A DNA stretch of 64,000 nucleotides, taken from positions 1 through 64,000 of the forward strand of contig NZ_KB899256.1 of the NCBI RefSeq assembly GCF_000378105.1, read 5' to 3'. This document shows positions 1-64,000 of this stretch, piece by piece (the stretch's first letter is position 1; each line of letters begins with the position of its first letter). The translations under genes were made by a program, and so were the position numbers. The DNA is from Rubritalea marina DSM 17716. Lineage in GTDB: Bacteria; Verrucomicrobiota; Verrucomicrobiia; Verrucomicrobiales; Akkermansiaceae. The notes beneath the pieces were generated by a model. It was given only the letters and a program-made list of their open reading frames with translations, did no database searches and was not told the origin of the DNA.

Positions 1-68
1 ACAGCCACCCTGAGAGAATTTTTTGCCACATCTACTCCGACTTCTAATTGGTATTTAATCTGTTCCAT
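1..68 (-). CDS. IS110-family transposase, N-terminal fragment (runs off the left edge)
   Basis: An ATG at 68 reading leftwards opens a frame of 22 codons with no stop before the window edge. The peptide contains GVDVAKNSLRVAV, the N-terminal signature of the IS110/IS1111 DEDD (RuvC-like) transposases, in which the Asp of G-[IV]-D-V-[AS]-K is the first catalytic acid. The frame begins one base after the stop of the chimeric glycerol kinase frame, which itself is interrupted about 220 bp upstream. An insertion sequence in the kinase gene explains both facts. The rest of the enzyme, including the C-terminal serine domain, lies outside the window, so intactness cannot be judged. Confidence 0.75.
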   Translation of the reverse strand, partial: MEQIKYQLEVGVDVAKNSLRVA

Positions 69-288
69 TTTAGTGATTTTTTGAATCAATTGGAAGGATC
101 CTCACTCTATCAATCAGGCTTGTGTACGAGCTATTTACTTGGTAAATGCTTCTTGCAACTATTCGAAAAAAGCGAGGAAGGCAGAAAGGCAAATCATGCT
201 GATATGCGATCTCGTAGTTGATGACGGATCTAGCCCAGGGATGATCTTGCCAATCTGCTTTCCGAGCGAATGTTAGCATACTTTCCAA
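1..288 (-). mobile_element. Left end of an IS110-family element inserted in glpK
   Basis: Homology to glycerol kinase stops near 288-297, and the IS110-type transposase starts at 68. The roughly 220 bp between them has no conserved protein and should be the element's 5' non-coding end. In the IS110 group this end is known to encode the bridge RNA that selects target and donor DNA. A tight hairpin is visible at about 136-150 (ATTTAC, CAA loop, GTAAAT, read on the minus strand). The exact junction cannot be fixed without an uninterrupted glpK or a second copy of the element. Confidence 0.6.
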
Positions 289-300
289 TACACAAGCCTG
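115..300. repeat. 12-bp perfect inverted repeat linking the IS left end to the glpK junction
   Basis: CAGGCTTGTGTA at 115-126 is the exact reverse complement of TACACAAGCCTG at 289-300. One arm lies inside the presumed non-coding end of the insertion, about 50 bp before the transposase start. The other is at the last few codons of recognisable glycerol kinase. A 12-bp match within 200 bp is very unlikely by chance. It may be the closing stem of an RNA, or a trace of target recognition. Confidence 0.6.
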
Positions 301-1539
301 TAGCTGCATGAACACATCGCTCACACAAGCACCACCATCCACGCGCAGCATCTCAAGCTCGGCGCAGGCATCGTGCTGGAAACAATCAATAAGCTCAGAC
401 ACCTGCATCCCCACCGATTCGATTGCCGCGCGGCAGATGTGTTGCTTATTCGAATGCTGTGAAAGCCCAGCGATCAAGCCACGGGCCTCCGCATTCCAAT
501 ACGGCGCACCAAGCCCCGCATGCGCTGGCACCACCACCACACCACCCGAACTAGCCACCTGCATCGCACATGTGTCTAGCTCGCGCACCGAATCCACTAT
601 GCCCATCTGATCACGCATCCACTTGAACAAAGCACCCGCCATGAAGACCGCACCCTCCAGAGCGTATGTCCGTTGCCCCCCCACTTGTAGCGCCACCGTG
701 CTCAACAATTGATGTTCCGAGCGAATCACCCGATCTCCAGTATTCATCAACATGAAGCACCCCGTCCCATAAGTATTTTTACTATCACCAGGAGCCACAC
801 ATCCCTGCCCAAACAAAGCAGCCTGTTGGTCCCCCACCATACTAGCCACAGGAATGCCACGCCACTCCGTCACAACCGCACTAGAATCCACCACTCGAGG
901 CAGCATGTTCCTTGGAATCTGGAATTTCTCTAACAAATCATCATCCCAGTCACCAGTCACCAAGTTATACAGCATCGTACGGCTAGCATTGGTCGCGTCC
1001 GTCACATGCGTACTCCCACCGCTAAGCTTCCACACCAGCCAAGAATCCACCGTGCCAAAACACAGCGCCCCTGCCTCAGCACGCTCGCGCGCGCCCTCCA
1101 CATGATCTAGAATCCACCGCACCTTCGTCGCCGAAAAATACGGATCCACAGCCAAGCCCGTGATCCCACGAATCACCGGCTCAAGCCCCGCGTGCTTCAG
1201 CTGCTCACAAATCCCCGCCGTACGCTTATCCTGCCACACAATCGCAGGATAAATTGCCTCCCCGGTCTGCCGATCCCATACGATCGTCGTCTCACGTTGG
1301 TTGGTAATCCCAATCGCAGCCACATCAGACAAATCCACCTTGGATTGCTCAAGCACCTCAAGCAAGGCGCGCTCTTGGCTATGCCAAATACCCTCAGCAT
1401 CTTGCTCCACCCAACCCTCCCTCGGGTACTCAGAAATCAACTCATTCTGGCTCACAGCCTCCACCCCACCATCACGAGTGAACAAGATCGCGCGAGAACT
1501 CGAAGTCCCTTGGTCTAACGAAAGAATACATCCAGACAT
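289..1539 (-). pseudogene. glpK: Glycerol kinase, truncated at the C-terminus by an IS110-type insertion
   Basis: FGGY-family kinase that phosphorylates glycerol to sn-glycerol 3-phosphate in the cytoplasm. The start at 1539 gives MSGCILSLDQGTSSSRAI, the usual N-terminal phosphate-binding motif; a start at 1557 would add six non-conserved residues. Visible family motifs are GITNQRETT, the substrate-binding VDSWLVWKL region, YGTGCFML, and LRVDGGA of the second ATPase lobe. About 415 residues are conserved; E. coli GlpK has about 500. Homology then ends near MQLQA and the frame continues through unrelated sequence to a stop at 70-72. The missing part includes the conserved ALGAAYLAG-type segment of the nucleotide-binding lobe, so the product is probably inactive. 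It is divergently oriented from uppS. Confidence 0.8.
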
Positions 1540-1634
1540 ACTAAAAATGCTATACACGGCACCAACCTAACGGGTACAGAATAAACATACCAACACTTGC
1601 AATCCCAACCACAAAAGTGCAAAAGCATCCAAGC

Positions 1635-2351
1635 ATGACCCAAGAGCTCACACCCAAGCCCCCCCGACACATTGCCATCATCATGGATGGAAATGGACGC
1701 TGGGCTCAGCAACGAGGTCTACCGAGAGTCGCAGGCCACCGAGCCGGCGCTGAAGCAGTGCGTCGCACCGTCGATGCCTGCATCAAGTCCGGGGTAGAAG
1801 TCATCACACTCTACGCATTTTCATCGGAAAATTGGAGCCGCCCAGAGTCGGAGGTCAAAGCACTCATGCAATTGCTCGATCGCTTCCTCAAAGAAAAGAC
1901 CAAGGAAATGATGCAGCAAAATGTCAAATTGCAGGCAATTGGCAGACTCGACAAACTTCCAGAAAAAACGCGCAAACGCCTCGAGGACGCTATCCAAACC
2001 ACCGCCAACAACACCGCTCTCACGGTCAACCTTGCGCTTTCTTATAGCGGCCGCGACGAACTCACCGACGCCACCAAGGCCATCGCCCAACAAGTTGCCG
2101 CCGGAGAACTAGAGGTCGACGCCATCGATGCAGACACCATCACCTCCAACCTCTACACCCACGGTCTCCCCGATCCCGAACTTTTAATTCGCACCTCAGG
2201 CGAATTCAGGCTATCTAACTTCTTGCTTTGGCAGCTCAGCTACACTGAAATCATCATCTTCAACAAGTTTTGGCCAGATTTTGATGAATCCGATGTGCTG
2301 CACGCTATCGAGCAATTCCATTCAAGAGACCGTCGATTCGGTACCATCTAA
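1635..2351 (+). CDS. uppS: Isoprenyl (undecaprenyl) diphosphate synthase
   Basis: Cytoplasmic cis-prenyltransferase that extends farnesyl diphosphate with isopentenyl diphosphate, making the lipid carrier for peptidoglycan and O-antigen. Family motifs occur in order: IAIIMDGNGRWA with the catalytic Asp, GHRAGAEAVRR, ITLYAFSSENWSRP, SYSGRDEL, and the C-terminal LLIRTSGEFRLSNFLLWQ with the diphosphate-binding arginines. The 238-residue length is normal. The ATG at 1635 was preferred; a GTG at 1617 would add six residues. Neither has a clear ribosome binding site. The regulator gene follows after 44 bp. Confidence 0.93.
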   Translation: MTQELTPKPPRHIAIIMDGNGRWAQQRGLPRVAGHRAGAEAVRRTVDACIKSGVEVITLYAFSSENWSRPESEVKALMQLLDRFLKEKTKEMMQQNVKLQAIGRLDKLPEKTRKRLEDAIQTTANNTALTVNLALSYSGRDELTDATKAIAQQVAAGELEVDAIDADTITSNLYTHGLPDPELLIRTSGEFRLSNFLLWQLSYTEIIIFNKFWPDFDESDVLHAIEQFHSRDRRFGTI

Positions 2352-2395
2352 TCAACATCGTATCACCCTAACGACTGATACAAACAATTTCATAC

Positions 2396-3757
<1,362 letters not shown>

Positions 3758-3830
3758 AGCACTTTAAAAACTCTACCACAACGGGTTAAAGAAACACCGA
3801 AAACCTTCTAGCAATAAATCTCAGGCGAGA

Positions 3831-3876
3831 CTTGCCACCTAGAGAAATCCTATTAGGATCGAGACTTCTCGGCAAG
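3831..3876 (+). promoter_or_regulatory. Three-tier hairpin in the leader upstream of pyruvate kinase
   Basis: Nested complementary arms are visible: CTTGCC (3831-3836) with GGCAAG (3871-3876), GAGAA with TTCTC, and ATCCT with AGGAT around an ATT loop. No run of T follows, so it is not a standard terminator for the regulator gene. It lies about 70 bp before the pyk ATG and could be a leader RNA structure. No known riboswitch was recognised. The rest of the 190-bp gap shows nothing. Confidence 0.4.
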
Positions 3877-3947
3877 CAACACAGGTTTTCACACGAAATC
3901 TAGAGGAATTCATAGAAATCTGCGATTCACTTCAGAAACCATCTACT

Positions 3948-5348
3948 ATGTTCCGAAAAACAAGCATCATCTCGACACTCGGGCCTGCTACGTTCTCATA
4001 CGAAGCAATCTCCGAACTCATCGACTCAGGCGTCAACGTCTTCCGCATGAATATGAGCCACGCCCAGCACGACAAGTGCCGCGAACTCGTCCAATTCATC
4101 CGCGAAATTTCTTCTAACAAGAAAAAACACGTTGGCATTCTCTTCGACCTTCAAGGCCCTTCGATCCGCACAGGCGACCTCGAAAAACCATACGAACTCA
4201 ACGTTGGCGATAAATTCGAAATCCGCCGCCAATCAGCAGAGGCCACCATCCCCTTCTCCACCACAGTAAACTACGAAGGAATGATGGACGACGTCTCCGA
4301 GGGCGCCACCCTCGTTGTAGACAATGGCACCATGCTCATGCGCATCGAAGAGAAGCATGACAACAATCTCATCTGTGAAGTACTCACAGCTGGTAGCATT
4401 GGCAACCGCCGCCACATCAACCTCCCGGGCACACGCCTCAACCTTCCAGCCCTCACAGAGAAAGACCATAAAGACCTTGCCCTCGCTGTGGAATGCGGCG
4501 CCGACTACATTGCCGGCTCCTTCGTTCGCGACGCAGCCCACGTGGCTGAACTTCGCGCCGAAATGGAGAAACTCGGTGGCACCGCCCACATTGTCTCCAA
4601 GATTGAGGACCAAGAAGCCATCAAAAATATCGACGACATCATCCTCGCCTCCGACATCATCATGATCGCACGTGGTGACCTAGGCATCGAAGTACACGTC
4701 GAAGAACTCCCGATCATCCAGCGCCACATCACCCGCCGCTGCCACGAGCTCGGCCGCCGCGTCATCGTAGCCACTCACATGCTTGAGTCCATGATCACCA
4801 ACCCCACACCGACACGTGCGGAAGTCACCGACGTCTCCACCGCAGTGTACGAAGAAGCGGATGCAATCATGCTCTCCGGTGAGACAGCCACTGGCGAATA
4901 CCCAGCGCGCTGTGTCGAGACTCTCGACCGCATCGCACGCCGCATGGAACGCTCAGGCGCCATCGGCAATGGCGAGCTTGCCCAACTCACCACCGACAAG
5001 CAACAAGTCATCCTCGCAGCCACGAAAATGGCTGACAGCATCCCAAATGCAAAGCTCGTGGTATTCACCAAGGCCGGTCGCATGGCCATCCAGTCCGCAT
5101 TGATGCGCCCACAGGCCACCATCCACGCATTTGCGCCCACACCTGAAGCTTGCCGCAAACTCTCACTAGCACGTGGGGTGGAACCACATGAACTCCCGTT
5201 CTCAGTGAAGCCACTTCAAACCATCGAGAGCGCATTGAACTACATCAAGGAAAACGAACTCGCAGAAGCCGGCACACCACTCGTGGTACTCTCCGACACC
5301 TTGCGTGATTCCTACCCAGTGGACTCCATCCTCTTGATCTACGCCTAA
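3948..5348 (+). CDS. pyk: Pyruvate kinase
   Basis: Glycolytic enzyme transferring phosphate from phosphoenolpyruvate to ADP. The N-terminal strand KTSIISTLGPAT and the substrate loop NVFRMNMSHA, DLQGPSIR, the catalytic-lysine region SKIEDQEAI, the metal/phosphate segment IMIARGDLGIE and the signature THMLESMITNPTPTRAE are all present in order. VYEEADAIMLSGETATGEYP follows. At 466 residues it is a normal bacterial length with the C-terminal regulatory domain. The ATG at 3948 begins directly at the first conserved strand. A strong hairpin terminator follows, so the gene is probably monocistronic. Confidence 0.95.
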   Translation: MFRKTSIISTLGPATFSYEAISELIDSGVNVFRMNMSHAQHDKCRELVQFIREISSNKKKHVGILFDLQGPSIRTGDLEKPYELNVGDKFEIRRQSAEATIPFSTTVNYEGMMDDVSEGATLVVDNGTMLMRIEEKHDNNLICEVLTAGSIGNRRHINLPGTRLNLPALTEKDHKDLALAVECGADYIAGSFVRDAAHVAELRAEMEKLGGTAHIVSKIEDQEAIKNIDDIILASDIIMIARGDLGIEVHVEELPIIQRHITRRCHELGRRVIVATHMLESMITNPTPTRAEVTDVSTAVYEEADAIMLSGETATGEYPARCVETLDRIARRMERSGAIGNGELAQLTTDKQQVILAATKMADSIPNAKLVVFTKAGRMAIQSALMRPQATIHAFAPTPEACRKLSLARGVEPHELPFSVKPLQTIESALNYIKENELAEAGTPLVVLSDTLRDSYPVDSILLIYA

Positions 5349-5368
5349 TCCGCGCAGCATCCCATGTT

Positions 5369-5404
5369 AAGAGCCTCGGCCAGCGTCAGCTTGTCGAGGC
5401 TCTT
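5369..5404 (+). terminator. Rho-independent-type terminator after pyk
   Basis: AAGAGCCTCG pairs perfectly with CGAGGCTCTT around a 16-base loop, followed by a T-rich but interrupted tail (TTTGCTTT). It lies 20 bp after the pyk stop. Confidence 0.75.
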
Positions 5405-5744
5405 TGCTTTCCCCACCGAAACAAAATCTATTTTTTAAACGAATCCAGCACTCAGAAGGAAATCGGCTTGCCTTTTACCCTCGACCCTGCGCAACTCGTG
5501 GCGCTCACATAATGATTCGGCTCCCATCCGGGAGTGACGCATCAGCAAATGAATTCGACGCAGAGCAGGTTCAGGATCCCTTCAACAGGCTCCGAGCACC
5601 TTTCACACTGCCGGTGAATAAGCTCCCTACACAGCCATCCAAGTGGTGGCTCGGGAGTCCACAGCATCGGGTGAAACGAACCCACACACACGATTCATTC
5701 TGCCTCAAATCGCTCTGCATGGACCCAAAAAACATCTGACAACC
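5405..5744. other. Non-coding gap of 340 bp
   Basis: The only open frames are short, lack family resemblance and do not fit the codon use of neighbours. No tRNA fold or known riboswitch was recognised. It presumably holds the promoter and leader of the RNA-binding protein gene; the start of that gene at 5745 rather than 5643 leaves the region untranslated. Confidence 0.4.
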
Positions 5745-6374
5745 ATGTCTGAAACAAACAACAAAAGTCAAGGTGGCGGCAATCGCCAGCCACGTCGCAA
5801 TAACAACAACCGTAATCGTAACCGCAACGGTCAGCGCAGAAATAACAACAACAACAGAAGGCGCCAAAACCGTAAACCTAAGCCACTCAAGCTTACTTTC
5901 TGGCAGAAAGTACTCAAGGCTCTAGGCCTCTTCGATGAAGAAAAAGCCCGTGAAGCACAGCGCAAACAACATGCGTCAAACAAAAAGCCACAAGCTCCAA
6001 AAAGCAACGTGCGCAACGCTAAGACCGGCAACGAAGACAAAAAGCGCAGCCGCAAACCACAACCTGTACCAGTTGAGTCCGCAAGACTCTACGTAGGCAA
6101 CCTCTCCTACGACGCCACAGAATTCGACCTTGAAGAACTCTTCAAAGGCGTGGGCACAGTAAAGAATGTGGAGATCATCTACAACCGCAACACCCACAAA
6201 TCAAAGGGTTACGGCTTCATCCAGATGCTCAACACCGAGGAAGCTAAGCGCGCAGTTGAAGTACTCCATGATCAACCATTCATGGGACGCCAACTCGTCG
6301 TCAACGGCTCTAAAGCCCGCAACGACAGCAACAATGAGTCACAGAACAACACTGCTGACACTGAAAGCAACTAG
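5745..6374 (+). CDS. RRM-type RNA-binding protein with Asn/Arg-rich N-terminus
   Basis: The 209-residue protein starts at MSETNNKSQGGG; the upstream GTG extension from 5643 is poorly protein-like. Residues 1-45 are a low-complexity, basic Asn/Arg/Gln tract. A short amphipathic segment LTFWQKVLKALGLF follows, then a Lys-rich linker. A single RNA recognition motif spans about residues 112-190, with RNP2 LYVGNL and RNP1 KGYGFIQM. The order is reversed from most bacterial Rbp proteins, which have the RRM first and the glycine-rich tail after it. A disordered basic tail plus an RRM suggests an RNA chaperone, possibly a cold-shock function. It has its own terminator. Confidence 0.85.
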   Translation: MSETNNKSQGGGNRQPRRNNNNRNRNRNGQRRNNNNNRRRQNRKPKPLKLTFWQKVLKALGLFDEEKAREAQRKQHASNKKPQAPKSNVRNAKTGNEDKKRSRKPQPVPVESARLYVGNLSYDATEFDLEELFKGVGTVKNVEIIYNRNTHKSKGYGFIQMLNTEEAKRAVEVLHDQPFMGRQLVVNGSKARNDSNNESQNNTADTESN

Positions 6375-6399
6375 GGCAGTCATCCATTTACCAAGGAAG

Positions 6400-6430
6400 G
6401 CCCAGCGCACAACCGCGCTGGGCTTTTTTT
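6400..6430 (+). terminator. Rho-independent terminator after the RRM gene
   Basis: GCCCAGCGC and GCGCTGGGC form a perfect 9-bp stem with an ACAACC loop, followed by seven T residues. This is the clearest intrinsic terminator in the window. Confidence 0.92.
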
Positions 6431-6473
6431 GTCAGCTAAAAGTACACATTCCCGATACTTCATACTTCACAGC

Positions 6474-7403
6474 ATGACCGTATCCACTCACACTCCCACG
6501 AGTATGCACCACGTTCTCAGCGCAGATCAATTTTCTAGCACCGACCTCGCACACATCATGCAGCGTGCTGCAGAAATGGAAACCATCCTCCAGCAAGGCG
6601 GATCCACCATGTGCCAGGGCAACATTCTAGGCACGCTATTCTACGAGCCATCCACCCGCACCCGTCTCTCCTTCGAGACTGCCATGCTGCGACTCGGCGG
6701 CTCAGTCATCACCGAGAGCGATGTCACCTTTTCTTCCCAATCCAAAGGCGAAGTGATTGAGGACACCATCCGCATCGTAGGAGGTTACACCGACATCATT
6801 GCCCTGCGCACCAAAAATAAAGGGGAGGCAAAGCTCGCCGCGCACTACTCCCCCGTCCCTATCCTCAATGGCGGCGACGGCTCAGGGGAGCACCCTACCC
6901 AATCCCTTCTCGACCTCTACACCATCGTGAAGCACCACAAGATCGGTGAACGCAATCTCAACGTCGCTTTCGTCGGCGACCTCAAGTACGGACGCACCGT
7001 CCACTCACTCGCGAAGATCTTACGCAAATTCGAGGGCGTCACCCTCCAATTTGTCGCCCCGGAAACGATCCAAATGCCAGACGACTACCGCGAAGATAGC
7101 GATCAAGTCTTCACCGAGCTCAACCCCGAAGTCCTCACCACCGCCGATGTCATTTATGACACCCGCATGCAAAAAGAACGCTTTGAAGACATTGAACTCT
7201 TCAATCGAGTCAAGAACGCCTTCATCTTCACTCCCGAGATGGTAGCATCCATGAAACCTGATGCCATCCTCATGCACCCATTGCCGCGGGTGAATGAGAT
7301 CATGCAGCGAGTCGATGCCCTCCCGCAGGCCAAGTACTTCGAACAAGCCATCAACGGCGTCCCTGTCCGCATGGCTCTGATTGCCGAGTCACTCGGACTC
7401 TAG
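6474..7403 (+). CDS. pyrB: Aspartate carbamoyltransferase catalytic subunit
   Basis: Catalyses carbamoyl phosphate plus L-aspartate to N-carbamoyl-aspartate, the committed step of pyrimidine synthesis. The carbamoyl-phosphate loop YEPSTRTRLSFETA, the second motif GEHPTQSLLDLYTI and the C-terminal HPLPRVNEI are visible. The ATG at 6474 gives 309 residues, the usual length. An upstream in-frame start at 6429 lies in the terminator T-run of the previous gene and is rejected; 6504 is a possible later start. No pyrI or pyrC is adjacent. Confidence 0.94.
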   Translation: MTVSTHTPTSMHHVLSADQFSSTDLAHIMQRAAEMETILQQGGSTMCQGNILGTLFYEPSTRTRLSFETAMLRLGGSVITESDVTFSSQSKGEVIEDTIRIVGGYTDIIALRTKNKGEAKLAAHYSPVPILNGGDGSGEHPTQSLLDLYTIVKHHKIGERNLNVAFVGDLKYGRTVHSLAKILRKFEGVTLQFVAPETIQMPDDYREDSDQVFTELNPEVLTTADVIYDTRMQKERFEDIELFNRVKNAFIFTPEMVASMKPDAILMHPLPRVNEIMQRVDALPQAKYFEQAINGVPVRMALIAESLGL

Positions 7404-7434
7404 CCAGCTTCCCACGACCTTTCACCCCACTCGA

Positions 7435-7722
7435 ATGAACGCCCAACAGCTTCTAAAATCAGCGCACAATGATGCGTCTCCCCCCCAGCCCCTCTCCCTT
7501 GAGCTCCAAGCACTCTGGCTCCAGCAAGCCGGTGATTGGGATGCCTCTCACGAGCTCTGCAACGAGATCCCTGACCCAGCGGGAGCTTGGATTCACGCTT
7601 ACCTTCACCGAGTCGAAGGAGACCTCGGGAATGCCGGCTATTGGTACCACCGCGCTGGCAAAGAAATGCCTGATTCCTCCCTCCAACAAGAATGGCTTGA
7701 GATCGCCACAGCTCTCCGCTAA
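7435..7722 (+). CDS. Small conserved hypothetical protein
   Basis: A 95-residue, mostly helical protein. The core reads GDWDASHELCNEIPDPAGAWIHAYLHR followed by EGDLGNAGYWYHRAGKEMP. I recall this pattern (tryptophan/histidine-rich, GAW-x-HAYLHR-x-EGD) from uncharacterised bacterial proteins; no function is known to me. The first helix pair loosely resembles a tetratricopeptide unit. The ATG at 7435 begins 31 bp after pyrB, and tgt follows after 27 bp, so it may be cotranscribed with both. Confidence 0.75.
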   Translation: MNAQQLLKSAHNDASPPQPLSLELQALWLQQAGDWDASHELCNEIPDPAGAWIHAYLHRVEGDLGNAGYWYHRAGKEMPDSSLQQEWLEIATALR

Positions 7723-7749
7723 GTCGCGCGTGACCAACTAGCTCGTACC

Positions 7750-8919
7750 ATGTTCCAACTTCTAAAGACCGACGAAAAGACCAAGGCCAGACGCGGCCAA
7801 CTCACCACAGCTCACGGCGTGGTTCAGACCCCTATCTTCATGCCCGTCGGAACCCAGGGCACCGTAAAGACCCTGCACCCCGATGACCTTGTTGACCTTG
7901 GTTCACAGATCATCCTTGGCAACACCTACCACCTCAACCTGCGTCCCGGCCTTGATGTCATCCGCGCAGCCAAGGGCCTCCATCCATTCTCCAGCTGGGA
8001 CAAACCCATCCTCACCGACTCAGGCGGTTTCCAAGTCTGGTCGCTCGCCAAACTTCGCAAAATTAGCGAAGAGGGCGTCGCCTTCCAAAATCACTTAGAC
8101 GGCTCCAAGATGATGCTCTCCCCCGAAACCAGCATGGAAATCCAAGCCACTCTAGGCTCTGACATTGCCATGCTCTTCGATGAGTGCCCACCCTACCCCT
8201 GTGATGAAAAATACGCTGCAGATTCGCTAGCTCTCACCACACGCTGGGCTCAACGCTGTAAAGATTGGCACGAAAACAACCGTGCAAAAATCGTACCCTG
8301 GCAGCAAGACAATAGCCTCATCGCCCACACCACGGCTGTCAATCGCCAGCTCGCCTTCGGCATCGTCCAAGGCTCGATCTACGCAGACCTGCGGGAACAA
8401 TCCGCCAAAGAACTCATCGACATCGGTTTCGATGGCTACGCAGTCGGCGGCATCTCAGTAGGCGAACCCGAGCACGAAATGATTCGCGCCATCGACAATG
8501 CAGTCCCGCACCTACCTCAAGACAAACCACGCTACGCCATGGGCCTAGGCACCCCACCGCAAATGCTCGAAATGATTGCGCGCGGTGTCGACATGTTTGA
8601 CTGCGTCATGCCCACACGCGTCGCGCGCCACGGCCTCGCCTTCACCCACGATGGCCCGATCCACATCAAAAATAAGCAATACGAGCTCGATCAATCCCCT
8701 CTCACCGAGGACACCCACCCCTCGGTCGCTCGCTTCTCTAGAAGCTACATTCGCCACCTTTGGAGAGCCAAGGAAATGCTCGCTTTAAGGTTGCTTTCCT
8801 ACCACAATCTGCATTTCTACTTGCAGCTCATGGAGCAAGCACGAAAGGCAATCGAACAAGGCAACTTTGCCGAGTTCAAAGACGCCTTCATCGCGCGCTA
8901 CAATGCCAATTCTAAATAA
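7750..8919 (+). CDS. tgt: Queuine tRNA-ribosyltransferase lacking the zinc-binding cysteines
   Basis: Exchanges guanine-34 of GUN-anticodon tRNAs for preQ1 in queuosine synthesis. The TIM-barrel motifs are intact: PIFMPVGTQGTVK, ILGNTYHLNLRPG, the active-site ILTDSGGFQVWS, and GVDMFDCVMPTR with the nucleophilic Asp. Near the C-terminus the family has a C-x-C-x-x-C...H zinc site. Here the matching stretch is LTEDTHPSVARFSRSYIRHL, with no cysteine at all; the distal His in SYHNLHFY remains. Length (389) and flanking conservation argue against a frameshift. It sits 17 bp before yajC, a common tgt-yajC arrangement. Confidence 0.93.
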   Translation: MFQLLKTDEKTKARRGQLTTAHGVVQTPIFMPVGTQGTVKTLHPDDLVDLGSQIILGNTYHLNLRPGLDVIRAAKGLHPFSSWDKPILTDSGGFQVWSLAKLRKISEEGVAFQNHLDGSKMMLSPETSMEIQATLGSDIAMLFDECPPYPCDEKYAADSLALTTRWAQRCKDWHENNRAKIVPWQQDNSLIAHTTAVNRQLAFGIVQGSIYADLREQSAKELIDIGFDGYAVGGISVGEPEHEMIRAIDNAVPHLPQDKPRYAMGLGTPPQMLEMIARGVDMFDCVMPTRVARHGLAFTHDGPIHIKNKQYELDQSPLTEDTHPSVARFSRSYIRHLWRAKEMLALRLLSYHNLHFYLQLMEQARKAIEQGNFAEFKDAFIARYNANSK

Positions 8920-8936
8920 CTAATCGAGTACATCCA

Positions 8937-9251
8937 ATGCAACCAATCCAACTACTTGCACAAGAGGCCGCAGGCGCTGGCTTTTCCCAGCTAATCATGA
9001 TCGTTCTTCTCTTCGTGGTCATGTGGGTCGTCATGATCCGCCCACAACAGAAGCGCCAGAAAGAACTGAAAGCCAAGCAGAACTCCCTCAAGGCCGGTGA
9101 CAAAGTCATCACCATTGGCGGAATGCACGCCTCCGTTAATTCAGTCTCCGAAAAAACGGTCTCCCTTCGCATCGCCGACAACACATTCGTGAAATACGAC
9201 CGCTCAGCCATTGCGACCATCGTCACCAAGAAAGACGACGCAAGCGAATAA
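8937..9251 (+). CDS. yajC: Preprotein translocase accessory subunit YajC
   Basis: A 104-residue single-span membrane protein associated with SecDF. The transmembrane helix (about residues 20-38, FSQLIMIVLLFVVMWVVMI) is followed by the diagnostic RPQQKRQKELKAKQNSLKAGDKV and a small soluble domain with ITIGGMHASV. secD and secF are not in this window. Confidence 0.93.
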   Translation: MQPIQLLAQEAAGAGFSQLIMIVLLFVVMWVVMIRPQQKRQKELKAKQNSLKAGDKVITIGGMHASVNSVSEKTVSLRIADNTFVKYDRSAIATIVTKKDDASE

Positions 9252-9312
9252 CCCCATCTAACTGCTAGGGCTCATGTCCCTCGTCATCAGCCCTAGCACT
9301 TCACTTCCCAAC

Positions 9313-10458
9313 ATGCCTGAACCAGCAAGCATCTACTTCATCGCTGGTGAAGTCAGTGGCGACACCCACGGCGCTGAGCTCATCCATGCACTTCTGTCCC
9401 AGCAGCCCGAACTGCAGGTACACGGCACGGGTGGCCCCATGATGCAACAAGCATCTAACGGCACGGTCCACGATTGGGTCGAAGACGCCGCAGTCATGGG
9501 CATCTGGGAAGTACTCAAGCAATACAGCTGGTTCAAACAACAATTTGACCAGATGCTTGAAACCATCATTGAGATCAAGCCCAGCGCTCTCGTCTTGATT
9601 GACTACCCAGGCTTCAATCTACGCATGGCAAAAGCCGTGCGCCAAGCCCTCCCCAACACCAAGATCATCTACTACATCAGCCCACAGGTCTGGGCATGGA
9701 ATAAGAAGCGCATCCCCGTGATGGCCGAAGTCCTCGACCTCATGCTCTGTATCTTCCCCTTCGAAAAACCCATCTTCGAAAAAGCCGGACTCAAAACAGA
9801 ATTCGTCGGCCACCCACTCGTCGATGAACTCGAAGAAAAACGTATTGAAATCGAGCGCGACCCAACGCTCGTGGGACTTTTCCCAGGCAGCCGAGAACGC
9901 GAAGTGTCCCGCCTCTTCCCCGTCATGCTTGAGTCCGCCCGACGACTCAAGATCGAACACCCGGAGCTTCGATTCAAAGCCCCCGCCGCCTCAGCAAAAC
10001 TCAGCACTCTAATGCAGCAATGCATTGAACAGTCTGACCTACCTCAAGGCTTGATTGAAATTTCCGAAGGTGACAGCCACTCACTGATGCAACACGCAGG
10101 TTGCGGCGTCATCGCCAGTGGTACCGCCACGCTCGAAGCCGCGTACTTCGGACTCCCATATTGCCTGATCTATAAAATCGCTTGGCCCAGCTTCATGCTC
10201 GGTAAACTCCTCGTGAAAATCGACTTCATTGGACTCGTCAATATCCTCGCTGGCAAACAAGTCGTGCAGGAATTCATCCAGTCCGATGCCGACCCCACAC
10301 ACATCCAATCCAGCCTCGCAAGCTTCATTGAATCACCAGAAAAAGTGCAGGCTCTGCAGCTCAAACTCGCCGAAACCTCTCAGCTCCTCGGGGAGCGCGG
10401 CTGCCACAATCGTGCCGCTAAGCACATCCTCCAAGAAATAGGTAGCACCACAGCATAA
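9313..10458 (+). CDS. lpxB: Lipid-A-disaccharide synthase
   Basis: GT19 glycosyltransferase condensing UDP-2,3-diacylglucosamine with lipid X, which shows the organism makes lipopolysaccharide. Motifs in order: FIAGEVSGDTHGAELI, HGTGGPMM, VLIDYPGFNLRMAK, YYISPQVWAWNKKRI, GHPLVDEL, LFPGSREREV, and IASGTATLEAAYFGLPY with LVNILAGK. The ATG at 9313 was chosen because conservation begins at SIYFIAGE; the ATG at 9274 would add 13 residues of weak quality. It lies downstream of yajC in the same orientation. Confidence 0.94.
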   Translation: MPEPASIYFIAGEVSGDTHGAELIHALLSQQPELQVHGTGGPMMQQASNGTVHDWVEDAAVMGIWEVLKQYSWFKQQFDQMLETIIEIKPSALVLIDYPGFNLRMAKAVRQALPNTKIIYYISPQVWAWNKKRIPVMAEVLDLMLCIFPFEKPIFEKAGLKTEFVGHPLVDELEEKRIEIERDPTLVGLFPGSREREVSRLFPVMLESARRLKIEHPELRFKAPAASAKLSTLMQQCIEQSDLPQGLIEISEGDSHSLMQHAGCGVIASGTATLEAAYFGLPYCLIYKIAWPSFMLGKLLVKIDFIGLVNILAGKQVVQEFIQSDADPTHIQSSLASFIESPEKVQALQLKLAETSQLLGERGCHNRAAKHILQEIGSTTA

Positions 10459-10472
10459 GCCCAGCACTCGCC

Positions 10473-11300
10473 ATGAGCACAGAGCAAGCAGACAAAAAAA
10501 GCGCCAAGAAATTTTGGTGGATTATCATGCTATTACCTATTGGACTCGGCATCGGTACCGTAACCAGCCTAGTCCAGCACCTGCGCAAAGCTGATGCAGA
10601 AGAAAGCCAGGATGAATTCACGGTCTCTCAGGAAATCAACCAAGAAGAAATCACTCTCAGCCTCAATCACGCACGACTTTTAGGCCCAAGGAATATCCAG
10701 CACTCGGCAAGTACCAAGAATATCCAAACCACCAAAAACTACCTACAAGGCTCCGTCAGCCCCGGTGGCGTTGGACTCGGGTTCAACGAAGCCATCACCC
10801 CCGTCGAAGCCTATCGCAGCCTCCGCACCTCCTACTCCGTCATCCCCGGCCGCAACACCCAGCGAGCCACTACCATCATCATTGAACTGAGCGGCGAGAA
10901 AAACGATGCCGAGGCAGCCAAGCTTGCCATCATGCCCAGCGTCATCCGCTCACTAGCCACCGTTGAAGCCCAACAGTCTATCATCTTCGTTCTCAGCCCA
11001 GTCACAGGCTCAGCACAACAGCACCTAAACCTCCTCAAAAAACTCAACTCCTTTCCAGCAAAAACAATCACAGCCACACTGGTGATCAAAAGCAGCCCCA
11101 ACATTACGCTCGATTATACCGACCAATGGTTCAACACCGAAACCCCCTCCAAACCATTGCACTTGGATATCAACAACGACAACCACGTGACACTCTCACA
11201 TGTGGCCCTATCCAATGACCTCAACAATCAGGACACCCTTCTCTTCCAAGCTGCTAAGTCCCTAAGATCGCTGATCCTACAAGTCGCAAACAAGCGATAG
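10473..11300 (+). CDS. Hypothetical membrane-anchored protein
   Basis: A 275-residue protein starting 14 bp after lpxB and probably cotranscribed. A lysine-rich N-terminus precedes one hydrophobic helix (about residues 14-35, FWWIIMLLPIGLGIGTVTSL), so the rest likely faces the periplasm. The soluble part has alternating alpha/beta character: TTIIIELSGEKNDAEAAKLA, then SIIFVLSPVTGSAQQHLNLL. The spacing resembles the core of a zinc peptidase M28-like domain with its metal ligands lost, but this is a weak impression. I do not recognise the family. Confidence 0.7.
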   Translation: MSTEQADKKSAKKFWWIIMLLPIGLGIGTVTSLVQHLRKADAEESQDEFTVSQEINQEEITLSLNHARLLGPRNIQHSASTKNIQTTKNYLQGSVSPGGVGLGFNEAITPVEAYRSLRTSYSVIPGRNTQRATTIIIELSGEKNDAEAAKLAIMPSVIRSLATVEAQQSIIFVLSPVTGSAQQHLNLLKKLNSFPAKTITATLVIKSSPNITLDYTDQWFNTETPSKPLHLDINNDNHVTLSHVALSNDLNNQDTLLFQAAKSLRSLILQVANKR

Positions 11301-11483
11301 CGCACCAGCCTCACACATACGTTGCCATCACATAGCAACACATAGACCCTAACTGATTATCTGTTATTTTAAATAAATCAATTGCAGATTACAGCACCGC
11401 TCCCACATCTGAATATTCTATAGTTTTTGGCGCATTCAGAAGCACCAATTACTAACAGAATAACCTAACCCACAAAAACTTAC

Positions 11484-11512
11484 ACACACACCAGCTAAAT
11501 GTGTGTTTTTTT
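11484..11512 (+). terminator. Probable terminator upstream of the 6S-like RNA
   Basis: ACACACA pairs with TGTGTGT around a nine-base loop and runs into seven T residues. It lies 183 bp after the lpxB-linked gene and just before the putative 6S promoter. It would isolate the RNA gene from upstream transcription. The stem is A/T-rich, so strength is uncertain. Confidence 0.55.
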
Positions 11513-11524
11513 ACGTTTCAGTAT

Positions 11525-11553
11525 TGCCGAATCTCAAATCACAAGTATATTTT
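11525..11553 (+). promoter_or_regulatory. Candidate sigma-70 promoter of the 6S-like RNA
   Basis: TTGCCG at 11525-11530 and TATTTT at 11548-11553 are separated by 17 bp. The predicted start (about 11558-11562) coincides with the 5' arm of the long closing stem of the RNA. Confidence 0.45.
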
Positions 11554-11557
11554 GCGC

Positions 11558-11729
11558 GTACTGCCATGTACGCCAGATATAGTACGTGCCCAGGCCGATA
11601 AATATATTACGGGATTTGAACTCTAATATCAATGTCACGCCTTTTCAGGAAGACAGCGATTGAGGAGAGGGTCCCACCTACTGAGTCTTCGGATCAGTGG
11701 TCACAGTTCTATGGACGACATGGCGGTAC
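11558..11729 (+). ncRNA. ssrS: Probable 6S RNA
   Basis: The gap has no coding capacity but folds as a long rod. GTACTGCCATGT (11558-11569) pairs with ACATGGCGGTAC (11718-11729), a 12-bp closing stem with one G-U pair. An inner stem includes GGGA with TCCC, CTCT with AGAG, and TCAAT with ATTGA around a CTTTTCAGGAAG apex. The 3' strand of the central region carries its own small hairpin (CTACTGA/TCAGTGG around TCTTCGGA). About 170 nt, a closing stem, a central bubble with a 3'-strand hairpin and an apical stem match the known 6S RNA architecture. 6S sequesters sigma-70 RNA polymerase by imitating an open promoter. Identification is by fold, not by covariance model. Confidence 0.6.
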
Positions 11730-11854
11730 ATCATCCCCAATTGATTAAATAAAGATTTATATAAATAACCTCTGGACTAAAGTACATCATTAGTCCTATA
11801 GTAAATCTCAATTTTTAGACCTTACATCTAACAAACAAAACCACCCTATATACC

Positions 11855-12172
11855 ATGAGCGAAGTAACTCGAGGCAAAAGATACACATCAGCGGAAAAAG
11901 CTGAGATCCTAACATTCGTTGACCAACACAACGCGGAGAACAAAGGACGCGGGGGTGCTGCTGCAGCATCACGCAAGTTCAAAGTCTCCCAACTTACTAT
12001 CAGTAACTGGCTTCGTGACACAGGCGGCAAAGGCGCCACCTCCAAGATTAAGAACGCAGATATCTCTTCAGTTCTTAAGAAGCTTGGCGAAGTACACAAA
12101 AAGATGGCTAAAGTTGAAGATGAGCTAACAGCCCTCCGCAAGGAATACGCATCCCTCAAGGGGCAGCTCTAA
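11855..12172 (+). CDS. Small HTH / coiled-coil protein
   Basis: A 105-residue protein. Residues 10-55 (YTSAEKAEILTFVDQHN, then AASRKFKVSQLTISNWLRD) form a transposase-orfA/homeodomain-like helix-turn-helix. The C-terminal third (VLKKLGEVHKKMAKVEDELTALRKEYASLK) has a heptad pattern of a coiled coil. It resembles the N-terminus of IS3-type OrfA, but there is no partner OrfB, no terminal repeat, and it has its own strong terminator. A stand-alone DNA-binding protein seems more likely than an IS remnant. The start ATG is 120 bp after the 6S-like RNA. Confidence 0.75.
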   Translation: MSEVTRGKRYTSAEKAEILTFVDQHNAENKGRGGAAAASRKFKVSQLTISNWLRDTGGKGATSKIKNADISSVLKKLGEVHKKMAKVEDELTALRKEYASLKGQL

Positions 12173-12192
12173 TAGCACTTTAAATAGTTAAT

Positions 12193-12232
12193 AAAAAAAG
12201 CTGAGACTTATTCGTTAAGTCTCAGCTTTTTT
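12193..12232 (+). terminator. Intrinsic terminator, possibly bidirectional
   Basis: An A-run and AGCTGAGACTTA pair with TAAGTCTCAGCT and a T-run around a TTCGT loop. It ends the HTH gene. The A-run gives a T-run on the other strand, so it can also terminate the convergent anti-sigma operon ending at 12258. Confidence 0.9.
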
Positions 12233-12257
12233 GTTATCTAGATTTTTAAAACTTCCG

Positions 12258-13235
12258 TTAGAACAGATCGATCATCTGTTCTTTCTCACCTTTGGTCAAG
12301 ATGAGGTAGGCGTGGTCTCCATCCTTCCAAGGCACAAAGTTGTAGTGAGTCAATGAACAGCCATAGCAATTTTTAAGGGTGATACTATCAGCAGTGACGA
12401 GTTCTTCTGGATTGCTCAAGTTATGGATATCCATGACGGCTAGATAGACGAGGCCTATCTTCGGACAATCAAAGCCAAGTAGGGAAACGCTCTTACCATC
12501 CTCGAGCAGCATCGTTTGGAGACCTACAAACTTTGCACACTTCAAGCCCTCAGGAAGCTCGTGAGGTGCTGGTAGATTCTGCTCTACGAGAACACCGATG
12601 GCCTGATTTGTGTCATCGTGTGTGTGCTGTAGTTGTGATTGATCGAATTGCGCAACTTGGTGCACCAGCTGTGTGGTCATCCGGTTCACCGCCACTTGAG
12701 CGACTGACTCAGCAGGAACTTTCGAGGTCAATGGTTTGATCTCAGCACTATTGCTGACCAGTTGCTGTGGCTCGGCCTCATGGTCGGATTGATTGAAAAC
12801 CACGAGCACCGACACGGCTACAGCAGCAGCTACCCCCGTGAGAGCGGGCCAAATCATGCGATTTTCTCTCTTCTCAAATTGAATCAAGTCTTGTTCGACA
12901 GTCATGGCAGTGAGAATCTGATCTCTCAGCCCGTCGGGCACTTCAATACCGTGCATCCCGTCTGAGAAGCTCGATTCGAATGGATCATCGCGATTGATTC
13001 GTGCTTTCTCATCCTCCATGCTAGCTAGCAGATCGTCTCTCAACGATTGAGGGATGGCTACCTGCGCCAAACACTCTGCAAAAAAGCTATCTTGAGCGCG
13101 CTCACGAGCCAACCAAGCACCAAGATCGCGATCCTCAACGGCTAGCTGCAGCGCCTCCGTGAAATCTGGTGAAGATGCATCGGCTCCGTCAGGGCGGAAA
13201 CTCCCCAAAATCAATTTTGCCTTATCTTTATCCAT
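12258..13235 (-). CDS. Probable membrane-bound anti-sigma factor
   Basis: A 325-residue protein encoded immediately after an ECF sigma factor, with an 8-bp overlap (ATGGATAA). The cytoplasmic N-terminal region (about 1-125) is acidic and helical with repeated IPQSLRDDLL and VPDGLRDQIL motifs, followed by one transmembrane helix (about 130-147, WPALTGVAAAVAVSVLVVF) and a periplasmic C-terminal domain with four cysteines, two of them in NCYGCS. This is the arrangement of an anti-sigma factor that senses an envelope signal. The cysteines hint at redox or metal sensing, which is inference. No catalytic motif is visible. Confidence 0.75.
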   Translation of the reverse strand: MDKDKAKLILGSFRPDGADASSPDFTEALQLAVEDRDLGAWLARERAQDSFFAECLAQVAIPQSLRDDLLASMEDEKARINRDDPFESSFSDGMHGIEVPDGLRDQILTAMTVEQDLIQFEKRENRMIWPALTGVAAAVAVSVLVVFNQSDHEAEPQQLVSNSAEIKPLTSKVPAESVAQVAVNRMTTQLVHQVAQFDQSQLQHTHDDTNQAIGVLVEQNLPAPHELPEGLKCAKFVGLQTMLLEDGKSVSLLGFDCPKIGLVYLAVMDIHNLSNPEELVTADSITLKNCYGCSLTHYNFVPWKDGDHAYLILTKGEKEQMIDLF

Positions 13236-13758
13236 GGTTGCTGTTCTGTTGATTGATTGAAATGATGTTGCGCCCTGTGTCCTTGTTGACCTTGGTACGC
13301 AATTGTTCTTTACCTCGTGAGATGCGTGACATCACCGTACCAATCGGCACGTCGAGGATTTCAGCGATTTCCTTGTAGGAATGCTGCTGCAGGAAGAATA
13401 AACTCAGTGGCGCTCGGTACGTTTCATCGAGCTCCTGTAATAACTCTACGGCACGCTTGGCATCGATCGAACGCGCATTATCATGCTCGACGATCGGGAG
13501 CTGGTGATCCATCTCAGAAATATCTTCTTCTGCATAGCGTTTCGAGCGTTTCGTATGCCCCAAAAACTCCCGATACAAGGTGGTGAATAACCACGTTTTA
13601 GCCTTGCTGCGATCTTTTAGCTGATGGCCTTTCTGCGCCCACACACAAAATGTCTGTTGCACAAGGTCCGCAGCCCGATCTGGATTCTTCGCGAGGGAGA
13701 AGCCAAATCGATAAAGCGCTTGGTAATGGGAGTCTACTAGTTCTTCGAATTCACTCAT
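13228..13758 (-). CDS. RNA polymerase ECF-type sigma factor
   Basis: A 176-residue sigma-70 family protein with region 2 (LYRFGFSLAKNPDRAADLVQ, WLFTTLYREFLGHTKR) and region 4 (LDETYRAPLSLFFLQQHSYK followed by EIAEILDVPIGTVMSRISRG). Region 4 carries the classic ECF recognition HTH. The start at 13758 (MSEFEELVDSHY) matches the family; the ORF extends upstream to 13818 without conserved residues. It is translationally coupled to the anti-sigma gene. Divergent from aroB, with 106 bp between the starts. Likely autoregulated, as is usual for ECF operons. Confidence 0.9.
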   Translation of the reverse strand: MSEFEELVDSHYQALYRFGFSLAKNPDRAADLVQQTFCVWAQKGHQLKDRSKAKTWLFTTLYREFLGHTKRSKRYAEEDISEMDHQLPIVEHDNARSIDAKRAVELLQELDETYRAPLSLFFLQQHSYKEIAEILDVPIGTVMSRISRGKEQLRTKVNKDTGRNIISINQQNSNHG

Positions 13759-13864
13759 AATCGACACCCATACGAGTTGGGATGGCACCGATTTATTCCA
13801 TAGAATTCTCAGTGACAATAGAATAACTATTTACCTCGGCGATGGATTCACCTACACCAAGCGC

Positions 13865-14950
13865 ATGGCCACTGTCCACGTCCATTTAGATAAGCGTTCC
13901 TACGATGTTATTTGTGAGTACGGCGCACTCGATTCCGCAGCACAGCACATCGCCAGCCTAGGCCTTACCAACAAAGCCGCCATCATCACTGACAGCAACG
14001 TGGGCCCTCACTACGCCAGTCAACTCATCGCTCAACTCAGCGCAGACGGCATCAATGCCTCACTCCACACCGTAGCCGCTGGTGAAGCCAGTAAATCCAT
14101 GTCCAACGTGGAAGAACTCTGTCGCCAAATGACCCGCGAAGGCCACGACCGCAGCTCCTGGGTGATCGCACTCGGTGGCGGCGTCGTAGGCGATCTTGCA
14201 GGCTTCGTCGCCTCCGTCTTCTACCGCGGAGTGCCATTCGTCCAGATCCCCACCACAATCGTCTCACTCGTCGATTCCTCAGTGGGCGGTAAGACTGGCG
14301 TCAACATCGCCGAAGGCAAAAATCTCGTGGGAGCATTCCATCAACCTCGTATGGTGCTCGCTGACCCCGCCACCCTCTCCACTCTTGCCGGCCGTGAATA
14401 CCGAGAAGGTTATGCCGAAGCCATCAAACACGCCGCCATCCGCGATGCTGACATGCTCGCCGAACTCGAAGCTCTCGACCCGCTCAACCAAGCCCCCCCA
14501 GCAGAATTGATCGCGCGTAACATCGCCATCAAAGCACGCGTGGTAGAAGAAGATGAAAAAGAAACTTCCGGCACTCGCGCCCTGCTCAACTTCGGCCACA
14601 CCATCGGCCACGGCATCGAAGCATCCGTGCCATACGGCGAACTACTTCACGGAGAAGCGATCTCCCTAGGCATCCGCGCCGCTCTGATTCTCTCAGAGCA
14701 ATTCTCCAGTCTGAGCCACGCCGAATCACAGCGCGTGCTCCAGCTACTTCAGAACTTCCAGCTACCGCTCACGCTACCCAATCATATCGATACTGCTACG
14801 GTGCTCGAAAAAATGAAGCGCGACAAAAAATTCAGCGGAGGAAAGATCAACTTCGTCCTGCTCGACACACTTGGCTCCGCATTTGTCTCAAAAGATGTCA
14901 CCTGGGAGGCCATTGAAGCAAGTATTGAACTACTTCGTCAGGACGCATAA
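13865..14950 (+). CDS. aroB: 3-dehydroquinate synthase
   Basis: NAD- and zinc-dependent cyclase of the shikimate pathway, converting DAHP to 3-dehydroquinate. Motifs: GEASKSM, ALGGGVVGDLAGFVASVFYR, PTTIVSLVDSSVGGKTGVN, EAIKHAAI with the zinc-binding Glu, NFGHTIGHGIEA and LLHGEAISLGI with zinc histidines. The 361-residue length is typical. It begins at the ATG, with no strong SD. Confidence 0.95.
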   Translation: MATVHVHLDKRSYDVICEYGALDSAAQHIASLGLTNKAAIITDSNVGPHYASQLIAQLSADGINASLHTVAAGEASKSMSNVEELCRQMTREGHDRSSWVIALGGGVVGDLAGFVASVFYRGVPFVQIPTTIVSLVDSSVGGKTGVNIAEGKNLVGAFHQPRMVLADPATLSTLAGREYREGYAEAIKHAAIRDADMLAELEALDPLNQAPPAELIARNIAIKARVVEEDEKETSGTRALLNFGHTIGHGIEASVPYGELLHGEAISLGIRAALILSEQFSSLSHAESQRVLQLLQNFQLPLTLPNHIDTATVLEKMKRDKKFSGGKINFVLLDTLGSAFVSKDVTWEAIEASIELLRQDA

Positions 14951-14963
14951 GACCACGCCGATG

Positions 14964-14984
14964 GCGCCGAAATTGCTTCGGCGC
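14964..14984. terminator. Hairpin between convergent aroB and the unknown minus-strand gene
   Basis: GCGCCGAA and TTCGGCGC form an 8-bp stem with a five-base loop. No T-run follows directly (ATAAATTT), so termination would be weak or Rho-aided. The position between two convergent genes supports the role. Confidence 0.5.
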
Positions 14985-15007
14985 TCGGCAATAAATTTCA
15001 ACTAAGC

Positions 15008-15583
15008 TTAAGTAAGTTGTTTCAGTGAGGCTCGAATTCTGTAGCCCTGCTGCTCTGGTCGGGTACCGGCTTTCTTCAGCCAGTCCATGATGTTTGCTTC
15101 AAGTTCTTGGCACTGCGCATTCCAATCTTCTGGATTACCTGCCAGCACTTGGACACCCTCTTTCACGTCGCTAAAGTAGACGTCAATGGCTCCAGTGTCC
15201 TTGAGCTCCTTGAGCTCATGTTGCAACGAGGAATAGAATGCGAGTTCGAAACCATCTCCAGCATCTTGGGCTGCACGCTCAAGAGATATCGTCACGGGAG
15301 GAGCCACTGGCTCCAGCGCATTCGCAATCGTACCGTAACCGATACGGTTGAGCATGTGAGCAATACGTTTGTAGAGATCCTCAATCTGCAGCAAGCGTAG
15401 TGAACACTTGTGCTCCATGTAGTGAATGATGCCTTCATAGATGTCTTCGGTGAAGGCAAAATCGTACTGGTGCGCGCGCTGCGCCGCTTGTTCGATAGCG
15501 GTGCGTATCCACTGGGTACTGTAGCCAGTGACTTGATAACGACCAATTTGGAGGATGGGAAGGTTTCCGATAATGCAGATCAT
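15008..15583 (-). CDS. Conserved hypothetical protein next to nrdR
   Basis: A 191-residue protein. The first half (STQWIRTAIEQAAQRAHQYD, EGIIHYMEHKCSLRLLQIED, IAHMLNRIGYGTIANAL) resembles the helical layout of an ATP-cone domain, as found in the neighbouring NrdR. The second half is acidic. I do not know a function. It follows nrdR on the same strand after 84 bp and may share its transcript. No signal peptide or membrane segment. Confidence 0.7.
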   Translation of the reverse strand: MICIIGNLPILQIGRYQVTGYSTQWIRTAIEQAAQRAHQYDFAFTEDIYEGIIHYMEHKCSLRLLQIEDLYKRIAHMLNRIGYGTIANALEPVAPPVTISLERAAQDAGDGFELAFYSSLQHELKELKDTGAIDVYFSDVKEGVQVLAGNPEDWNAQCQELEANIMDWLKKAGTRPEQQGYRIRASLKQLT

Positions 15584-15667
15584 AGGTTTGGGATGGTTTC
15601 TAGTTTTTGAGGAATATTGGGGTTTGGGTTTTGTGTATTGGGAGTTGTGTTGGGCTGGGAAATGATT

Positions 15668-16159
15668 TTAGTCCTTAAAAAGCGGGCGTTGCAGAGCATT
15701 TGCATGGGAGCGTCGCTCGAGAGTTTGAATCTCTCGAATGAACTGCCCAACGTTCTCAAACTGGCGGTACACTGAAACATAGCGCACGTAAGCGACTGGG
15801 TCGATCTCGTGCAACTTGTCCATGACTTTACCGCCGATGATGTCCGAGGGGCATTCCGACAAATGATCCTTGTGCAACTCAGCTAGAATCTCCTCAACCG
15901 CTCGGTCGAGTCGATCCATCGATACTGGGCGCTTCTCACACGCTTTCACCAAACCTCTGAGCAACTTTTCACGGTTCACGACCTGGCGGGTACCATCGCG
16001 TTTCACCACTCTAAGCTCAGTGCGTTCGATCTGTTCATACGTGGTGTAGCGATAGCCACAGGCCAGACAGGCACGACGACGACGCGTCGATGTTCCGTCT
16101 TTCGACATCCTTGAGTCGATGACCTTGTCTTCGAGTGAACCACATTGAATACAGCGCAT
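15668..16159 (-). CDS. nrdR: Transcriptional repressor NrdR
   Basis: A 163-residue regulator of ribonucleotide reductase genes. The N-terminal zinc ribbon uses CIQC and CLACG pairs, with the typical DSRMSKDGTSTRRRRAC and GYRYTTYEQIE. The ATP-cone follows (VVKRDGTRQVVNREKLLRGL to YVRYVSVYRQFENV). It binds dATP/ATP and represses at NrdR boxes. No nrd gene lies in the window. Confidence 0.95.
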   Translation of the reverse strand: MRCIQCGSLEDKVIDSRMSKDGTSTRRRRACLACGYRYTTYEQIERTELRVVKRDGTRQVVNREKLLRGLVKACEKRPVSMDRLDRAVEEILAELHKDHLSECPSDIIGGKVMDKLHEIDPVAYVRYVSVYRQFENVGQFIREIQTLERRSHANALQRPLFKD

Positions 16160-16354
16160 AATTTCTTAAATCGTTTTCCTTCATGACCGCATCTGAACGC
16201 GCTGTCTATGATAAAATTCACGAAAAAAATCATGCTTTCTACACAGTTAAGTCACCTAAAATAAAAGTTTTAAAAGAAACATCCTATCCTCAAGTTATTC
16301 ACAAAATTTACCTAAAATTTCTAAGATATTCTCACTTGGCAAAAGTAGCAAGGG

Positions 16355-17302
16355 ATGCATAGTGCGGCAGTCATGAGCGAACAGCCCAGCGAATTGATTG
16401 AAAAGTCTGAAGCAAAATCGATGCGTCAGGATCTGATGGTATTGACCAAAGTTCGTTTAAACATCTTTGTCTTAATCACCACGCTCTTTGGCTTCATTCT
16501 TGCTGCCAAATCCCAAGCTGGCGGGATGAAGGTCGGCATGATTGATTGGTGGTTGCTCTTCCACACCCTGATCGGTACAGCGGCGGCGGCCTTCGGCTCA
16601 GCCGTATTCAACCAGTTGATGGAAATCGAGTCAGACCGCAAGATGGCTCGCACAGAAAACCGGCCGCTCCCCGCCAACAGAGTCACCCCGCCCTTCGCCT
16701 TCGGCCTCGGATGGATCCTCTCAGCTTTTGGAGTCATTCACTTGGGCAACATGGTGAATGCTGAAGCGGCCTACATCGCCGCAGCCACCATCGCCATCTA
16801 TGTCTTCATCTACACGCCAATGAAGCGTGAGCACTCGGCCAACACACTCGTGGGAGCCATCCCTGGCGCCACGCCCCCCATGATCGGGTGGGCTGCAGGA
16901 GGCGGCACCTGGTACTCAGTCGAATCATGGTACCTCTTTGCCCTTCTCTTCCTTTGGCAGCTCCCACACTTTGTGGCAATCAATTGGTTCTGCCGCGAGC
17001 AATATGAAGACGCGGGCTACATCATGTGGTCCAATGGCGACGTCAGTGGCAAAAAGACCGCCAAACTAGCCTTCATTTACTCCGCAATGCTCGCTCTCCT
17101 CGCGCCGCTAGCGAGCCTTCCAAGCATCAACCTTGCAGGATGGCTCTACGGAGTCGGCGGTTTGCTCGCCGGCGCCTACATGTGCAAGCTCTCAGCCGAT
17201 TTTGGACGTATTGGTGATCGCAAGTCCTCACGCAAGCTCTTCTTCTTCACCTTACTCTACCTCCCATTCATTCTGATTCTTCTGACCATTAGCTGGCGCT
17301 AA
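16355..17302 (+). CDS. ctaB: Protoheme IX farnesyltransferase (heme O synthase)
   Basis: Integral-membrane UbiA-family prenyltransferase converting heme B to heme O for cytochrome oxidase. The polyprenyl-diphosphate motif is NQLMEIESDRKMARTENRP, with the conserved Asp/Arg pairs. The second aspartate-rich region reads YTPMKREHSANTLVGAIPGA, and WLPH-like QLPHFVAINWFCREQY follows. About eight or nine hydrophobic segments are visible. The start may be the ATG at 16355 or 16373. Followed after 27 bp by Sco-like genes, fitting oxidase maturation. Confidence 0.93.
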   Translation: MHSAAVMSEQPSELIEKSEAKSMRQDLMVLTKVRLNIFVLITTLFGFILAAKSQAGGMKVGMIDWWLLFHTLIGTAAAAFGSAVFNQLMEIESDRKMARTENRPLPANRVTPPFAFGLGWILSAFGVIHLGNMVNAEAAYIAAATIAIYVFIYTPMKREHSANTLVGAIPGATPPMIGWAAGGGTWYSVESWYLFALLFLWQLPHFVAINWFCREQYEDAGYIMWSNGDVSGKKTAKLAFIYSAMLALLAPLASLPSINLAGWLYGVGGLLAGAYMCKLSADFGRIGDRKSSRKLFFFTLLYLPFILILLTISWR

Positions 17303-17329
17303 GCTAGCAACTTCATCACCACTGCCATC

Positions 17330-18241
17330 ATGGACGTATCCCAACTTGAGCCCGCAGACCGCGACCCCAAAGCCATTCGCCGCACCGTCATCACCTTGAT
17401 CCTCACCATGATCATTGGCGGCGTTGTCATCTGGGTGAAATACAATGCTCAGCAAGAACGCGACCGCGAAGAACAAGTGGAAGGGCGCTCGCCACGCATC
17501 AACCGACTCAACCGCAATTTTGCGGGCGTCTGCCAAGATGGCAATGTGCGCGGTCTCCACGACCTCGAAGGAAAAGTCTGGGTTGTAGCCCCCATCGTGC
17601 CCAATCAGCCGCACGAAAATGCCATCCAACTCCAGAAAATGCAGGAACTCTCCAAGACCTTTGGTGAGCGCGATGATTTTCACCTCGTGTGCATCTCAGT
17701 AGCTGACCCTCAAGAGTTCGGCTACGAAGCCCTCGCGACCTTGGCTAAAGAACAAAACGCCGACATCAACAAATGGTGGTTCATGGCTGCGGAGCGCGAC
17801 TCCGCCATCGGCTTCCTCAAAGACCACCTCAAGATGGCCCACATCAATGAGCGCAAGGGGGAAGAAGCCGAAAAGCTCGGAGTTTACGACGTGCCAGCCA
17901 TGCTTCGCGTGGTTGACCAAAGCCGCCGCGTCCGTGGTGAGCATCAACAATTCGACTTCGACTTCGCCCACTACAAGACCGAGGAAACCCAGCAAGCAAT
18001 CAAAGACAACCCAGCGCTCATGGCTGACGACGTCGATCCAGAAGTCGCTGATGTCCGCGACTTTTACCTCCACATGGATGCTCGTTGGACCGAGCGCATG
18101 CACAAGGTCATCAACTACAGCTTCAATGAGACCGAAACCGATAGCGACCCTGACTACATCACTGCGATTGTGGTCACCCTCGCCATCCTCGGCGCCATCT
18201 TCATCCAGATCCTACGCCTTCGCCGCAAAGCCAAGCTGTAA
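17330..18241 (+). CDS. Sco-like membrane protein without the copper-binding cysteines
   Basis: A 303-residue protein. It has an N-terminal transmembrane helix (about 20-37), a thioredoxin/Sco-like domain, and a C-terminal transmembrane helix (about 277-296, YITAIVVTLAILGAIFIQIL). The domain has GLHDLEGKVWVVAPIV where Sco proteins have F-x-x-[TS]-x-C-x-x-x-C, so the copper-binding pair is replaced by VPNQPHE. The fold is supported by DDFHLVCISVADPQEFGYEA, equivalent to the Sco strand before the SVDP motif. It probably lost metal binding and acts as a structural partner. It lies between ctaB and a second Sco-like gene. Confidence 0.75.
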   Translation: MDVSQLEPADRDPKAIRRTVITLILTMIIGGVVIWVKYNAQQERDREEQVEGRSPRINRLNRNFAGVCQDGNVRGLHDLEGKVWVVAPIVPNQPHENAIQLQKMQELSKTFGERDDFHLVCISVADPQEFGYEALATLAKEQNADINKWWFMAAERDSAIGFLKDHLKMAHINERKGEEAEKLGVYDVPAMLRVVDQSRRVRGEHQQFDFDFAHYKTEETQQAIKDNPALMADDVDPEVADVRDFYLHMDARWTERMHKVINYSFNETETDSDPDYITAIVVTLAILGAIFIQILRLRRKAKL

Positions 18242-18368
18242 CCCGTTCCAGTAAAAAAGCCAAAGTTCCCATCGAATAGAACCCTAGGTTTCGCCCTCCC
18301 ACACCCAGCTCGCCAGAGCTTCTGACTCCTCCGCTTAACCAATAACTTGTAACCATCCGCCAATTCTC

Positions 18369-19097
18369 ATGTCACAACGCAGCAAAGTCATAGCCATCTA
18401 TTCAGGAGTCGCCGTCATTGTCGCCATTCTACTCGTGATTTTCAACTGGCTAGGTGCCCAGCGCAAAGCCAAGTCTGACGCAGCCCACACCGAACACCTA
18501 CGCCAGCTCCAAGCAGGCGGCATCGAAGTGGTAGCGCCACTCACACCCCTCGACAAGCAACTCACCGCCGACCTCGCTGGCACCAACCAAGACGGCGACG
18601 CGGTTAGCCTCTTCGATCTCAAAGGTAAGGTCTTCGTCTTCGCACAATTCTATAGCCGCTGCAGCATGTGCCTGGGTTACAACAAACAAGTCATCACCGA
18701 GCTGCAGAAAGCCCTCAGTGGCAACCCAAACGTGCACTTCGTCACCGTCACCATCGACCCAGAGTTCGACACCCCCGAAAAACTCAAAGAGTCCGCCGAA
18801 GTCTGGGGCGCCGACTCCAAGAACTGGTGGATGCTCAACGTCCCCAAGGACACCCTCACCTCCTACTGCCGCGAACAGCTCTGGTACATCGACTTCACCG
18901 AAAATAAAAAGAAAACGAGCGCAGCAGACGCACTCAACCACGACATGGGCATCGCCGTGATCGATACCAACAGCAAGCTTCGCGCCAAAGTCAACCTCTT
19001 CGAACTCCTCGAAAACGACCAAGTCGAGCTCTACGAAGTCAAGAAGAGCCAAATCATCGACGTCGTCAACATGGCCCTCAAAGAAGCCGGCAAGTGA
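18369..19097 (+). CDS. SCO1/SenC-family protein with CxxC motif
   Basis: A 242-residue protein anchored by an N-terminal helix (about 8-27). The domain has LFDLKGKVFVFAQFYSRCSM followed by CLGYN. Its cysteines are spaced as C-S-M-C, rather than the C-x-x-x-C of classical Sco1. VTVTIDPEFDTPEKL is the family motif, and LNHDMGIAVID contains the His that usually completes the copper site. Sco proteins deliver copper to the CuA site of cytochrome c oxidase, and a thiol-reductase role has also been shown. The oxidase genes themselves are outside the window. A copy of the 13-bp motif lies just upstream. Confidence 0.85.
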   Translation: MSQRSKVIAIYSGVAVIVAILLVIFNWLGAQRKAKSDAAHTEHLRQLQAGGIEVVAPLTPLDKQLTADLAGTNQDGDAVSLFDLKGKVFVFAQFYSRCSMCLGYNKQVITELQKALSGNPNVHFVTVTIDPEFDTPEKLKESAEVWGADSKNWWMLNVPKDTLTSYCREQLWYIDFTENKKKTSAADALNHDMGIAVIDTNSKLRAKVNLFELLENDQVELYEVKKSQIIDVVNMALKEAGK

Positions 19098-19135
19098 CCC
19101 CCATCTAGCCTCTACCTTTTCATCACCCCAAAGGA

Positions 19136-19702
19136 ATGAACTACTCCGAATACCTCAAACGCCCGGCCAAGCCGCAGCTCGAGCGCAAGCTCAAGATCAC
19201 CGCTTGGATCCTCACCGCAGCCGTCCTCATCTTGGTGGGTCTCATGCGCCGCCCAGAGCTCCGCATCCCACTCCCAGAAGGCGTAAGCCTAGGGTTCCTC
19301 CCCCCCATCCACGCCGCGCTCAACTCGGTAGTCGCCCTCGCACTCATCGTCGCCGTCTGGGGAATCAAACAAAAGAACATCCTGCTCCACAAGCGCGCCA
19401 TCGCCGTCGCCATGATCAGCTCGGTACTCTTCCTGCTCGGCTACGTAGCCTACCACTTCACCACCGAAGAAATCCGCTACGGCGGAGAAGGCACCATGCG
19501 TGTCGTCTACTTCTTCTTCCTCATCAGCCACATCGTGCTCGCCGGCGTCAGCCTCCCATTCATCCTCTTCACCTGGATCAATGGCGTGGTCAACCAATTC
19601 GCCAAACACCGCAAACTCGCACGCTGGGTCTTCCCCATGTGGCTCTACGTAGCCATCACCGGCCCGATCTGCTACTTCCTGCTCCAGCCTTACTATCCCT
19701 AG
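19136..19702 (+). CDS. DUF420 family membrane protein
   Basis: A 188-residue protein with about four or five transmembrane helices. Recognisable DUF420 elements: LPPIHAALNSVVALALIVAV, the conserved His in LLHKRAIAVAM, and ISHIVLAGVSLPFILFTW. This family is routinely encoded with cytochrome oxidase assembly genes and is thought to help caa3/aa3 oxidase biogenesis. It follows the Sco gene by 38 bp and closes the ctaB-sco-sco-DUF420 run. Confidence 0.88.
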   Translation: MNYSEYLKRPAKPQLERKLKITAWILTAAVLILVGLMRRPELRIPLPEGVSLGFLPPIHAALNSVVALALIVAVWGIKQKNILLHKRAIAVAMISSVLFLLGYVAYHFTTEEIRYGGEGTMRVVYFFFLISHIVLAGVSLPFILFTWINGVVNQFAKHRKLARWVFPMWLYVAITGPICYFLLQPYYP

Positions 19703-19991
19703 TTTTTTGGAAAGTAGCCAGTGGCACGTGGCAAGTAGCTAGTATTTTCAGCGAAAACCTAGGGTTCCTTGTTAAAGTCAGAACTCAAAAGTGAAATCTG
19801 AAAAGTGCTTCACCTAAGGCTCAACTCCACATCGACCCCGGAGGGGTCACAAAAGGTAGCACTAGGTCGAGCGGTAGCGAAAACCTAGGGTTCCTTGCCC
19901 AAGCATAAACCTCGGCCCCAGCGGCGCGGTGGGCGCGAGCAATGCTCACAAAAGTATTGCACAATTTTTCGTTATCACGTACGTTATTGAT

Positions 19992-20234
19992 ATGAAGACT
20001 GTGACAGCCACTTCCGCGCGCACGAACCTCTACCGCATGATCGACTCTACCTTGAACGATCATGAACCGGTGCAGATTACAGGAAAAAGAGGCAACGCCA
20101 TTCTTGTTGGCGAAAGCGATTGGCGATCCATTCAAGAGACCCTCCACCTGCTCAGCATCCCTGGAATGCGTCAGTCCATTGTCGATGGCATGAACACTCC
20201 AACATCAGACTGCAGCGATAGCATCGACCTGTGA
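19992..20234 (+). CDS. Antitoxin of the YefM/Phd family
   Basis: An 80-residue protein. The N-terminus VTATSARTNLYRMID is the typical YefM DNA-binding segment, with VQITGKRGNAILVGESDW in the middle. It should neutralise the adjacent toxin and repress the operon. The start at 19992 was chosen because the upstream frame (from 19929) is unlike the family. The stop overlaps the toxin start in a GTGA. Confidence 0.88.
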   Translation: MKTVTATSARTNLYRMIDSTLNDHEPVQITGKRGNAILVGESDWRSIQETLHLLSIPGMRQSIVDGMNTPTSDCSDSIDL

Positions 20235-20494
20235 ACTACCAGCTCGCATACACGAAGCAGGCTCAGAAAGACGCTAAAAAGCTCAAAGGTAGCCACCTCG
20301 CTAAAAAAGCAAAAGACTTACTCAGCCTCATCAGTGAGGATCCATTTGCCGATCCTCCCCCCTTCGAAGCACTAGTGGGAGATCTCAAAGGAGCCTATTC
20401 ACGCAGAATCAACATCCAACACCGACTCGTCTATCAAGTCGTCGAAGAGGAAAAGACAGTCAAAGTCCTCCGCCTCTGGACGTACTATAGTTAA
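20231..20494 (+). CDS. Toxin of the YoeB/Txe family (RelE superfamily)
   Basis: An 87-residue ribosome-dependent mRNA endoribonuclease by family. It starts with GTG, overlapping the antitoxin stop by 4 bp. YoeB features: LAYTKQAQKDAKKLKGSHLAK, ISEDPFADPPPFEALVGDLK, the catalytic-region GAYSRRINIQHRLVYQV, and the terminal LRLWTYYS. YoeB usually reads R-x-x-x-HY; the final YYS fits the position of the catalytic His/Tyr pair with the His replaced, so activity is not certain. Confidence 0.87.
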   Translation: MNYQLAYTKQAQKDAKKLKGSHLAKKAKDLLSLISEDPFADPPPFEALVGDLKGAYSRRINIQHRLVYQVVEEEKTVKVLRLWTYYS

Positions 20495-20697
20495 GCCCCT
20501 GAGCCTAAACCTAGGGTTCTTGCCTGCTAATACTTCAACTCCCAGCCCCCATGCAGCTGGCGCTGCAGCCTTCCGCCAAAGCGGCAGCTCGCGCGACCGC
20601 ACTCCAAAGCAAAAAGCATTTTACCTTTTGCCGATTCCCTCTTACCTTCCAGCGCAACGGCCAAACCTAGGGTTCTTAGGTTCCATCATGCTGGCTC

Positions 20698-20725
20698 TGA
20701 AAACTGCCAACTGAAAACTGCCAAC
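20698..20725 (+). repeat. Two tandem copies of a 14-bp unit before hisD
   Basis: TGAAAACTGCCAAC is repeated exactly at 20698-20711 and 20712-20725, followed by TGAA. It lies in the 246-bp gap between the toxin gene and hisD, which also carries two copies of the 13-bp motif. No promoter is obvious. Confidence 0.7.
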
Positions 20726-20740
20726 TGAATACTTTTTCCC

Positions 20741-22036
20741 ATGAAAACCATCAGCTTCCAAGACACTGCATTCGCTTCCTTTGTGGCCGACCTCGATCGC
20801 CGTGCGATCCCTAGCCAAGAGCTCTACCAAACCGTGGCTGGCATCATCGAAAGCGTGCGCCAAGGTGGCAATAAAGCGGTCTTCGAATACACCTCAAAGT
20901 TCGACAAACTCGACCTCACCGACGACACACTCTTCGTCACCGAAGCCGAACTCGCCGAAGCCGAAGCACTCGTGGAGGACTCCGTCAAAGAAGCAATCGC
21001 CGCCTCCAAGAAAAATGTCCACGCCTTTGCCCAGCGCAGCATGCGCCAGGATTGGAAATACCACAATGCCGAGGGTGCTGAAGTGGGCGAACGCTTCGTC
21101 CCCTACGACCGCGTCGGCGTCTACATCCCGGGAGGCAAAGCACCCCTCGTGTCCACCGCACTCATGACCGCCGCTATTGGTCAAGCGGTCGGCGTCACCG
21201 ACATCCTAGCCGCCACCCCAGCCGGCCCAGATGGCAAGGTGAACCCATCACTCCTCTACGCGCTCAAAGAATCTGGCGCCACCCAAATCATCAAAGTCGG
21301 CGGTGCCCAGGCAATCGCCGCCATGGCGCTCGGCACCGAGACCGTGGTCCCAGTCGAAAAAATCTTCGGCCCCGGCAATAGCTTCGTGGTAGAAGCCAAA
21401 CGCCAGCTTGTAGGCGCCGTCTCGATCGACCTTCTCCCTGGGCCAAGTGAGGTCCTCATCATTGCCGACGACTCCGCAAACCCAGGGTTCATCGCAGCCG
21501 ACATGCTCGCCCAAGCCGAACACGGCGGCGACAGCATCGTCGGATTCGCCACCACCTCACGCGAACTCCTCGTCAAAGTAGAAGCCGAGATCGAGCGCCA
21601 AACCAAGCTCCTCTCCCGCGCCGACTACATCCGCAAGGTGCTCGACGCCGGAACCTTCTGCCTCGTCACCGAGTCGCTCGACCAAGCGATCGAAATCTGC
21701 AATGCCTTTGCCCCTGAGCACCTCTCACTCATCGTCGATAACGAAGAGGCGTGGCTCGATAAAGTCAAAACCGCAGGTGCCATCTACGTGGGCAACTTCG
21801 CCGCCGTCGCCGTCGGCGACTTCCTAGCCGGCCCGTCCCACACCCTACCCACCGGCGGCTCAGGCAAATCATTCTCCGGCATCCGCGCCGACCAATTCCA
21901 GCGCCGCACCTCAATCGTGCGCATGGACCAAGCCTCAGTCCAAGCCTCAGAAAAACACGTCGCCGAATTCGCTCGCGTCGAAGGCCTAGACGCTCACGGC
22001 GCCTCAGTCAGCATCCGCGCAAACCACAAAGCCTAG
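20741..22036 (+). CDS. hisD: Histidinol dehydrogenase
   Basis: Zinc-dependent enzyme for the last two oxidation steps of histidine synthesis. Motifs in order: FVPYDRVGVYIPGGKAPLVS, the NAD region KVGGAQAIAAMALGT, FGPGNSFVVEAKR, LPGPSEVLIIAD, AQAEHGGDS with the zinc Gln/His, the general-base NAFAPEHLSLIV, and FLAGPSHTLPTGG. The 431-residue length is standard. It stands alone without other his genes and ends in a long hairpin. Confidence 0.95.
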   Translation: MKTISFQDTAFASFVADLDRRAIPSQELYQTVAGIIESVRQGGNKAVFEYTSKFDKLDLTDDTLFVTEAELAEAEALVEDSVKEAIAASKKNVHAFAQRSMRQDWKYHNAEGAEVGERFVPYDRVGVYIPGGKAPLVSTALMTAAIGQAVGVTDILAATPAGPDGKVNPSLLYALKESGATQIIKVGGAQAIAAMALGTETVVPVEKIFGPGNSFVVEAKRQLVGAVSIDLLPGPSEVLIIADDSANPGFIAADMLAQAEHGGDSIVGFATTSRELLVKVEAEIERQTKLLSRADYIRKVLDAGTFCLVTESLDQAIEICNAFAPEHLSLIVDNEEAWLDKVKTAGAIYVGNFAAVAVGDFLAGPSHTLPTGGSGKSFSGIRADQFQRRTSIVRMDQASVQASEKHVAEFARVEGLDAHGASVSIRANHKA

Positions 22037-22086
22037 GCTGAGTGGTCACGAGTTATTAGCTCCCTAGCTTGCCGCGGCACCTCTAC

Positions 22087-22120
22087 AGCCGGTGGGACGA
22101 CTGTCCTTAGTCGTCCGGCT
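22087..22120 (+). terminator. Hairpin after hisD
   Basis: AGCC, a GGTG bulge and GGACGACT pair with AGTCGTCC and GGCT around a six-base loop, giving 12 bp of stem. No T-run follows. The remaining 126 bp to 22246 show no gene and no recognisable tRNA fold. Confidence 0.55.
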
Positions 22121-22246
22121 AGGGTGTTGCCGCATCCTCCTTCCCGCTTCGCATATTGCGATCCCGATGCTTAACGAAACTCTGAAGGGCTCTCAACCCG
22201 CTGTGACCCCTAAAGTGCTCGACCGCTCGGACTGCGTGCTCTGCCG

Positions 22247-23329
22247 CTAATCCTTCTCGAGCTCGCTTTGGTAGACCACCCCGTAGATGTCCCAGACGGT
22301 GACGAAGAGGGCGCAAATGATGGGACCAATAATAAAGCCCACGGCACCAAACATGAAGATACCGCCGAGTGTGCCAATCAGGATGTAAAGGTCTGGCAAG
22401 TTCGCATCTTTCCCCACCAAGATTGGCCGCAACACATTATCGACAGATGCCACCACACCGGCGCCCCAGGCCAATAGCAAGCAGCCCGCCATGTAGTCCC
22501 CACGGATGAGCAACCACACCACTGCTGGCCCCCAAACGAGTGGCGTCCCGATCCCCGGAATCACCGAAAGCACCATCATGATTGCCGACCAAAAAACGGC
22601 CCCTTCCACACCGGCCGCATAGAGCCCCACGCCACCCAGTGCACCCTGGATAAAGCCAATCACTACCGAGCCCTTCAGCGTGGCTCTTGTGACCTGAGTG
22701 AAACGACCCAACATCGCATCTCGGTGTTCTCTATTGAGTGGCAAATAATGCATCATTTTACGCACAATGCTCGGGCCATCGATCAAGAAAAAGAACATCG
22801 CGTATAGCATCACAAAACAATTCAGCATGAAAGACGCCACTCCAGTGGTCATCGATGTGAGACTACTCATGATCACGGTAGCCACCTTGCTGGCTCCCTG
22901 ACCTAGGATCTCAACGATTTTCTCTTGTTCTGGAAGAAATGCCTCAATTTCTGGGAAATGAGAGCTCAACCATAGGCTGCTCTCTTCAATACTGGTGTGC
23001 TCCATCTGAAACTGCAGCCAAGAAAATGCTGAGTCACTCACACGGTACGCCTGCCCCACCACCACACTGGTTAAGGCGACCAACGGCAAACCAATCAACA
23101 ACAAAGCCAGCATGATCGTGACCACAGACGCCAGCACCTTCCTGCCCTTCAAGGCGATCCGCAACTTGCGGTACACAGGCTGCAATAAGCCTGCAAAAAT
23201 CCCAGCCAACAACAATGGCATCAAGAAATCCTTCACCACAAACAAAAATAGAATGGTGATCCCCACGGCCAACAACAGCACTGCAGAACGTTGGAATCGG
23301 CCAGAATCACGATTTGGAGAATCATCCAT
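22247..23329 (-). CDS. AI-2E family transporter (TqsA/PerM-like)
   Basis: A polytopic membrane protein of about 360 residues from the ATG at 23329; the frame extends to a TTG at 23440, but the added residues are unconserved. Features of the family: the N-terminal pair of helices (SAVLLLAVGITILFLFVVKD), a large soluble loop, and C-terminal helices with GFIQGALGGVGLYAAGVEGA and VLSVIPGIGTPLVWGPAVVW. TqsA exports autoinducer-2; other members are Na+/H+ or unknown exporters, so substrate is undetermined. It stands alone. Confidence 0.87.
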   Translation of the reverse strand: MDDSPNRDSGRFQRSAVLLLAVGITILFLFVVKDFLMPLLLAGIFAGLLQPVYRKLRIALKGRKVLASVVTIMLALLLIGLPLVALTSVVVGQAYRVSDSAFSWLQFQMEHTSIEESSLWLSSHFPEIEAFLPEQEKIVEILGQGASKVATVIMSSLTSMTTGVASFMLNCFVMLYAMFFFLIDGPSIVRKMMHYLPLNREHRDAMLGRFTQVTRATLKGSVVIGFIQGALGGVGLYAAGVEGAVFWSAIMMVLSVIPGIGTPLVWGPAVVWLLIRGDYMAGCLLLAWGAGVVASVDNVLRPILVGKDANLPDLYILIGTLGGIFMFGAVGFIIGPIICALFVTVWDIYGVVYQSELEKD

Positions 23330-23677
23330 ACCTAACTGATATGAACCCTCATGCAAAATGAGCAAGCTCGAAAGAGTCCCAGCCAAACAAATGCAGCTCC
23401 CACTCACAGCACTCAAGCAACAAACTAGAGTGCCAATCAACCTACCTTTTTCAACATTCGCACGCGGATAAACTCCTGGCCCACGCTGTCGATGGGGCTG
23501 TCAGATCGATCAACCACACGCTCTTGGTCGGCAACTCTAGCGCCTCAATCACAGCTCATTCCATTCAAGCGTTTGACAAATCTGCGTGACAATCTTCATC
23601 CCTCATTAATCTTCGTCTGCCAAATTAAGACCATAAGCCTCAATTCCCCAGAGCCTCGAGATTACCGACACACAAGC

Positions 23678-26665
23678 ATGCATTGGATCAAACTATTCCT
23701 CATTTCGCTCTCCCTCATTCACGTCACCATCGCCGCAGACCTTTCAGACCTCACCTACACCAGTGATGGCAGCGGCATCACCATCACAGATTGCCTGACA
23801 TCAGCCTCAGGCGCGATGGACATCCCCAACACCATCGATGGCTTACCAGTGGTGGCAATTGATTCTGAAGCATTCAAAAGCTGCAACCAGATCACGAGCA
23901 TGACCATGCCGAACACGGTCACCAGCATTGGTTCCTATTGCTTCTTTAACTGCCTCAAGCTTGAGAGCATCCAGCTTTCTACCGGCCTCACATCGATCAG
24001 CACAGCGACGTTCCGCGCCTGCTACGCGCTAGACAACCTCGTCATACCAGAAGGGGTCGAAAGTATTAACACCTACGCCTTTATTGGCTGCACGGGACTC
24101 AAGTCCATCTCGCTTCCCTCCACCCTTGACTCGATCGGAGCCTACGCATTCATCATCTGTTCTGAGCTGGAGAGCATCGAGATCCCATCTGGGGTGAGCA
24201 CGCTTTCTAAAAATATGTTTGTCGACTGCGTGAAGCTGAGCACGGTCACTCTCAATGAAGGACTCCAGAGCATCGCAGCCGATGTGTTCTACGACTGCAG
24301 TTCACTGACAACCTTGAACATCCCATCGACCGTGAGTTCAATCAACTCCAGTGCGTTCAACAATGCTGATGCCTTGACGACGGTGAACATTCACCCAAAC
24401 AACACAAGCTACGCCGCGAGTGGTGGCTCAGTCGTCAGCTCAGACCTCACGGAACTGCTCTTTGTCACCAAGGGCACCACAGGTGACTACACAGTGCCCT
24501 TCAGCGTCACCAGCATCGCCAACTCAGCCATACAAAATTGCAAGTCCATCACCAGCCTCACCTTAAACAGCGCGATCACCAGCTTTGACCTCAGTTATGT
24601 TTCTGGCTGCAACAACTTGGCGGCCTTGAACGTCAGCGCTGGGAACCCTAGCTTTTCGAGTAGTAATGGTGTGCTCTACAACCTTGCAGGCACTGAGCTC
24701 GTCGCCTACCCGATTGCGGCGGCTGGGAGCTTCACCATTCCAGAGGGCGTGTCCAGCATCACGGCCGAAGCATTTAGCAATTGTGATGCTCTCACAGCCG
24801 TCACTTTTGCCAGCACCCTAGACACCATTGGCAGCTCAGCCTTTGAAGGCTGTGGCGAGCTTGTCAGTGTCGATGGATCCAGCAGCTTGGTCACCACCTT
24901 CCCGAGTAAATGCTTCAGAAACTGCCCCAAGCTTAGCAGCATCACCTTTCCTAGTAGCCTGAACACTCTGGGCTCACAGTGCTTCGAACAATGCGATGGC
25001 CTCATCACCTTCGATGCTCCAGCCTCCATACACACCGTGGGCAGTAGTGCCTTTGAGGAATGTGATGCGCTCGAGACCGTGGCATTTTACCACAGCTCCC
25101 TGAGCCTAGGATCTAGCTCATTCTATAGCTGCAATAACTTAGCCAATGTGACTCTTCCAGATGGGCTGGGTAGCGTTCCTGAAAATTGCTTCGGCTATTG
25201 CACTTCATTGCAAAGCTTCACCTTTCCGAGTAATGTCTCCGAGATTGAAGACTACGCCTTCACCAGTTGCACAGCCCTCACCACACTGAGCATCCCACAC
25301 GGCGTGACCAGCATCGGCGAAGAAAGCTTTGCCTATTGTGAGGAACTCACCAGTGTCACCTTCCCTAGCACCCTCGATTACATTGGAGTCTACGCGTTTG
25401 GAGAATGCTACAAGCTTCACACCATCAACTTCTCGACTGGCCTCACCACCATTGATGAAGAAGCCTTTATTGAATGCTACGCCCTCACCAGTATCGATCT
25501 ACCAGAAGGAATCGAGACCTTGGAGCAATCCGTTTTCTATGGATGCGAAAACCTCCTAAGCCTCACGATCCCCAATTCCTTGGAAGAATTCCGCGCCGAC
25601 ATCGTCTACCGTTGTTCCTCACTCACCGAGATCAAACTGCGCGCTGGCAACCCACTCTACAACGTCACAGATGGGGTGCTCTACTCGCTGGATGGCTCTG
25701 AACTCATCTTCTACCCGCCGGGATTCATCGGCGCGTTTACCATTCCAGAAGCAGTGACGAGCATTGCGGACGAAGCCTTTGAATACTGCACAGGCCTCAC
25801 CAGCATCACCTTCTCCAGCACACTCAGCAGTATTGGCCAGAACGCGTTCCGTGATTGTTCCAACCTCACCACCGTAGACATGACCAGCCAGGTCACCACC
25901 ATCCCGTCCTATTGCTTCTACCGCTGCTATTCCCTAGCCAACATCACCTTCCCAGCGGGGCTCACCCACATCAATTCCTATGCCTTCGCCTACTGTGATG
26001 GCTTGATCAACCTCGAAATCCCCGACGGAGTTAGCACCTTGGGTTTCCGAGTGTTTTACCAATGCGACAACTTGCGCACCATCACTCTACCCAGCACCCT
26101 AAGTAGCTGGGATAGCAAAACCTTCGAAGGCTCCAAGCTACTCGAGTCCGTGATCTTCCGAGGCAATGCCATCGACGTTGCTGATGGCGAGCACTTCAAG
26201 AGCACAAACGATGCACTCACCGTCTACTACTTTGATGGAACCACAGGCTACTCCGACACCTACGACACCGCCTCGGCAGTATCCATTGATGAAGGCCTCT
26301 ACCCAGCCGCACTCTGGATGCTAGAGTCAGGCTTTGATTTCGATGCAGACATGACTCAGGACGCCAATGGCGACGGTGTCACCATCCTAGAAGCCTACGC
26401 CTTCGGACTCGATCCCGAAGCCACCAACAACCCAAGCGACATCCCTAGCGCAAAACTCATCGACGGCAAACTCACCCTCGTGCTCGATTACGAAGCCGAG
26501 AACGTGCATTATCAGGTACTGCGAAGCAGCGACCTCGATAGTTGGTCCTACCTCGGCTTTGAAAACGATTACAGCAATGGCGTTCGTACCGTCACCTACC
26601 CCGCCACCAACGACCAACACTTCATCAAGATCAACCTCTACTTGCTAACCTCCGAGAATAGCTAA
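23678..26665 (+). CDS. Secreted leucine-rich-repeat (BspA-like) surface protein
   Basis: A 995-residue protein with a clear signal peptide (LFLISLSLIHVTIAA at residues 5-19). Most of the chain is LRR_5/BspA repeats of about 23 residues, of the form L-x-x-I-x-[IL]-P-x-x-[VL]-x-x-I-x-x-x-[AC]-F-x-x-C. Examples are TSIGSYCFFNCLKLESIQL and LDSIGAYAFIICSELESIEI. Two spacer segments with NPSFSSSNGVLYN and NPLYNVTDGVLYS interrupt the array. The C-terminus reads FDADMTQDANGDGVTILEAYAFGLDP, a dockerin-like calcium motif I recall as common in Verrucomicrobiota exported proteins. BspA relatives mediate adhesion. The ATG at 23678 was chosen because it places the signal peptide at the N-terminus. Confidence 0.88.
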   Translation: MHWIKLFLISLSLIHVTIAADLSDLTYTSDGSGITITDCLTSASGAMDIPNTIDGLPVVAIDSEAFKSCNQITSMTMPNTVTSIGSYCFFNCLKLESIQLSTGLTSISTATFRACYALDNLVIPEGVESINTYAFIGCTGLKSISLPSTLDSIGAYAFIICSELESIEIPSGVSTLSKNMFVDCVKLSTVTLNEGLQSIAADVFYDCSSLTTLNIPSTVSSINSSAFNNADALTTVNIHPNNTSYAASGGSVVSSDLTELLFVTKGTTGDYTVPFSVTSIANSAIQNCKSITSLTLNSAITSFDLSYVSGCNNLAALNVSAGNPSFSSSNGVLYNLAGTELVAYPIAAAGSFTIPEGVSSITAEAFSNCDALTAVTFASTLDTIGSSAFEGCGELVSVDGSSSLVTTFPSKCFRNCPKLSSITFPSSLNTLGSQCFEQCDGLITFDAPASIHTVGSSAFEECDALETVAFYHSSLSLGSSSFYSCNNLANVTLPDGLGSVPENCFGYCTSLQSFTFPSNVSEIEDYAFTSCTALTTLSIPHGVTSIGEESFAYCEELTSVTFPSTLDYIGVYAFGECYKLHTINFSTGLTTIDEEAFIECYALTSIDLPEGIETLEQSVFYGCENLLSLTIPNSLEEFRADIVYRCSSLTEIKLRAGNPLYNVTDGVLYSLDGSELIFYPPGFIGAFTIPEAVTSIADEAFEYCTGLTSITFSSTLSSIGQNAFRDCSNLTTVDMTSQVTTIPSYCFYRCYSLANITFPAGLTHINSYAFAYCDGLINLEIPDGVSTLGFRVFYQCDNLRTITLPSTLSSWDSKTFEGSKLLESVIFRGNAIDVADGEHFKSTNDALTVYYFDGTTGYSDTYDTASAVSIDEGLYPAALWMLESGFDFDADMTQDANGDGVTILEAYAFGLDPEATNNPSDIPSAKLIDGKLTLVLDYEAENVHYQVLRSSDLDSWSYLGFENDYSNGVRTVTYPATNDQHFIKINLYLLTSENS

Positions 26666-26713
26666 AGCAACGTCGGCTTGATCAGGCATGTGCCCTCCCC
26701 AATTGATAATAAA

Positions 26714-26744
26714 ATAGCGGAGAAACCTAGGGTTCCTCCGCTAT
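26714..26744 (+). terminator. Hairpin after the LRR gene with the 13-bp motif as its loop
   Basis: ATAGCGGAG (26714-26722) and CTCCGCTAT (26736-26744) form a perfect 9-bp stem. The loop is exactly the 13-base AAACCTAGGGTTC motif. It lies 49 bp after the stop and before the convergent rpiB-glyA gene. There is no strong T-run. Confidence 0.6.
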
Positions 26745-26791
26745 GAAATGTTTCGCTTTCTACTGCTTACTCTATGGCAGCAACCTAGCCA

Positions 26792-28465
26792 CTAGCGTGG
26801 GAGTGGGAAGGCGCGGTTGAAGGCGTAGACTTCCTCGCGGATGGCGTGGAGCTTGGCTTCATCGTCGCGGTTCTCGATCGCTGCATGGATAAAGTCAGCC
26901 ACCTGCACAGCGTGTGCTTCTTTCATGCCGCGCGATGTCACTGCTGGAGTACCGATGCGGATACCGGATGGCTTGAATGGGCCAGCGGTGTCGAAAGGAA
27001 TCGAGTTCTTGTTCACGGTGATACCAGCCTCATCGAGGGCGGTGGAGACGATGGAACCGTCGATCCCCATTGGACGGAAGTCCACAAGGAGAAGGTGGTT
27101 GTCAGTGCCGCCGGAAACGATGCGGTAGCCGTGCTCCGCAAGGCGTGCTGCAATGGCTTGCGCGTTCTTCACCACCTGCGCTGAGTATTCCTTGAAGCCA
27201 GGTTTGAGTGCTTCACCGAAGCACACTGCCTTGGCTGCGATCACGTGCATGAGCGGCCCCCCCTGGATTCCTGGGAACACCGTGGAGTCGATCTTCTTCG
27301 CATGTTCTTCCTTACAAAGAATGACACCACCGCGTGGGCCACGGAGTGACTTGTGCGTGGTAGAAGTGACGAAGTCTGCGTGAGGCACTGGGTTCGGGTG
27401 AACGCCCGCGGCCACGAGACCAGCGATGTGCGCCATGTCCACAAAGAGGTAAGCACCCACCTTCTTAGCAATCTGCCCCATGCGTTCGAAATCGATCGTA
27501 CGTGGGTAAGCTGAAGCACCCGTGGTGATGAGCGCTGGTTGGAATTCTACCGCAGCAGCTTCGAGCGCATCGTAGTCGATTCTCTCGTCTTCTTCGCTCA
27601 CTCCGTAGTGCTGAACATCATAGAACTTCCCAGAGAAGTTTGCCTTGTGGCCGTGTGTGAGGTGACCACCGTGCGCGAGATCCATGGTGAGGATCTTGTC
27701 GCCTGGCTTGAGCACTGAGAAGTACACCGCAGTGTTCGCCTGTGATCCAGAGTGCGGCTGCACGTTCGCGTGGTCAGCACCAAAGAGTTCCTTGAGTCGG
27801 TCGATCGCGATCTGCTCGATCACGTCCACGTGCTCACAACCACCGTACCAACGGCGGCCTGGGTAGCCCTCGGCGTACTTGTTGGTGAGGAGGGAACCCT
27901 GGGCTTCCTGAACCGCGCGGGATGTAAAGTTTTCTGAAGCAATAAGCTCGATGTTGTTGCGCTGGCGCAGTGTCTCTTCCTGCATTGCCTCGAAGACAGC
28001 TGGATCAGAAACAGCAATCGCGCTACCGGAGGCCTTGGTGATGCGGCGCTCGTGGCGACCACCTGCGAAGGCCTCGCTGAGGAATGTGTCTACCATGGCG
28101 AGCGCAGTCGCTTCGTCCACGTGCTTTTGACCGATGCAAAGGATGTTGGCGTTGTTGTGCTCGCGGGCTACCTGTGTGTCTTCTACAGACTGCACATTCG
28201 CAGCGCGCACACCAATGAAGCGATTCGCTGCCATGCTCACACCCACACCTGAAGTGCAGACCAAGATACCAAACTCAAATTGGCCCTGGCTCACTTCTAC
28301 CGCCACGTCGTTGGCGAAGTCTGCGTAGTCCACAGAATCCTTGGAGTCTGTGCCGTAGTCCTTGAGCTCGAAACCCTTAGCGGTGAGGTGACGCACGATC
28401 GCGTCTTTGTGCTCTACTCCGCCGTGGTCGGCGCCTACTGCAATTCGGATGCTGGAATCACTCAT
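26792..28465 (-). CDS. rpiB-glyA: Fused ribose-5-phosphate isomerase B / serine hydroxymethyltransferase
   Basis: One 557-residue frame holds two enzymes. Residues 1-150 are Rpi[10 protein letters not shown], the active-site [13 protein letters not shown] and [15 protein letters not shown]. It interconverts ribose and ribulose 5-phosphate. Residues 155-557 are a complete Gly[41 protein letters not shown], the PLP-lysine motif [15 protein letters not shown], and [16 protein letters not shown]. It makes glycine and methylene-tetrahydrofolate from serine. The joint at about 150-160 has no stop or frameshift. rpiB and glyA are neighbours in many bacteria, so gene fusion is plausible. It is divergent from nothing obvious; a repeat lies upstream. 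Confidence 0.95.
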
Positions 28466-28597
28466 AAAATTATCTCTGTGGAATTAAGAAATTGGTGTTG
28501 AGTGACTTTCCTTATGTTCGCAAAAAACGCAACCGTAGAATGCAATCTGTGGTGCTTTTTTTGAAACCAAACACAGTCGATCTGGCTAAATGCTTCG

Positions 28598-28935
28598 GTA
28601 GGGATGGCTTTCCCTCGACCCCAGCCGAGCTGCCCATTGGGCAGAAGCCGTCCAGTAGTGCACCGATCGAGAAAACCCAGGATTCCTTTCGCTAAAGGCG
28701 AAAACCATATCAGCCTAGGGTCAGGGCGGCAAAGCCGCATGCAACCCTAGGTTCGACAAACAAACAACGTAGGCTGTAGGCCTACAACATATTGGTCATA
28801 CCTTGGGTGCTAAGAATTGCTGAATTCACGACGCAACGGCAGTTCGCGCTCCCAAAAGATACGCACCCAAGCCAGCTGGGCGGTTCCAGTCGCCGCTAAA
28901 GCTATGACGGACACGGTTGGAAAACCATCCCTGCC
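28598..28935. repeat. MITE-like repeat, copy A (338 bp)
   Basis: The left end TAGGGATGGCTTTCC (28599-28613) is the inverted match of the right end GGAAAACCATCCCTGCC (28919-28935). The interior matches 56242-56422 in several blocks: CCTCGACCC with GCCGAGCTGC, AGAAGCCG...CCAG...GTGCAC...GATC, and GGGTGCTAAGAA...CTGAAT...CAC. This copy carries about 150 extra bases in the middle. No open frame spans it. It fills most of the 500-bp gap before rpiB-glyA; the gap outside it shows nothing. Confidence 0.7.
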
Positions 28936-28986
28936 CGACTTCACGTTCGCCCGTGATCTAAGCTTGTGCCTCAATCGGATTCTAAA

Positions 28987-29484
28987 CTAATCATCAACTA
29001 ATGAGCTATGGATCTGCTTACGCTTAAAAAACTCTCTTCCAGCAATTTCTGAAATCGAATCACAGAGAGACACAGAGTATGTATCATTATTCTCAAAACG
29101 CATGACGGCATATGGGTAATCTTCCACCAAAGGGAGATCTGAAGTTATTCTTATAACAACCTGCGCCTCAGACTCACCCACTACTTCAAAAGTGAATTCT
29201 TGAGAATATGCCTCCATCTCCAAGGATTCAGCATCCAGCACATCCATTGTGAATGCTTGCTGATCTAGCATCCCTGTTCCATCAGGATTGTAGGTAATAG
29301 AAGCATTGCCGAACAACGACTTCAAGGTCACTCGTTGTTTAGCAGAGAGATTGGTACGTTCTTCGAGATAAGTCCAAGTACGCTCACCATCAGACTCCCA
29401 AGTCCCATAAATTTTCGAGTGTTGTTCCTCACATGAAATTAAGCACACTGCGAATATCGATATAGTAGTCAATCGTCCTATCAT
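28987..29484 (-). CDS. Putative lipoprotein, hypothetical
   Basis: A 165-residue protein from the ATG at 29484 (29505 also possible). It has an N-terminal lipoprotein signal with FAVCLISCEE, the cysteine following an LIS lipobox. The rest is a soluble domain beginning IYGTWESDGERTWTYLEE and containing ASITYNPDGTGMLD, a pattern seen in lipocalin-like exported proteins of unknown function. It lies downstream of a DUF2007 gene with a 27-bp gap. Confidence 0.65.
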   Translation of the reverse strand: MIGRLTTISIFAVCLISCEEQHSKIYGTWESDGERTWTYLEERTNLSAKQRVTLKSLFGNASITYNPDGTGMLDQQAFTMDVLDAESLEMEAYSQEFTFEVVGESEAQVVIRITSDLPLVEDYPYAVMRFENNDTYSVSLCDSISEIAGREFFKRKQIHSSLVDD

Positions 29485-29511
29485 AATGCTCTCAAATCTG
29501 GTCATCCGCCC

Positions 29512-29820
29512 TCACACCAAATCCCCACCGCAGCTCCAGCAGACGGCTAGGGTGCCAGGGCTTAGTTCGCCGCATGTGGGGCAGGTCAATTCCTCGTTAG
29601 GGTCTGCGCTGGGAGCTTCAAGGTAAGCGCGGATCAAGTCGACTCCACGCTCGACCTCAGCCTCCTCTAGAATACACAAGGCAGGCGTCACCTCTGGAAT
29701 CGGGATGGTTGTGCTTGAGGCATGCTCGTTGCGCAGGTAGGTGCTAATCCCCTCAGCCTCCAGCAGGCTCTGCAAATGGCCAATTGTTGCGCTGTCTCGG
29801 TCTCGATACACTTCTATCAT
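29512..29820 (-). CDS. DUF2007 protein with C-terminal zinc ribbon
   Basis: A 102-residue protein. The N-terminal part (MIEVYRDRDSATIGHLQSLL then EAEGISTYLRNE) fits DUF2007, a GlnB-like signal-transducing fold of unknown role. The C-terminus has CPTCGELSPGTLAVCWSCGG, a four-cysteine zinc ribbon. Same strand as the putative lipoprotein, and 130 bp from the NUDIX gene end. Confidence 0.8.
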   Translation of the reverse strand: MIEVYRDRDSATIGHLQSLLEAEGISTYLRNEHASSTTIPIPEVTPALCILEEAEVERGVDLIRAYLEAPSADPNEELTCPTCGELSPGTLAVCWSCGGDLV

Positions 29821-29951
29821 GGCTCTTTAATGCTTGCCTAAAACACTAACAAACAAAGGCGTCCTTTAGGAAGATTATTCGAGTGAATGGAATCAACAAC
29901 CCATTCCTCGATCAGCCGGCGCACATGGCCACCGCCTCGATGAATTGCACT

Positions 29952-30497
29952 TCAAGAGACACCCAACAAACCAAGGACCCCCGCTTGGTACATGCTCGCG
30001 TGGATTTTAAAGTCGATGGCGTGGCCTGCAGCTTGTTGATCGGCGAGGAATTGGTTGAGCTCTGCGACTGGCACGACGTGCACTTGGATGTCTTCGCCAT
30101 CGACTCCGCCACCTGCGTGCTCGCGTACGATTCCCGTAGCCGCGAACATATGCGTCACCTCCGGCGTCATGCCGGCTGAGGTTGGCGAGGCGATCAGCTC
30201 GATCATCTTACCCGCGCGAAATCCAGTTTCCTCCAATAATTCACGCGCGGCGCAATCGGCCACAGTCTCACCTTCAAATTCTGGTTCATCGCCCACCAAT
30301 CCAGCGGGCACCTCGATCACACGGCACTGCATCGGCACGCGAAATTGTTCCACCAGCACCACCTCACCTGCATCGGTTAGCGGCAAGATCGTGGCACACA
30401 CTGCCGCTTGTGGGCGCAGGGCAAACTCCCAATTCCCCCGGCGATACAAGCCCAAGTACTTCCCCTCATGCAACACCTCCACATCATCATTCGTCAT
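29952..30497 (-). CDS. NUDIX hydrolase, ADP-ribose pyrophosphatase type
   Basis: A 181-residue protein. The NUDIX box is visible as GETVADCAARELLEETGF with the catalytic REL-x-EE-x-G core; its leading part is two residues longer than the canonical spacing. Upstream VVLVEQFRVPMQCRVIEVPA is typical of the ADP-ribose/ADP-sugar subgroup (NudF-like), as is SPTSAGMTPEVTHMF. Probably hydrolyses ADP-ribose. Confidence 0.88.
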   Translation of the reverse strand: MTNDDVEVLHEGKYLGLYRRGNWEFALRPQAAVCATILPLTDAGEVVLVEQFRVPMQCRVIEVPAGLVGDEPEFEGETVADCAARELLEETGFRAGKMIELIASPTSAGMTPEVTHMFAATGIVREHAGGGVDGEDIQVHVVPVAELNQFLADQQAAGHAIDFKIHASMYQAGVLGLLGVS

Positions 30498-30582
30498 GGC
30501 TTACGAACTAACACAATGAGAGCGACCACAGCAAGCCGTGATCCCCGAAGACATCATCAGACCAGTCGGGAGAGCGCAGCTT

Positions 30583-31734
30583 TCAACGACTCGTCTTGCG
30601 CAGCTCGCCCGGCGGCTTTCCGGTCATGCGCTTCACAAAGTTCGACAAGCCCACAGGGTCCGAAAACCCTGCCTGCTGAGCGATAGTCTCTAAGCGGGCC
30701 GACGGGTCCTGAAGTAAATCAACAATCGCCTCAACCTTGCGCTCGCGCATCACCACAGCCGGGCTACTCTGAGAGCACTTCACGAAGGCGCGCTCCAAGC
30801 CACGGCGAGAAACACCACAAAACTTCGCCAGTGCCTCCACACTAGTATTCGACAGCGGCCTAGCCTCGATGTAATCCATCGCTTTTTGGTAGACCAACGC
30901 GTACCTATCCTTACGGTGGCTCGACTCACGGCTGACAATGTTCGCCGGTGTCCGATGGATTTCCATGGAATCACTGTAGACACCCAAGCTCTTCCCAAGG
31001 TCAACCACGGCAGCCCTACCGAGCTCCGCCACCTTGAGGTCAATGCTGGTCAGGGTTGGGCTCGACGATTCGCAAAGCAAGCGATCGTTATCCACACCGA
31101 TCACGGCGACTTCGTCAGGCGCAGACAAACCGAGAATCTCGCAGGCATGCAGCACATCCAGAGCAGCTTCATCATTGCAGGCCAAGACCCCACAGGGTTT
31201 CGGCAGCGCCTCGAGCCAATCCGCTATCTGCTCCACCGCTTTCCAGTTTGCCCTGGCTTCAAGCGATAGAGTGAGCGTCTCATTACTGACACCCAGCGAG
31301 GTCGCATAAGAATGAAATACCTTGCGGCGCGCTTCCGACCACATCACCCCGCCCCAGTGCACAAACCCCCAGTACCCTAGATTAAGATAAGAGAATTCCT
31401 CGCCAGCCAAACGGCCAATTTCAAAGTCATCCGGGATTGGGCCATTCAAATATGCCGCCGAATCAGCATCCTCGGCCGATCGAATAAACACAGACGGGAT
31501 CTCCATCGCCGCAATCGCCTCGGCCACCGGCTGGCTCAGCCCACGAGACAAAACCCCATCAATCTTTCTCAATTGGATATAATTCTCTAATTCCTCAATG
31601 CTGAACTGGGTTGGCAAAAACCAAAAATTCCACTTCACCGACTCCGAACGCATGGAAAAAAAACCGCGTAGCAACTCACGTGAGTAAAAACTCTCACGGT
31701 CTCCTAAAAATAGAACATTTAATTTTTTCTGCAT
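30583..31734 (-). CDS. XylR-type transcriptional regulator (sugar-binding domain plus AraC HTH)
   Basis: A 383-residue protein from the ATG at 31734. An N-terminal LacI/periplasmic-binding-like domain (NVLFLGDRESFYSRELLRGF, DGVLSRG, VLACNDEAALDVLHACEILG followed by EVAVIGVDND) is joined to an AraC-type double HTH (ALAKFCGVSRRGLERAFVKC and LETIAQQAGFSDPVGLSNFV). This is the layout of E. coli XylR. It diverges from the dehydrogenase/uronate genes at 31816, and so is their likely activator or repressor. The nonamer TGTCGCAAT occurs upstream of both 31816 (31743-31751) and 32898 (32826-32834), a possible operator half-site. Confidence 0.9.
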   Translation of the reverse strand: MQKKLNVLFLGDRESFYSRELLRGFFSMRSESVKWNFWFLPTQFSIEELENYIQLRKIDGVLSRGLSQPVAEAIAAMEIPSVFIRSAEDADSAAYLNGPIPDDFEIGRLAGEEFSYLNLGYWGFVHWGGVMWSEARRKVFHSYATSLGVSNETLTLSLEARANWKAVEQIADWLEALPKPCGVLACNDEAALDVLHACEILGLSAPDEVAVIGVDNDRLLCESSSPTLTSIDLKVAELGRAAVVDLGKSLGVYSDSMEIHRTPANIVSRESSHRKDRYALVYQKAMDYIEARPLSNTSVEALAKFCGVSRRGLERAFVKCSQSSPAVVMRERKVEAIVDLLQDPSARLETIAQQAGFSDPVGLSNFVKRMTGKPPGELRKTSR

Positions 31735-31815
31735 GACCACTATGTCGCAATAAATACATTCAATATTGTGTCTCCATGGCCTATTCCTTATAGCTACCGA
31801 CACTAATCTACCACC

Positions 31816-32802
31816 ATGTCAGTCATCCTAGTAGCAGAAAACATTTTCGCCAAAGGCCAAAGTACCTTCGAGGCACTCAACCAAGAGAGCTCATATTCCT
31901 TTGTCCCAGTAAAGCAAGATGAGCACACCGTATCTGACGCAATTCGTAAACACCAGTCAAAAGCTTTCATCGCCGGCACCCATCCCTACACCAGCTCACT
32001 CTACCAAGCACTCCCCCATGGCGGCATCATTTCACGCTTTGGCGTCGGCCACGACAGCATTGATAAAGAGCTCGCCAGCCAACGCGGGCTCTACGTCACC
32101 AACACCCCCGGGGTGCTCGACAATGCCGTGGCCGAGCACGCATGCTGGATGATGGGCAATCTCGCACGCCACATCCACCTCGCCCACCACAACACCGTGG
32201 CGGGCAGCTGGAACGCAGCCACAGGCATCGAACTCCAGGGCCGCAAAGCCACCATCCTCGGCTTCGGACGCATCGGCCAATCCCTCTGCCGCAAGCTCAG
32301 CTTCGGCTTCGACATGCATGTCACCGGAGTCGGGACGCGCCCAGCATCTGAATATGCACACCTGCAGGAAACCACTGGATACCGCCACTACACCACCGAC
32401 CGGGACGCCGCCATCTCCGACGCCGATTTTGTCATCTTACTGATGGCATCCACCCCAGCCACGCGCCACCTTGCCGATGCCTCATTCTTCGAAAAAATGC
32501 CCAACCACGCCTGTCTCATCAACTCCGCGCGCGGCGCCGTGGTCAACGAGCTCGACCTCTATGAGGCGCTCCACAGCGGCCACATCGCAGCTGCCGGCTT
32601 GGACGTGTTTGAAGATGAACCCTACCGCGCTCAAGATCCTAACAAAGATCTAAGAACGCTGCCCAACATCCTACTCACACCACACATCGGCGCCAACACC
32701 AGCGAGTCAAACAGCGCCATGGCCGCCGCAGCAGCACAGAATGTCTTCACCATTCTGGAGCAAGGCGCACCAGCGTGCCGCAACATTGTGAACCCCAAAT
32801 AG
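31816..32802 (+). CDS. D-2-hydroxyacid dehydrogenase (paralogue 1)
   Basis: A 328-residue NAD-dependent enzyme of the phosphoglycerate dehydrogenase family. The Rossmann motif is ILGFGRIGQ, the active-site Arg is in LINSARGAVVNELD, the Glu in LDVFEDEPY and the His in LLTPHIGANT. Substrate is not predictable from sequence; the context suggests a sugar acid such as a 2-keto or 2-hydroxy aldonate. Closely similar to the next gene throughout, for example GRYGVGHDSIDK versus SRFGVGHDSIDK. Confidence 0.88.
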   Translation: MSVILVAENIFAKGQSTFEALNQESSYSFVPVKQDEHTVSDAIRKHQSKAFIAGTHPYTSSLYQALPHGGIISRFGVGHDSIDKELASQRGLYVTNTPGVLDNAVAEHACWMMGNLARHIHLAHHNTVAGSWNAATGIELQGRKATILGFGRIGQSLCRKLSFGFDMHVTGVGTRPASEYAHLQETTGYRHYTTDRDAAISDADFVILLMASTPATRHLADASFFEKMPNHACLINSARGAVVNELDLYEALHSGHIAAAGLDVFEDEPYRAQDPNKDLRTLPNILLTPHIGANTSESNSAMAAAAAQNVFTILEQGAPACRNIVNPK

Positions 32803-32837
32803 ATTGAAGCGATTCAGCATAAAACTGTCGCAATGTG

Positions 32838-32843
32838 TATAAT
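32838..32843 (+). promoter_or_regulatory. Candidate internal promoter -10 box
   Basis: A perfect TATAAT lies 55 bp before the second dehydrogenase start, in the 95-bp gap. No good -35 is placed at 17 bp, but the nonamer TGTCGCAAT at 32826-32834 also occurs upstream of the first dehydrogenase, so an activator-dependent promoter is possible. Confidence 0.35.
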
Positions 32844-32897
32844 CACCATCCGCCTCTTACCATTGTCTCACCTACCCCAACACGCCACACTTCGACC

Positions 32898-33881
32898 ATG
32901 AGCACCATTTACGTCTCCAGCATTTCCTACCACAAAGCGCAGTCCACCTTCGAGCAGCTCAACGCAGAAACGGAATACACCTTCGAGCCGGTCAACGAAC
33001 AAGAAGCACCACTCGCAAAACAGATCCAAGAGAACGACGTCAAAGCCTTCATCGCTGATATCTACCCATACACCGGAGCTCTCTACTCAGCCCTGCCACG
33101 CGGTGGCATCATCGCCCGCTATGGCGTGGGTCACGACAGCATCGACAAAAATCTAGCCACCCAGCACGGCCTCTATGTCGCCAACACACCTGGAGTGCTA
33201 GACAACGCGGTCGCCGAGCACGCCTGCTGGATGATGGGCGCCATTTCCCGCCACCTACATACCTCCCACCGCACCACCATCGCCAATCAATGGCTCCCTC
33301 AGGCAGGTGTGGAACTGCGCGGCCGCAAGGTCGCCATTCTAGGCTTCGGACGCATCGGCCAGAACCTCTGCCAGAAGCTTAGCTTCGGCTTTGGCATGGA
33401 CATCATCGGCGTCGATATCCAACCAGAAGAAAACTTTACCGATCTCAAAGAATCGGTGGGCTTCAGCCGCTACACCACCGATCGTGACGCCGCCCTCGCG
33501 GATGCAGACTACGTTGTACTGTTGATGGCAGTCGTGCCAGCCACCAAGCACATCGCCAATGCCGAGATGTTTGCCAAAATGAAAGACAGCGCTATTCTCA
33601 TCAACTCAGCACGCGGCGCACTCGTTGATGAAAATGCCCTCTACGATGCACTCAGTAATGGCGACATCGCCGGTGCCTGCCTCGACGTCTTCGAGGTAGA
33701 ACCCTATCAGCCACAAGCCGCAGCCAAAGACCTGCGCGTGCTCCACAACGTGCTACTCACCCCACACGTCGGCTCAAACACAGCTGAATCCAACGCAGCG
33801 ATGGCTAGCACCGCCGCCCAGAATATCATCACCATCCTCGAACAAGGCCCAGCCGCCTGCCCGAATCTGGTAAACCAATAA
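32898..33881 (+). CDS. D-2-hydroxyacid dehydrogenase (paralogue 2)
   Basis: A 327-residue protein. It has the same motifs as its upstream neighbour: ILGFGRIGQNLCQKLSFGF, LINSARGALVDE, LDVFEVEPY and LLTPHVGSNT. The similarity over the whole length points to a tandem duplication with later divergence. The ATG at 32898 matches the start of paralogue 1; an upstream start at 32835 adds unrelated residues. Next is gluconate kinase after 36 bp. Confidence 0.88.
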   Translation: MSTIYVSSISYHKAQSTFEQLNAETEYTFEPVNEQEAPLAKQIQENDVKAFIADIYPYTGALYSALPRGGIIARYGVGHDSIDKNLATQHGLYVANTPGVLDNAVAEHACWMMGAISRHLHTSHRTTIANQWLPQAGVELRGRKVAILGFGRIGQNLCQKLSFGFGMDIIGVDIQPEENFTDLKESVGFSRYTTDRDAALADADYVVLLMAVVPATKHIANAEMFAKMKDSAILINSARGALVDENALYDALSNGDIAGACLDVFEVEPYQPQAAAKDLRVLHNVLLTPHVGSNTAESNAAMASTAAQNIITILEQGPAACPNLVNQ

Positions 33882-33917
33882 CAAGTCGCCTCCCCCCCAG
33901 CAGCAGCACCTTTCATC

Positions 33918-34409
33918 ATGCACAAACACCTCATCATCATGGGCGTATCCGGATGTGGCAAATCCACCATCGGCAGCCTCCTCGCAGAAGCACTCAATGC
34001 ACGCTTCTATGACGGTGACGATTTCCACCCTCAGTCAAACATTGAGAAAATGGCTGCCGGCACCCCCCTTACCGACCTAGACCGCCAACCATGGTTAGAA
34101 CAGGTCGCCGCACTCATCCGCGACACTCCAAGCTCTAGCGTTACGGCCTGTTCAGCCTTAAAAAAACAATACCGTGACATCTTGCGCCGTGCCGGCAAGG
34201 TGCAATTCATCCACCTTCAAGGGTGTCGTAAAACCTTGCTAGAGAGGATGCAACAGCGCGCAAACTCTAGCAGCCATTTCATGCCTGCTAGCCTCCTCGA
34301 TAGCCAGCTCGCCACGCTAGAAGACCCCAGCGCAGAGCCAGACACACTCAGCGTCTCCATCGAGCCAAGCACCCAAGAAATCATCCACCATGTCCTCAAA
34401 CAGCTCTAA
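33918..34409 (+). CDS. gntK: Gluconokinase
   Basis: A 163-residue P-loop kinase phosphorylating D-gluconate to 6-phosphogluconate. Walker A is GVSGCGKST; YDGDDFHPQSNIEKMAAGTP, LTDLDRQPWL, CSALKKQYRDILR and SHFMPASLLDSQLATLE are all characteristic of GntK. It feeds the Entner-Doudoroff or pentose phosphate route. It lies inside the sugar-acid operon. Confidence 0.93.
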   Translation: MHKHLIIMGVSGCGKSTIGSLLAEALNARFYDGDDFHPQSNIEKMAAGTPLTDLDRQPWLEQVAALIRDTPSSSVTACSALKKQYRDILRRAGKVQFIHLQGCRKTLLERMQQRANSSSHFMPASLLDSQLATLEDPSAEPDTLSVSIEPSTQEIIHHVLKQL

Positions 34410-34416
34410 AGAAACC

Positions 34417-35481
34417 ATGCACGTCGTGTCGGAGGCCGCACACAACGACCTCATCACCGCCGCATTCATCGCCCGTGGATTCAATGAACAAGAAGGCCGG
34501 GCCGCGGCCGAAATTGCAGCAGTCGCCACCACCCACGGCAACCGCACCCACAATGCCCTCAAGGCGCTGCACCTCGATGAATTACTCGGCTCAGCCATCG
34601 GCAATTGCACTCCTGGTGCCGATCTCATTAAATTGCCCAAGCGCTTCGCCGCGGCAGAGGTCTGGGACGGCAATAAGAAACTCGGCCAGCTAGTGGCCAA
34701 AGAGGCGTTCAACCGTGCCATCGAACTCGCTGACGAGTTTGGCATCGGCATGGTTTCTGTCGACAATGCCTGGCACTACCTCTGGGGCAGCGGCTACGCT
34801 ATTGATGCCGCCAAGCGCGGCTACATCGCCTACACCAACTGCACCTCAACCCTCGCGGAGGTCGTACCATTCATGGGCAAATTCCCGACGCTCGGCACCA
34901 ACCCTCACACCTGGGCATTCCCCACCACCGACACCTTAGGATTCCCGATCTGCATCGACTGGGCCACCTCCACGGTATCCATGGGCCGAGTGCAGCAACT
35001 CAAGCGCGAAGGCGGCACCTTGCCACCTGAATCCGCCGTGGACGCCCAGGGCAAGCCCACCACTGACCCCGCAGAAGCGGTCTCGCTTCTCCCATTTGGC
35101 CGCCACAAGGGCTACGGACTTTCCTTGGTGAATGAACTCACCGCCGCCTACATTGGAGGCTCACTTCCCACCATCCGCGGCACCCAATCCTCCGATGCTC
35201 AGGAAAAAACCACCTCGTCATTCTTCTTTCAGATCATCCACCCCGAGGCCGTGAGCGGCGGCGCCTTCGCCAACGGGCGAAGCCAAGACGCCAACGTGCA
35301 GGCAGTCATCGATGACATCCTAGGCCACGGCAATGCGCACTGCTTGCTGCCTGGACAGCTCGAAGCCGAAGCAGCCAAAAAGACCGCGGAAGCCGGAGGC
35401 TTGCTATTCTCCTGCGCCGAACTCGAGGAACTCAATGCTATCGCAGCCGAGCTCAAGCTACCACCACTCACCTCTCTCTAA
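34417..35481 (+). CDS. Malate/L-lactate dehydrogenase family oxidoreductase (Ldh2/YiaK)
   Basis: A 354-residue NAD(P)-dependent dehydrogenase of the Ldh2 fold, unrelated to classical LDH. Motifs: THGNRTHNALKALHLDELLG (usual H-G-[VT]-x-R), GTNPHTWAFP (substrate loop), and LPFGRHKGYGLSLVNELTAA. Members reduce 2-keto acids, including 2,3-diketo-L-gulonate (YiaK) and sulfolactate. In this operon a sugar-derived keto acid is likely. The frame also opens at 34390, overlapping gntK by 20 bp; 34417 fits the family N-terminus better. Confidence 0.87.
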   Translation: MHVVSEAAHNDLITAAFIARGFNEQEGRAAAEIAAVATTHGNRTHNALKALHLDELLGSAIGNCTPGADLIKLPKRFAAAEVWDGNKKLGQLVAKEAFNRAIELADEFGIGMVSVDNAWHYLWGSGYAIDAAKRGYIAYTNCTSTLAEVVPFMGKFPTLGTNPHTWAFPTTDTLGFPICIDWATSTVSMGRVQQLKREGGTLPPESAVDAQGKPTTDPAEAVSLLPFGRHKGYGLSLVNELTAAYIGGSLPTIRGTQSSDAQEKTTSSFFFQIIHPEAVSGGAFANGRSQDANVQAVIDDILGHGNAHCLLPGQLEAEAAKKTAEAGGLLFSCAELEELNAIAAELKLPPLTSL

Positions 35482-35485
35482 GCGT

Positions 35486-36892
35486 ATGAGCTACCTTCAC
35501 GACGACGTCTTCCTTGATTCCGACATTGCCAAGCGCCTCTATCACGAGACCGCAAAGCAGCTACCAATCATTGACTTCCACACCCACCTCCCACAGCGAG
35601 AGATCCTCGACGACCATCGCTTCGAGAACCTCTGGGAGCTTTGGCTCAAACACGATCACTACAAATGGAGACTCATGCGCGGCTGCGGAGTGGATGAACA
35701 CTTCATCACCGGAGATGCCAGCCCCTGGGAGAAATTCGAAGCCTTCGCCAGCATCCTGCCACTCGCGCTGGGCAACCCCGTCCACCACTGGGCCCATCTC
35801 GAACTGCAGCGTGTCTTCGGCATCCAGGAGATACTCAACGCCGCCAACGCAAAACCCATCTGGGATGCCGCCAACGCACAGCTCCAATCAAGCATCAGCG
35901 TTCGCACATTGCTGCAGGAATTTAATGTCGAACTCCTCTGTACCACCGACGACCCATGTGACGATTTGGCACTGCATTCCGATCTCGCCAAAAGCGATGC
36001 CGCTACCAAGGTCTACCCAACATTCCGCCCCGACTCCTGTACCAATTTCTCAGGAATCGGAAAACTGCAGTGCTGGCTCGATGCCCTCAGCCAATCAAGC
36101 GGCATCCAGATCAGCCACTACAAGCACCTCCTAGACGCCCTAAAGCAACGGCACGACCACTTCCACATGGCAGGCTGCCGCCTTTCCGATCACGGGCTCG
36201 CCCACATGCCCAATGGAGAGGCCACACAAGACCAGCTCGAGCAGCTCTTCAGCTCCGCTCTCGAAGGCGCCCCCCTCACCCAAGAAGACTGGGAGCCCAT
36301 CGCCTTTGACATCCTCAAACACATCGCTGGCTGGAACAAAAATCGCGGCTGGACAATGCAGCTGCACCTCGGCCCCCAGCGCGGAGTCAACCAAGCGATG
36401 GCCGAACAAATCGGCCCCGACAGCGGCTTCGACACGATGGGTTCATGGCCACAAACTGCACGCCTCATCGAAGCACTCAATCGCTTCAACAAGACTGGCG
36501 TCCTCAGCAAAACCATCGTCTACAACCTCAACCCCAATGAGTCTGAAGCTCTCTGCTGCGCACTCCAAAACTTCCAGAATAGCGACGCCCGTGGACTCAT
36601 CCAATACGGCCCAGCATGGTGGCACCTCGACCACGTGCGTGGCATCCGCGAACAGCTCGACATCCTCAGCTCACTCAGCGCCCTAGGCACCTCAGTAGGC
36701 ATGCTCACCGACTCACGCTCATTCACCTCCTACGTCCGCCACGAATACTTCCGTAGGCTCCTCTGCCAATTTGTTGGCAATGCCGCAAACGCAGGAGAAA
36801 TACCCAATGACATCGAATCTCTGAAATCATTCATTGCCGATATCTGCTACCACAACCCCAGCCAGTACTTCGGCTGGCCTAGCCCTTCATAA
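35486..36892 (+). CDS. uxaC: Glucuronate isomerase (uronate isomerase)
   Basis: A 468-residue amidohydrolase-fold enzyme converting D-glucuronate to D-fructuronate (and galacturonate to tagaturonate). Motifs: LPIIDFHTHLPQREILDD with the metal HxH, NLWELWLKHDHYKWRLMR, LLCTTDDPCDD, MQLHLGPQRGVN and TDSRSFTSYVRHEYFRRLLC. The start at 35486, 4 bp after the previous stop, implies tight operon linkage. This is the clearest evidence that the locus handles uronic acids. Confidence 0.94.
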   Translation: MSYLHDDVFLDSDIAKRLYHETAKQLPIIDFHTHLPQREILDDHRFENLWELWLKHDHYKWRLMRGCGVDEHFITGDASPWEKFEAFASILPLALGNPVHHWAHLELQRVFGIQEILNAANAKPIWDAANAQLQSSISVRTLLQEFNVELLCTTDDPCDDLALHSDLAKSDAATKVYPTFRPDSCTNFSGIGKLQCWLDALSQSSGIQISHYKHLLDALKQRHDHFHMAGCRLSDHGLAHMPNGEATQDQLEQLFSSALEGAPLTQEDWEPIAFDILKHIAGWNKNRGWTMQLHLGPQRGVNQAMAEQIGPDSGFDTMGSWPQTARLIEALNRFNKTGVLSKTIVYNLNPNESEALCCALQNFQNSDARGLIQYGPAWWHLDHVRGIREQLDILSSLSALGTSVGMLTDSRSFTSYVRHEYFRRLLCQFVGNAANAGEIPNDIESLKSFIADICYHNPSQYFGWPSPS

Positions 36893-36896
36893 CCCC

Positions 36897-38237
36897 ATGA
36901 ACTACCGCATTGCACTCAGCCTTCTCCTGGCCTGCAGCAGCTTGAGCCTCGCCGCCACACAGCCTAACATCATACTCATTTGTATCGATGACTTACGCCC
37001 CGAGCTCCCGAGCTTTGGCAAAGACTACATCCAGGCTCCCGCCATCGAAGGGCTCGCGGCAGAGGGCAGACTCTTCAAGCGCCACTACGTCCAAGCTCCC
37101 ACCTGTGGAGCATCACGCTTCGCCATGCTCACAGGCCTCTACCCAAAGACAGCCAAGCAACTCAGCAACGGAGCATTCAGAAGCCACGACCACAACAGCG
37201 CCCCCAGCTTCCCAGCTCACTTACGCAGTCATGGCTACCTCACCAGCTGCGTCGGTAAGGTCTCACATTATCCAGGAGGTTTCACGGGCAAAAATTGGAA
37301 CGACAAAACCAAGCCAGAGCTACCCGGCGCATGGGACCGCCAGCCTGATTGTTCAGGAGACTGGCTCACCCCTCAAGGATTGATGCACGGCTATGCCGAT
37401 GGCAAAGCCCGCAAGCGCGGCAAGACCCCAGCCCTCGAGGCCGCCGCAAAAGCAAGCTACCCAGATGACGCAATCCTCGACACCTTCCATCAGGAAATCG
37501 CCTTCCTCAACGACCAAAAAAAACCTTGGCTTTGTGCCGTTGGACTGCTCCGGCCACACCTTCCCTTTGCCTGCCCAAAGGAATTCCTCGCTTGCTACGA
37601 TCAGACAGAACTCCCATCCATCCCCGCCGCCAAGAAACCCAAACAAGGCGAATTCTGGCACCCGAGCGCCGAATTCTTTGGCGGCTACAAGCACCCAAGT
37701 GACCCAAGAAATAACGCCAAATACGCCGATGCTGTGCGCCGTCACTACGCCGCCTGCGTGACCTACGCTGACTCGAAAGTCGCAGAGATTCTCGAGACCC
37801 TCGAGTCCACTGGAGCCACCAAAAACACCATCATCATCCTCTGGTCAGACCACGGATGGCACCTCGGCGAACAACAAATCTGGGGGAAACACTCACCCTA
37901 CCACGTGGCCCTCCACGCGCCACTCATCATCAAGACTCCTGAAATGCTAAAACCTGGGGTACCCAGTGAGGCAGTCGTCGAAAGTATCGATATCTACCCC
38001 ACCCTCTGCGAACTTTTGTCACTCCCCACCCCCGGCCACCTCGAGGGAACCTCACTCGTGAAGATCGTCGCAGACCCCCGAGCCGAATCTGATGATCTCG
38101 CCATCGCCCATTGGGGCAAGCTACGCTCAGAGATCCGTAGCGATGACCACCAAATCATCAACCGCAAAACCAACAAGACCACCCAACGCTACAATCTAGC
38201 CAAAGATCCCCACGAATCACACAATTTGGCCCACTAG
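36897..38237 (+). CDS. Secreted sulfatase, S1 family
   Basis: A 446-residue alkaline-phosphatase-fold enzyme with a signal peptide ([15 protein letters not shown]). The nucleophile motif is [16 protein letters not shown]; the Cys would be matured to formylglycine by a sulfatase-modifying enzyme not seen here. Metal site: CIDDLRPEL at the start and [18 protein letters not shown] later. The pattern resembles iduronate-2-sulfatase-like members. It starts 4 bp after uxaC and likely desulfates uronate-containing polysaccharide or oligosaccharide in the periplasm. Substrate is unknown. Confidence 0.91.
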
Positions 38238-38266
38238 CAACTCTCGAACCACCACCTCAAGCTTCC

Positions 38267-39046
38267 ATGGATTTCCTCAACTCACTCTTCAACCTCAACG
38301 GAAAAGTCGCCCTCGTCATCGGTGGCACCGGAGAACTCTGCAGCCACATGGCCAAAGGCCTCGCACAAGCAGGCGCCGAAGTCGCCCTCGTCGGCCGCAA
38401 TGCCGAGAAGGCACAACAACGGATCGACGCCATCGAGGCCGCAGGCGGCAAAGCCTACTTCATCGCCGCAGACGTGGCCGACAAAGCAGCCATCCAAGGA
38501 GCACTCGACACCGCCGTCGCCCGCTCAGGCAAGGTCGACATCCTCGTCAATGGCGCCGGCATCAACTCCCCCACACCCGCACTCGAAATTAGCACCGAGG
38601 AGTTTCAAAACATCCTCAATGTCAACCTCACCGCCACCCTCCACGGCTGCCAAGTCTTTGCCAGCTATTGCCTCGAAAACAACATCCAAGGCAGCATCAT
38701 CAACCTAGGCTCCATCTCTGGCCTCAACCCACTCTCCCGCGTCTTTTCCTACTCGGCCTCCAAGGCAGCCGTCCACAATCTCAGCAAAAACCTCGCTCGC
38801 GAGTGGGCAAACCAAGGGATCCGAGTCAACACCCTCGTGCCTGGATTCTTCCCCGCCGAGCAAAACAAAAGTGTCCTCGACGAATCCCGCGTCGCCTCCA
38901 TCATGAACCACACCCCGATGGAGCGCTTCGGCAGCCCAGACGAACTCGTAGGCGCCACCATCCTACTAGCATCCAACACAGCCGGCAGCTTCATCACCGG
39001 CCACGAAATGATCGTCGACGGCGGTTTCAATAGCATGAGCATCTAA
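38267..39046 (+). CDS. SDR-family oxidoreductase, probable fructuronate/mannonate reductase
   Basis: A 259-residue classical short-chain dehydrogenase. Cofactor loop [13 protein letters not shown] (atypical: the usual third Gly is missing), NNAG-equivalent [18 protein letters not shown] with the catalytic Ser, and [11 protein letters not shown] with Tyr/Lys. The C-terminal [14 protein letters not shown] is typical. In uronate operons SDRs of this group reduce D-fructuronate to D-mannonate. That would follow uxaC directly. uxuA, kdgK and kdgA are not in the window, so the pathway is completed elsewhere. Confidence 0.88.
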
Positions 39047-39328
39047 GCAGGGATGCGTGTCCCTGAGAATCGATCTAATTCTCTGTATTGAGCCTGGCAC
39101 TTTATAGAAAACACAGTTTACAGAGGATATATAGATGATCATGCGCGCCCATGACTATCGATGAATATCCCTCGACTGAAAAACCGCTCCAGAAATCCGA
39201 GCTAAGTGTGAAATCTGAGCTATATGAAGCCTAAAATGGGCAGAAATCCTGCGTTCCGGGCACGACGATGCGCACCTTTTCTCTTGAGAGTTCAGCGACA
39301 GGGAATGAGACGATTTTTGGTCTCCTCA
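39047..39328. other. Intergenic 282 bp after the sugar-acid operon
   Basis: It contains a short hairpin CAGGGA/TCCCTG at about 39049-39065 that could end the operon. At 39069-39100 there is one copy of the repeat whose core reads TCTGTATTGAGCCTGGCAC. No gene is seen. The repeat copy lies on the 3' side of the transposase gene, while the array lies on its 5' side. Confidence 0.5.
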
Positions 39329-40519
39329 TCAAGTGTGAGGGCGCACTTCGCACGCATCCTTCAAATGCTGCCGGTGGGCGTAGATGCGAGACTCTTTGGT
39401 GTACGGCATCTTCTTCGCTCCATGGGTGCGATTCGCATAAGCCTCGCCGCATTGATCTTGCAGCGCGCTGAAGCCATCCTCGACAAATTCTTTAGAACCA
39501 AAGATCACACCATCCACCGCAAAACGTAACTTGCAGCGCAGCATCTGACGCCAGTTCAACTTGCCTCCCTCGTTGAGGATTTGCTCTACCTCTTTTCTAT
39601 CAAAACCTAGCTTACGCTTCCTCCGTGCCGACTGTGACTCACTAGGAATGGCATCCCCTACAGCCGCTTCCCCTTCTTCTGCTAGCATGCAACGATAGCG
39701 CGCACTCTCGCTTCTGAAGTCGAACCTTCTCTCCTCTTTCAGACTTCCCTTCTTGTCGTGTTCAGCTTGCCTCAAACTGGCCAAGTATTCATGCATCTTT
39801 TCCCTGCCGACCGCCTTCCACGCCTCGCAGAGCTCGAAGCTACTCTCATGCAACATCAAGGCCAGCAGCCCAGTTTGTACGCCCTTTGAGCTCCCATGAG
39901 CTGCAGCGTAGCCGCACCATCTGAAGTCCAGCGGCTCCTTCACGATGCCAGCTCGTAAAGGATTAAGGTCAATATATGCAGCGATAAAGCGTGCATGCCA
40001 GCCTCCCTGTACTTGCACGCTGGTAAAGCGCCCCTGCCACAAGGCCCCTTCTTTACCCTGTTCCTTGTTGAACCATCGGCTGTAGCCTTGCTTGATCGAG
40101 CGCATGAACTCCGAAAGGTTCCACATTCTGCGAGTGTAAGGCTCTCTTATCCCACGCACAGCAGCATCACGCTTTTCAACATCGGGTATCGCGCGGGCTG
40201 TGGCCAAGCGTTGCTGCATATCATCGATCAAGTCCTGCGAATACAAATGCGATAGTTGCTTGAGGAACTGATGATCGCTGATTTCATCAGCCTTGCCTGG
40301 CGGCACGTAGACCATCACATGGATGTGATTGCTCATAATGCAATACGCCAGCACCTTAAGATCGCCGAAGGCCTCGTACTTGCGCATCAGCTGCACAAAG
40401 AACTCACGGCCATGATCATCAAATACAAACTCGCGCCAAACAGCGCGAGTCACACAATGGTAAATACCACCCTGAGTGTCTTGGTGGCACGATAACAAAT
40501 ACTTACGGGGAATTCGCAT
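39329..40519 (-). CDS. REP-associated tyrosine transposase (RAYT, Y1 family)
   Basis: A 396-residue protein from the ATG at 40519. The N-terminal domain has the HUH nuclease motif SNHIHVMVYVP and the catalytic-tyrosine region FMRSIKQGYSRWFNKEQ; the further elements LWQGRFTSVQVQ and AAYIDLNPLRAGIV are standard for the family. A long C-terminal extension (about 230-396) with lysine/arginine-rich segments is unusual compared with short RAYTs but known in larger ones. RAYTs process and disperse REP hairpins, and the repeats on both sides fit. Confidence 0.9.
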   Translation of the reverse strand: MRIPRKYLLSCHQDTQGGIYHCVTRAVWREFVFDDHGREFFVQLMRKYEAFGDLKVLAYCIMSNHIHVMVYVPPGKADEISDHQFLKQLSHLYSQDLIDDMQQRLATARAIPDVEKRDAAVRGIREPYTRRMWNLSEFMRSIKQGYSRWFNKEQGKEGALWQGRFTSVQVQGGWHARFIAAYIDLNPLRAGIVKEPLDFRWCGYAAAHGSSKGVQTGLLALMLHESSFELCEAWKAVGREKMHEYLASLRQAEHDKKGSLKEERRFDFRSESARYRCMLAEEGEAAVGDAIPSESQSARRKRKLGFDRKEVEQILNEGGKLNWRQMLRCKLRFAVDGVIFGSKEFVEDGFSALQDQCGEAYANRTHGAKKMPYTKESRIYAHRQHLKDACEVRPHT

Positions 40520-40549
40520 GGGAGGAGGAGGGATTGAAAGTGAGACATC

Positions 40550-41045
40550 AGCAATCGCTAACATCAACTCACAGACTACTCCTACTCAACCAGTAACGCG
40601 ATCTAATTCTCTGTATTGAGCCTGGCACCATGTATGCACAATCGCTGACATCAACTCACAGACTACTCCTACTCAACTAGTAACGCGATCTAATTCTCTG
40701 TATCGAGCCTGGCACCATGTATGCTGTGTGTGCGAATTCTCTGTATTGAGCCTGGCACCATGTATGATACCTCACCGCTGCGCCAAAAGCGAGATTCTTC
40801 CTCATATCGAGCCTGTCACCATGTGTTACAAACTCGCGCCAAACAGCACGAGTCACACAATGGTAAATACCACCCTGAGTGTCTTGGTGGCACGATAACA
40901 AATACTTACGGGGAATACGCATGGGAGGAGGAGGGTTTGGGAGTTAGACATCAGAAAACGCTGACATCAACTCACAGACTACTCCTACTCAAATAGTAAC
41001 GCGATCTAATTCTCTGTATTGAGCCTGGCACCATGTATGCCATGT
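40550..41045. repeat. REP-like repeat array upstream of the RAYT gene
   Basis: The core GTATTGAGCCTGGCAC with flanks GCGATCTAATTCTCT and CATGTATGC occurs in full at 40598-40637, 40686-40724 and 41001-41040. A copy shortened at one end lies at 40732-40766 and a degenerate one at 40801-40826. A second unit, GACATCAACTCACAGACTAC plus CCTACTCAA, precedes the full copies at about 40561, 40649 and 40970. The core has the GCC-T-GGC palindrome. The array is flanked by and includes a piece of the RAYT 5' end. Confidence 0.8.
40829..40922 (-). pseudogene. Duplicated 5' fragment of the RAYT gene
   Basis: The codons from 40922 read MRIPRKYLLSCHQDTQGG and continue to WREF, identical to the first 31 residues of the neighbouring transposase; the frame then diverges. 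The 5' flanking sequence is also duplicated (matching 40520-40600). It is a partial duplication through the repeat region and not a functional gene. Confidence 0.85.
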
Positions 41046-41065
41046 ATGCATGGTTGGATTGTGCA

Positions 41066-41440
41066 TTATTCTATTTCCACAAATTGTTCGACCCAAAGCA
41101 TGTTTTCTTGATCAGTCATATTTAGAGAAAGTTCTATATTTGCAGAAGCATGATAACTTGGCACTAAACTAACACCGTTTGCATTAAAAATAACAACCCT
41201 AGGATCCATAGAGTAGACATCTCTCCACTTGACACTTTGTATACCTACATTTTCACACCAGACCGCAATATACTTATCATCATAGTTTGAGGGGAAACCT
41301 AACTCATTGTAGATAAATTCTCTAGTAACTCCAGAGTTAGGGATGATTTTATTCGGTCTTTTACAACACAAAAGAGGGACTGTCACACACACACAAATCA
41401 TTAAAAATCTAATATGAATCATAATTTCTGGGCTAATCAT
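41066..41440 (-). CDS. Small lipoprotein, candidate immunity protein for the RHS toxin
   Basis: A 124-residue protein whose ATG overlaps the RHS stop in an ATGA (41437-41440), so the two are translationally coupled. The N-terminus (FLMICVCVTVPLLCCKRP) is a lipoprotein signal with cysteines at an LLCC lipobox. The mature part has no recognised domain; GVTREFIYNELGFPSNYD and VIFNANGVSLVP are visible. A periplasmic, lipid-anchored product directly after a toxin domain aimed at peptidoglycan is the expected layout for an immunity protein. This is inference, and an accessory adhesin subunit is an alternative. Confidence 0.6.
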   Translation of the reverse strand: MISPEIMIHIRFLMICVCVTVPLLCCKRPNKIIPNSGVTREFIYNELGFPSNYDDKYIAVWCENVGIQSVKWRDVYSMDPRVVIFNANGVSLVPSYHASANIELSLNMTDQENMLWVEQFVEIE

Positions 41441-44400
41441 TTACCATTCCACTTACTATAATCATGGGTTCGGTAGTACTTTTTGTGCTGAACTTTACTT
41501 TCTGTTTTAATGGTTAATCCTGTTCCAGGAGTAGATCCAACATAGCCCTGTGAAGCTCCCAAGACAACTTTATTTCCTAAAGATATAGCTACATGACCAG
41601 GATAATTAACCACATCTCCATAAGATGCATTTTTCCCAATTTTTTGTCCATCGGCAGTGCTTTTCCCTATTAAGCTACCCATTGGACTCATCTCACCTAT
41701 ATTCATGTCCATTCTTCCAAATGTAGCATTCGCTCCCGCAGGCACACGTCCGACAGGGTTGTAAAACGGTCTATCAGGATGTCGACCTATTCGATGCGGC
41801 CAATTAGCACCAGATTCCATTAAGACATTGTAAACGAAAAGATTACAACATGCATAGTCCTTTCCTTGATATCGATCAGCCTTGTCATCATTCGCCCATA
41901 TTGAAAGTCCATTGAGAGCAATTTTCAATCCTCGTGGATCATCTGTTCCTTCTTTAACTGATTTAATCCCCTCGGCAATATCCTTAGCTGATTTAGCAAT
42001 AGAGGTGGAAACCTCTTTATAATCCTCAATTTTACGTTGCGTCCTTTTGTAATCATCTGACTCACTATCCATTTTTTCGAGCTTTGTCTGTAATTTCGTA
42101 GCTTCATTTCCAATTTCTTCAGCTCGTTGATTTAATTTCTCTAGACTCTTAGTTTCTTCTTCAGTTTCAGCTCTTAATCCTAATGGGTCAAAGAACGTCC
42201 ACGGGTTCTGAGTTACATAGGTGTAAACATTTGGGCCGTCGACGAAGCCTGCGGGGTCTCTGGTGAGGAAGACGCCGAACTCGAGGTCGCGGTAGCGGAA
42301 GTGCTCGTTGAGGAGGCCGGTGGGGTCTTCGTCTTTGGTGTTGGCGCGTTGGCGGTCGGCAGTGGCACCGTCTTCGAAGGTGCGCTGGCCGAAGGCTTCG
42401 TAGCGCGCTTCGTAGGTGGTGGTGCCGGTGTCATCGGTCTTGAGGATGACGTCGCCGCGGTGGTTGTAGTAGTTGAAGCTACTATCGCCAGCTCGGAGGG
42501 TGTAGAGGATGCCGCCGATGCCGCCGCCGTATTCGGATCCCCGCACGTATTCAACGGCGGGAGTTGCCAGTTCCCAGTTGCCGGTTCCCAGTTGATTATG
42601 CTCTTGGACGCTGAGGCCGTTGGAGAAGACTACTCTTGTGGTGTCTCCATTGGCGGCGGATTCATCGCGGAGGACGCGGCGGGTTCTATGATCGTAGGTG
42701 TACGCATAGTTTCCATGCTTGGTCGCATCATCGCCAGTGTTGAAGTCTAGGCTTACGAGGCGGTTATTGTAATCATAGCTGTAGATATCGACCGAGGCAC
42801 CCTGGGTTTTTGTGGCTCGGTTGCCGTTGAGGTCGTAGGTGAACTCGGTGAGTTCTGAACCTAGGGTTACTGACTTCAGCTGGTTCGAGTTGAAGTTGTC
42901 GGTGGTGGTTCCGTAAGCAAAAATCGAGGCCTCAGGTGTGCCGCCATTTTGGGTGATGGTTTTCGATGTACGGTTGTTGCCTTTGTCGTAGCCATAGTCG
43001 GTGAGGGTGGAGTCTGCGCCTTCGGTGCGGGTTTCGGTATCGAGGCGGTAGACTTTGTCATTGGCTAGAATGGTGGTCTGCTGCAGGGAGCCGCTCTGGC
43101 CGTACTCGGTGATGCGGGTGACATTGGACTGATCATCATAGTCGGTGACGCTGCGCTGGATTTGTGCGCCGCTGCTGAGTCTATTGGTGATGGTGGTCTT
43201 TCTGCCGAGGGCATCGTAGACATGGTCTGTGTAGGAGCCGTTTGGTAGGGTCTTGCGTGTGACTGCGCTGTTGAGGTTGTATGCGTAGCTGGTGACGCGC
43301 GGGGTGTCGGTACCGACGGCTTCGCTGCAGTTGTCTAGGCGGTTGAGCGCATCGTACTCTGAGGTGATGACGCGGTTGGTCTCGCCGTAGGTGAGGGTGC
43401 GGACGTTACCTGCACGGTCGTAGGTGGTGCTATGGGTGACTCCATTGGAGGTTTCTGTGGTGAGGCGGTTGAGCTCATCATAGTCCTGGATGACGCCGCG
43501 GATGGTTTGATTTTCTGCGGTTTCATTCGGGCAGGAAACTTCTTCGAGGTTGCCGACGAGGTCATAGTCCATGTGGCGATCATCTGCTGAGCGGCCGGTG
43601 TGCACCACATTCTCTAGACGATGGAGGTCATCGTATTGATAGGAGATGGCTTGTTGCTTGGGATCAATGGTTTGGGTGAGGAGGATTCCATTGTAGATGG
43701 AGGTTTCTTTCTTCTGCACTGCTGTGCCGATGTCCCAGATGGTTTCGAGCTTGCGGCCAAAGCCATCGTAGGTGAAGCCGGTGCTGTGGCCTGCGCCGTC
43801 GGTGACGCGGGTGAGGTTGCCCGCATCGTCGTAGGCATTGGTGACTACGATGTCGTTATTGCTGGTCACGCCCTGGTAGCTGGCGGCATTGAAGCCGGCA
43901 GTGGCGGGGTTTACGGGATTGCCGTCTACTGGATCAGTGGCGGTGGCTACGAGGCGGTTGAGTGCGTCGTAGGCATTGCGGGTGATATTGCCTTCGCCGT
44001 CGATGACGGTGGTGATGTTGGAGGCTTTGTCGTAGAAGGTTTCTACAAGGATATCATCTGCATTGAGTGAGGCTGGGTTTGTGGATGGATTACCAGTTTC
44101 AGGGTTGCTGATCATGTCCGTGACACGGTAGGCGCGATCGTAGAAGTTACGTGTGACATTGCCACGGGCATCGGTGAGCTTAAGGACAGATCCTACGCCG
44201 TTGTAGCTAGTCTGGATGCGTGGTCGCTGAGCGGCGCCTGGTGAGGCTGGATTCTCAGCGTCTGTGACGGCTGGCTGGTATTCATCGGTGCGGCGGTTGC
44301 GCGCATCGTAGGTGAAGTCCCATACTTTTCCGAGTGGATTGATGGTTTTGAGCACATTTGAATTGGCATCGTACTGGGTTTCCACCATGGGTGATCCCGT

Positions 44401-47400
44401 GAGGCCATCCGCGCTTAAAGTGCGGTTGACTTTGCCCGTGATAGGGTCTGGGGACCAGACTCTGACTGGGCGCCCAGCGGCATCGTATTCCGTCTCAGAC
44501 TCTCTGAGTAGAGGATCGATGGTCTTCCATGCTAGTCCGGTGCTGGTGTACTGTGTTCTGGTGGTAGCTGCGAGGGTGGTACCATGCGCCTTGGTGACAG
44601 AGGTAGGTCTGCCGAGGCCATCGAGGATTGTCTTGGTCTTCCTACCTAGGTCATCCGTGACGGTGATATCGAGAGATTCCTTGCCATTGCTGCGCGCGCC
44701 ATAGGTGGTGATGGTACGGCGGAAGTTCTGCTCGAAGCCGCCGGCATTGGAGTCAAACTGCGCGACTTCCTGAGTTTGGCGGTAGACGTTGTCGTAGACA
44801 TTGTAGGTGGTGAGCGTGGCTGTGCCTTGATCTGTGAGGACTGCACCATGAAGCACTACTTTGGTAGGCTTGAAGCCTGCGGAATTGAACGCGCTGGAGC
44901 CGGGGTTGGCATCTAAGACGGAGCCATTGATGCTCAGCTGATCCGCGTAGGAGAGCTGGGTGTGGGTCTTAGTGTTAGAAGCCGCAGCAGCAGCGGCAGC
45001 TGTGTTGTAGTTATGTACTTCGGAACCATTGATCCCGGTGAAGATGTGTTGCGGGCGCTGGATCGCATCGTAGAAGGTGCGAGTGTGGGTGCCTCGAGAG
45101 TCGAGGGTAATGGTCGGGTTGTTGACCGCATCATAGTAAATTCTGGTGTGAATGTCTGTAGCTCCCGGTGAGCCACGGTTACTATCAGGGACTAGACCAT
45201 TGGAATTTTTCTGTGGGAGATTCACACCGTCCATGTCTACGACTGTGGTGGTGATGCGGTTGAGCGCATCGCGGTGATGGAAGGTGTAATTGCCTTCCTC
45301 ATCAATCTCACCCACTTTATTTCCATTGAAATCATAGAGGATTTCTTTGGATGTTAGCTTGGAGCCTGTCGAGGTGCCTGCAGCCGGGTAATTGACGTAC
45401 GTGAGGCGGTTGAGGTCATCATAGGTGAAGGTGGTGGTATTGTTTCGTCCATCAGTGACGCCTGTGCGGTTGTTGTTGGCGTCGTAGGTGTAAATGGTGG
45501 TGAGTGCTAGGCCGCCAGGATTGATGATGCTTTTGTACACCATGCCGTTGTCTATATTCGGCACACTCTGGGTGCGGATGCTTTGCTCCCAGGTCTTGCC
45601 TGTGACATCCTTGTGCTTGTTGATATAGCTGTCGGTCACCATTCCTGGGAAGCTGGCATTGTTGTACTGATAGATCATCTTGCTCAGCACATTAGAGCCT
45701 TGAGAGACGGTTTTTGATTTCACACGTCCCATGGTATCAACATCCATGCTGGTGGTCATGCCGTGCACATCGACATGGTTATTCATAACGCGATAATTCG
45801 CGGAATAGCCGTAGGTCTCAGTGCGGCCCAGAGCGTCGGTTTTCGATGTTGGATCACCCCAGAGGGTGAGGTAGTTTTTGTCGACATTGATGAATGGGAT
45901 CTTGAGGCGATCTGCGCCCAAGCCATCGGTGTAAGCCCATGTGGTGGTATTGCCTGAGAAGTCGATGGTTTTTTCTAAAGCCATGCCTGCCTCTGGCTTG
46001 TACAGGAAGGTCTCGGTGCCGATGTGGCCAGCTTGTTGTGGCCAGTTGCCATGGTGGACCTGCATCTGAGTGTAGTAGAGTAGCCAATTGCGCGAGGTGG
46101 AGCTGCCGCCATGCGAGTAGCTGGTGGAGCTCTGCACCATGGCGCCATCTACTTTGTCTCCTCCATCTTTGGAGTTGAAGTCGTAGCATGTGCGGTTGCC
46201 CAAGGTATCGGTGACGATAGTGGCTGATTTTGCTCCAAAATCCTCACCGTATCTGGTGTAAGTATCGCTGGTTTTGGTGAAATAGCTGGTTCCGACACCA
46301 CCCGGTAGGGTGATACTGCGCACCTGACGCGGGAGGCCGAATCCCACAGAATAGCGATCATTAAGATGATGGTTCGCCAATATGCTATCATTCAAGTTTC
46401 TAAGGGCATCGTAGGCTAGGGACTTTGCTTTGGAATAAATATCATTCAATGATGAATTAAAACTATATGGAGTTACCCCATTTCTTCCATAATATTCAAC
46501 CGTACGATCATAGCCATAATTGATGTTATGGGTCTGGTTGCGCTTGTCGGTGATGGAGCGTAGCGCATGATGGAAATGGAAGGTGACTTGATTGTCCAAG
46601 TGCTGTTCGTCGACTCTGGAATCATAGCCGTAGCGCACGACCGTACCGTCGGAGTAGGAGACCGAATCGAGGGTAACGTAGCTGTGATTCTGGCTATTAT
46701 TGGGCACGCCTCTTCCTGAGGTATCGCGCTGGTGAAGGGTACGGTTCTTCGTGTAGTTGAAGCTAATCGTCTTACCACGACTGTCGGTGATACTCTCGAT
46801 CAATCGTCCATCACTTGAACGATTGATGGCTATGCCTTGAGGAGTTGTGGTGCCAGGTACACGGCGGTTCGGCGCGGTGATCGATTCAGGAATCAAGGAA
46901 ATGTCCGAGGTGCCGTAGTCGTAATTGAGAGCGACACCAAAGCGATCTCTCACCGAGGCGAGTCGGTAGTAGGTGTGCTTTTTAACACGCGTACTGCCGA
47001 ATTGCCTATCTTGGGAATGCATGAACCAGGCATCGCTGCTATTGTAGGTCAAGGTGTGGCCATGCTTCTTCTGCAAGGTGAAGCTAGAACCTGACTTGGT
47101 GAGCTTGTTCAAATAGGTTTGCTTGTCCACAAAGCCATCTGGCCATGGGAAGTAGGTGCTATCATCATTAGTACCAAAGCGGAGTCTTCGACCAGATTCA
47201 TCCACCACATAGACCGCTGTTGGCTCATTGGAGTTCTCACCCAAAGTTTCTACCACTTCGACATAGGCACAGAGGTTCGATGACCATGCCACACCGAACG
47301 GTAGGTCGAGTCTCTCGTGTGGGCGCAAGCTGGAGCGATTGTTCCAAATGGTCTCACGGGCTGAGGCATTTGCCTGTAGCTTCAGATCACTGGCACCAAG

Positions 47401-50400
47401 TGGCACATGCACAAAGGAAGTGTCATGATTGAGGTGGAGATTGAAGGCGTCCACGTAGGTCTCTTCTGCGTAGTCGTCACTCTGCGCGGTCTGTTCAGGC
47501 TTAGAGTCTGGAATAGGGCGGCCGTTGAGTGCCACTTTACGGTTCTGTGGGCCAATCATCATACTCCCAGAAAAGCTCGAGCTCCAAGACTGCCTTGAAA
47601 TAGGAAGGGCGTAAAAACTCCCTGCTAAATAGAAATTATGAGCTTCAGATGGTATTATTGGGGAATAATACTCACGGGTGAAGTATGGCGAAACCGAGGC
47701 TCGATTTTCATTAAAGTAATATCCATCAGGAGCACCTTTAAGTCTATCATTTCCTACGAATATAAAGTCTCCACGAAATTGAAAATCTACTCTTAGATGG
47801 TTATGATGCCCATGCCCAAACATGCTTTTCAGCTCACCAAATTCGTCATAGACTGGCTCATTCATTGATTTAACCCACTTTGAAGGATGGTCATATGTCG
47901 GCAAATTAGAGGTAAAGGGAAGGCTAGCCTTAGCCCAGTTCGATGTATCAACCAAATAGTTCCTCGAAGAATGTAATGGTATAGTATAAAAGTTACCCCT
48001 ACTAGCATTTAGACTTCTCTCGTAATAGCTATCTCTATTCGCATAATACACATTAAAAGATTTCAGTACTTCACCGACCCCAGCAGGTATATCACTATTA
48101 AATTGCGAGTAGTACAATATGTGACTGACCCCAGTACCCGGTGATATACTGTCGGGATCTAATAATCCCACATAATTAATTGCAGGATCTACAATATTCG
48201 GCCCTGTGTGGTTAGATGCAATAAACGGGCTTGAAACGATTGATGATGGACTATGGCCTAACATGACCTCAATACCGTCTTCAAATCCATCACCGTCAGA
48301 ATCTGCAGTCAAATGATTGGTGCCATAAACTAGCTCCAATGAGTAGCTCAATCCATCGCCATCATAGTCCGACAACTCAAAATCCTGTATTAAGGGATGT
48401 ACGTTCGCGTCTTCATAATATTCGTAAGTATCCGTAAGAGAGTCCTGATCTGAATCCTCTATATTTGGTAAAGTCCCAACCTGCCACTCGACTAGATCAC
48501 TGAGGCCATCATCATCGAAGTCTCCATCACTCACAGCGAGGCCAGAGAAAAAATGCAGTTCCCACCAATCCGGTATTTGGTTGGTGTTAGTATCAGCCTC
48601 ATCGATAGAGTCATCCAGGCCACCGAGCACAGAGCGCTCACGCCAGTCTGCCACCGCATTGCCATTCAGATCCTCTTCGCGGACTTCGAGCGGATCTGCC
48701 ACAAGGTAGTAGGCTGACTGGACTGCATCCCAGAGCCAATAGCAACCATCCTCAAAGGTGATTCTGGGCATGTACTCACTTTCAAGCTCTGAAGTGATTA
48801 ACAGACGGTCTGCTCCGTGGAAGGTTAATGTTAATTCAATGAATGGCGTGGAAGTACTCGCTTGGACATTTACCATGACTTCATCACAGTAGACTCCATT
48901 TAAAACAACTTCATCGCCAGATCCAAATCTATCTTCCATTACCGTTTGCATGACAGCTCCAAAAGTAAGCTCATAGCGATCAGCTCCAACCCCACCATCA
49001 AGAATATTAGCTCCATAACCACTGATGATGACATCATCCCCCGCACCACCTTGTATGGTGTCATTCCCGCTATAGCCGTAGAGCACATCATCGCCGCCAC
49101 TTCCGGTAAGGGCTTCATCGTGGCCAATCGAACCATGAATCACTTCATTGGCTGAGCTACCTGCAGCCTGCACTAGCATCTCAAGAGTGTCTTGGTAATG
49201 CACGGTGCCGGACCATAGGTCAATCAACTGGACAGTCAGAGCTGGCAGATGACCAACGATATAGTCATCAGGGCTAATGTAGAGCTGCCATTCAATTACA
49301 TCCCCCAGGTCATTGAGGTTGTTCACATTCAACCAATCATTCGCCCAGAAGTACCCTGGTCGTAGAGCATGTGAAGTACTAACACGGTGTGACACATACT
49401 CTATGTTTAGGTTCATAATACCAGTATGATAAGCCCCAGTAACATATCTGGAAGCATAGCGTGTGTCTGTACCACCGAATGGGTTCGGCACCTGCACACC
49501 TGTGAACTGGTCAAAACTAAATACCGTGCGGCCTATGGCATCGATACGGCACTGGAAACTCACGACGCTAGGTATCGAATCCTGAGTGAAAGTCATCCCC
49601 TGCCACTGCACGATAAAGTAACTCTCTGAACCGGCACTGGCTGGGAAGTACTGATAGTAGACCTCTCCCCCATCCAATCGAGCCATCAAGGGGGCGATAA
49701 TCAGGTCGGAAGAGTTCTGTTGCTCATATACATCATCATAATCTATACGAAATAAGACTTGATCTAGCTCCGCGGATGTAAGCTCCGCATCGTAGGTAAG
49801 GAATCCGTTGCGAGAGATGTAGAGGGTTTGTGTGCTCAATTCTTGCTGCGAGAAGACTTCAGCTAAGTTTTTGGTGACCATTTCATTCACAGATCCTGTG
49901 AAATCAAGCAACTCACCTGTCGCTGAGATATCTTGCCATTGGTACTGAGATTGATTGAAGAATTGGTAATCTGGAGCTGGAACGACACCATCTTCTACAA
50001 GGCGAATACTTAGATCCCCTGTAATGGGTAAGCCATCAATAGATCGCGGCAAGGTCACGGATGAACCTTCTTGCACATTGATACGTAAGTTAGACTGAGC
50101 CACAATCGGTGAAGATTGATTGATGAATTCATTCAGGTTGGTCACATAGTCACCATCTTGATCACCACTTGCTCCATTCTCAATGTTTACAGATCCATCA
50201 TCGAGAGGATCCAAGCCATAGGTAACTTCCCAAACATTTGGTAATCCGTCTTTATCACTATCGACCAGCACATCAGCGGCTGCGGCATGGTAGGCGATGT
50301 TCTGGATCGTTCCGGCTTCCCCTTGTATAGAGGCATCCACAAAGAGTGGCTCATCGGATGAGAGGCTAGATGTGTGGATCAGTGTTTCATTGACCCAATA

Positions 50401-53400
50401 CGTAATCTCCGTGCCGGAGCGGGCAATAGTAAAACTATCATAACTTTCATAAGATTGGGAGGCTGTGACATTACTGCCGCTCTCTCTTACAGTCACAAGG
50501 CTCTTCTCCAAAGTGATGCCAAAATCGATATCAGAGGTTGCGCTCGAATCATTGGAAGCATTCATACCCAACGTAGCCACATCCGCGTAGGATGGGAAAC
50601 GGAAGGTGACTTTGAAGTCTCCGGTAAAGGTGACCTCTGAGACAGCATCTGCATCCTCCCCATCCGCAGATTGTGATTTGCTTAGCATTGAGCCCTCATC
50701 GCCAAGCCCAGGCAAAGTCGCCTCCAAACCATTTCTGTATGACCACACCACTGGGGACCATGAGATTACTTCATTCGCCACATTAGGATCGGAATCAAGC
50801 TCGAACTCGGCGCGGTTGGTTAGGAAATCTCTATCCGGGTCTCCAAATGCACCATCACCACCTACATCACTTTGTGTGTCTAATTGATGAGTGGTTTCCC
50901 AGGAGTCAGCCAGTGTGTCTCGATCTTGGTCAATCAAGACATCACTAATATTCGGTACGCGGTAAGCACAGTTCGACAATGAAGCATTGTCAGATAGGAG
51001 TGCCACATCCATGAAAAGGTCACCAGAACTCTCGATCACAGAGGTGTAAAACACTAGACCATTGACCGCATAGGTGACCGTTTCTCCTTTTCTTTTGATA
51101 CTAAAGGAATCATGCTCTGCATAAGCACGTGCCTCTGTCACTTCCACACCATTCTCGTACACACTGACCAGTCCCTTATCCCAGAGAATAGCGTAATCGA
51201 GTTCTTCAAGTGAGGCATCTCCGTTGTTCTTGTTAAAACCTGCAGCGGCAACCATGCTATCATCAGCGAAGCGGAAAGTGAGCTCAGCATCCTCCAGCAG
51301 TATTGCCGTTGAGACAGCGTCAGCTGGTTCACCCGCGACTTTGGTTGTCGTTGTTTGAAGGAATGATCCATGCTCGCCAATAGCTGCGGCTCTGGTTTCA
51401 GCACCTCTAAATTCCATCCAATCCAGCTCATTCCACGCGTCCCCAGGGCGAAGGCTCGGATCAGTGCCGCTCTCATACTCGGCAAGGTTGGTCACAAAGT
51501 CTATGTCGGGATCCCCGAGGGCTCCGTTATCTAAGTTCGTACTGCCATCGTCATTTGGATCTAAATTATTGGTGCTTTCCCAATCATCACCCAAGCCATC
51601 GTTGTCCGTATCAGCAATAATCACAACAATATCGCGTGAAACCACATTCTCGATCATGGCACCCGTGCTGCTCAATGACACATCCACAAAATAGCTTTCC
51701 TCACTGTTCTCAAGAAGGGTGTATACATCGACACCATTCACGGCCACCGTCAAGACGCCCTGCTGACGTTTGAAGTTGAAGCTGTCAGAGATCTGGTATT
51801 GCCCAAGCGTGGTGATCGCAATGCCATCTTGCAAGAGCGTGACCATCCCCTGATTCCAATAGATCGCGTATTCAAGATCTGCTAGATCTCGACTATCGTT
51901 ACTGGAGTTTAAGCCCAGAGCCGCTTGCGAAATAGGATTGGCAAAGCGGAAGCTCAACTCGAACCCGTCCATAAAGCTAGTATCGGATACAGCATCCGCA
52001 TTGAAGCCCTCAGCCGCATCAGTAGACTTCACCAATGCAGATCCTTGAGTTCCTGAAATTGAATTTGTGGCAGATTCGACATCCTGTAAATCAGCCCAAG
52101 CAAGAGCAGTCCAGCCTGTGCGATCGCCAGCATCTTGCGGGTCTGAATTATTCAAATACTCGACGATATTGGTGAGCATATCACCATCTGGATCTCCCAT
52201 CGCCCCGTTCACGGCATTCGTAGAGCCGTCGTCGTCTGAATCTAGCCCATTGTTCGCCTCCCAATCACTAGGCAAGCCATCCTCATCTACATCATTGTCT
52301 ATGATCGTAACGGATGCTCCAAAGCCAGAAATAGTATGAGTATCGCTAAGATTTAGCTCTAATGTTAGCTCTTCTTTCCCTTCGGCGCTTAAGTCATAAA
52401 TCGGGGTAACGATTACGGAAACGCTGGATTGCCCTGCTGGTATGACAGCCACACCGGATAGAGGTTGATAATCCTCACTAGCTTGAGCGGTACCACTCAC
52501 GAAATATGTAACCGCTAGATCCGAACTTACTGGCTGGCCAGCGGCAACAATGAAGGATGCTGTGTTGCTCACATCAGTAGCATCCGCGATCATGTCATCA
52601 GCAGTAATGGTGATCACGGGGAGCACATAATCCACAATAGTGACGGAATCCTGAGAGGCTCCAACAGTAAAGCCTTGACCAGCAAGTAGCGTCAGAATCA
52701 GTGATTCATCCCCCTCAGCAATGAGGTCTGAAACAGCCGCAATATCAATATCTGCCGTAGTTTCGTTTGCAGGTATGACAACGCTTCCGCTCAGCTGGGT
52801 GTAGTCCACTCCATTGGTTGCTGATCCCCCTAGTGTGTATTCCACCACAAGTGATGTTGCCCATGCGATTGTCGAAGTGACGGTGAAACGCGCCAAATCT
52901 GAGCTATCTTGTTCTGAGGCCAATGCATCAGCGACACTTACAGACAATTCAGGAAGTGGCTGGTCTACGATAGAAATCGTCGCCTCATCTGACTCAAGAG
53001 CAAAGCCATCACCCTGAGAGAGGGTGATCGTGACAGTCTCGGTCGACTCAAGCTCAAGATCTTTAATCGCAGTGACTTCTATAGTATTCGAAGATTCACC
53101 TGCTGGGATGATTACCATTCCAGATAAATCTATGAAATCAACTCCTGACGTAGCAGTTCCGCTGACCACATACTGAAGCTGCAGATCTTGAGTCACGGCT
53201 TCGCTGATATTAACGGTCAATACCGCTGTGTCAGTGACATCTTCTTCAGAAGCTGTCGCGTCCGTAGCTACGATAGATACGGTTGGTAATTCGTAATCAG
53301 AGATCACAACGGATGCCGACGCCGAGCCTAGCTCGTAACCAGCACCTGCAAGTAGAGTGAGTGACACCTCTTCATCACCTTCAAGTTCTAGGTCGCTGAT

Positions 53401-54177
53401 AGCAGTCACCACAACATCAACACTAGAAGTGTCAGCTGGGATCACTACTCCACCTGACAGGCTATCATAGTCTACCCCATTGCTTGCTGTACCACCCACA
53501 GAGTAGCTCACCGCGAGGTCTTCACTGACTGGTTTCGAAGCGCTAATACGAAGAATACCCGTATCTGAACTATCTGACTCATTCGCAGTCGCGTCTATGG
53601 CTGTAATCGACACGACCACATCCCCGCTAAGCTCATCTCCGTCTTCGATGAAGCGTAGCGCGAAGAGGGCCTTGAGCTGTCCAATGCTGGCGAGCTTATA
53701 GTTGTCCGCCACGGGGGTGGCTTCGTCCCACGGGTAGTTGTTGGCGGAGAGGGTGATGCCATTTTTCTGGGCTTGATCCTGCAGCCAGCCCTCTGGAAGA
53801 ACATCGTAGAAGGGCTTGGCTAGGGCCTTGAGCTGGCCGAGGTTGAGTGGGGCGAGCTGGGCTTGATACCAGGCGGAGTCTGGGTTCTGCGGCGGTGCTG
53901 GGAAGATGGATTCGAGATCGATCTCTGCAGCGAGATCTGGAGATTGCAGCGCCAGCTCAGCCTTGGCTTGTATCGCCATCCATTTTGCCTGCCCGATACT
54001 TGCTACCGCCAGGTTGTTCTGCGTTGCAGCATCGTCGATGACACCACGGTCTTGCCACCATTGCAAAGTTTGGGCACTTGCATATGGCGTCAACAAAGAA
54101 AGCGTGAATGCAAGAGCAGCACACAAGGAGGTGACACGCCAGTGCATGGCGGGTAGGAATGAGGAATCCTTCATCAA
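41437..54177 (-). CDS. Giant RHS-repeat polymorphic-toxin-like surface protein
   Basis: A 4246-residue exported protein with a signal peptide (ALAFTLSLLTPYASA). Domain order: N-terminal QWWQDRGVIDD and repeated ASIGQAKWMA/LGQLKALAKP segments (about 37-180); four Calx-beta repeats (about 188-627); four thrombospondin type 3-like Asp-rich modules alternating with about 130-residue beta domains (about 628-1365); RTX-type calcium repeats (GGDDVLYGYSGNDTIQGGAG, about 1680-1740); more Asp-rich repeats (about 1830-1970); RHS/YD repeats (about 2230-3990); and the core end FRYRDLEFGVFLTRDPAGFV to FDPLGL. The variable C-terminal 248 residues carry a cysteine at YACCNLFVYN and a GDVVNYPGHVAISLG motif, which resembles NlpC/P60 (papain-like) hydrolases. 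By analogy with RHS toxins, it would degrade peptidoglycan or cleave a peptide bond. A 4-bp overlap links it to the lipoprotein gene. Confidence 0.88.
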   Translation of the reverse strand: MMKDSSFLPAMHWRVTSLCAALAFTLSLLTPYASAQTLQWWQDRGVIDDAATQNNLAVASIGQAKWMAIQAKAELALQSPDLAAEIDLESIFPAPPQNPDSAWYQAQLAPLNLGQLKALAKPFYDVLPEGWLQDQAQKNGITLSANNYPWDEATPVADNYKLASIGQLKALFALRFIEDGDELSGDVVVSITAIDATANESDSSDTGILRISASKPVSEDLAVSYSVGGTASNGVDYDSLSGGVVIPADTSSVDVVVTAISDLELEGDEEVSLTLLAGAGYELGSASASVVISDYELPTVSIVATDATASEEDVTDTAVLTVNISEAVTQDLQLQYVVSGTATSGVDFIDLSGMVIIPAGESSNTIEVTAIKDLELESTETVTITLSQGDGFALESDEATISIVDQPLPELSVSVADALASEQDSSDLARFTVTSTIAWATSLVVEYTLGGSATNGVDYTQLSGSVVIPANETTADIDIAAVSDLIAEGDESLILTLLAGQGFTVGASQDSVTIVDYVLPVITITADDMIADATDVSNTASFIVAAGQPVSSDLAVTYFVSGTAQASEDYQPLSGVAVIPAGQSSVSVIVTPIYDLSAEGKEELTLELNLSDTHTISGFGASVTIIDNDVDEDGLPSDWEANNGLDSDDDGSTNAVNGAMGDPDGDMLTNIVEYLNNSDPQDAGDRTGWTALAWADLQDVESATNSISGTQGSALVKSTDAAEGFNADAVSDTSFMDGFELSFRFANPISQAALGLNSSNDSRDLADLEYAIYWNQGMVTLLQDGIAITTLGQYQISDSFNFKRQQGVLTVAVNGVDVYTLLENSEESYFVDVSLSSTGAMIENVVSRDIVVIIADTDNDGLGDDWESTNNLDPNDDGSTNLDNGALGDPDIDFVTNLAEYESGTDPSLRPGDAWNELDWMEFRGAETRAAAIGEHGSFLQTTTTKVAGEPADAVSTAILLEDAELTFRFADDSMVAAAGFNKNNGDASLEELDYAILWDKGLVSVYENGVEVTEARAYAEHDSFSIKRKGETVTYAVNGLVFYTSVIESSGDLFMDVALLSDNASLSNCAYRVPNISDVLIDQDRDTLADSWETTHQLDTQSDVGGDGAFGDPDRDFLTNRAEFELDSDPNVANEVISWSPVVWSYRNGLEATLPGLGDEGSMLSKSQSADGEDADAVSEVTFTGDFKVTFRFPSYADVATLGMNASNDSSATSDIDFGITLEKSLVTVRESGSNVTASQSYESYDSFTIARSGTEITYWVNETLIHTSSLSSDEPLFVDASIQGEAGTIQNIAYHAAAADVLVDSDKDGLPNVWEVTYGLDPLDDGSVNIENGASGDQDGDYVTNLNEFINQSSPIVAQSNLRINVQEGSSVTLPRSIDGLPITGDLSIRLVEDGVVPAPDYQFFNQSQYQWQDISATGELLDFTGSVNEMVTKNLAEVFSQQELSTQTLYISRNGFLTYDAELTSAELDQVLFRIDYDDVYEQQNSSDLIIAPLMARLDGGEVYYQYFPASAGSESYFIVQWQGMTFTQDSIPSVVSFQCRIDAIGRTVFSFDQFTGVQVPNPFGGTDTRYASRYVTGAYHTGIMNLNIEYVSHRVSTSHALRPGYFWANDWLNVNNLNDLGDVIEWQLYISPDDYIVGHLPALTVQLIDLWSGTVHYQDTLEMLVQAAGSSANEVIHGSIGHDEALTGSGGDDVLYGYSGNDTIQGGAGDDVIISGYGANILDGGVGADRYELTFGAVMQTVMEDRFGSGDEVVLNGVYCDEVMVNVQASTSTPFIELTLTFHGADRLLITSELESEYMPRITFEDGCYWLWDAVQSAYYLVADPLEVREEDLNGNAVADWRERSVLGGLDDSIDEADTNTNQIPDWWELHFFSGLAVSDGDFDDDGLSDLVEWQVGTLPNIEDSDQDSLTDTYEYYEDANVHPLIQDFELSDYDGDGLSYSLELVYGTNHLTADSDGDGFEDGIEVMLGHSPSSIVSSPFIASNHTGPNIVDPAINYVGLLDPDSISPGTGVSHILYYSQFNSDIPAGVGEVLKSFNVYYANRDSYYERSLNASRGNFYTIPLHSSRNYLVDTSNWAKASLPFTSNLPTYDHPSKWVKSMNEPVYDEFGELKSMFGHGHHNHLRVDFQFRGDFIFVGNDRLKGAPDGYYFNENRASVSPYFTREYYSPIIPSEAHNFYLAGSFYALPISRQSWSSSFSGSMMIGPQNRKVALNGRPIPDSKPEQTAQSDDYAEETYVDAFNLHLNHDTSFVHVPLGASDLKLQANASARETIWNNRSSLRPHERLDLPFGVAWSSNLCAYVEVVETLGENSNEPTAVYVVDESGRRLRFGTNDDSTYFPWPDGFVDKQTYLNKLTKSGSSFTLQKKHGHTLTYNSSDAWFMHSQDRQFGSTRVKKHTYYRLASVRDRFGVALNYDYGTSDISLIPESITAPNRRVPGTTTPQGIAINRSSDGRLIESITDSRGKTISFNYTKNRTLHQRDTSGRGVPNNSQNHSYVTLDSVSYSDGTVVRYGYDSRVDEQHLDNQVTFHFHHALRSITDKRNQTHNINYGYDRTVEYYGRNGVTPYSFNSSLNDIYSKAKSLAYDALRNLNDSILANHHLNDRYSVGFGLPRQVRSITLPGGVGTSYFTKTSDTYTRYGEDFGAKSATIVTDTLGNRTCYDFNSKDGGDKVDGAMVQSSTSYSHGGSSTSRNWLLYYTQMQVHHGNWPQQAGHIGTETFLYKPEAGMALEKTIDFSGNTTTWAYTDGLGADRLKIPFINVDKNYLTLWGDPTSKTDALGRTETYGYSANYRVMNNHVDVHGMTTSMDVDTMGRVKSKTVSQGSNVLSKMIYQYNNASFPGMVTDSYINKHKDVTGKTWEQSIRTQSVPNIDNGMVYKSIINPGGLALTTIYTYDANNNRTGVTDGRNNTTTFTYDDLNRLTYVNYPAAGTSTGSKLTSKEILYDFNGNKVGEIDEEGNYTFHHRDALNRITTTVVDMDGVNLPQKNSNGLVPDSNRGSPGATDIHTRIYYDAVNNPTITLDSRGTHTRTFYDAIQRPQHIFTGINGSEVHNYNTAAAAAAASNTKTHTQLSYADQLSINGSVLDANPGSSAFNSAGFKPTKVVLHGAVLTDQGTATLTTYNVYDNVYRQTQEVAQFDSNAGGFEQNFRRTITTYGARSNGKESLDITVTDDLGRKTKTILDGLGRPTSVTKAHGTTLAATTRTQYTSTGLAWKTIDPLLRESETEYDAAGRPVRVWSPDPITGKVNRTLSADGLTGSPMVETQYDANSNVLKTINPLGKVWDFTYDARNRRTDEYQPAVTDAENPASPGAAQRPRIQTSYNGVGSVLKLTDARGNVTRNFYDRAYRVTDMISNPETGNPSTNPASLNADDILVETFYDKASNITTVIDGEGNITRNAYDALNRLVATATDPVDGNPVNPATAGFNAASYQGVTSNNDIVVTNAYDDAGNLTRVTDGAGHSTGFTYDGFGRKLETIWDIGTAVQKKETSIYNGILLTQTIDPKQQAISYQYDDLHRLENVVHTGRSADDRHMDYDLVGNLEEVSCPNETAENQTIRGVIQDYDELNRLTTETSNGVTHSTTYDRAGNVRTLTYGETNRVITSEYDALNRLDNCSEAVGTDTPRVTSYAYNLNSAVTRKTLPNGSYTDHVYDALGRKTTITNRLSSGAQIQRSVTDYDDQSNVTRITEYGQSGSLQQTTILANDKVYRLDTETRTEGADSTLTDYGYDKGNNRTSKTITQNGGTPEASIFAYGTTTDNFNSNQLKSVTLGSELTEFTYDLNGNRATKTQGASVDIYSYDYNNRLVSLDFNTGDDATKHGNYAYTYDHRTRRVLRDESAANGDTTRVVFSNGLSVQEHNQLGTGNWELATPAVEYVRGSEYGGGIGGILYTLRAGDSSFNYYNHRGDVILKTDDTGTTTYEARYEAFGQRTFEDGATADRQRANTKDEDPTGLLNEHFRYRDLEFGVFLTRDPAGFVDGPNVYTYVTQNPWTFFDPLGLRAETEEETKSLEKLNQRAEEIGNEATKLQTKLEKMDSESDDYKRTQRKIEDYKEVSTSIAKSAKDIAEGIKSVKEGTDDPRGLKIALNGLSIWANDDKADRYQGKDYACCNLFVYNVLMESGANWPHRIGRHPDRPFYNPVGRVPAGANATFGRMDMNIGEMSPMGSLIGKSTADGQKIGKNASYGDVVNYPGHVAISLGNKVVLGASQGYVGSTPGTGLTIKTESKVQHKKYYRTHDYSKWNGK

Positions 54178-54262
54178 TCAGGCGGTAAGTAAGAAGTAAA
54201 AAAATGCTAAGCTCGAAGTGTGAGCCCTGCCGGTCATGCGGTAGGCAAGGGAAATCAGGTAT

Positions 54263-56089
54263 TTACTCAGCAGCACCAAAGATCCCCATGGAGATGTCGC
54301 CCTGGGCCTTGGAGAGCACCACGGAGCCGTCGGCCTTGATGTGGAGTGGGACGGAGTTATCGTCCGCAGTAGCCTTGCCGATTTCGACCGATCCGTCTTG
54401 CAAGACGGTGAGGGCATTTTTGCGGTCCGAATCGGATGAGCCAATACCTACTTCGAGCACGGAATTCTGATCATCCCCCTGCCAGGCGGCACGACCAGCA
54501 TCTGTGACGCGTGGTTCATTGAAGCCCATCGCGGTGGAATAACTAGCCTTGGCCAATCCACCAGCCATGGCTACTGCATAAGCAGCGTCTGTCGTCCCAT
54601 CAGCCATTGCTACTGAACCGTGACCATCAGCTTGTGCCAACGACATGGCTGTTGCATAATCAGAATCAGTTTCGCCTCCTGACATTGCCACTGAACGGAG
54701 TCCGTCACTAATACCTCCCGCAAGTACTATATTTCTACTTAGACCAAGTGCATATCGCATGGACGCCCCATCTGTAAGAACAATCTCTCCCCCCACTGTC
54801 AAAGGACCAGCCAAATCAGCAGAACCATCCTTCTTCACCACAAAGGCATTGGAGCGGTTGGCTTCGTCGGCACCATTACCGACTGCGAATTGGATGTCTC
54901 GGCTATCAACGTTGTACTGGCCGACGACAAAACCACGATCTGAAGCGTTCAGTATTTTTTCACCAAAGGCGAATGATGTTTGCCCCGAGGCCGTACTATC
55001 ATGTCCCCCCGCAAAACTGTACTTCCCATCAGCATCAGTGATGTGCCCGATAGCCAATGCTCCTGTTCCACGACTGACTGAACTCATACCAATCGATGCC
55101 GCGGCATATCCCGTAGCAACGGCGTTATTGCCTGTTGCGAAGGCATTGTCACCCATGACGAAGGAATGGTTACCAAAGGCCACTGCTTGATCGCCATGCG
55201 CCATGGAACCTGAGCCAAAGGCTACCGAGTTGTATCCGATGTGTTGATCAGTCCAGCTGTTGGCGTTTGCTGTTCCCACACGGAGTGCAGACTTTCCGCT
55301 GTGCCACATAAAGCGCGAGCCAGCGCCCTCCATCGGGATTCGACTATTGTCGGCTTCGAAGAGAAGTGAGTTGCCTCCTGCTTGATTGTTCGGCGACTGG
55401 CTGATGTAGCTACCTGAGAGCACTGTAGCCACTGAATCTTCCGTCAGCACCTTAGCTCCATCGACATAGACGCCAGGTTCTTTGGAAAACCCGGGAATAA
55501 CATCACCCTTGGCAACCAATAATTGGGGTTGAATGGGCTCAAACCTAGCGATTTCTGTTTGAGTAGGAGTCGTATAATACCAACTATTCTCCATGGGGGA
55601 GATTATAGAAACAGAAATTTTAACATCCACTGGCATAGGGTTAAAAGCATGTAACGCCAACAAGCCTAACCAACCATCATCATTGTCTGCAGCCATTACA
55701 TTATAGTGAAGATGACTGGCTGAAAATTTAACTTCTGAAACCACACCCTCCTCAATCTTACCAGGCTTATACATCAAGAGAAGCTCACCTGAAGAGTCTC
55801 CACCAACACCAGCAGATGAAACTTGAATTCGATGAACAGTATCTACTCGAAATTCTCCAATAGGTATAAGGACCTCCGCTCCAGCTGGCACCATGTATTC
55901 GACCTGAACTATAGCCTTATCAACATCCACCCCATCCGAGCCGTCTTCAGCCTGAAGGTACTTGAGCTCCGCGACACCATAATCTGGCTCAACGACAGTC
56001 TGCGCTGACAGTGCTGAGCTTAAGAGCAAAGAGGAAGCTAAGATCGAGTTAGCATTCAATAAACGATGGAAAGAGCGATAGGTTTTCAT
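54263..56089 (-). CDS. YadA-head-like repeat surface protein
   Basis: A 608-residue protein with a signal peptide (ASSLLLSSALSAQ). Residues 35-240 form an unassigned beta domain (VEYMVPAGAEVLIPIGEFRV). The middle is a Hep_Hag/YadA-head array of the A-x-G-x-x-[SA]-x-A-x-G kind, such as SVAFGSGSMAHGDQAVAFG and AFATGNNAVATGYAAASIG. No C-terminal YadA anchor barrel is seen; the end is VPLHIKADGSVVLSKAQGDI. The RHS gene follows after 85 bp on the same strand. It is likely cotranscribed and may present the RHS protein or serve adhesion. Confidence 0.82.
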   Translation of the reverse strand: MKTYRSFHRLLNANSILASSLLLSSALSAQTVVEPDYGVAELKYLQAEDGSDGVDVDKAIVQVEYMVPAGAEVLIPIGEFRVDTVHRIQVSSAGVGGDSSGELLLMYKPGKIEEGVVSEVKFSASHLHYNVMAADNDDGWLGLLALHAFNPMPVDVKISVSIISPMENSWYYTTPTQTEIARFEPIQPQLLVAKGDVIPGFSKEPGVYVDGAKVLTEDSVATVLSGSYISQSPNNQAGGNSLLFEADNSRIPMEGAGSRFMWHSGKSALRVGTANANSWTDQHIGYNSVAFGSGSMAHGDQAVAFGNHSFVMGDNAFATGNNAVATGYAAASIGMSSVSRGTGALAIGHITDADGKYSFAGGHDSTASGQTSFAFGEKILNASDRGFVVGQYNVDSRDIQFAVGNGADEANRSNAFVVKKDGSADLAGPLTVGGEIVLTDGASMRYALGLSRNIVLAGGISDGLRSVAMSGGETDSDYATAMSLAQADGHGSVAMADGTTDAAYAVAMAGGLAKASYSTAMGFNEPRVTDAGRAAWQGDDQNSVLEVGIGSSDSDRKNALTVLQDGSVEIGKATADDNSVPLHIKADGSVVLSKAQGDISMGIFGAAE

Positions 56090-56241
56090 GTCAGTTAGAT
56101 GATGAAAAAGAGAAATCAGTTAGATAATAACATGTCAACTGCAAACAACATTCTCTCGGGTCCTCAATCTATATGAAGCAGACACCGATTCTATCGATAC
56201 TGCATCTAGACATGATCTACATTAAATGAAGCCTCTGCCTC

Positions 56242-56422
56242 AGCAGGGACGGATTCCCCTCGACCCGCCGAGCTGCACCCAGAAGCAGAAGCCGCCCAGC
56301 GGTGCACAGATCAACAAAACCTAGGGTGCTAAGAAATTCTGAATCCACACCGCCACGGCAATTCGAACTTCTAGAAGTTACGCAGCCAAGCTAGCTGGAC
56401 GGCATGGAAAGCCATCCCTGCC
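56242..56422. repeat. MITE-like repeat, copy B (181 bp)
   Basis: The left end GCAGGGACGGATTCC (from 56243) and right end GGAAAGCCATCCCTGCC (56406-56422) are imperfect inverted repeats. The interior matches copy A (28598-28935) in several blocks and lacks its central 150 bp. A near-copy of the 13-bp motif (AAACCTAGGGTGC) lies inside. It sits in the 500-bp gap between the surface-protein operon and the Nramp-like gene. Elsewhere in the gap nothing is seen apart from possible promoters. Confidence 0.7.
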
Positions 56423-56590
56423 ACCACCATGAACATGCGATCCGCCAGAAAGTGCGTTAGGGATGCGTGTCTTTGCACCCTCTTTAAACATGTCGTAACT
56501 TGTATACTTCACTTACGCATGGAGTAATTGTTTCGAGTCGTTTATCTTCCCATGATGTAGCGACTAGAACAACGACTCTGATAATATATT

Positions 56591-58225
56591 TTGAAGCCAT
56601 CTACTGAAGCAGCGCAAGGCGCACCCTTTTTAAAAAAACTCGCCATTTACGGTCGGCTCTCCGGCCCGGGCTGGCTGCAGGCCGCAGTGACTCTGGGAGG
56701 GGGTTCCTTGGTGGGAGCGCTTTACCTAGGGGTGATCGGCGGCAATGAACTCCTATGGCTACAGCCTTTGGCAATGCTCTTTGGGGTGGTGATGCTCGCG
56801 GCTCTGGCCTACATCACCCTGAGCACCGAGGAGACGCCCTTTGTTTCTACCTGCAAGCACATTTCTCCAGTCCTGGCGTGGGCATGGCTACTCGCCACGG
56901 TGATTGCCGACTGCGTCTTCTGCCCAGCGCAGGCCTCGCTCGGGCTGGGGATCGTGCAACAAAACTTCGGCCTAAGCGCAGCCAATCCCTACCTCATCAC
57001 TGGCTTGATGGCGGTGATCGCTTATGCGGTGGTTTACTTTTACAGCTCGGGCTCGAAGGGTGTGGCGACCTTTGAGAACATCCTGAAGGTGATGGTCGGC
57101 ATCGTGATCCTATGCTTTTTCGGAGCCGCCGCGGTGCACATGGCGAATGGAAATGTGGCGCTGGGTTCCGTGCTGAAAGGCTTCATTCCGGATTTTAGTT
57201 CCTTATTCTCCCCAGCCGAGACACTGCAATCAGCGATCAGCGCGACCGGCAGTCACGCCACCTACTGGGAAGGCCTCATTGGTAATCAACAACGCTCGAT
57301 CATCATCACCGCCTTCGGCACCGCGGTGGCCATCAACATGACCTTCCTTCTGCCCTACACACTCAAGAAAAAAGGCTGGAGCAAAGGCGAACGTGAGCTC
57401 TCGCGCTACGATCTCGGGCTCGGACTCGCGCTCCCATTCGTCATCGCCGCCTCATTCCTCGTGATCACCGCCTCGGCTCAATTCCACGGCAAAGCTGACG
57501 ACATTCTTAACGCTGAGGGCAAGCCAATCGCATTAGAAACTGGCTATTACAACAACCTCAAAGGCAGGCTCGCTGCAGCTGAGATCCCTTTCACTGAAGA
57601 AACCTTACAGGCCACAGCCGACGCCCTGCCGCTGGCCGACCGCCAGCTTGCGGCCTACATCACCAAACGTGACGCACGCCAGCTGGCCACCGCACTGGCA
57701 CCACTAGTGGGAGAAAAACCCTCACAGCTGATCTTTGGCATTGGCATTCTCGCGATGGCCGTCTCCACCATGATTGTGCACATGCTGATGAATGGCTTCG
57801 CCATCTCTCAGGCGATGGGCAAACCGGGCTCGAAAAAACCATTCCTCATCGGCGCTGCCATCCCCGCCATCACTGCGGCTCTGGCGCCCTACCTCTGGAG
57901 TGGTGCGAACAAGACCGCGATGGCCGTGCCAGCTTCAGTCATTGCCACCACGCTGCTACCGATTGCCTACCTGATCTTCATTCTCCTGATGAATTCCAAA
58001 GGCACCCTAGGTTCTGAAATGCTCCGTGGCAGCAAACGCATCATCGTGAACCTCCTCATGGGCATTGGCCTCTTCCTCGCAGGCTTCGCCTCAGTCTGGG
58101 CATTGCTCAACAAAGGCACCCCAGGTTTCTACGGGCTCATCATCCTTGGGGCACTCGCCGCCATCGGTATCATTTCATTCATCTTGAAGAACCGCCAAAC
58201 GGCACAACCCACCCATCAACGATGA
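56591..58225 (+). CDS. Nramp-related membrane transporter lacking the metal-binding motif
   Basis: A 544-residue protein with about 11 hydrophobic helices, beginning at a TTG (56591); no ATG is better placed. The first helix has GPGWLQAAVTLGGGSLVGAL where Nramp metal transporters have the D-P-G-N metal motif, and the sixth has FGTAVAINMTFLLPYTL where M-P-H is expected. The metal ligands are therefore absent. A large soluble insertion (about 300-380) follows. I recall similar proteins next to sugar dehydrogenases in Planctomycetes and Verrucomicrobia. A sugar or sugar-acid substrate is inference. It overlaps the next gene by 4 bp (ATGA). Confidence 0.85.
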   Translation: MKPSTEAAQGAPFLKKLAIYGRLSGPGWLQAAVTLGGGSLVGALYLGVIGGNELLWLQPLAMLFGVVMLAALAYITLSTEETPFVSTCKHISPVLAWAWLLATVIADCVFCPAQASLGLGIVQQNFGLSAANPYLITGLMAVIAYAVVYFYSSGSKGVATFENILKVMVGIVILCFFGAAAVHMANGNVALGSVLKGFIPDFSSLFSPAETLQSAISATGSHATYWEGLIGNQQRSIIITAFGTAVAINMTFLLPYTLKKKGWSKGERELSRYDLGLGLALPFVIAASFLVITASAQFHGKADDILNAEGKPIALETGYYNNLKGRLAAAEIPFTEETLQATADALPLADRQLAAYITKRDARQLATALAPLVGEKPSQLIFGIGILAMAVSTMIVHMLMNGFAISQAMGKPGSKKPFLIGAAIPAITAALAPYLWSGANKTAMAVPASVIATTLLPIAYLIFILLMNSKGTLGSEMLRGSKRIIVNLLMGIGLFLAGFASVWALLNKGTPGFYGLIILGALAAIGIISFILKNRQTAQPTHQR

Positions 58226-59283
58226 AATTTGGTATTATCGGCACGGGCATGATTTCGGAGTTCCACGCGCTCGCAATCGAGGCGATGGAGAATGGTTCCT
58301 TGCATTCTTGCTACAACCGCAGCCCTGAAAAAGCGCAGGCATTCGCCGCGAAGTACGGGATCGAGTCCCACACCTCACTCGAGGCATTCCTCGCCGATCC
58401 CGAGCTCAAGATCGTCACGATCGGCACCCCGTCTGGCGCGCACTTTGATCCAGCCATGGCTGCCATCGCGGCGGGCAAACACGTCATCTGCGAAAAGCCG
58501 CTCGAGATCACTCCTGAGCGCATCGACCAACTCATCGGCGCTGCCGAAGCAAAGCAAGTCACACTGGCAGCCATCCTCAACCGTCGCTTCAACGCCCCCA
58601 TCCAACAACTCAAACGAGCGGTCGATACTGGGCGCTTCGGCCAGCTTTCCCTCGTGGAAGCCTCGATCAAATGGTTCCGCGACCAGGCGTACTACGACTC
58701 AGCTGCCTGGCGCGGCACCTGGGCGCTCGACGGCGGTGGCGCCTTGATGAACCAATCGATCCACATCATCGACCAATTGCTCTATTGCGTAGGGCCAGTG
58801 AAGCGAGTCTCAGCCTCGGTGGCCTGCGTCGCCCACGAAGGGATCGAAGTAGAAGACACAGCAGTGGCCATTCTAGAATTTGAGAATGGCGCACGCGGCG
58901 TCATCCAAGGCTCCACGGCCTGCTATTCCACCCATGGCCACCCCGCTGAGGTGAACATCTGTGGCAGCAAAGGCAGCGCCTTTCTCGCCGATGAAGCCTT
59001 CCGCGTCTGGGACTTTGCCGAAGCGCAGCCGATCGACACCACGATCCACGCCGAGCTCATGGAAGACACCGAGAGTATTGGCATCGGAGCCAACGACCCA
59101 ACAAAAATCAATTTCACCGGCCACCAGCACAACTTCGAAGAAGTCGTCAGCTCGATCCAACAAAACCGCCGTTGCAGCGTGGATGCCCACGAGGCGCGCA
59201 AGGCAGTGGAATTGATCAGAGCAATCTACGACAGTGCAATCAAGCAAGGCCAATGGATCGACCTCTCACCACCAACCCAATAA
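58222..59283 (+). CDS. Gfo/Idh/MocA-family oxidoreductase
   Basis: A 353-residue NAD(P)-dependent dehydrogenase. Rossmann motif FGIIGTGMISEFHALAI, signature CEKPLEITPE with the catalytic Lys, and GGGALMNQSIHIIDQLLY with the conserved His. Its ATG overlaps the transporter stop. The family oxidises sugars at C1, C3 or other carbons. With DUF1080 proteins next door, 3-keto-glycoside chemistry is likely. Confidence 0.9.
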   Translation: MKFGIIGTGMISEFHALAIEAMENGSLHSCYNRSPEKAQAFAAKYGIESHTSLEAFLADPELKIVTIGTPSGAHFDPAMAAIAAGKHVICEKPLEITPERIDQLIGAAEAKQVTLAAILNRRFNAPIQQLKRAVDTGRFGQLSLVEASIKWFRDQAYYDSAAWRGTWALDGGGALMNQSIHIIDQLLYCVGPVKRVSASVACVAHEGIEVEDTAVAILEFENGARGVIQGSTACYSTHGHPAEVNICGSKGSAFLADEAFRVWDFAEAQPIDTTIHAELMEDTESIGIGANDPTKINFTGHQHNFEEVVSSIQQNRRCSVDAHEARKAVELIRAIYDSAIKQGQWIDLSPPTQ

Positions 59284-59287
59284 CAAC

Positions 59288-59980
59288 ATGAAATTTATCA
59301 TCTTCTGCATCCTCATCATGGCAAGCTGCCTGCACGCGAACGATTCCCAAAAGTCTGACTGGGTCAACCTACTGGAGGGAGATTCCCTGGAGCAATGGCG
59401 CTCAACTCGCAAGGCAAAAGACGGTAGCTACCGCGCCCTCGGCCAACGCTGGCAGCTCGAACATGGCGTGCTCAGCCTCGACCGCAGCCGTGAGGGCCGC
59501 GGTGGACACATTGAAACAAAGAAAAACTACTTCCACTTCGAACTCAAATTCGAGTTCAACATCAAACACAACTGCAATAGCGGCATCAAGTATCGTTGCA
59601 AAAACTCACTTGGCTTCGAATACCAAATCACCGACGACGAGAATTACCGCGACAACAAGGTAAGCCACCGTACTGGAGAGCTCTACGAACTCGCAGCGGA
59701 GGAAGCCCCACGCCTCGTCAAGGCAGCTGGAGAATGGAACAGCGGACGCATCATTGCAAAGGGCAACACCATCGAGCACTGGCTCAATGGCCACAAAGTA
59801 TTCACCATCGAATATGGATCTGACGATTGGAATGAACGCTTCCAGAAGAGCAAGTACTTCAAGAATGGAACCCTAGATTTCGGCACCCACCAGGGTCCCA
59901 TCCACCTCCAAGACCACTCCGACACCGATGTGGAATTTAGAAATATGTTCATCCGCGAACTCAAACCAGAAAACAACTAG
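59288..59980 (+). CDS. DUF1080 (3-keto-disaccharide hydrolase) protein 1
   Basis: A 230-residue secreted protein with a signal peptide (FIIFCILIMASCLHA). The DUF1080 beta-sandwich is visible in WVNLLEGDSLEQWRST, ELKFEFNIKHNCNSGIKYRC and NSGRIIAKGNTIEHWLNGHK. The spacing is 4 bp after the Gfo gene. Family members are lectin-like beta-jelly rolls, and several have been shown to cleave 3-keto-glycosides. Confidence 0.88.
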   Translation: MKFIIFCILIMASCLHANDSQKSDWVNLLEGDSLEQWRSTRKAKDGSYRALGQRWQLEHGVLSLDRSREGRGGHIETKKNYFHFELKFEFNIKHNCNSGIKYRCKNSLGFEYQITDDENYRDNKVSHRTGELYELAAEEAPRLVKAAGEWNSGRIIAKGNTIEHWLNGHKVFTIEYGSDDWNERFQKSKYFKNGTLDFGTHQGPIHLQDHSDTDVEFRNMFIRELKPENN

Positions 59981-59983
59981 TCG

Positions 59984-60859
59984 ATGAAGCTCACTGGATT
60001 CACTGACGAGGCAGCGCCCGACCTTGCCACCCAGATCAAGGCCACCAAGGAGCTCGGCTGGAGCCATCTTTCAGCCCGCAGCATCGATGGCGTGAACATC
60101 CATGAACTCAGTGATGCTGCCTTCAACAAAGCAAAACACGCACTAGAAGAAGCGGACCTTCAGGTGGTCGAATTTGGATCCTTGATCGGTTCGTGGTCGA
60201 AACCCATCCACAGCGACTTCTCCATCACCCTGGGTGAAGTCGAGCGCTGCATCCAGCGCATGCCCCGGCTGGGTGTGCAGATTGTGCGCGTGATGTCGTA
60301 TGCGCAGGAACCATGGGGCGATGAGCAATTTGAGCAAGAACGCTTCCGCCGCCTGCGTGAAGTGACCGCGCGCTTTGCCGATGCTGGACTCACCGTGGCC
60401 CATGAAAATTGTATGAACTGGGGAGGATTCTCGGCTGAGCACACACTGCGATTGCTGGATGAAGTCCCCGGCATGAAGCTCATTTTCGACACGGGCAATC
60501 CCGTGTTCCAGCGCGATCGATCAATGCCAGAATCCGAGGGAAACTACCCGTGGCAAGACAGCCTCGAGTTCTTCCACCAAGTCAAAGAACACATCGTCCA
60601 CGTCCATGTAAAAGATTGCCTAAACCCAACAAACGACGAGGTAGAACCTGAGTACACCTTCCCAGGACATGGCCAAGCTCAAGTCCGCGAAATCCTCGCT
60701 GAGCTCAGACAATCAAACTACCGTGGCTTCATCGCCATCGAACCCCACGTCGCCACCGTCTTCCACGCCAGTGCCGAAGAAGTCGACTGGCAGCAATGTT
60801 ACTCCAGCTTCATCCAGTACGGCAAAGAACTCGAATCCATCATCCAAGCACTCTCATGA
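59984..60859 (+). CDS. Sugar phosphate isomerase/epimerase (xylose isomerase-like TIM barrel)
   Basis: A 291-residue protein starting 3 bp after the previous stop. Metal-binding residues are in TVAHENCMNWGG, KLIFDTGNP, HVHVKDC and FIAIEPHV. Likely epimerises or isomerises a keto-sugar, or acts as a 3-keto-glycoside lyase-like enzyme. The stop overlaps the following DUF1080 start in an ATGA. Confidence 0.88.
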   Translation: MKLTGFTDEAAPDLATQIKATKELGWSHLSARSIDGVNIHELSDAAFNKAKHALEEADLQVVEFGSLIGSWSKPIHSDFSITLGEVERCIQRMPRLGVQIVRVMSYAQEPWGDEQFEQERFRRLREVTARFADAGLTVAHENCMNWGGFSAEHTLRLLDEVPGMKLIFDTGNPVFQRDRSMPESEGNYPWQDSLEFFHQVKEHIVHVHVKDCLNPTNDEVEPEYTFPGHGQAQVREILAELRQSNYRGFIAIEPHVATVFHASAEEVDWQQCYSSFIQYGKELESIIQALS

Positions 60860-61518
60860 AACACATCCTCAGCACACTCATCGCACTCACGCTCCCAATC
60901 CTCGCAGCAGAACCCACCGAGCTCTTCAATGGCAATGACCTCACGGGTTGGCGCATGGTTGGCGGCAAAGCCGACTTCAAGGTCGAAGACGGCTGCATCG
61001 TAGGCACCGGAGAAAACCTCAAAGGCAATTCCTTCCTCCGCACGGAGGCGACCTTCACCGACTTCGAGTTCAGCTACGAATTCAAATTCGACACACTTGA
61101 AGGGAATTCTGGCGTCATGTTTCGCGCTCAGCAACGCGCTGGCAATGGCCGCGTCTTCGGCTACCAATGCGAAGCTGACAACAACCCAAAACGCGTCTGG
61201 ACTGGAGGAATCTACGATGAAGCACGCCGTGGCTGGCTCCACCCCACCAAGTCGAAGCAAGCTGATAAACTAGCAGTGGCTCGCGCCTTCACCGCTCAAG
61301 GGAAGGCTCTCTTCAAATGGGACGATTGGAATTCATTCAAGATCCGCTGCCAAGGCAACCGCATCCAAATCTGGCTCAATGGCGAGCTCCGCACCGACTT
61401 CACCGACACCGACTCAGAACACGACACGCGTGAGGGATTTATCGGACTACAAGTGCATAATGGCAAAGCCTGCCACGTGCGCTGGAGAAACATCCAGATC
61501 ATCGATCTCACCAAGTAA
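60856..61518 (+). CDS. DUF1080 protein 2
   Basis: A 220-residue secreted protein with signal peptide (ILSTLIALTLPILAAE). Motifs: ELFNGNDLTGWRMVGGKADF, EYEFKFDT-like SYEFKFDTLEGNSGVMFRAQ and RCQGNRIQIWLNGELRTDFT. Paralogous to the gene at 59288 in fold but distinct in sequence. The arrangement DUF1080-TIM barrel-DUF1080 with 4-bp overlap suggests one operon. Confidence 0.88.
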   Translation: MKHILSTLIALTLPILAAEPTELFNGNDLTGWRMVGGKADFKVEDGCIVGTGENLKGNSFLRTEATFTDFEFSYEFKFDTLEGNSGVMFRAQQRAGNGRVFGYQCEADNNPKRVWTGGIYDEARRGWLHPTKSKQADKLAVARAFTAQGKALFKWDDWNSFKIRCQGNRIQIWLNGELRTDFTDTDSEHDTREGFIGLQVHNGKACHVRWRNIQIIDLTK

Positions 61519-61554
61519 AACCACCACCCCTCGCTGCCTTAACGAATTCTAAAA

Positions 61555-62508
61555 ATGATGCAACGCTCCCTTCTAACCACCCTCACCTTGCTACTTCCAG
61601 CCCTTGTGTGCGCCTCGCCCGATGCATCACAAGGCAATGAAGTGCCGCGCCCACCTGCGCACGAAACTCCAACGGCACCAAGTAAAGCGAAAGCCACCAA
61701 ACAATCTTCTACGAAGAACAAGAACAAGGCGCCAGCCGCCTTCACCACCAACTGCGTGGCTTGTCATGACATGAATAAGGACCTAGTTGGCCCATCCCTC
61801 GTGCAAATCGCAATCTGGTACCCACGAGCCAAACAACAAGCATTCGTGGATTGGTGCCTCAACCCAGGAAAAAGAAATCCCGATATGGCTCAAATGCCAT
61901 CCATGGCGCATATCGAAAAAAGTGAGCTCATCCAGATCCATCGCTACATCCTAGAAAAAAGCAAAGGTCAAGAGCGCATCAAGATGCCTAAAGTCGATCC
62001 ATTCCTCACATCCGAAGCCTACACCCGCCGCCCTAGGCTCATGCGTAGCTTTTTCCCAAATACTGGACCCGCTTCGCTCTTGCTCGCCTTGCCCACCACC
62101 GAAAAGCACAACATCATTTGGGACACTGACAGCTGCAGTCTCGCATACATCGCTGCTGGAGCAGTCGACAACTACACCTACTGGCGCAGTAATGGCAACT
62201 CACTAGCCAAGGTAGGCAAGGAGCTATACCGCCCCGATGCCCCGCTCTTCAGTCAACAAAAACACTATCGCGGGTACGCGGTCGACGCAGCAGGATTCGC
62301 AACCATCCACTACATTGTCGCTGGGATCAAGGTCAGTGAATCCTACTCCGTAAAAGGCAACTCCATCGTGCAGACAGTGAAAAGTAACAAGCCGCTTCCC
62401 TCTCACTCATTGCCCTCCACGAAGGAGCACAACAACATGGTCACCAAGGTGAAAGCTCAACCTCGCAAACTCACCATCGAGTACTCATTGAAAACCACAA
62501 ACCCATAG
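61555..62508 (+). CDS. Secreted c-type cytochrome domain protein
   Basis: A 317-residue protein with a signal peptide (LLTTLTLLLPALVCA) and a Thr/Lys/Pro-rich linker. One heme site, NCVACHDMNKDLVGPSL, is followed by the likely axial Met in DMAQMPSMAHI. The C-terminal 170 residues form a separate domain (PRLMRSFFPNTGPASLLLAL to ITEYSL-like TIEYSLKTTNP) that is unknown to me. It could accept electrons from sugar oxidation. Confidence 0.85.
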   Translation: MMQRSLLTTLTLLLPALVCASPDASQGNEVPRPPAHETPTAPSKAKATKQSSTKNKNKAPAAFTTNCVACHDMNKDLVGPSLVQIAIWYPRAKQQAFVDWCLNPGKRNPDMAQMPSMAHIEKSELIQIHRYILEKSKGQERIKMPKVDPFLTSEAYTRRPRLMRSFFPNTGPASLLLALPTTEKHNIIWDTDSCSLAYIAAGAVDNYTYWRSNGNSLAKVGKELYRPDAPLFSQQKHYRGYAVDAAGFATIHYIVAGIKVSESYSVKGNSIVQTVKSNKPLPSHSLPSTKEHNNMVTKVKAQPRKLTIEYSLKTTNP

Positions 62509-62514
62509 CAACAT

Positions 62515-64000
62515 ATGAACCCTAGACTCATTCTCAAGCTACTTACCATCCTAGGGGTATTGCATAGCCAAGTCCTTGCTCAATTTACTTGGACCCAACA
62601 CTACAAGGTGGAAGACATCCCAGCTCCTAAAGGGGTCGACTACCAAATTGGTGGGCTCGCCATGACCCCACAAGGCAAGCTCATCGCTTGCTTCCACCGA
62701 GGGGAAGTCATGGTGTACTCCGAACGAGATCAATCGTGGTCCTTGTTCGCCTCAGGATTGCATGAGCCACTGGGTATTTATGTCGAAGACAAAGGCACCG
62801 TGCTCGTCATCCAGCGCGGCGAACTCACCCGACTCCACGATACCAATAAGGATGGTAAAGCCGACCTCTACGAGAATGTTTGCAACGATTGGGGGCTGTC
62901 AGGAAACTATCACGAATTCACCTTTGGCCTCGTCAAAGATTCAAAGAAAAACATCTACATCGCTCTGGGAACCGCCTCCAACGGATCGGGTGTGCGAGAA
63001 CACATCAGAGGCCCATGGAACGACACCGGTGGGCTCACCCATGACATGTTTCTCTACAAAGACGGCAAGGAATGGAATGAAAAGAAAAAGCACGTTCCTA
63101 GAATGTACGCCCGAGTTCCCTATCGCGGCTGTGTCCTAAAAATCACCCCAGGCAACAAAAAAGCCGAAGTCTATGCCACCGGACTCCGCACGCCCAATGG
63201 ACTCTACATCGATCACTCAGACCAACTCTGGATCAGCGACAATCAAGGCGATTGGGTCGGCGCCTCCAAGATGCACCGCATCAAGGAAGGTGGCTTCCAT
63301 GGCCACGTCGCCTCCTTGCTCTGGTCTGAGTCACCGCCAGAGCGTGTGCCAGCCCGGCTCCCCGTGAAGGAGCTCCAAGCGATGCGCATCAAAGCCCCCA
63401 TCTTGCTCCCCCAGGGCGAATGTGGAAACTCCATCACCCAACCCTTGGAGAGCCGTCCCTCATTTTTCCCACATCGTGACACGGCACTGTCGAAGGACCA
63501 AATCATCATGGGCGAGATGAACCACGCTAGGCTCGTCCGTTACCTGCCCGACACGGTCAATGGAACCCATCAGGGAACGGCCATCCACACCCTCAACACT
63601 CAAGCCATTGAAATGGGCAACAACCGTCTACTTTATTCCAAAGATGGGAAGTCGCTCTACCTAGGGAAAACCCACCTCAGTTGGCCTGGCAGAGAAGGGA
63701 TTCGTAAAGTCACTTACACCGGGAAACCCTACCTCATGGTCGAATCGGTCAAGCTCACCGACTCAGGATTCCTCATCACCTTCAATCACGACATCACCCT
63801 GGCCTCACAAAGCCCAAAACCATCCATCGAGTCCTACACCATCGCCTATCACGCGCACTATGGGTCTCCCAAAATCAATCGGCAAAAACATACCGCCAAG
63901 ATCACCACCATGGCCAACAACCAAGTCTTACTCACCCTGGATCAAGCCATGATGGCAAACCGTGTCTATGATATCACGTTGCCCAATGCCATCCAGGCAT
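62515..64000 (+). CDS. Beta-propeller sugar dehydrogenase-like protein (partial, runs off the right edge)
   Basis: Open from the ATG at 62515 to the window end, 495 codons with no stop. A signal peptide (LILKLLTILGVLHSQVLAQ) is followed by repeated propeller blades: GGLAMTPQGKLIACFHRGEV, FGLVKDSKKNIYIALGTASN and TGLRTPNGLYIDHSDQLWIS. This matches PQQ/sorbosone-dehydrogenase-like propellers common in PVC bacteria, often fused to a cytochrome c domain. The C-terminal part is missing here. It starts 6 bp after the cytochrome gene, suggesting a shared redox complex. Confidence 0.85.
   Translation, partial: MNPRLILKLLTILGVLHSQVLAQFTWTQHYKVEDIPAPKGVDYQIGGLAMTPQGKLIACFHRGEVMVYSERDQSWSLFASGLHEPLGIYVEDKGTVLVIQRGELTRLHDTNKDGKADLYENVCNDWGLSGNYHEFTFGLVKDSKKNIYIALGTASNGSGVREHIRGPWNDTGGLTHDMFLYKDGKEWNEKKKHVPRMYARVPYRGCVLKITPGNKKAEVYATGLRTPNGLYIDHSDQLWISDNQGDWVGASKMHRIKEGGFHGHVASLLWSESPPERVPARLPVKELQAMRIKAPILLPQGECGNSITQPLESRPSFFPHRDTALSKDQIIMGEMNHARLVRYLPDTVNGTHQGTAIHTLNTQAIEMGNNRLLYSKDGKSLYLGKTHLSWPGREGIRKVTYTGKPYLMVESVKLTDSGFLITFNHDITLASQSPKPSIESYTIAYHAHYGSPKINRQKHTAKITTMANNQVLLTLDQAMMANRVYDITLPNAIQA

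Follow-up and report, generated by a model that had tools for sequence, protein, structure and literature searches.

Sequence comparisons point to the left end of RAYT-like transposase genes as a duplication hotspot, and as the probable origin of a repeat array in Rubritalea marina

The window, the whole stretch of 64,000 nucleotides from Rubritalea marina DSM 17716 that was analysed, carries an intact gene for a RAYT-like Y1/HUH transposase, here called RAYT-A, with copies of a short motif on both sides of it (Table 1). The encoded protein matches the Pfam family Y1_Tnp (PF01797) with 53.1 bits against a cut-off of 23 (E = 4.4e-14), a match that bears out the RAYT-like identity proposed in the original prediction. 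In an alignment of 21 sequences, residues H65, Y182 and N186 of RAYT-A are invariant and H67 and P187 are conserved at 90% or more, and the protein shows the Y---NP signature (Y182, N186 P187) of TnpA-REP class 2, that is, of RAYT in the wide sense. Its score against the NCBIfam model REP_Tyr_transpos is 62.9 bits, below the curated cut-off of 80. Assignment to the IS200/IS605 transposases, which share the catalytic domain and the multicopy state with RAYT-A, was rejected, as the NCBIfam IS200 model gave 23 bits against a cut-off of 55 and the signature is Y---NP, not Y---Q, the form given for subclass 1.1 (PMC6006769). A PDB sequence search with one protein matched nothing, an Rfam scan of positions 38000-43000 returned no family, and a promoter and terminator scan stayed at chance level.

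RAYT-A is multicopy, so that this place cannot be called the source locus, as had been proposed. Besides the window copy (contig C10), a second intact copy, 96% identical to it, lies on contig C4, a third is cut by the end of contig C18, and the end of contig C19 holds a left end and gene start that probably belong to another. Between the C10 and C4 copies there are about 42 synonymous and 17 non-synonymous changes, and the corresponding dN/dS of 0.10 indicates a protein under purifying selection.

Table 1. Features of the RAYT-A locus (positions in the window)
Feature	Position	Strand	Remarks
RAYT-A, RAYT-like Y1/HUH transposase gene	39329..40519	-	intact ORF, 396 aa, ATG 40519
Left end of intact RAYT-A: core (40618-40628) and leader	40520..40637	-	repeat families D1-D3
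Left-end copy of ~86 bp, motif and leader without coding part, 1-2 nt filler	40638..40724	-	97% identical to left end
Short left-end copy of 32 bp with ~10 nt filler	40725..40766	-	100%, family D3
Degenerate left-end copy (GTGACAGGCTC) with unrelated tail	40767..40826	-	69% over 32 nt; one-mismatch core 40809
214-bp left-anchored copy: motif, leader and first 96 bp of gene	40827..41040	-	95% identical to 40424-40637
9-bp exact tandem duplication directly outside the outermost core	41031..41049	-	scored at -530
Lone left-end-type repeat 3' of RAYT-A, oriented like the upstream copies	39071..39100	-	30 bp, 100% to upstream copies
Possible inverted right-end core (GACAGGGAATGAGACG), tentative	39297..39316	+	C10/C18 homology ends at about 39304

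Upstream of RAYT-A lies an array of five motif copies within about 430 bp (414 bp core to core), in agreement with the five copies in 450 bp reported earlier. The cores, GAGCCTGGCAC in plus-strand sense, stand at 39090, 40618, 40705, 40748 and 41021, to which the one-mismatch core is to be added; all six have the same orientation, five upstream of the gene and one downstream, as expected from the claim that they flank it. Six cores with at most one mismatch in the window compare with a mean of 1.83 in shuffled sequence, and 1 of 100 shuffles reaches six. The second unit said to be mixed into the array proves to be the leader, of which 94-bp copies, 88-94% identical among themselves, lie at 40553, 40640 and 40956, and the copy of the gene's own start that had been described is there too, its coding part (40827-40922; 96 bp, 32 codons) accompanied in the 214-bp stretch by the whole leader and the motif. 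The clear units share a common start, GCATACATGGTGCC^AGGCTC, and have differing ends. The left end of RAYT-A scores 16.5 against the left-end consensus of its relatives (95% null 6.5), and the C4 paralogue also has a similar downstream motif copy. Exact tandem duplications (unit 9-59, low-complexity units excluded) number five in the 64-kb window in all, one of them at the outer edge of the array.

Two secondary structures and two neighbouring frames complete the description of the locus. Within the leader (40535-40582, minus strand) a GTAG stands shortly 5' of a weak stem-loop (z -0.84) and is repeated three times with the leader; this combination is a possible vestige of a GTAG REP. Inside the gene, a hairpin of 10 pairs (40451-40428, minus strand) ends about 3 nt short of the right edge of the 214-bp unit. 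Strong hairpins as cryptic right ends were nevertheless rejected, for when 12 variable edges were compared with other positions of the same genes the percentiles did not differ from uniform (Kolmogorov-Smirnov p 0.11, 0.84 and 0.69 for 25-, 30- and 40-nt windows), so that a hairpin at the edge is not a rule. Right beside the array ends an ORF of 4246 aa (41437-54177, minus strand) with Calx-beta, RTX and RHS repeats, followed on the same strand by a 124-aa ORF (41066-41440) without a Pfam match, in the position of an immunity gene; inspection by eye of the ORF starts around nine stretches gave no sign that motif clusters mark RHS toxin loci.

Mapped across the genome, the pattern GRGMCWGKCACNWT has 34 matches (26 forward, 8 reverse), many of them clustered, and its reversed control has 0; a few of these matches probably reflect chance or coding sequence. 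The repeat therefore does not occur at this locus only, and the earlier finding is real and of wider scope than the window alone could show. The description of the repeat as REP-like did not survive, since the dispersed core is without the GTAG tag and the two window copies that were folded show no significant palindrome (z +1.07 and -1.33). No GT[AG]G was found at the dispersed cores listed, and the gene-linked GTAG leader is missing from lone motif copies. The genome also contains a second family, RAYT-B, whose 5' end lies at nine contig ends (C2, C4 at both, C8, C15 at both, C16, C21 and C24) and whose 3' part lies at four others (C1, C5, C17 and C20), where the end motif recurs downstream in inverted orientation. 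RAYT-B is IS-like in being multicopy and in its inverted end motifs, and its copies appear to have broken the assembly. The motifs of RAYT-A and RAYT-B can be aligned by eye (GTGCCAGGCTCAATACAGAG and TAGACAGACTAAATACAGAG).

Away from transposase left ends, 8 of the 23 motif sites that lie in retrieved stretches of this genome (a subset of the 34 matches) overlap an exact tandem duplication, compared with 0 of at most 2000 random windows. These eight represent six duplication events, two of which each hold a pair of cores, and the remaining 15 sites have no duplication. An intergenic repeat of roughly 400 bp with the motif core is present in at least three copies (L046 on C3, L045 on C20 and L047 on C9): the C9 stretch is plain, the C3 stretch has a 17-bp duplication ending GTGCCA^GG, and the C20 stretch has a 13-bp duplication starting, within 1 nt, at GTGCC^AGG. 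A further duplication in the C3 stretch, about 46 bp long, lies some 160 bp away from the core, so that the core is not the sole place of duplication. At the inverted right ends of RAYT-B, short duplications stop at the same core position in two of four (C1 and C17, by eye), and among the nine RAYT-B left ends an edge falls exactly at the core position in one (L085) and close to it in two more (L032, L033).

To describe the left end more generally, a motif search in 83 loci of the order yielded a consensus beginning AAAGGGACAGGC. As many as 71 of the 83 loci score above the shuffled 95% threshold, a generous count, since the model had been trained on these very loci without retraining for the null. 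The narrow distance to the gene, with 50 of the 71 motifs starting 62-69 bp before the start codon, supports its reading as a left-end motif.

Duplications were counted by a fixed rule, namely exact tandem duplication with a unit of 9-39, low-complexity and very-short-period repeats being excluded, and each region test used only loci in which that region was fully present and not N-masked. Set 1 (relatives within the order) comprised 90 loci, drawn from the matches listed together with the genome's own C4 copy, from which four duplicates (L103, L116, L119 and L123) were dropped to leave 86; it contains 29 of the first 30 inspected loci in the same or refetched form (L129 is out), and it was enlarged after duplications had been seen, the choice of the added loci following their place, not their content. 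Set 2 consisted of 40 of the matches listed in genomes of the same class but of other orders. Set 3 (named genomes) was formed from the best 80 of 569 matches in an alignment-based contig scan, from which five loci overlapping with those of the earlier sets (L280, L282, L318, L334 and L347) were dropped to leave 75, and other loci of set 1 and set 2 genomes may remain in it; a contig scan with one protein as query gave no matches. In set 1 the window locus enters the counts among the control hits (-600 to -400) and not among the upstream ones.

In set 1, the 200 bp directly upstream of the gene contain duplications at 22 of 81 loci, compared with 8 of 467 control stretches (Fisher p 8e-14), the controls being made up of stretches further upstream (4/71 and 1/66), in the gene (0/86 and 0/85) and downstream (2/80 and 1/79). 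The same region in set 3, from the best 80 of 569 matches, gives 21/64 against 4/394 (p 4e-16). For set 2 the figures are 3/39 upstream and 3/233 in all controls (p 0.04), and the excess of short duplications outside the order is weak. Duplications in the downstream 0-200 bp are rare, at 2/80 in set 1 and 2/72 in set 3 (again from the best 80 of 569 matches), and the non-coding upstream regions of other genes at the same loci have them in 4/52, 1/20 and 2/63. The loci are not fully independent, many paralogues being present in some genomes; the duplicated units nonetheless differ from locus to locus. By these counts, many genomes of the order show the left end of the gene as a duplication hotspot, and the recurrence of similar duplications at many related genes in other bacteria suggests that DNA is cut and duplicated at the motif.

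The edges of the duplications are concentrated on the motif. Right edges fall exactly at GNC^WG in 12 of 38 cases (nine RAYT-B ends of the genome itself being included; 11/34 in set 1 without them), against a random mean of 2.3 and a maximum of 8 in 5000 draws, and in set 3 (from the best 80 of 569 matches) in 9 of 32, against a random mean of 1.5 and a maximum of 6 in 2000 draws. Within 6 nt of the core lie 25 of the 38 right edges (9.7 at random) and, for the best 80 of 569 matches that gave set 3, 16 of 32 (7.0 at random); in set 2 none of the three right edges coincides with the core. The majority are off the exact core position, 26/38 and, in set 3 from the best 80 of 569 matches, 23/32. 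Among longer duplications it is the left edge that clusters, on the 5' side of the GNC^WG core and about 13-14 nt from it (range 6-20). In our reading, the distances are 14, 14 and 13 nt in the window; 9 (L141), 18-19 (L147), 13-14 (L148), 12 (L152), 13 (L171), 12-20 (L186) and 14-15 nt (L190); and 13 (L138), 17 (L158), 13 (L160), 18 (L139), 10-11 (L285), 14 (L323), 14-16 (L278) and 6 nt (L238). The right edges of these longer duplications vary from the leader to about +800 in the gene, and no sequence consensus was seen by eye at the variable edges. Partial gene copies in set 1 span the start in 9 of 65 loci and the stop in 1 of 65; the nine include a whole tandem element (L149), which is also the stop-spanning one, and one copy that is not anchored on the left end (L169). 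Start-spanning and stop-spanning copies are equally frequent in set 3, from the best 80 of 569 matches (2/48 each), and occur in 1/37 and 0/37 loci of set 2.

At the junctions of the duplications about 0-2 nt are shared, or up to about 10 filler bases are present. The array had been read as a record of repeat-driven rearrangement; taken as recombination, this does not fit such junctions, at which one edge stands beside the core. In two relatives with comparable copies at several places (G050 and G024), the duplicated units carry flank that is unique to the locus (L147 and L190 in G050, L148 in G024, and the short units of L185 and L188), so these copies arose in place. The corresponding flank in the window, CATACATG, is common to other sites and is no such marker; we infer that the window array was also made in place.

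The explanation that we favour, with a probability of roughly 0.6, is that the array was built up by successive tandem duplications on the spot, anchored at the left end of a multicopy RAYT/TIRYT-type gene, with nicking by the transposase as their presumed trigger. The hotspot seen across the order is probably due to such nicking. In this mechanism the HUH transposase would nick the single-stranded left end in the core and immediately 5' of it; the nicked ends would then be joined or re-copied without homology, so that the segment from the left edge to some point X would come to stand twice in tandem. An X near the core would give short units, mostly of 9-19 bp, and an X within the gene would give partial gene copies such as the 214-bp unit of the window. 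Once two copies are present, ordinary slippage could expand or shorten the array, and slippage probably enlarges arrays once formed. A bolder proposal, which we put forward tentatively and hold to be somewhat less likely true than false, is that a whole branch of 'domesticated' Y1 transposases still makes cuts in the cell at the left end of its own gene, in the core as well as about 13-14 nt ahead of it. Such enzymes would be local duplication engines, and clusters would be the product of left-anchored duplication in place and not of repeat transposition.

Replication slippage could also produce units that are short and tandem, if an AT-rich or hairpin-prone left end duplicated by itself and the transposase merely adjoined it. 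Some ends do have strong hairpins (z -6.36 and -2.28), and the eight identical 13-bp units at L206 are typical of slippage once a duplication exists. Duplications are, however, also found at ends without a significant predicted hairpin (L184, L147, L186 and L206), which speaks against hairpin slippage as the general cause of the hotspot; they are rare in the 200 bp downstream (2/80, 2/72) and upstream of other genes, their edges cluster on the core, and the primary junctions are without repeats. Taken together, we consider slippage unlikely as the origin of the array.

Still less probable is one-ended transposition, by which fragments of other copies, running from the left end to a random right end, would have inserted beside the resident left end. 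A fixed left edge with a variable right edge is what a one-ended event of IS200-like kind would leave, and the window alone is compatible with it, its units sharing the CATACATG start. The duplicated units of relatives (L147, L190, L148, L185 and L188) carry flank that other copies lack and are therefore local, and no constant target tetranucleotide was seen by eye 5' of the left edge. Several near-identical motif copies in the genome would offer substrates for homologous recombination or unequal crossing-over between dispersed motifs, yet the sequences that meet at the primary junctions are unrelated, with homology of about 0-2 nt or with filler, and recombination could merely resize an array already there; we regard it as very improbable. 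The contigs of this genome do break at RAYT genes, as an assembly artefact at a multicopy gene would suggest, but the array lies inside a 112-kb contig, its 94-bp copies differ from one another (88-94%), and many other assemblies show the pattern too, a genome of four contigs (G005) among them, which leaves an artefact with next to no credibility.

Among named systems, RAYT-A and its repeat, which resembles TIRYT ends, come nearest to the TIRYT/TIRtron, described as Y1 transposase genes with non-GTAG TIR ends, some of them GGGGWSAS, which form small dispersed families, some clustered (PMC3733652). The consensus of the relatives, AAAGGGACAG, looks close to GGGGWSAS, with GTGCCAGGC as the window variant. 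Inverted end copies like those of TIRYTs are present at RAYT-B; the two clear copies at RAYT-A are direct, and the inverted one is tentative. The TIRYT account, in its passages on these elements, contains neither left-anchored partial gene duplications nor duplication edges in the motif core, and it describes large REP clusters as reiterated with variable-length flanking DNA (PMC3733652). A survey of TnpA-REP subclasses 2.1, which is Bertels group 1, and 2.3 reports no REP-like sequences at the genes in the sections on these subclasses (PMC6006769). RAYT-A resembles both in its class 2 Y---NP signature and long C-terminal extension, and subclass 2.3 in being multicopy, and differs from them in its left-end motif with dispersed copies. 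If the genes do belong to this group, a recognisable end would exist in it after all.

The locus shares with GTAG REP/RAYT systems (REPtron, BIME) an HUH/Y1 transposase beside its own dispersed repeat (PMC2817692, PMC8266576). It differs from them in that the core has no GTAG, the two folded window copies have no significant palindrome, and the fragments are 5' and not 3'; in those systems rayt 3' termini are captured between repeats, and Nunvar et al. proposed nicking at the repeat as a possible primer of replication that runs into the gene (PMC2817692). Unlike the REPtron, with one full-length gene per repeat type, this genome has two intact RAYT-A genes and at least one contig-end copy. REPIN clusters repeat an element in tandem together with its flank (PMC3116915); REPINs are inverted REP doublets, and the passages on their clusters describe no edge anchoring or gene fragments. 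Neither left-anchored partial duplication nor the placing of duplication edges in the core was found to be described in the relevant passages of the openly licensed literature.

The question touched by these results is how repeat clusters form beside RAYT genes, the mechanisms of REP dissemination having been called poorly understood (PMC8266576), and whether 'domesticated' transposases still cut cellular DNA. Since the sequence scars point to a defined position, cutting is directly testable. If the proposed mechanism is true, the transposase would write tandem copies of its own end, its leader and the front of its gene, and small tandem duplications at nicks would have a natural model in bacteria; such duplications at breaks have been studied in eukaryotes (PMC8355091, PMC5730883).

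Several relatives have many RAYT genes of one type, with 32 in G050, 28 in G047 and 17 in G024 among the matches listed. In G050, alignments to one copy (L141) extend no further than the stop codon or a little beyond it, subgroups sharing more downstream sequence, and three loci (L140, L145 and L182) form a subfamily with ends that appear by eye to be palindromes centred on the core. In G024, the two whole RAYT elements of L149 stand in direct tandem, 1520 bp apart and 92% identical. Upstream of L206, the 13-bp unit, which ends in GAC, is present in eight exact copies as a minisatellite directly before the AGAC at the left end.
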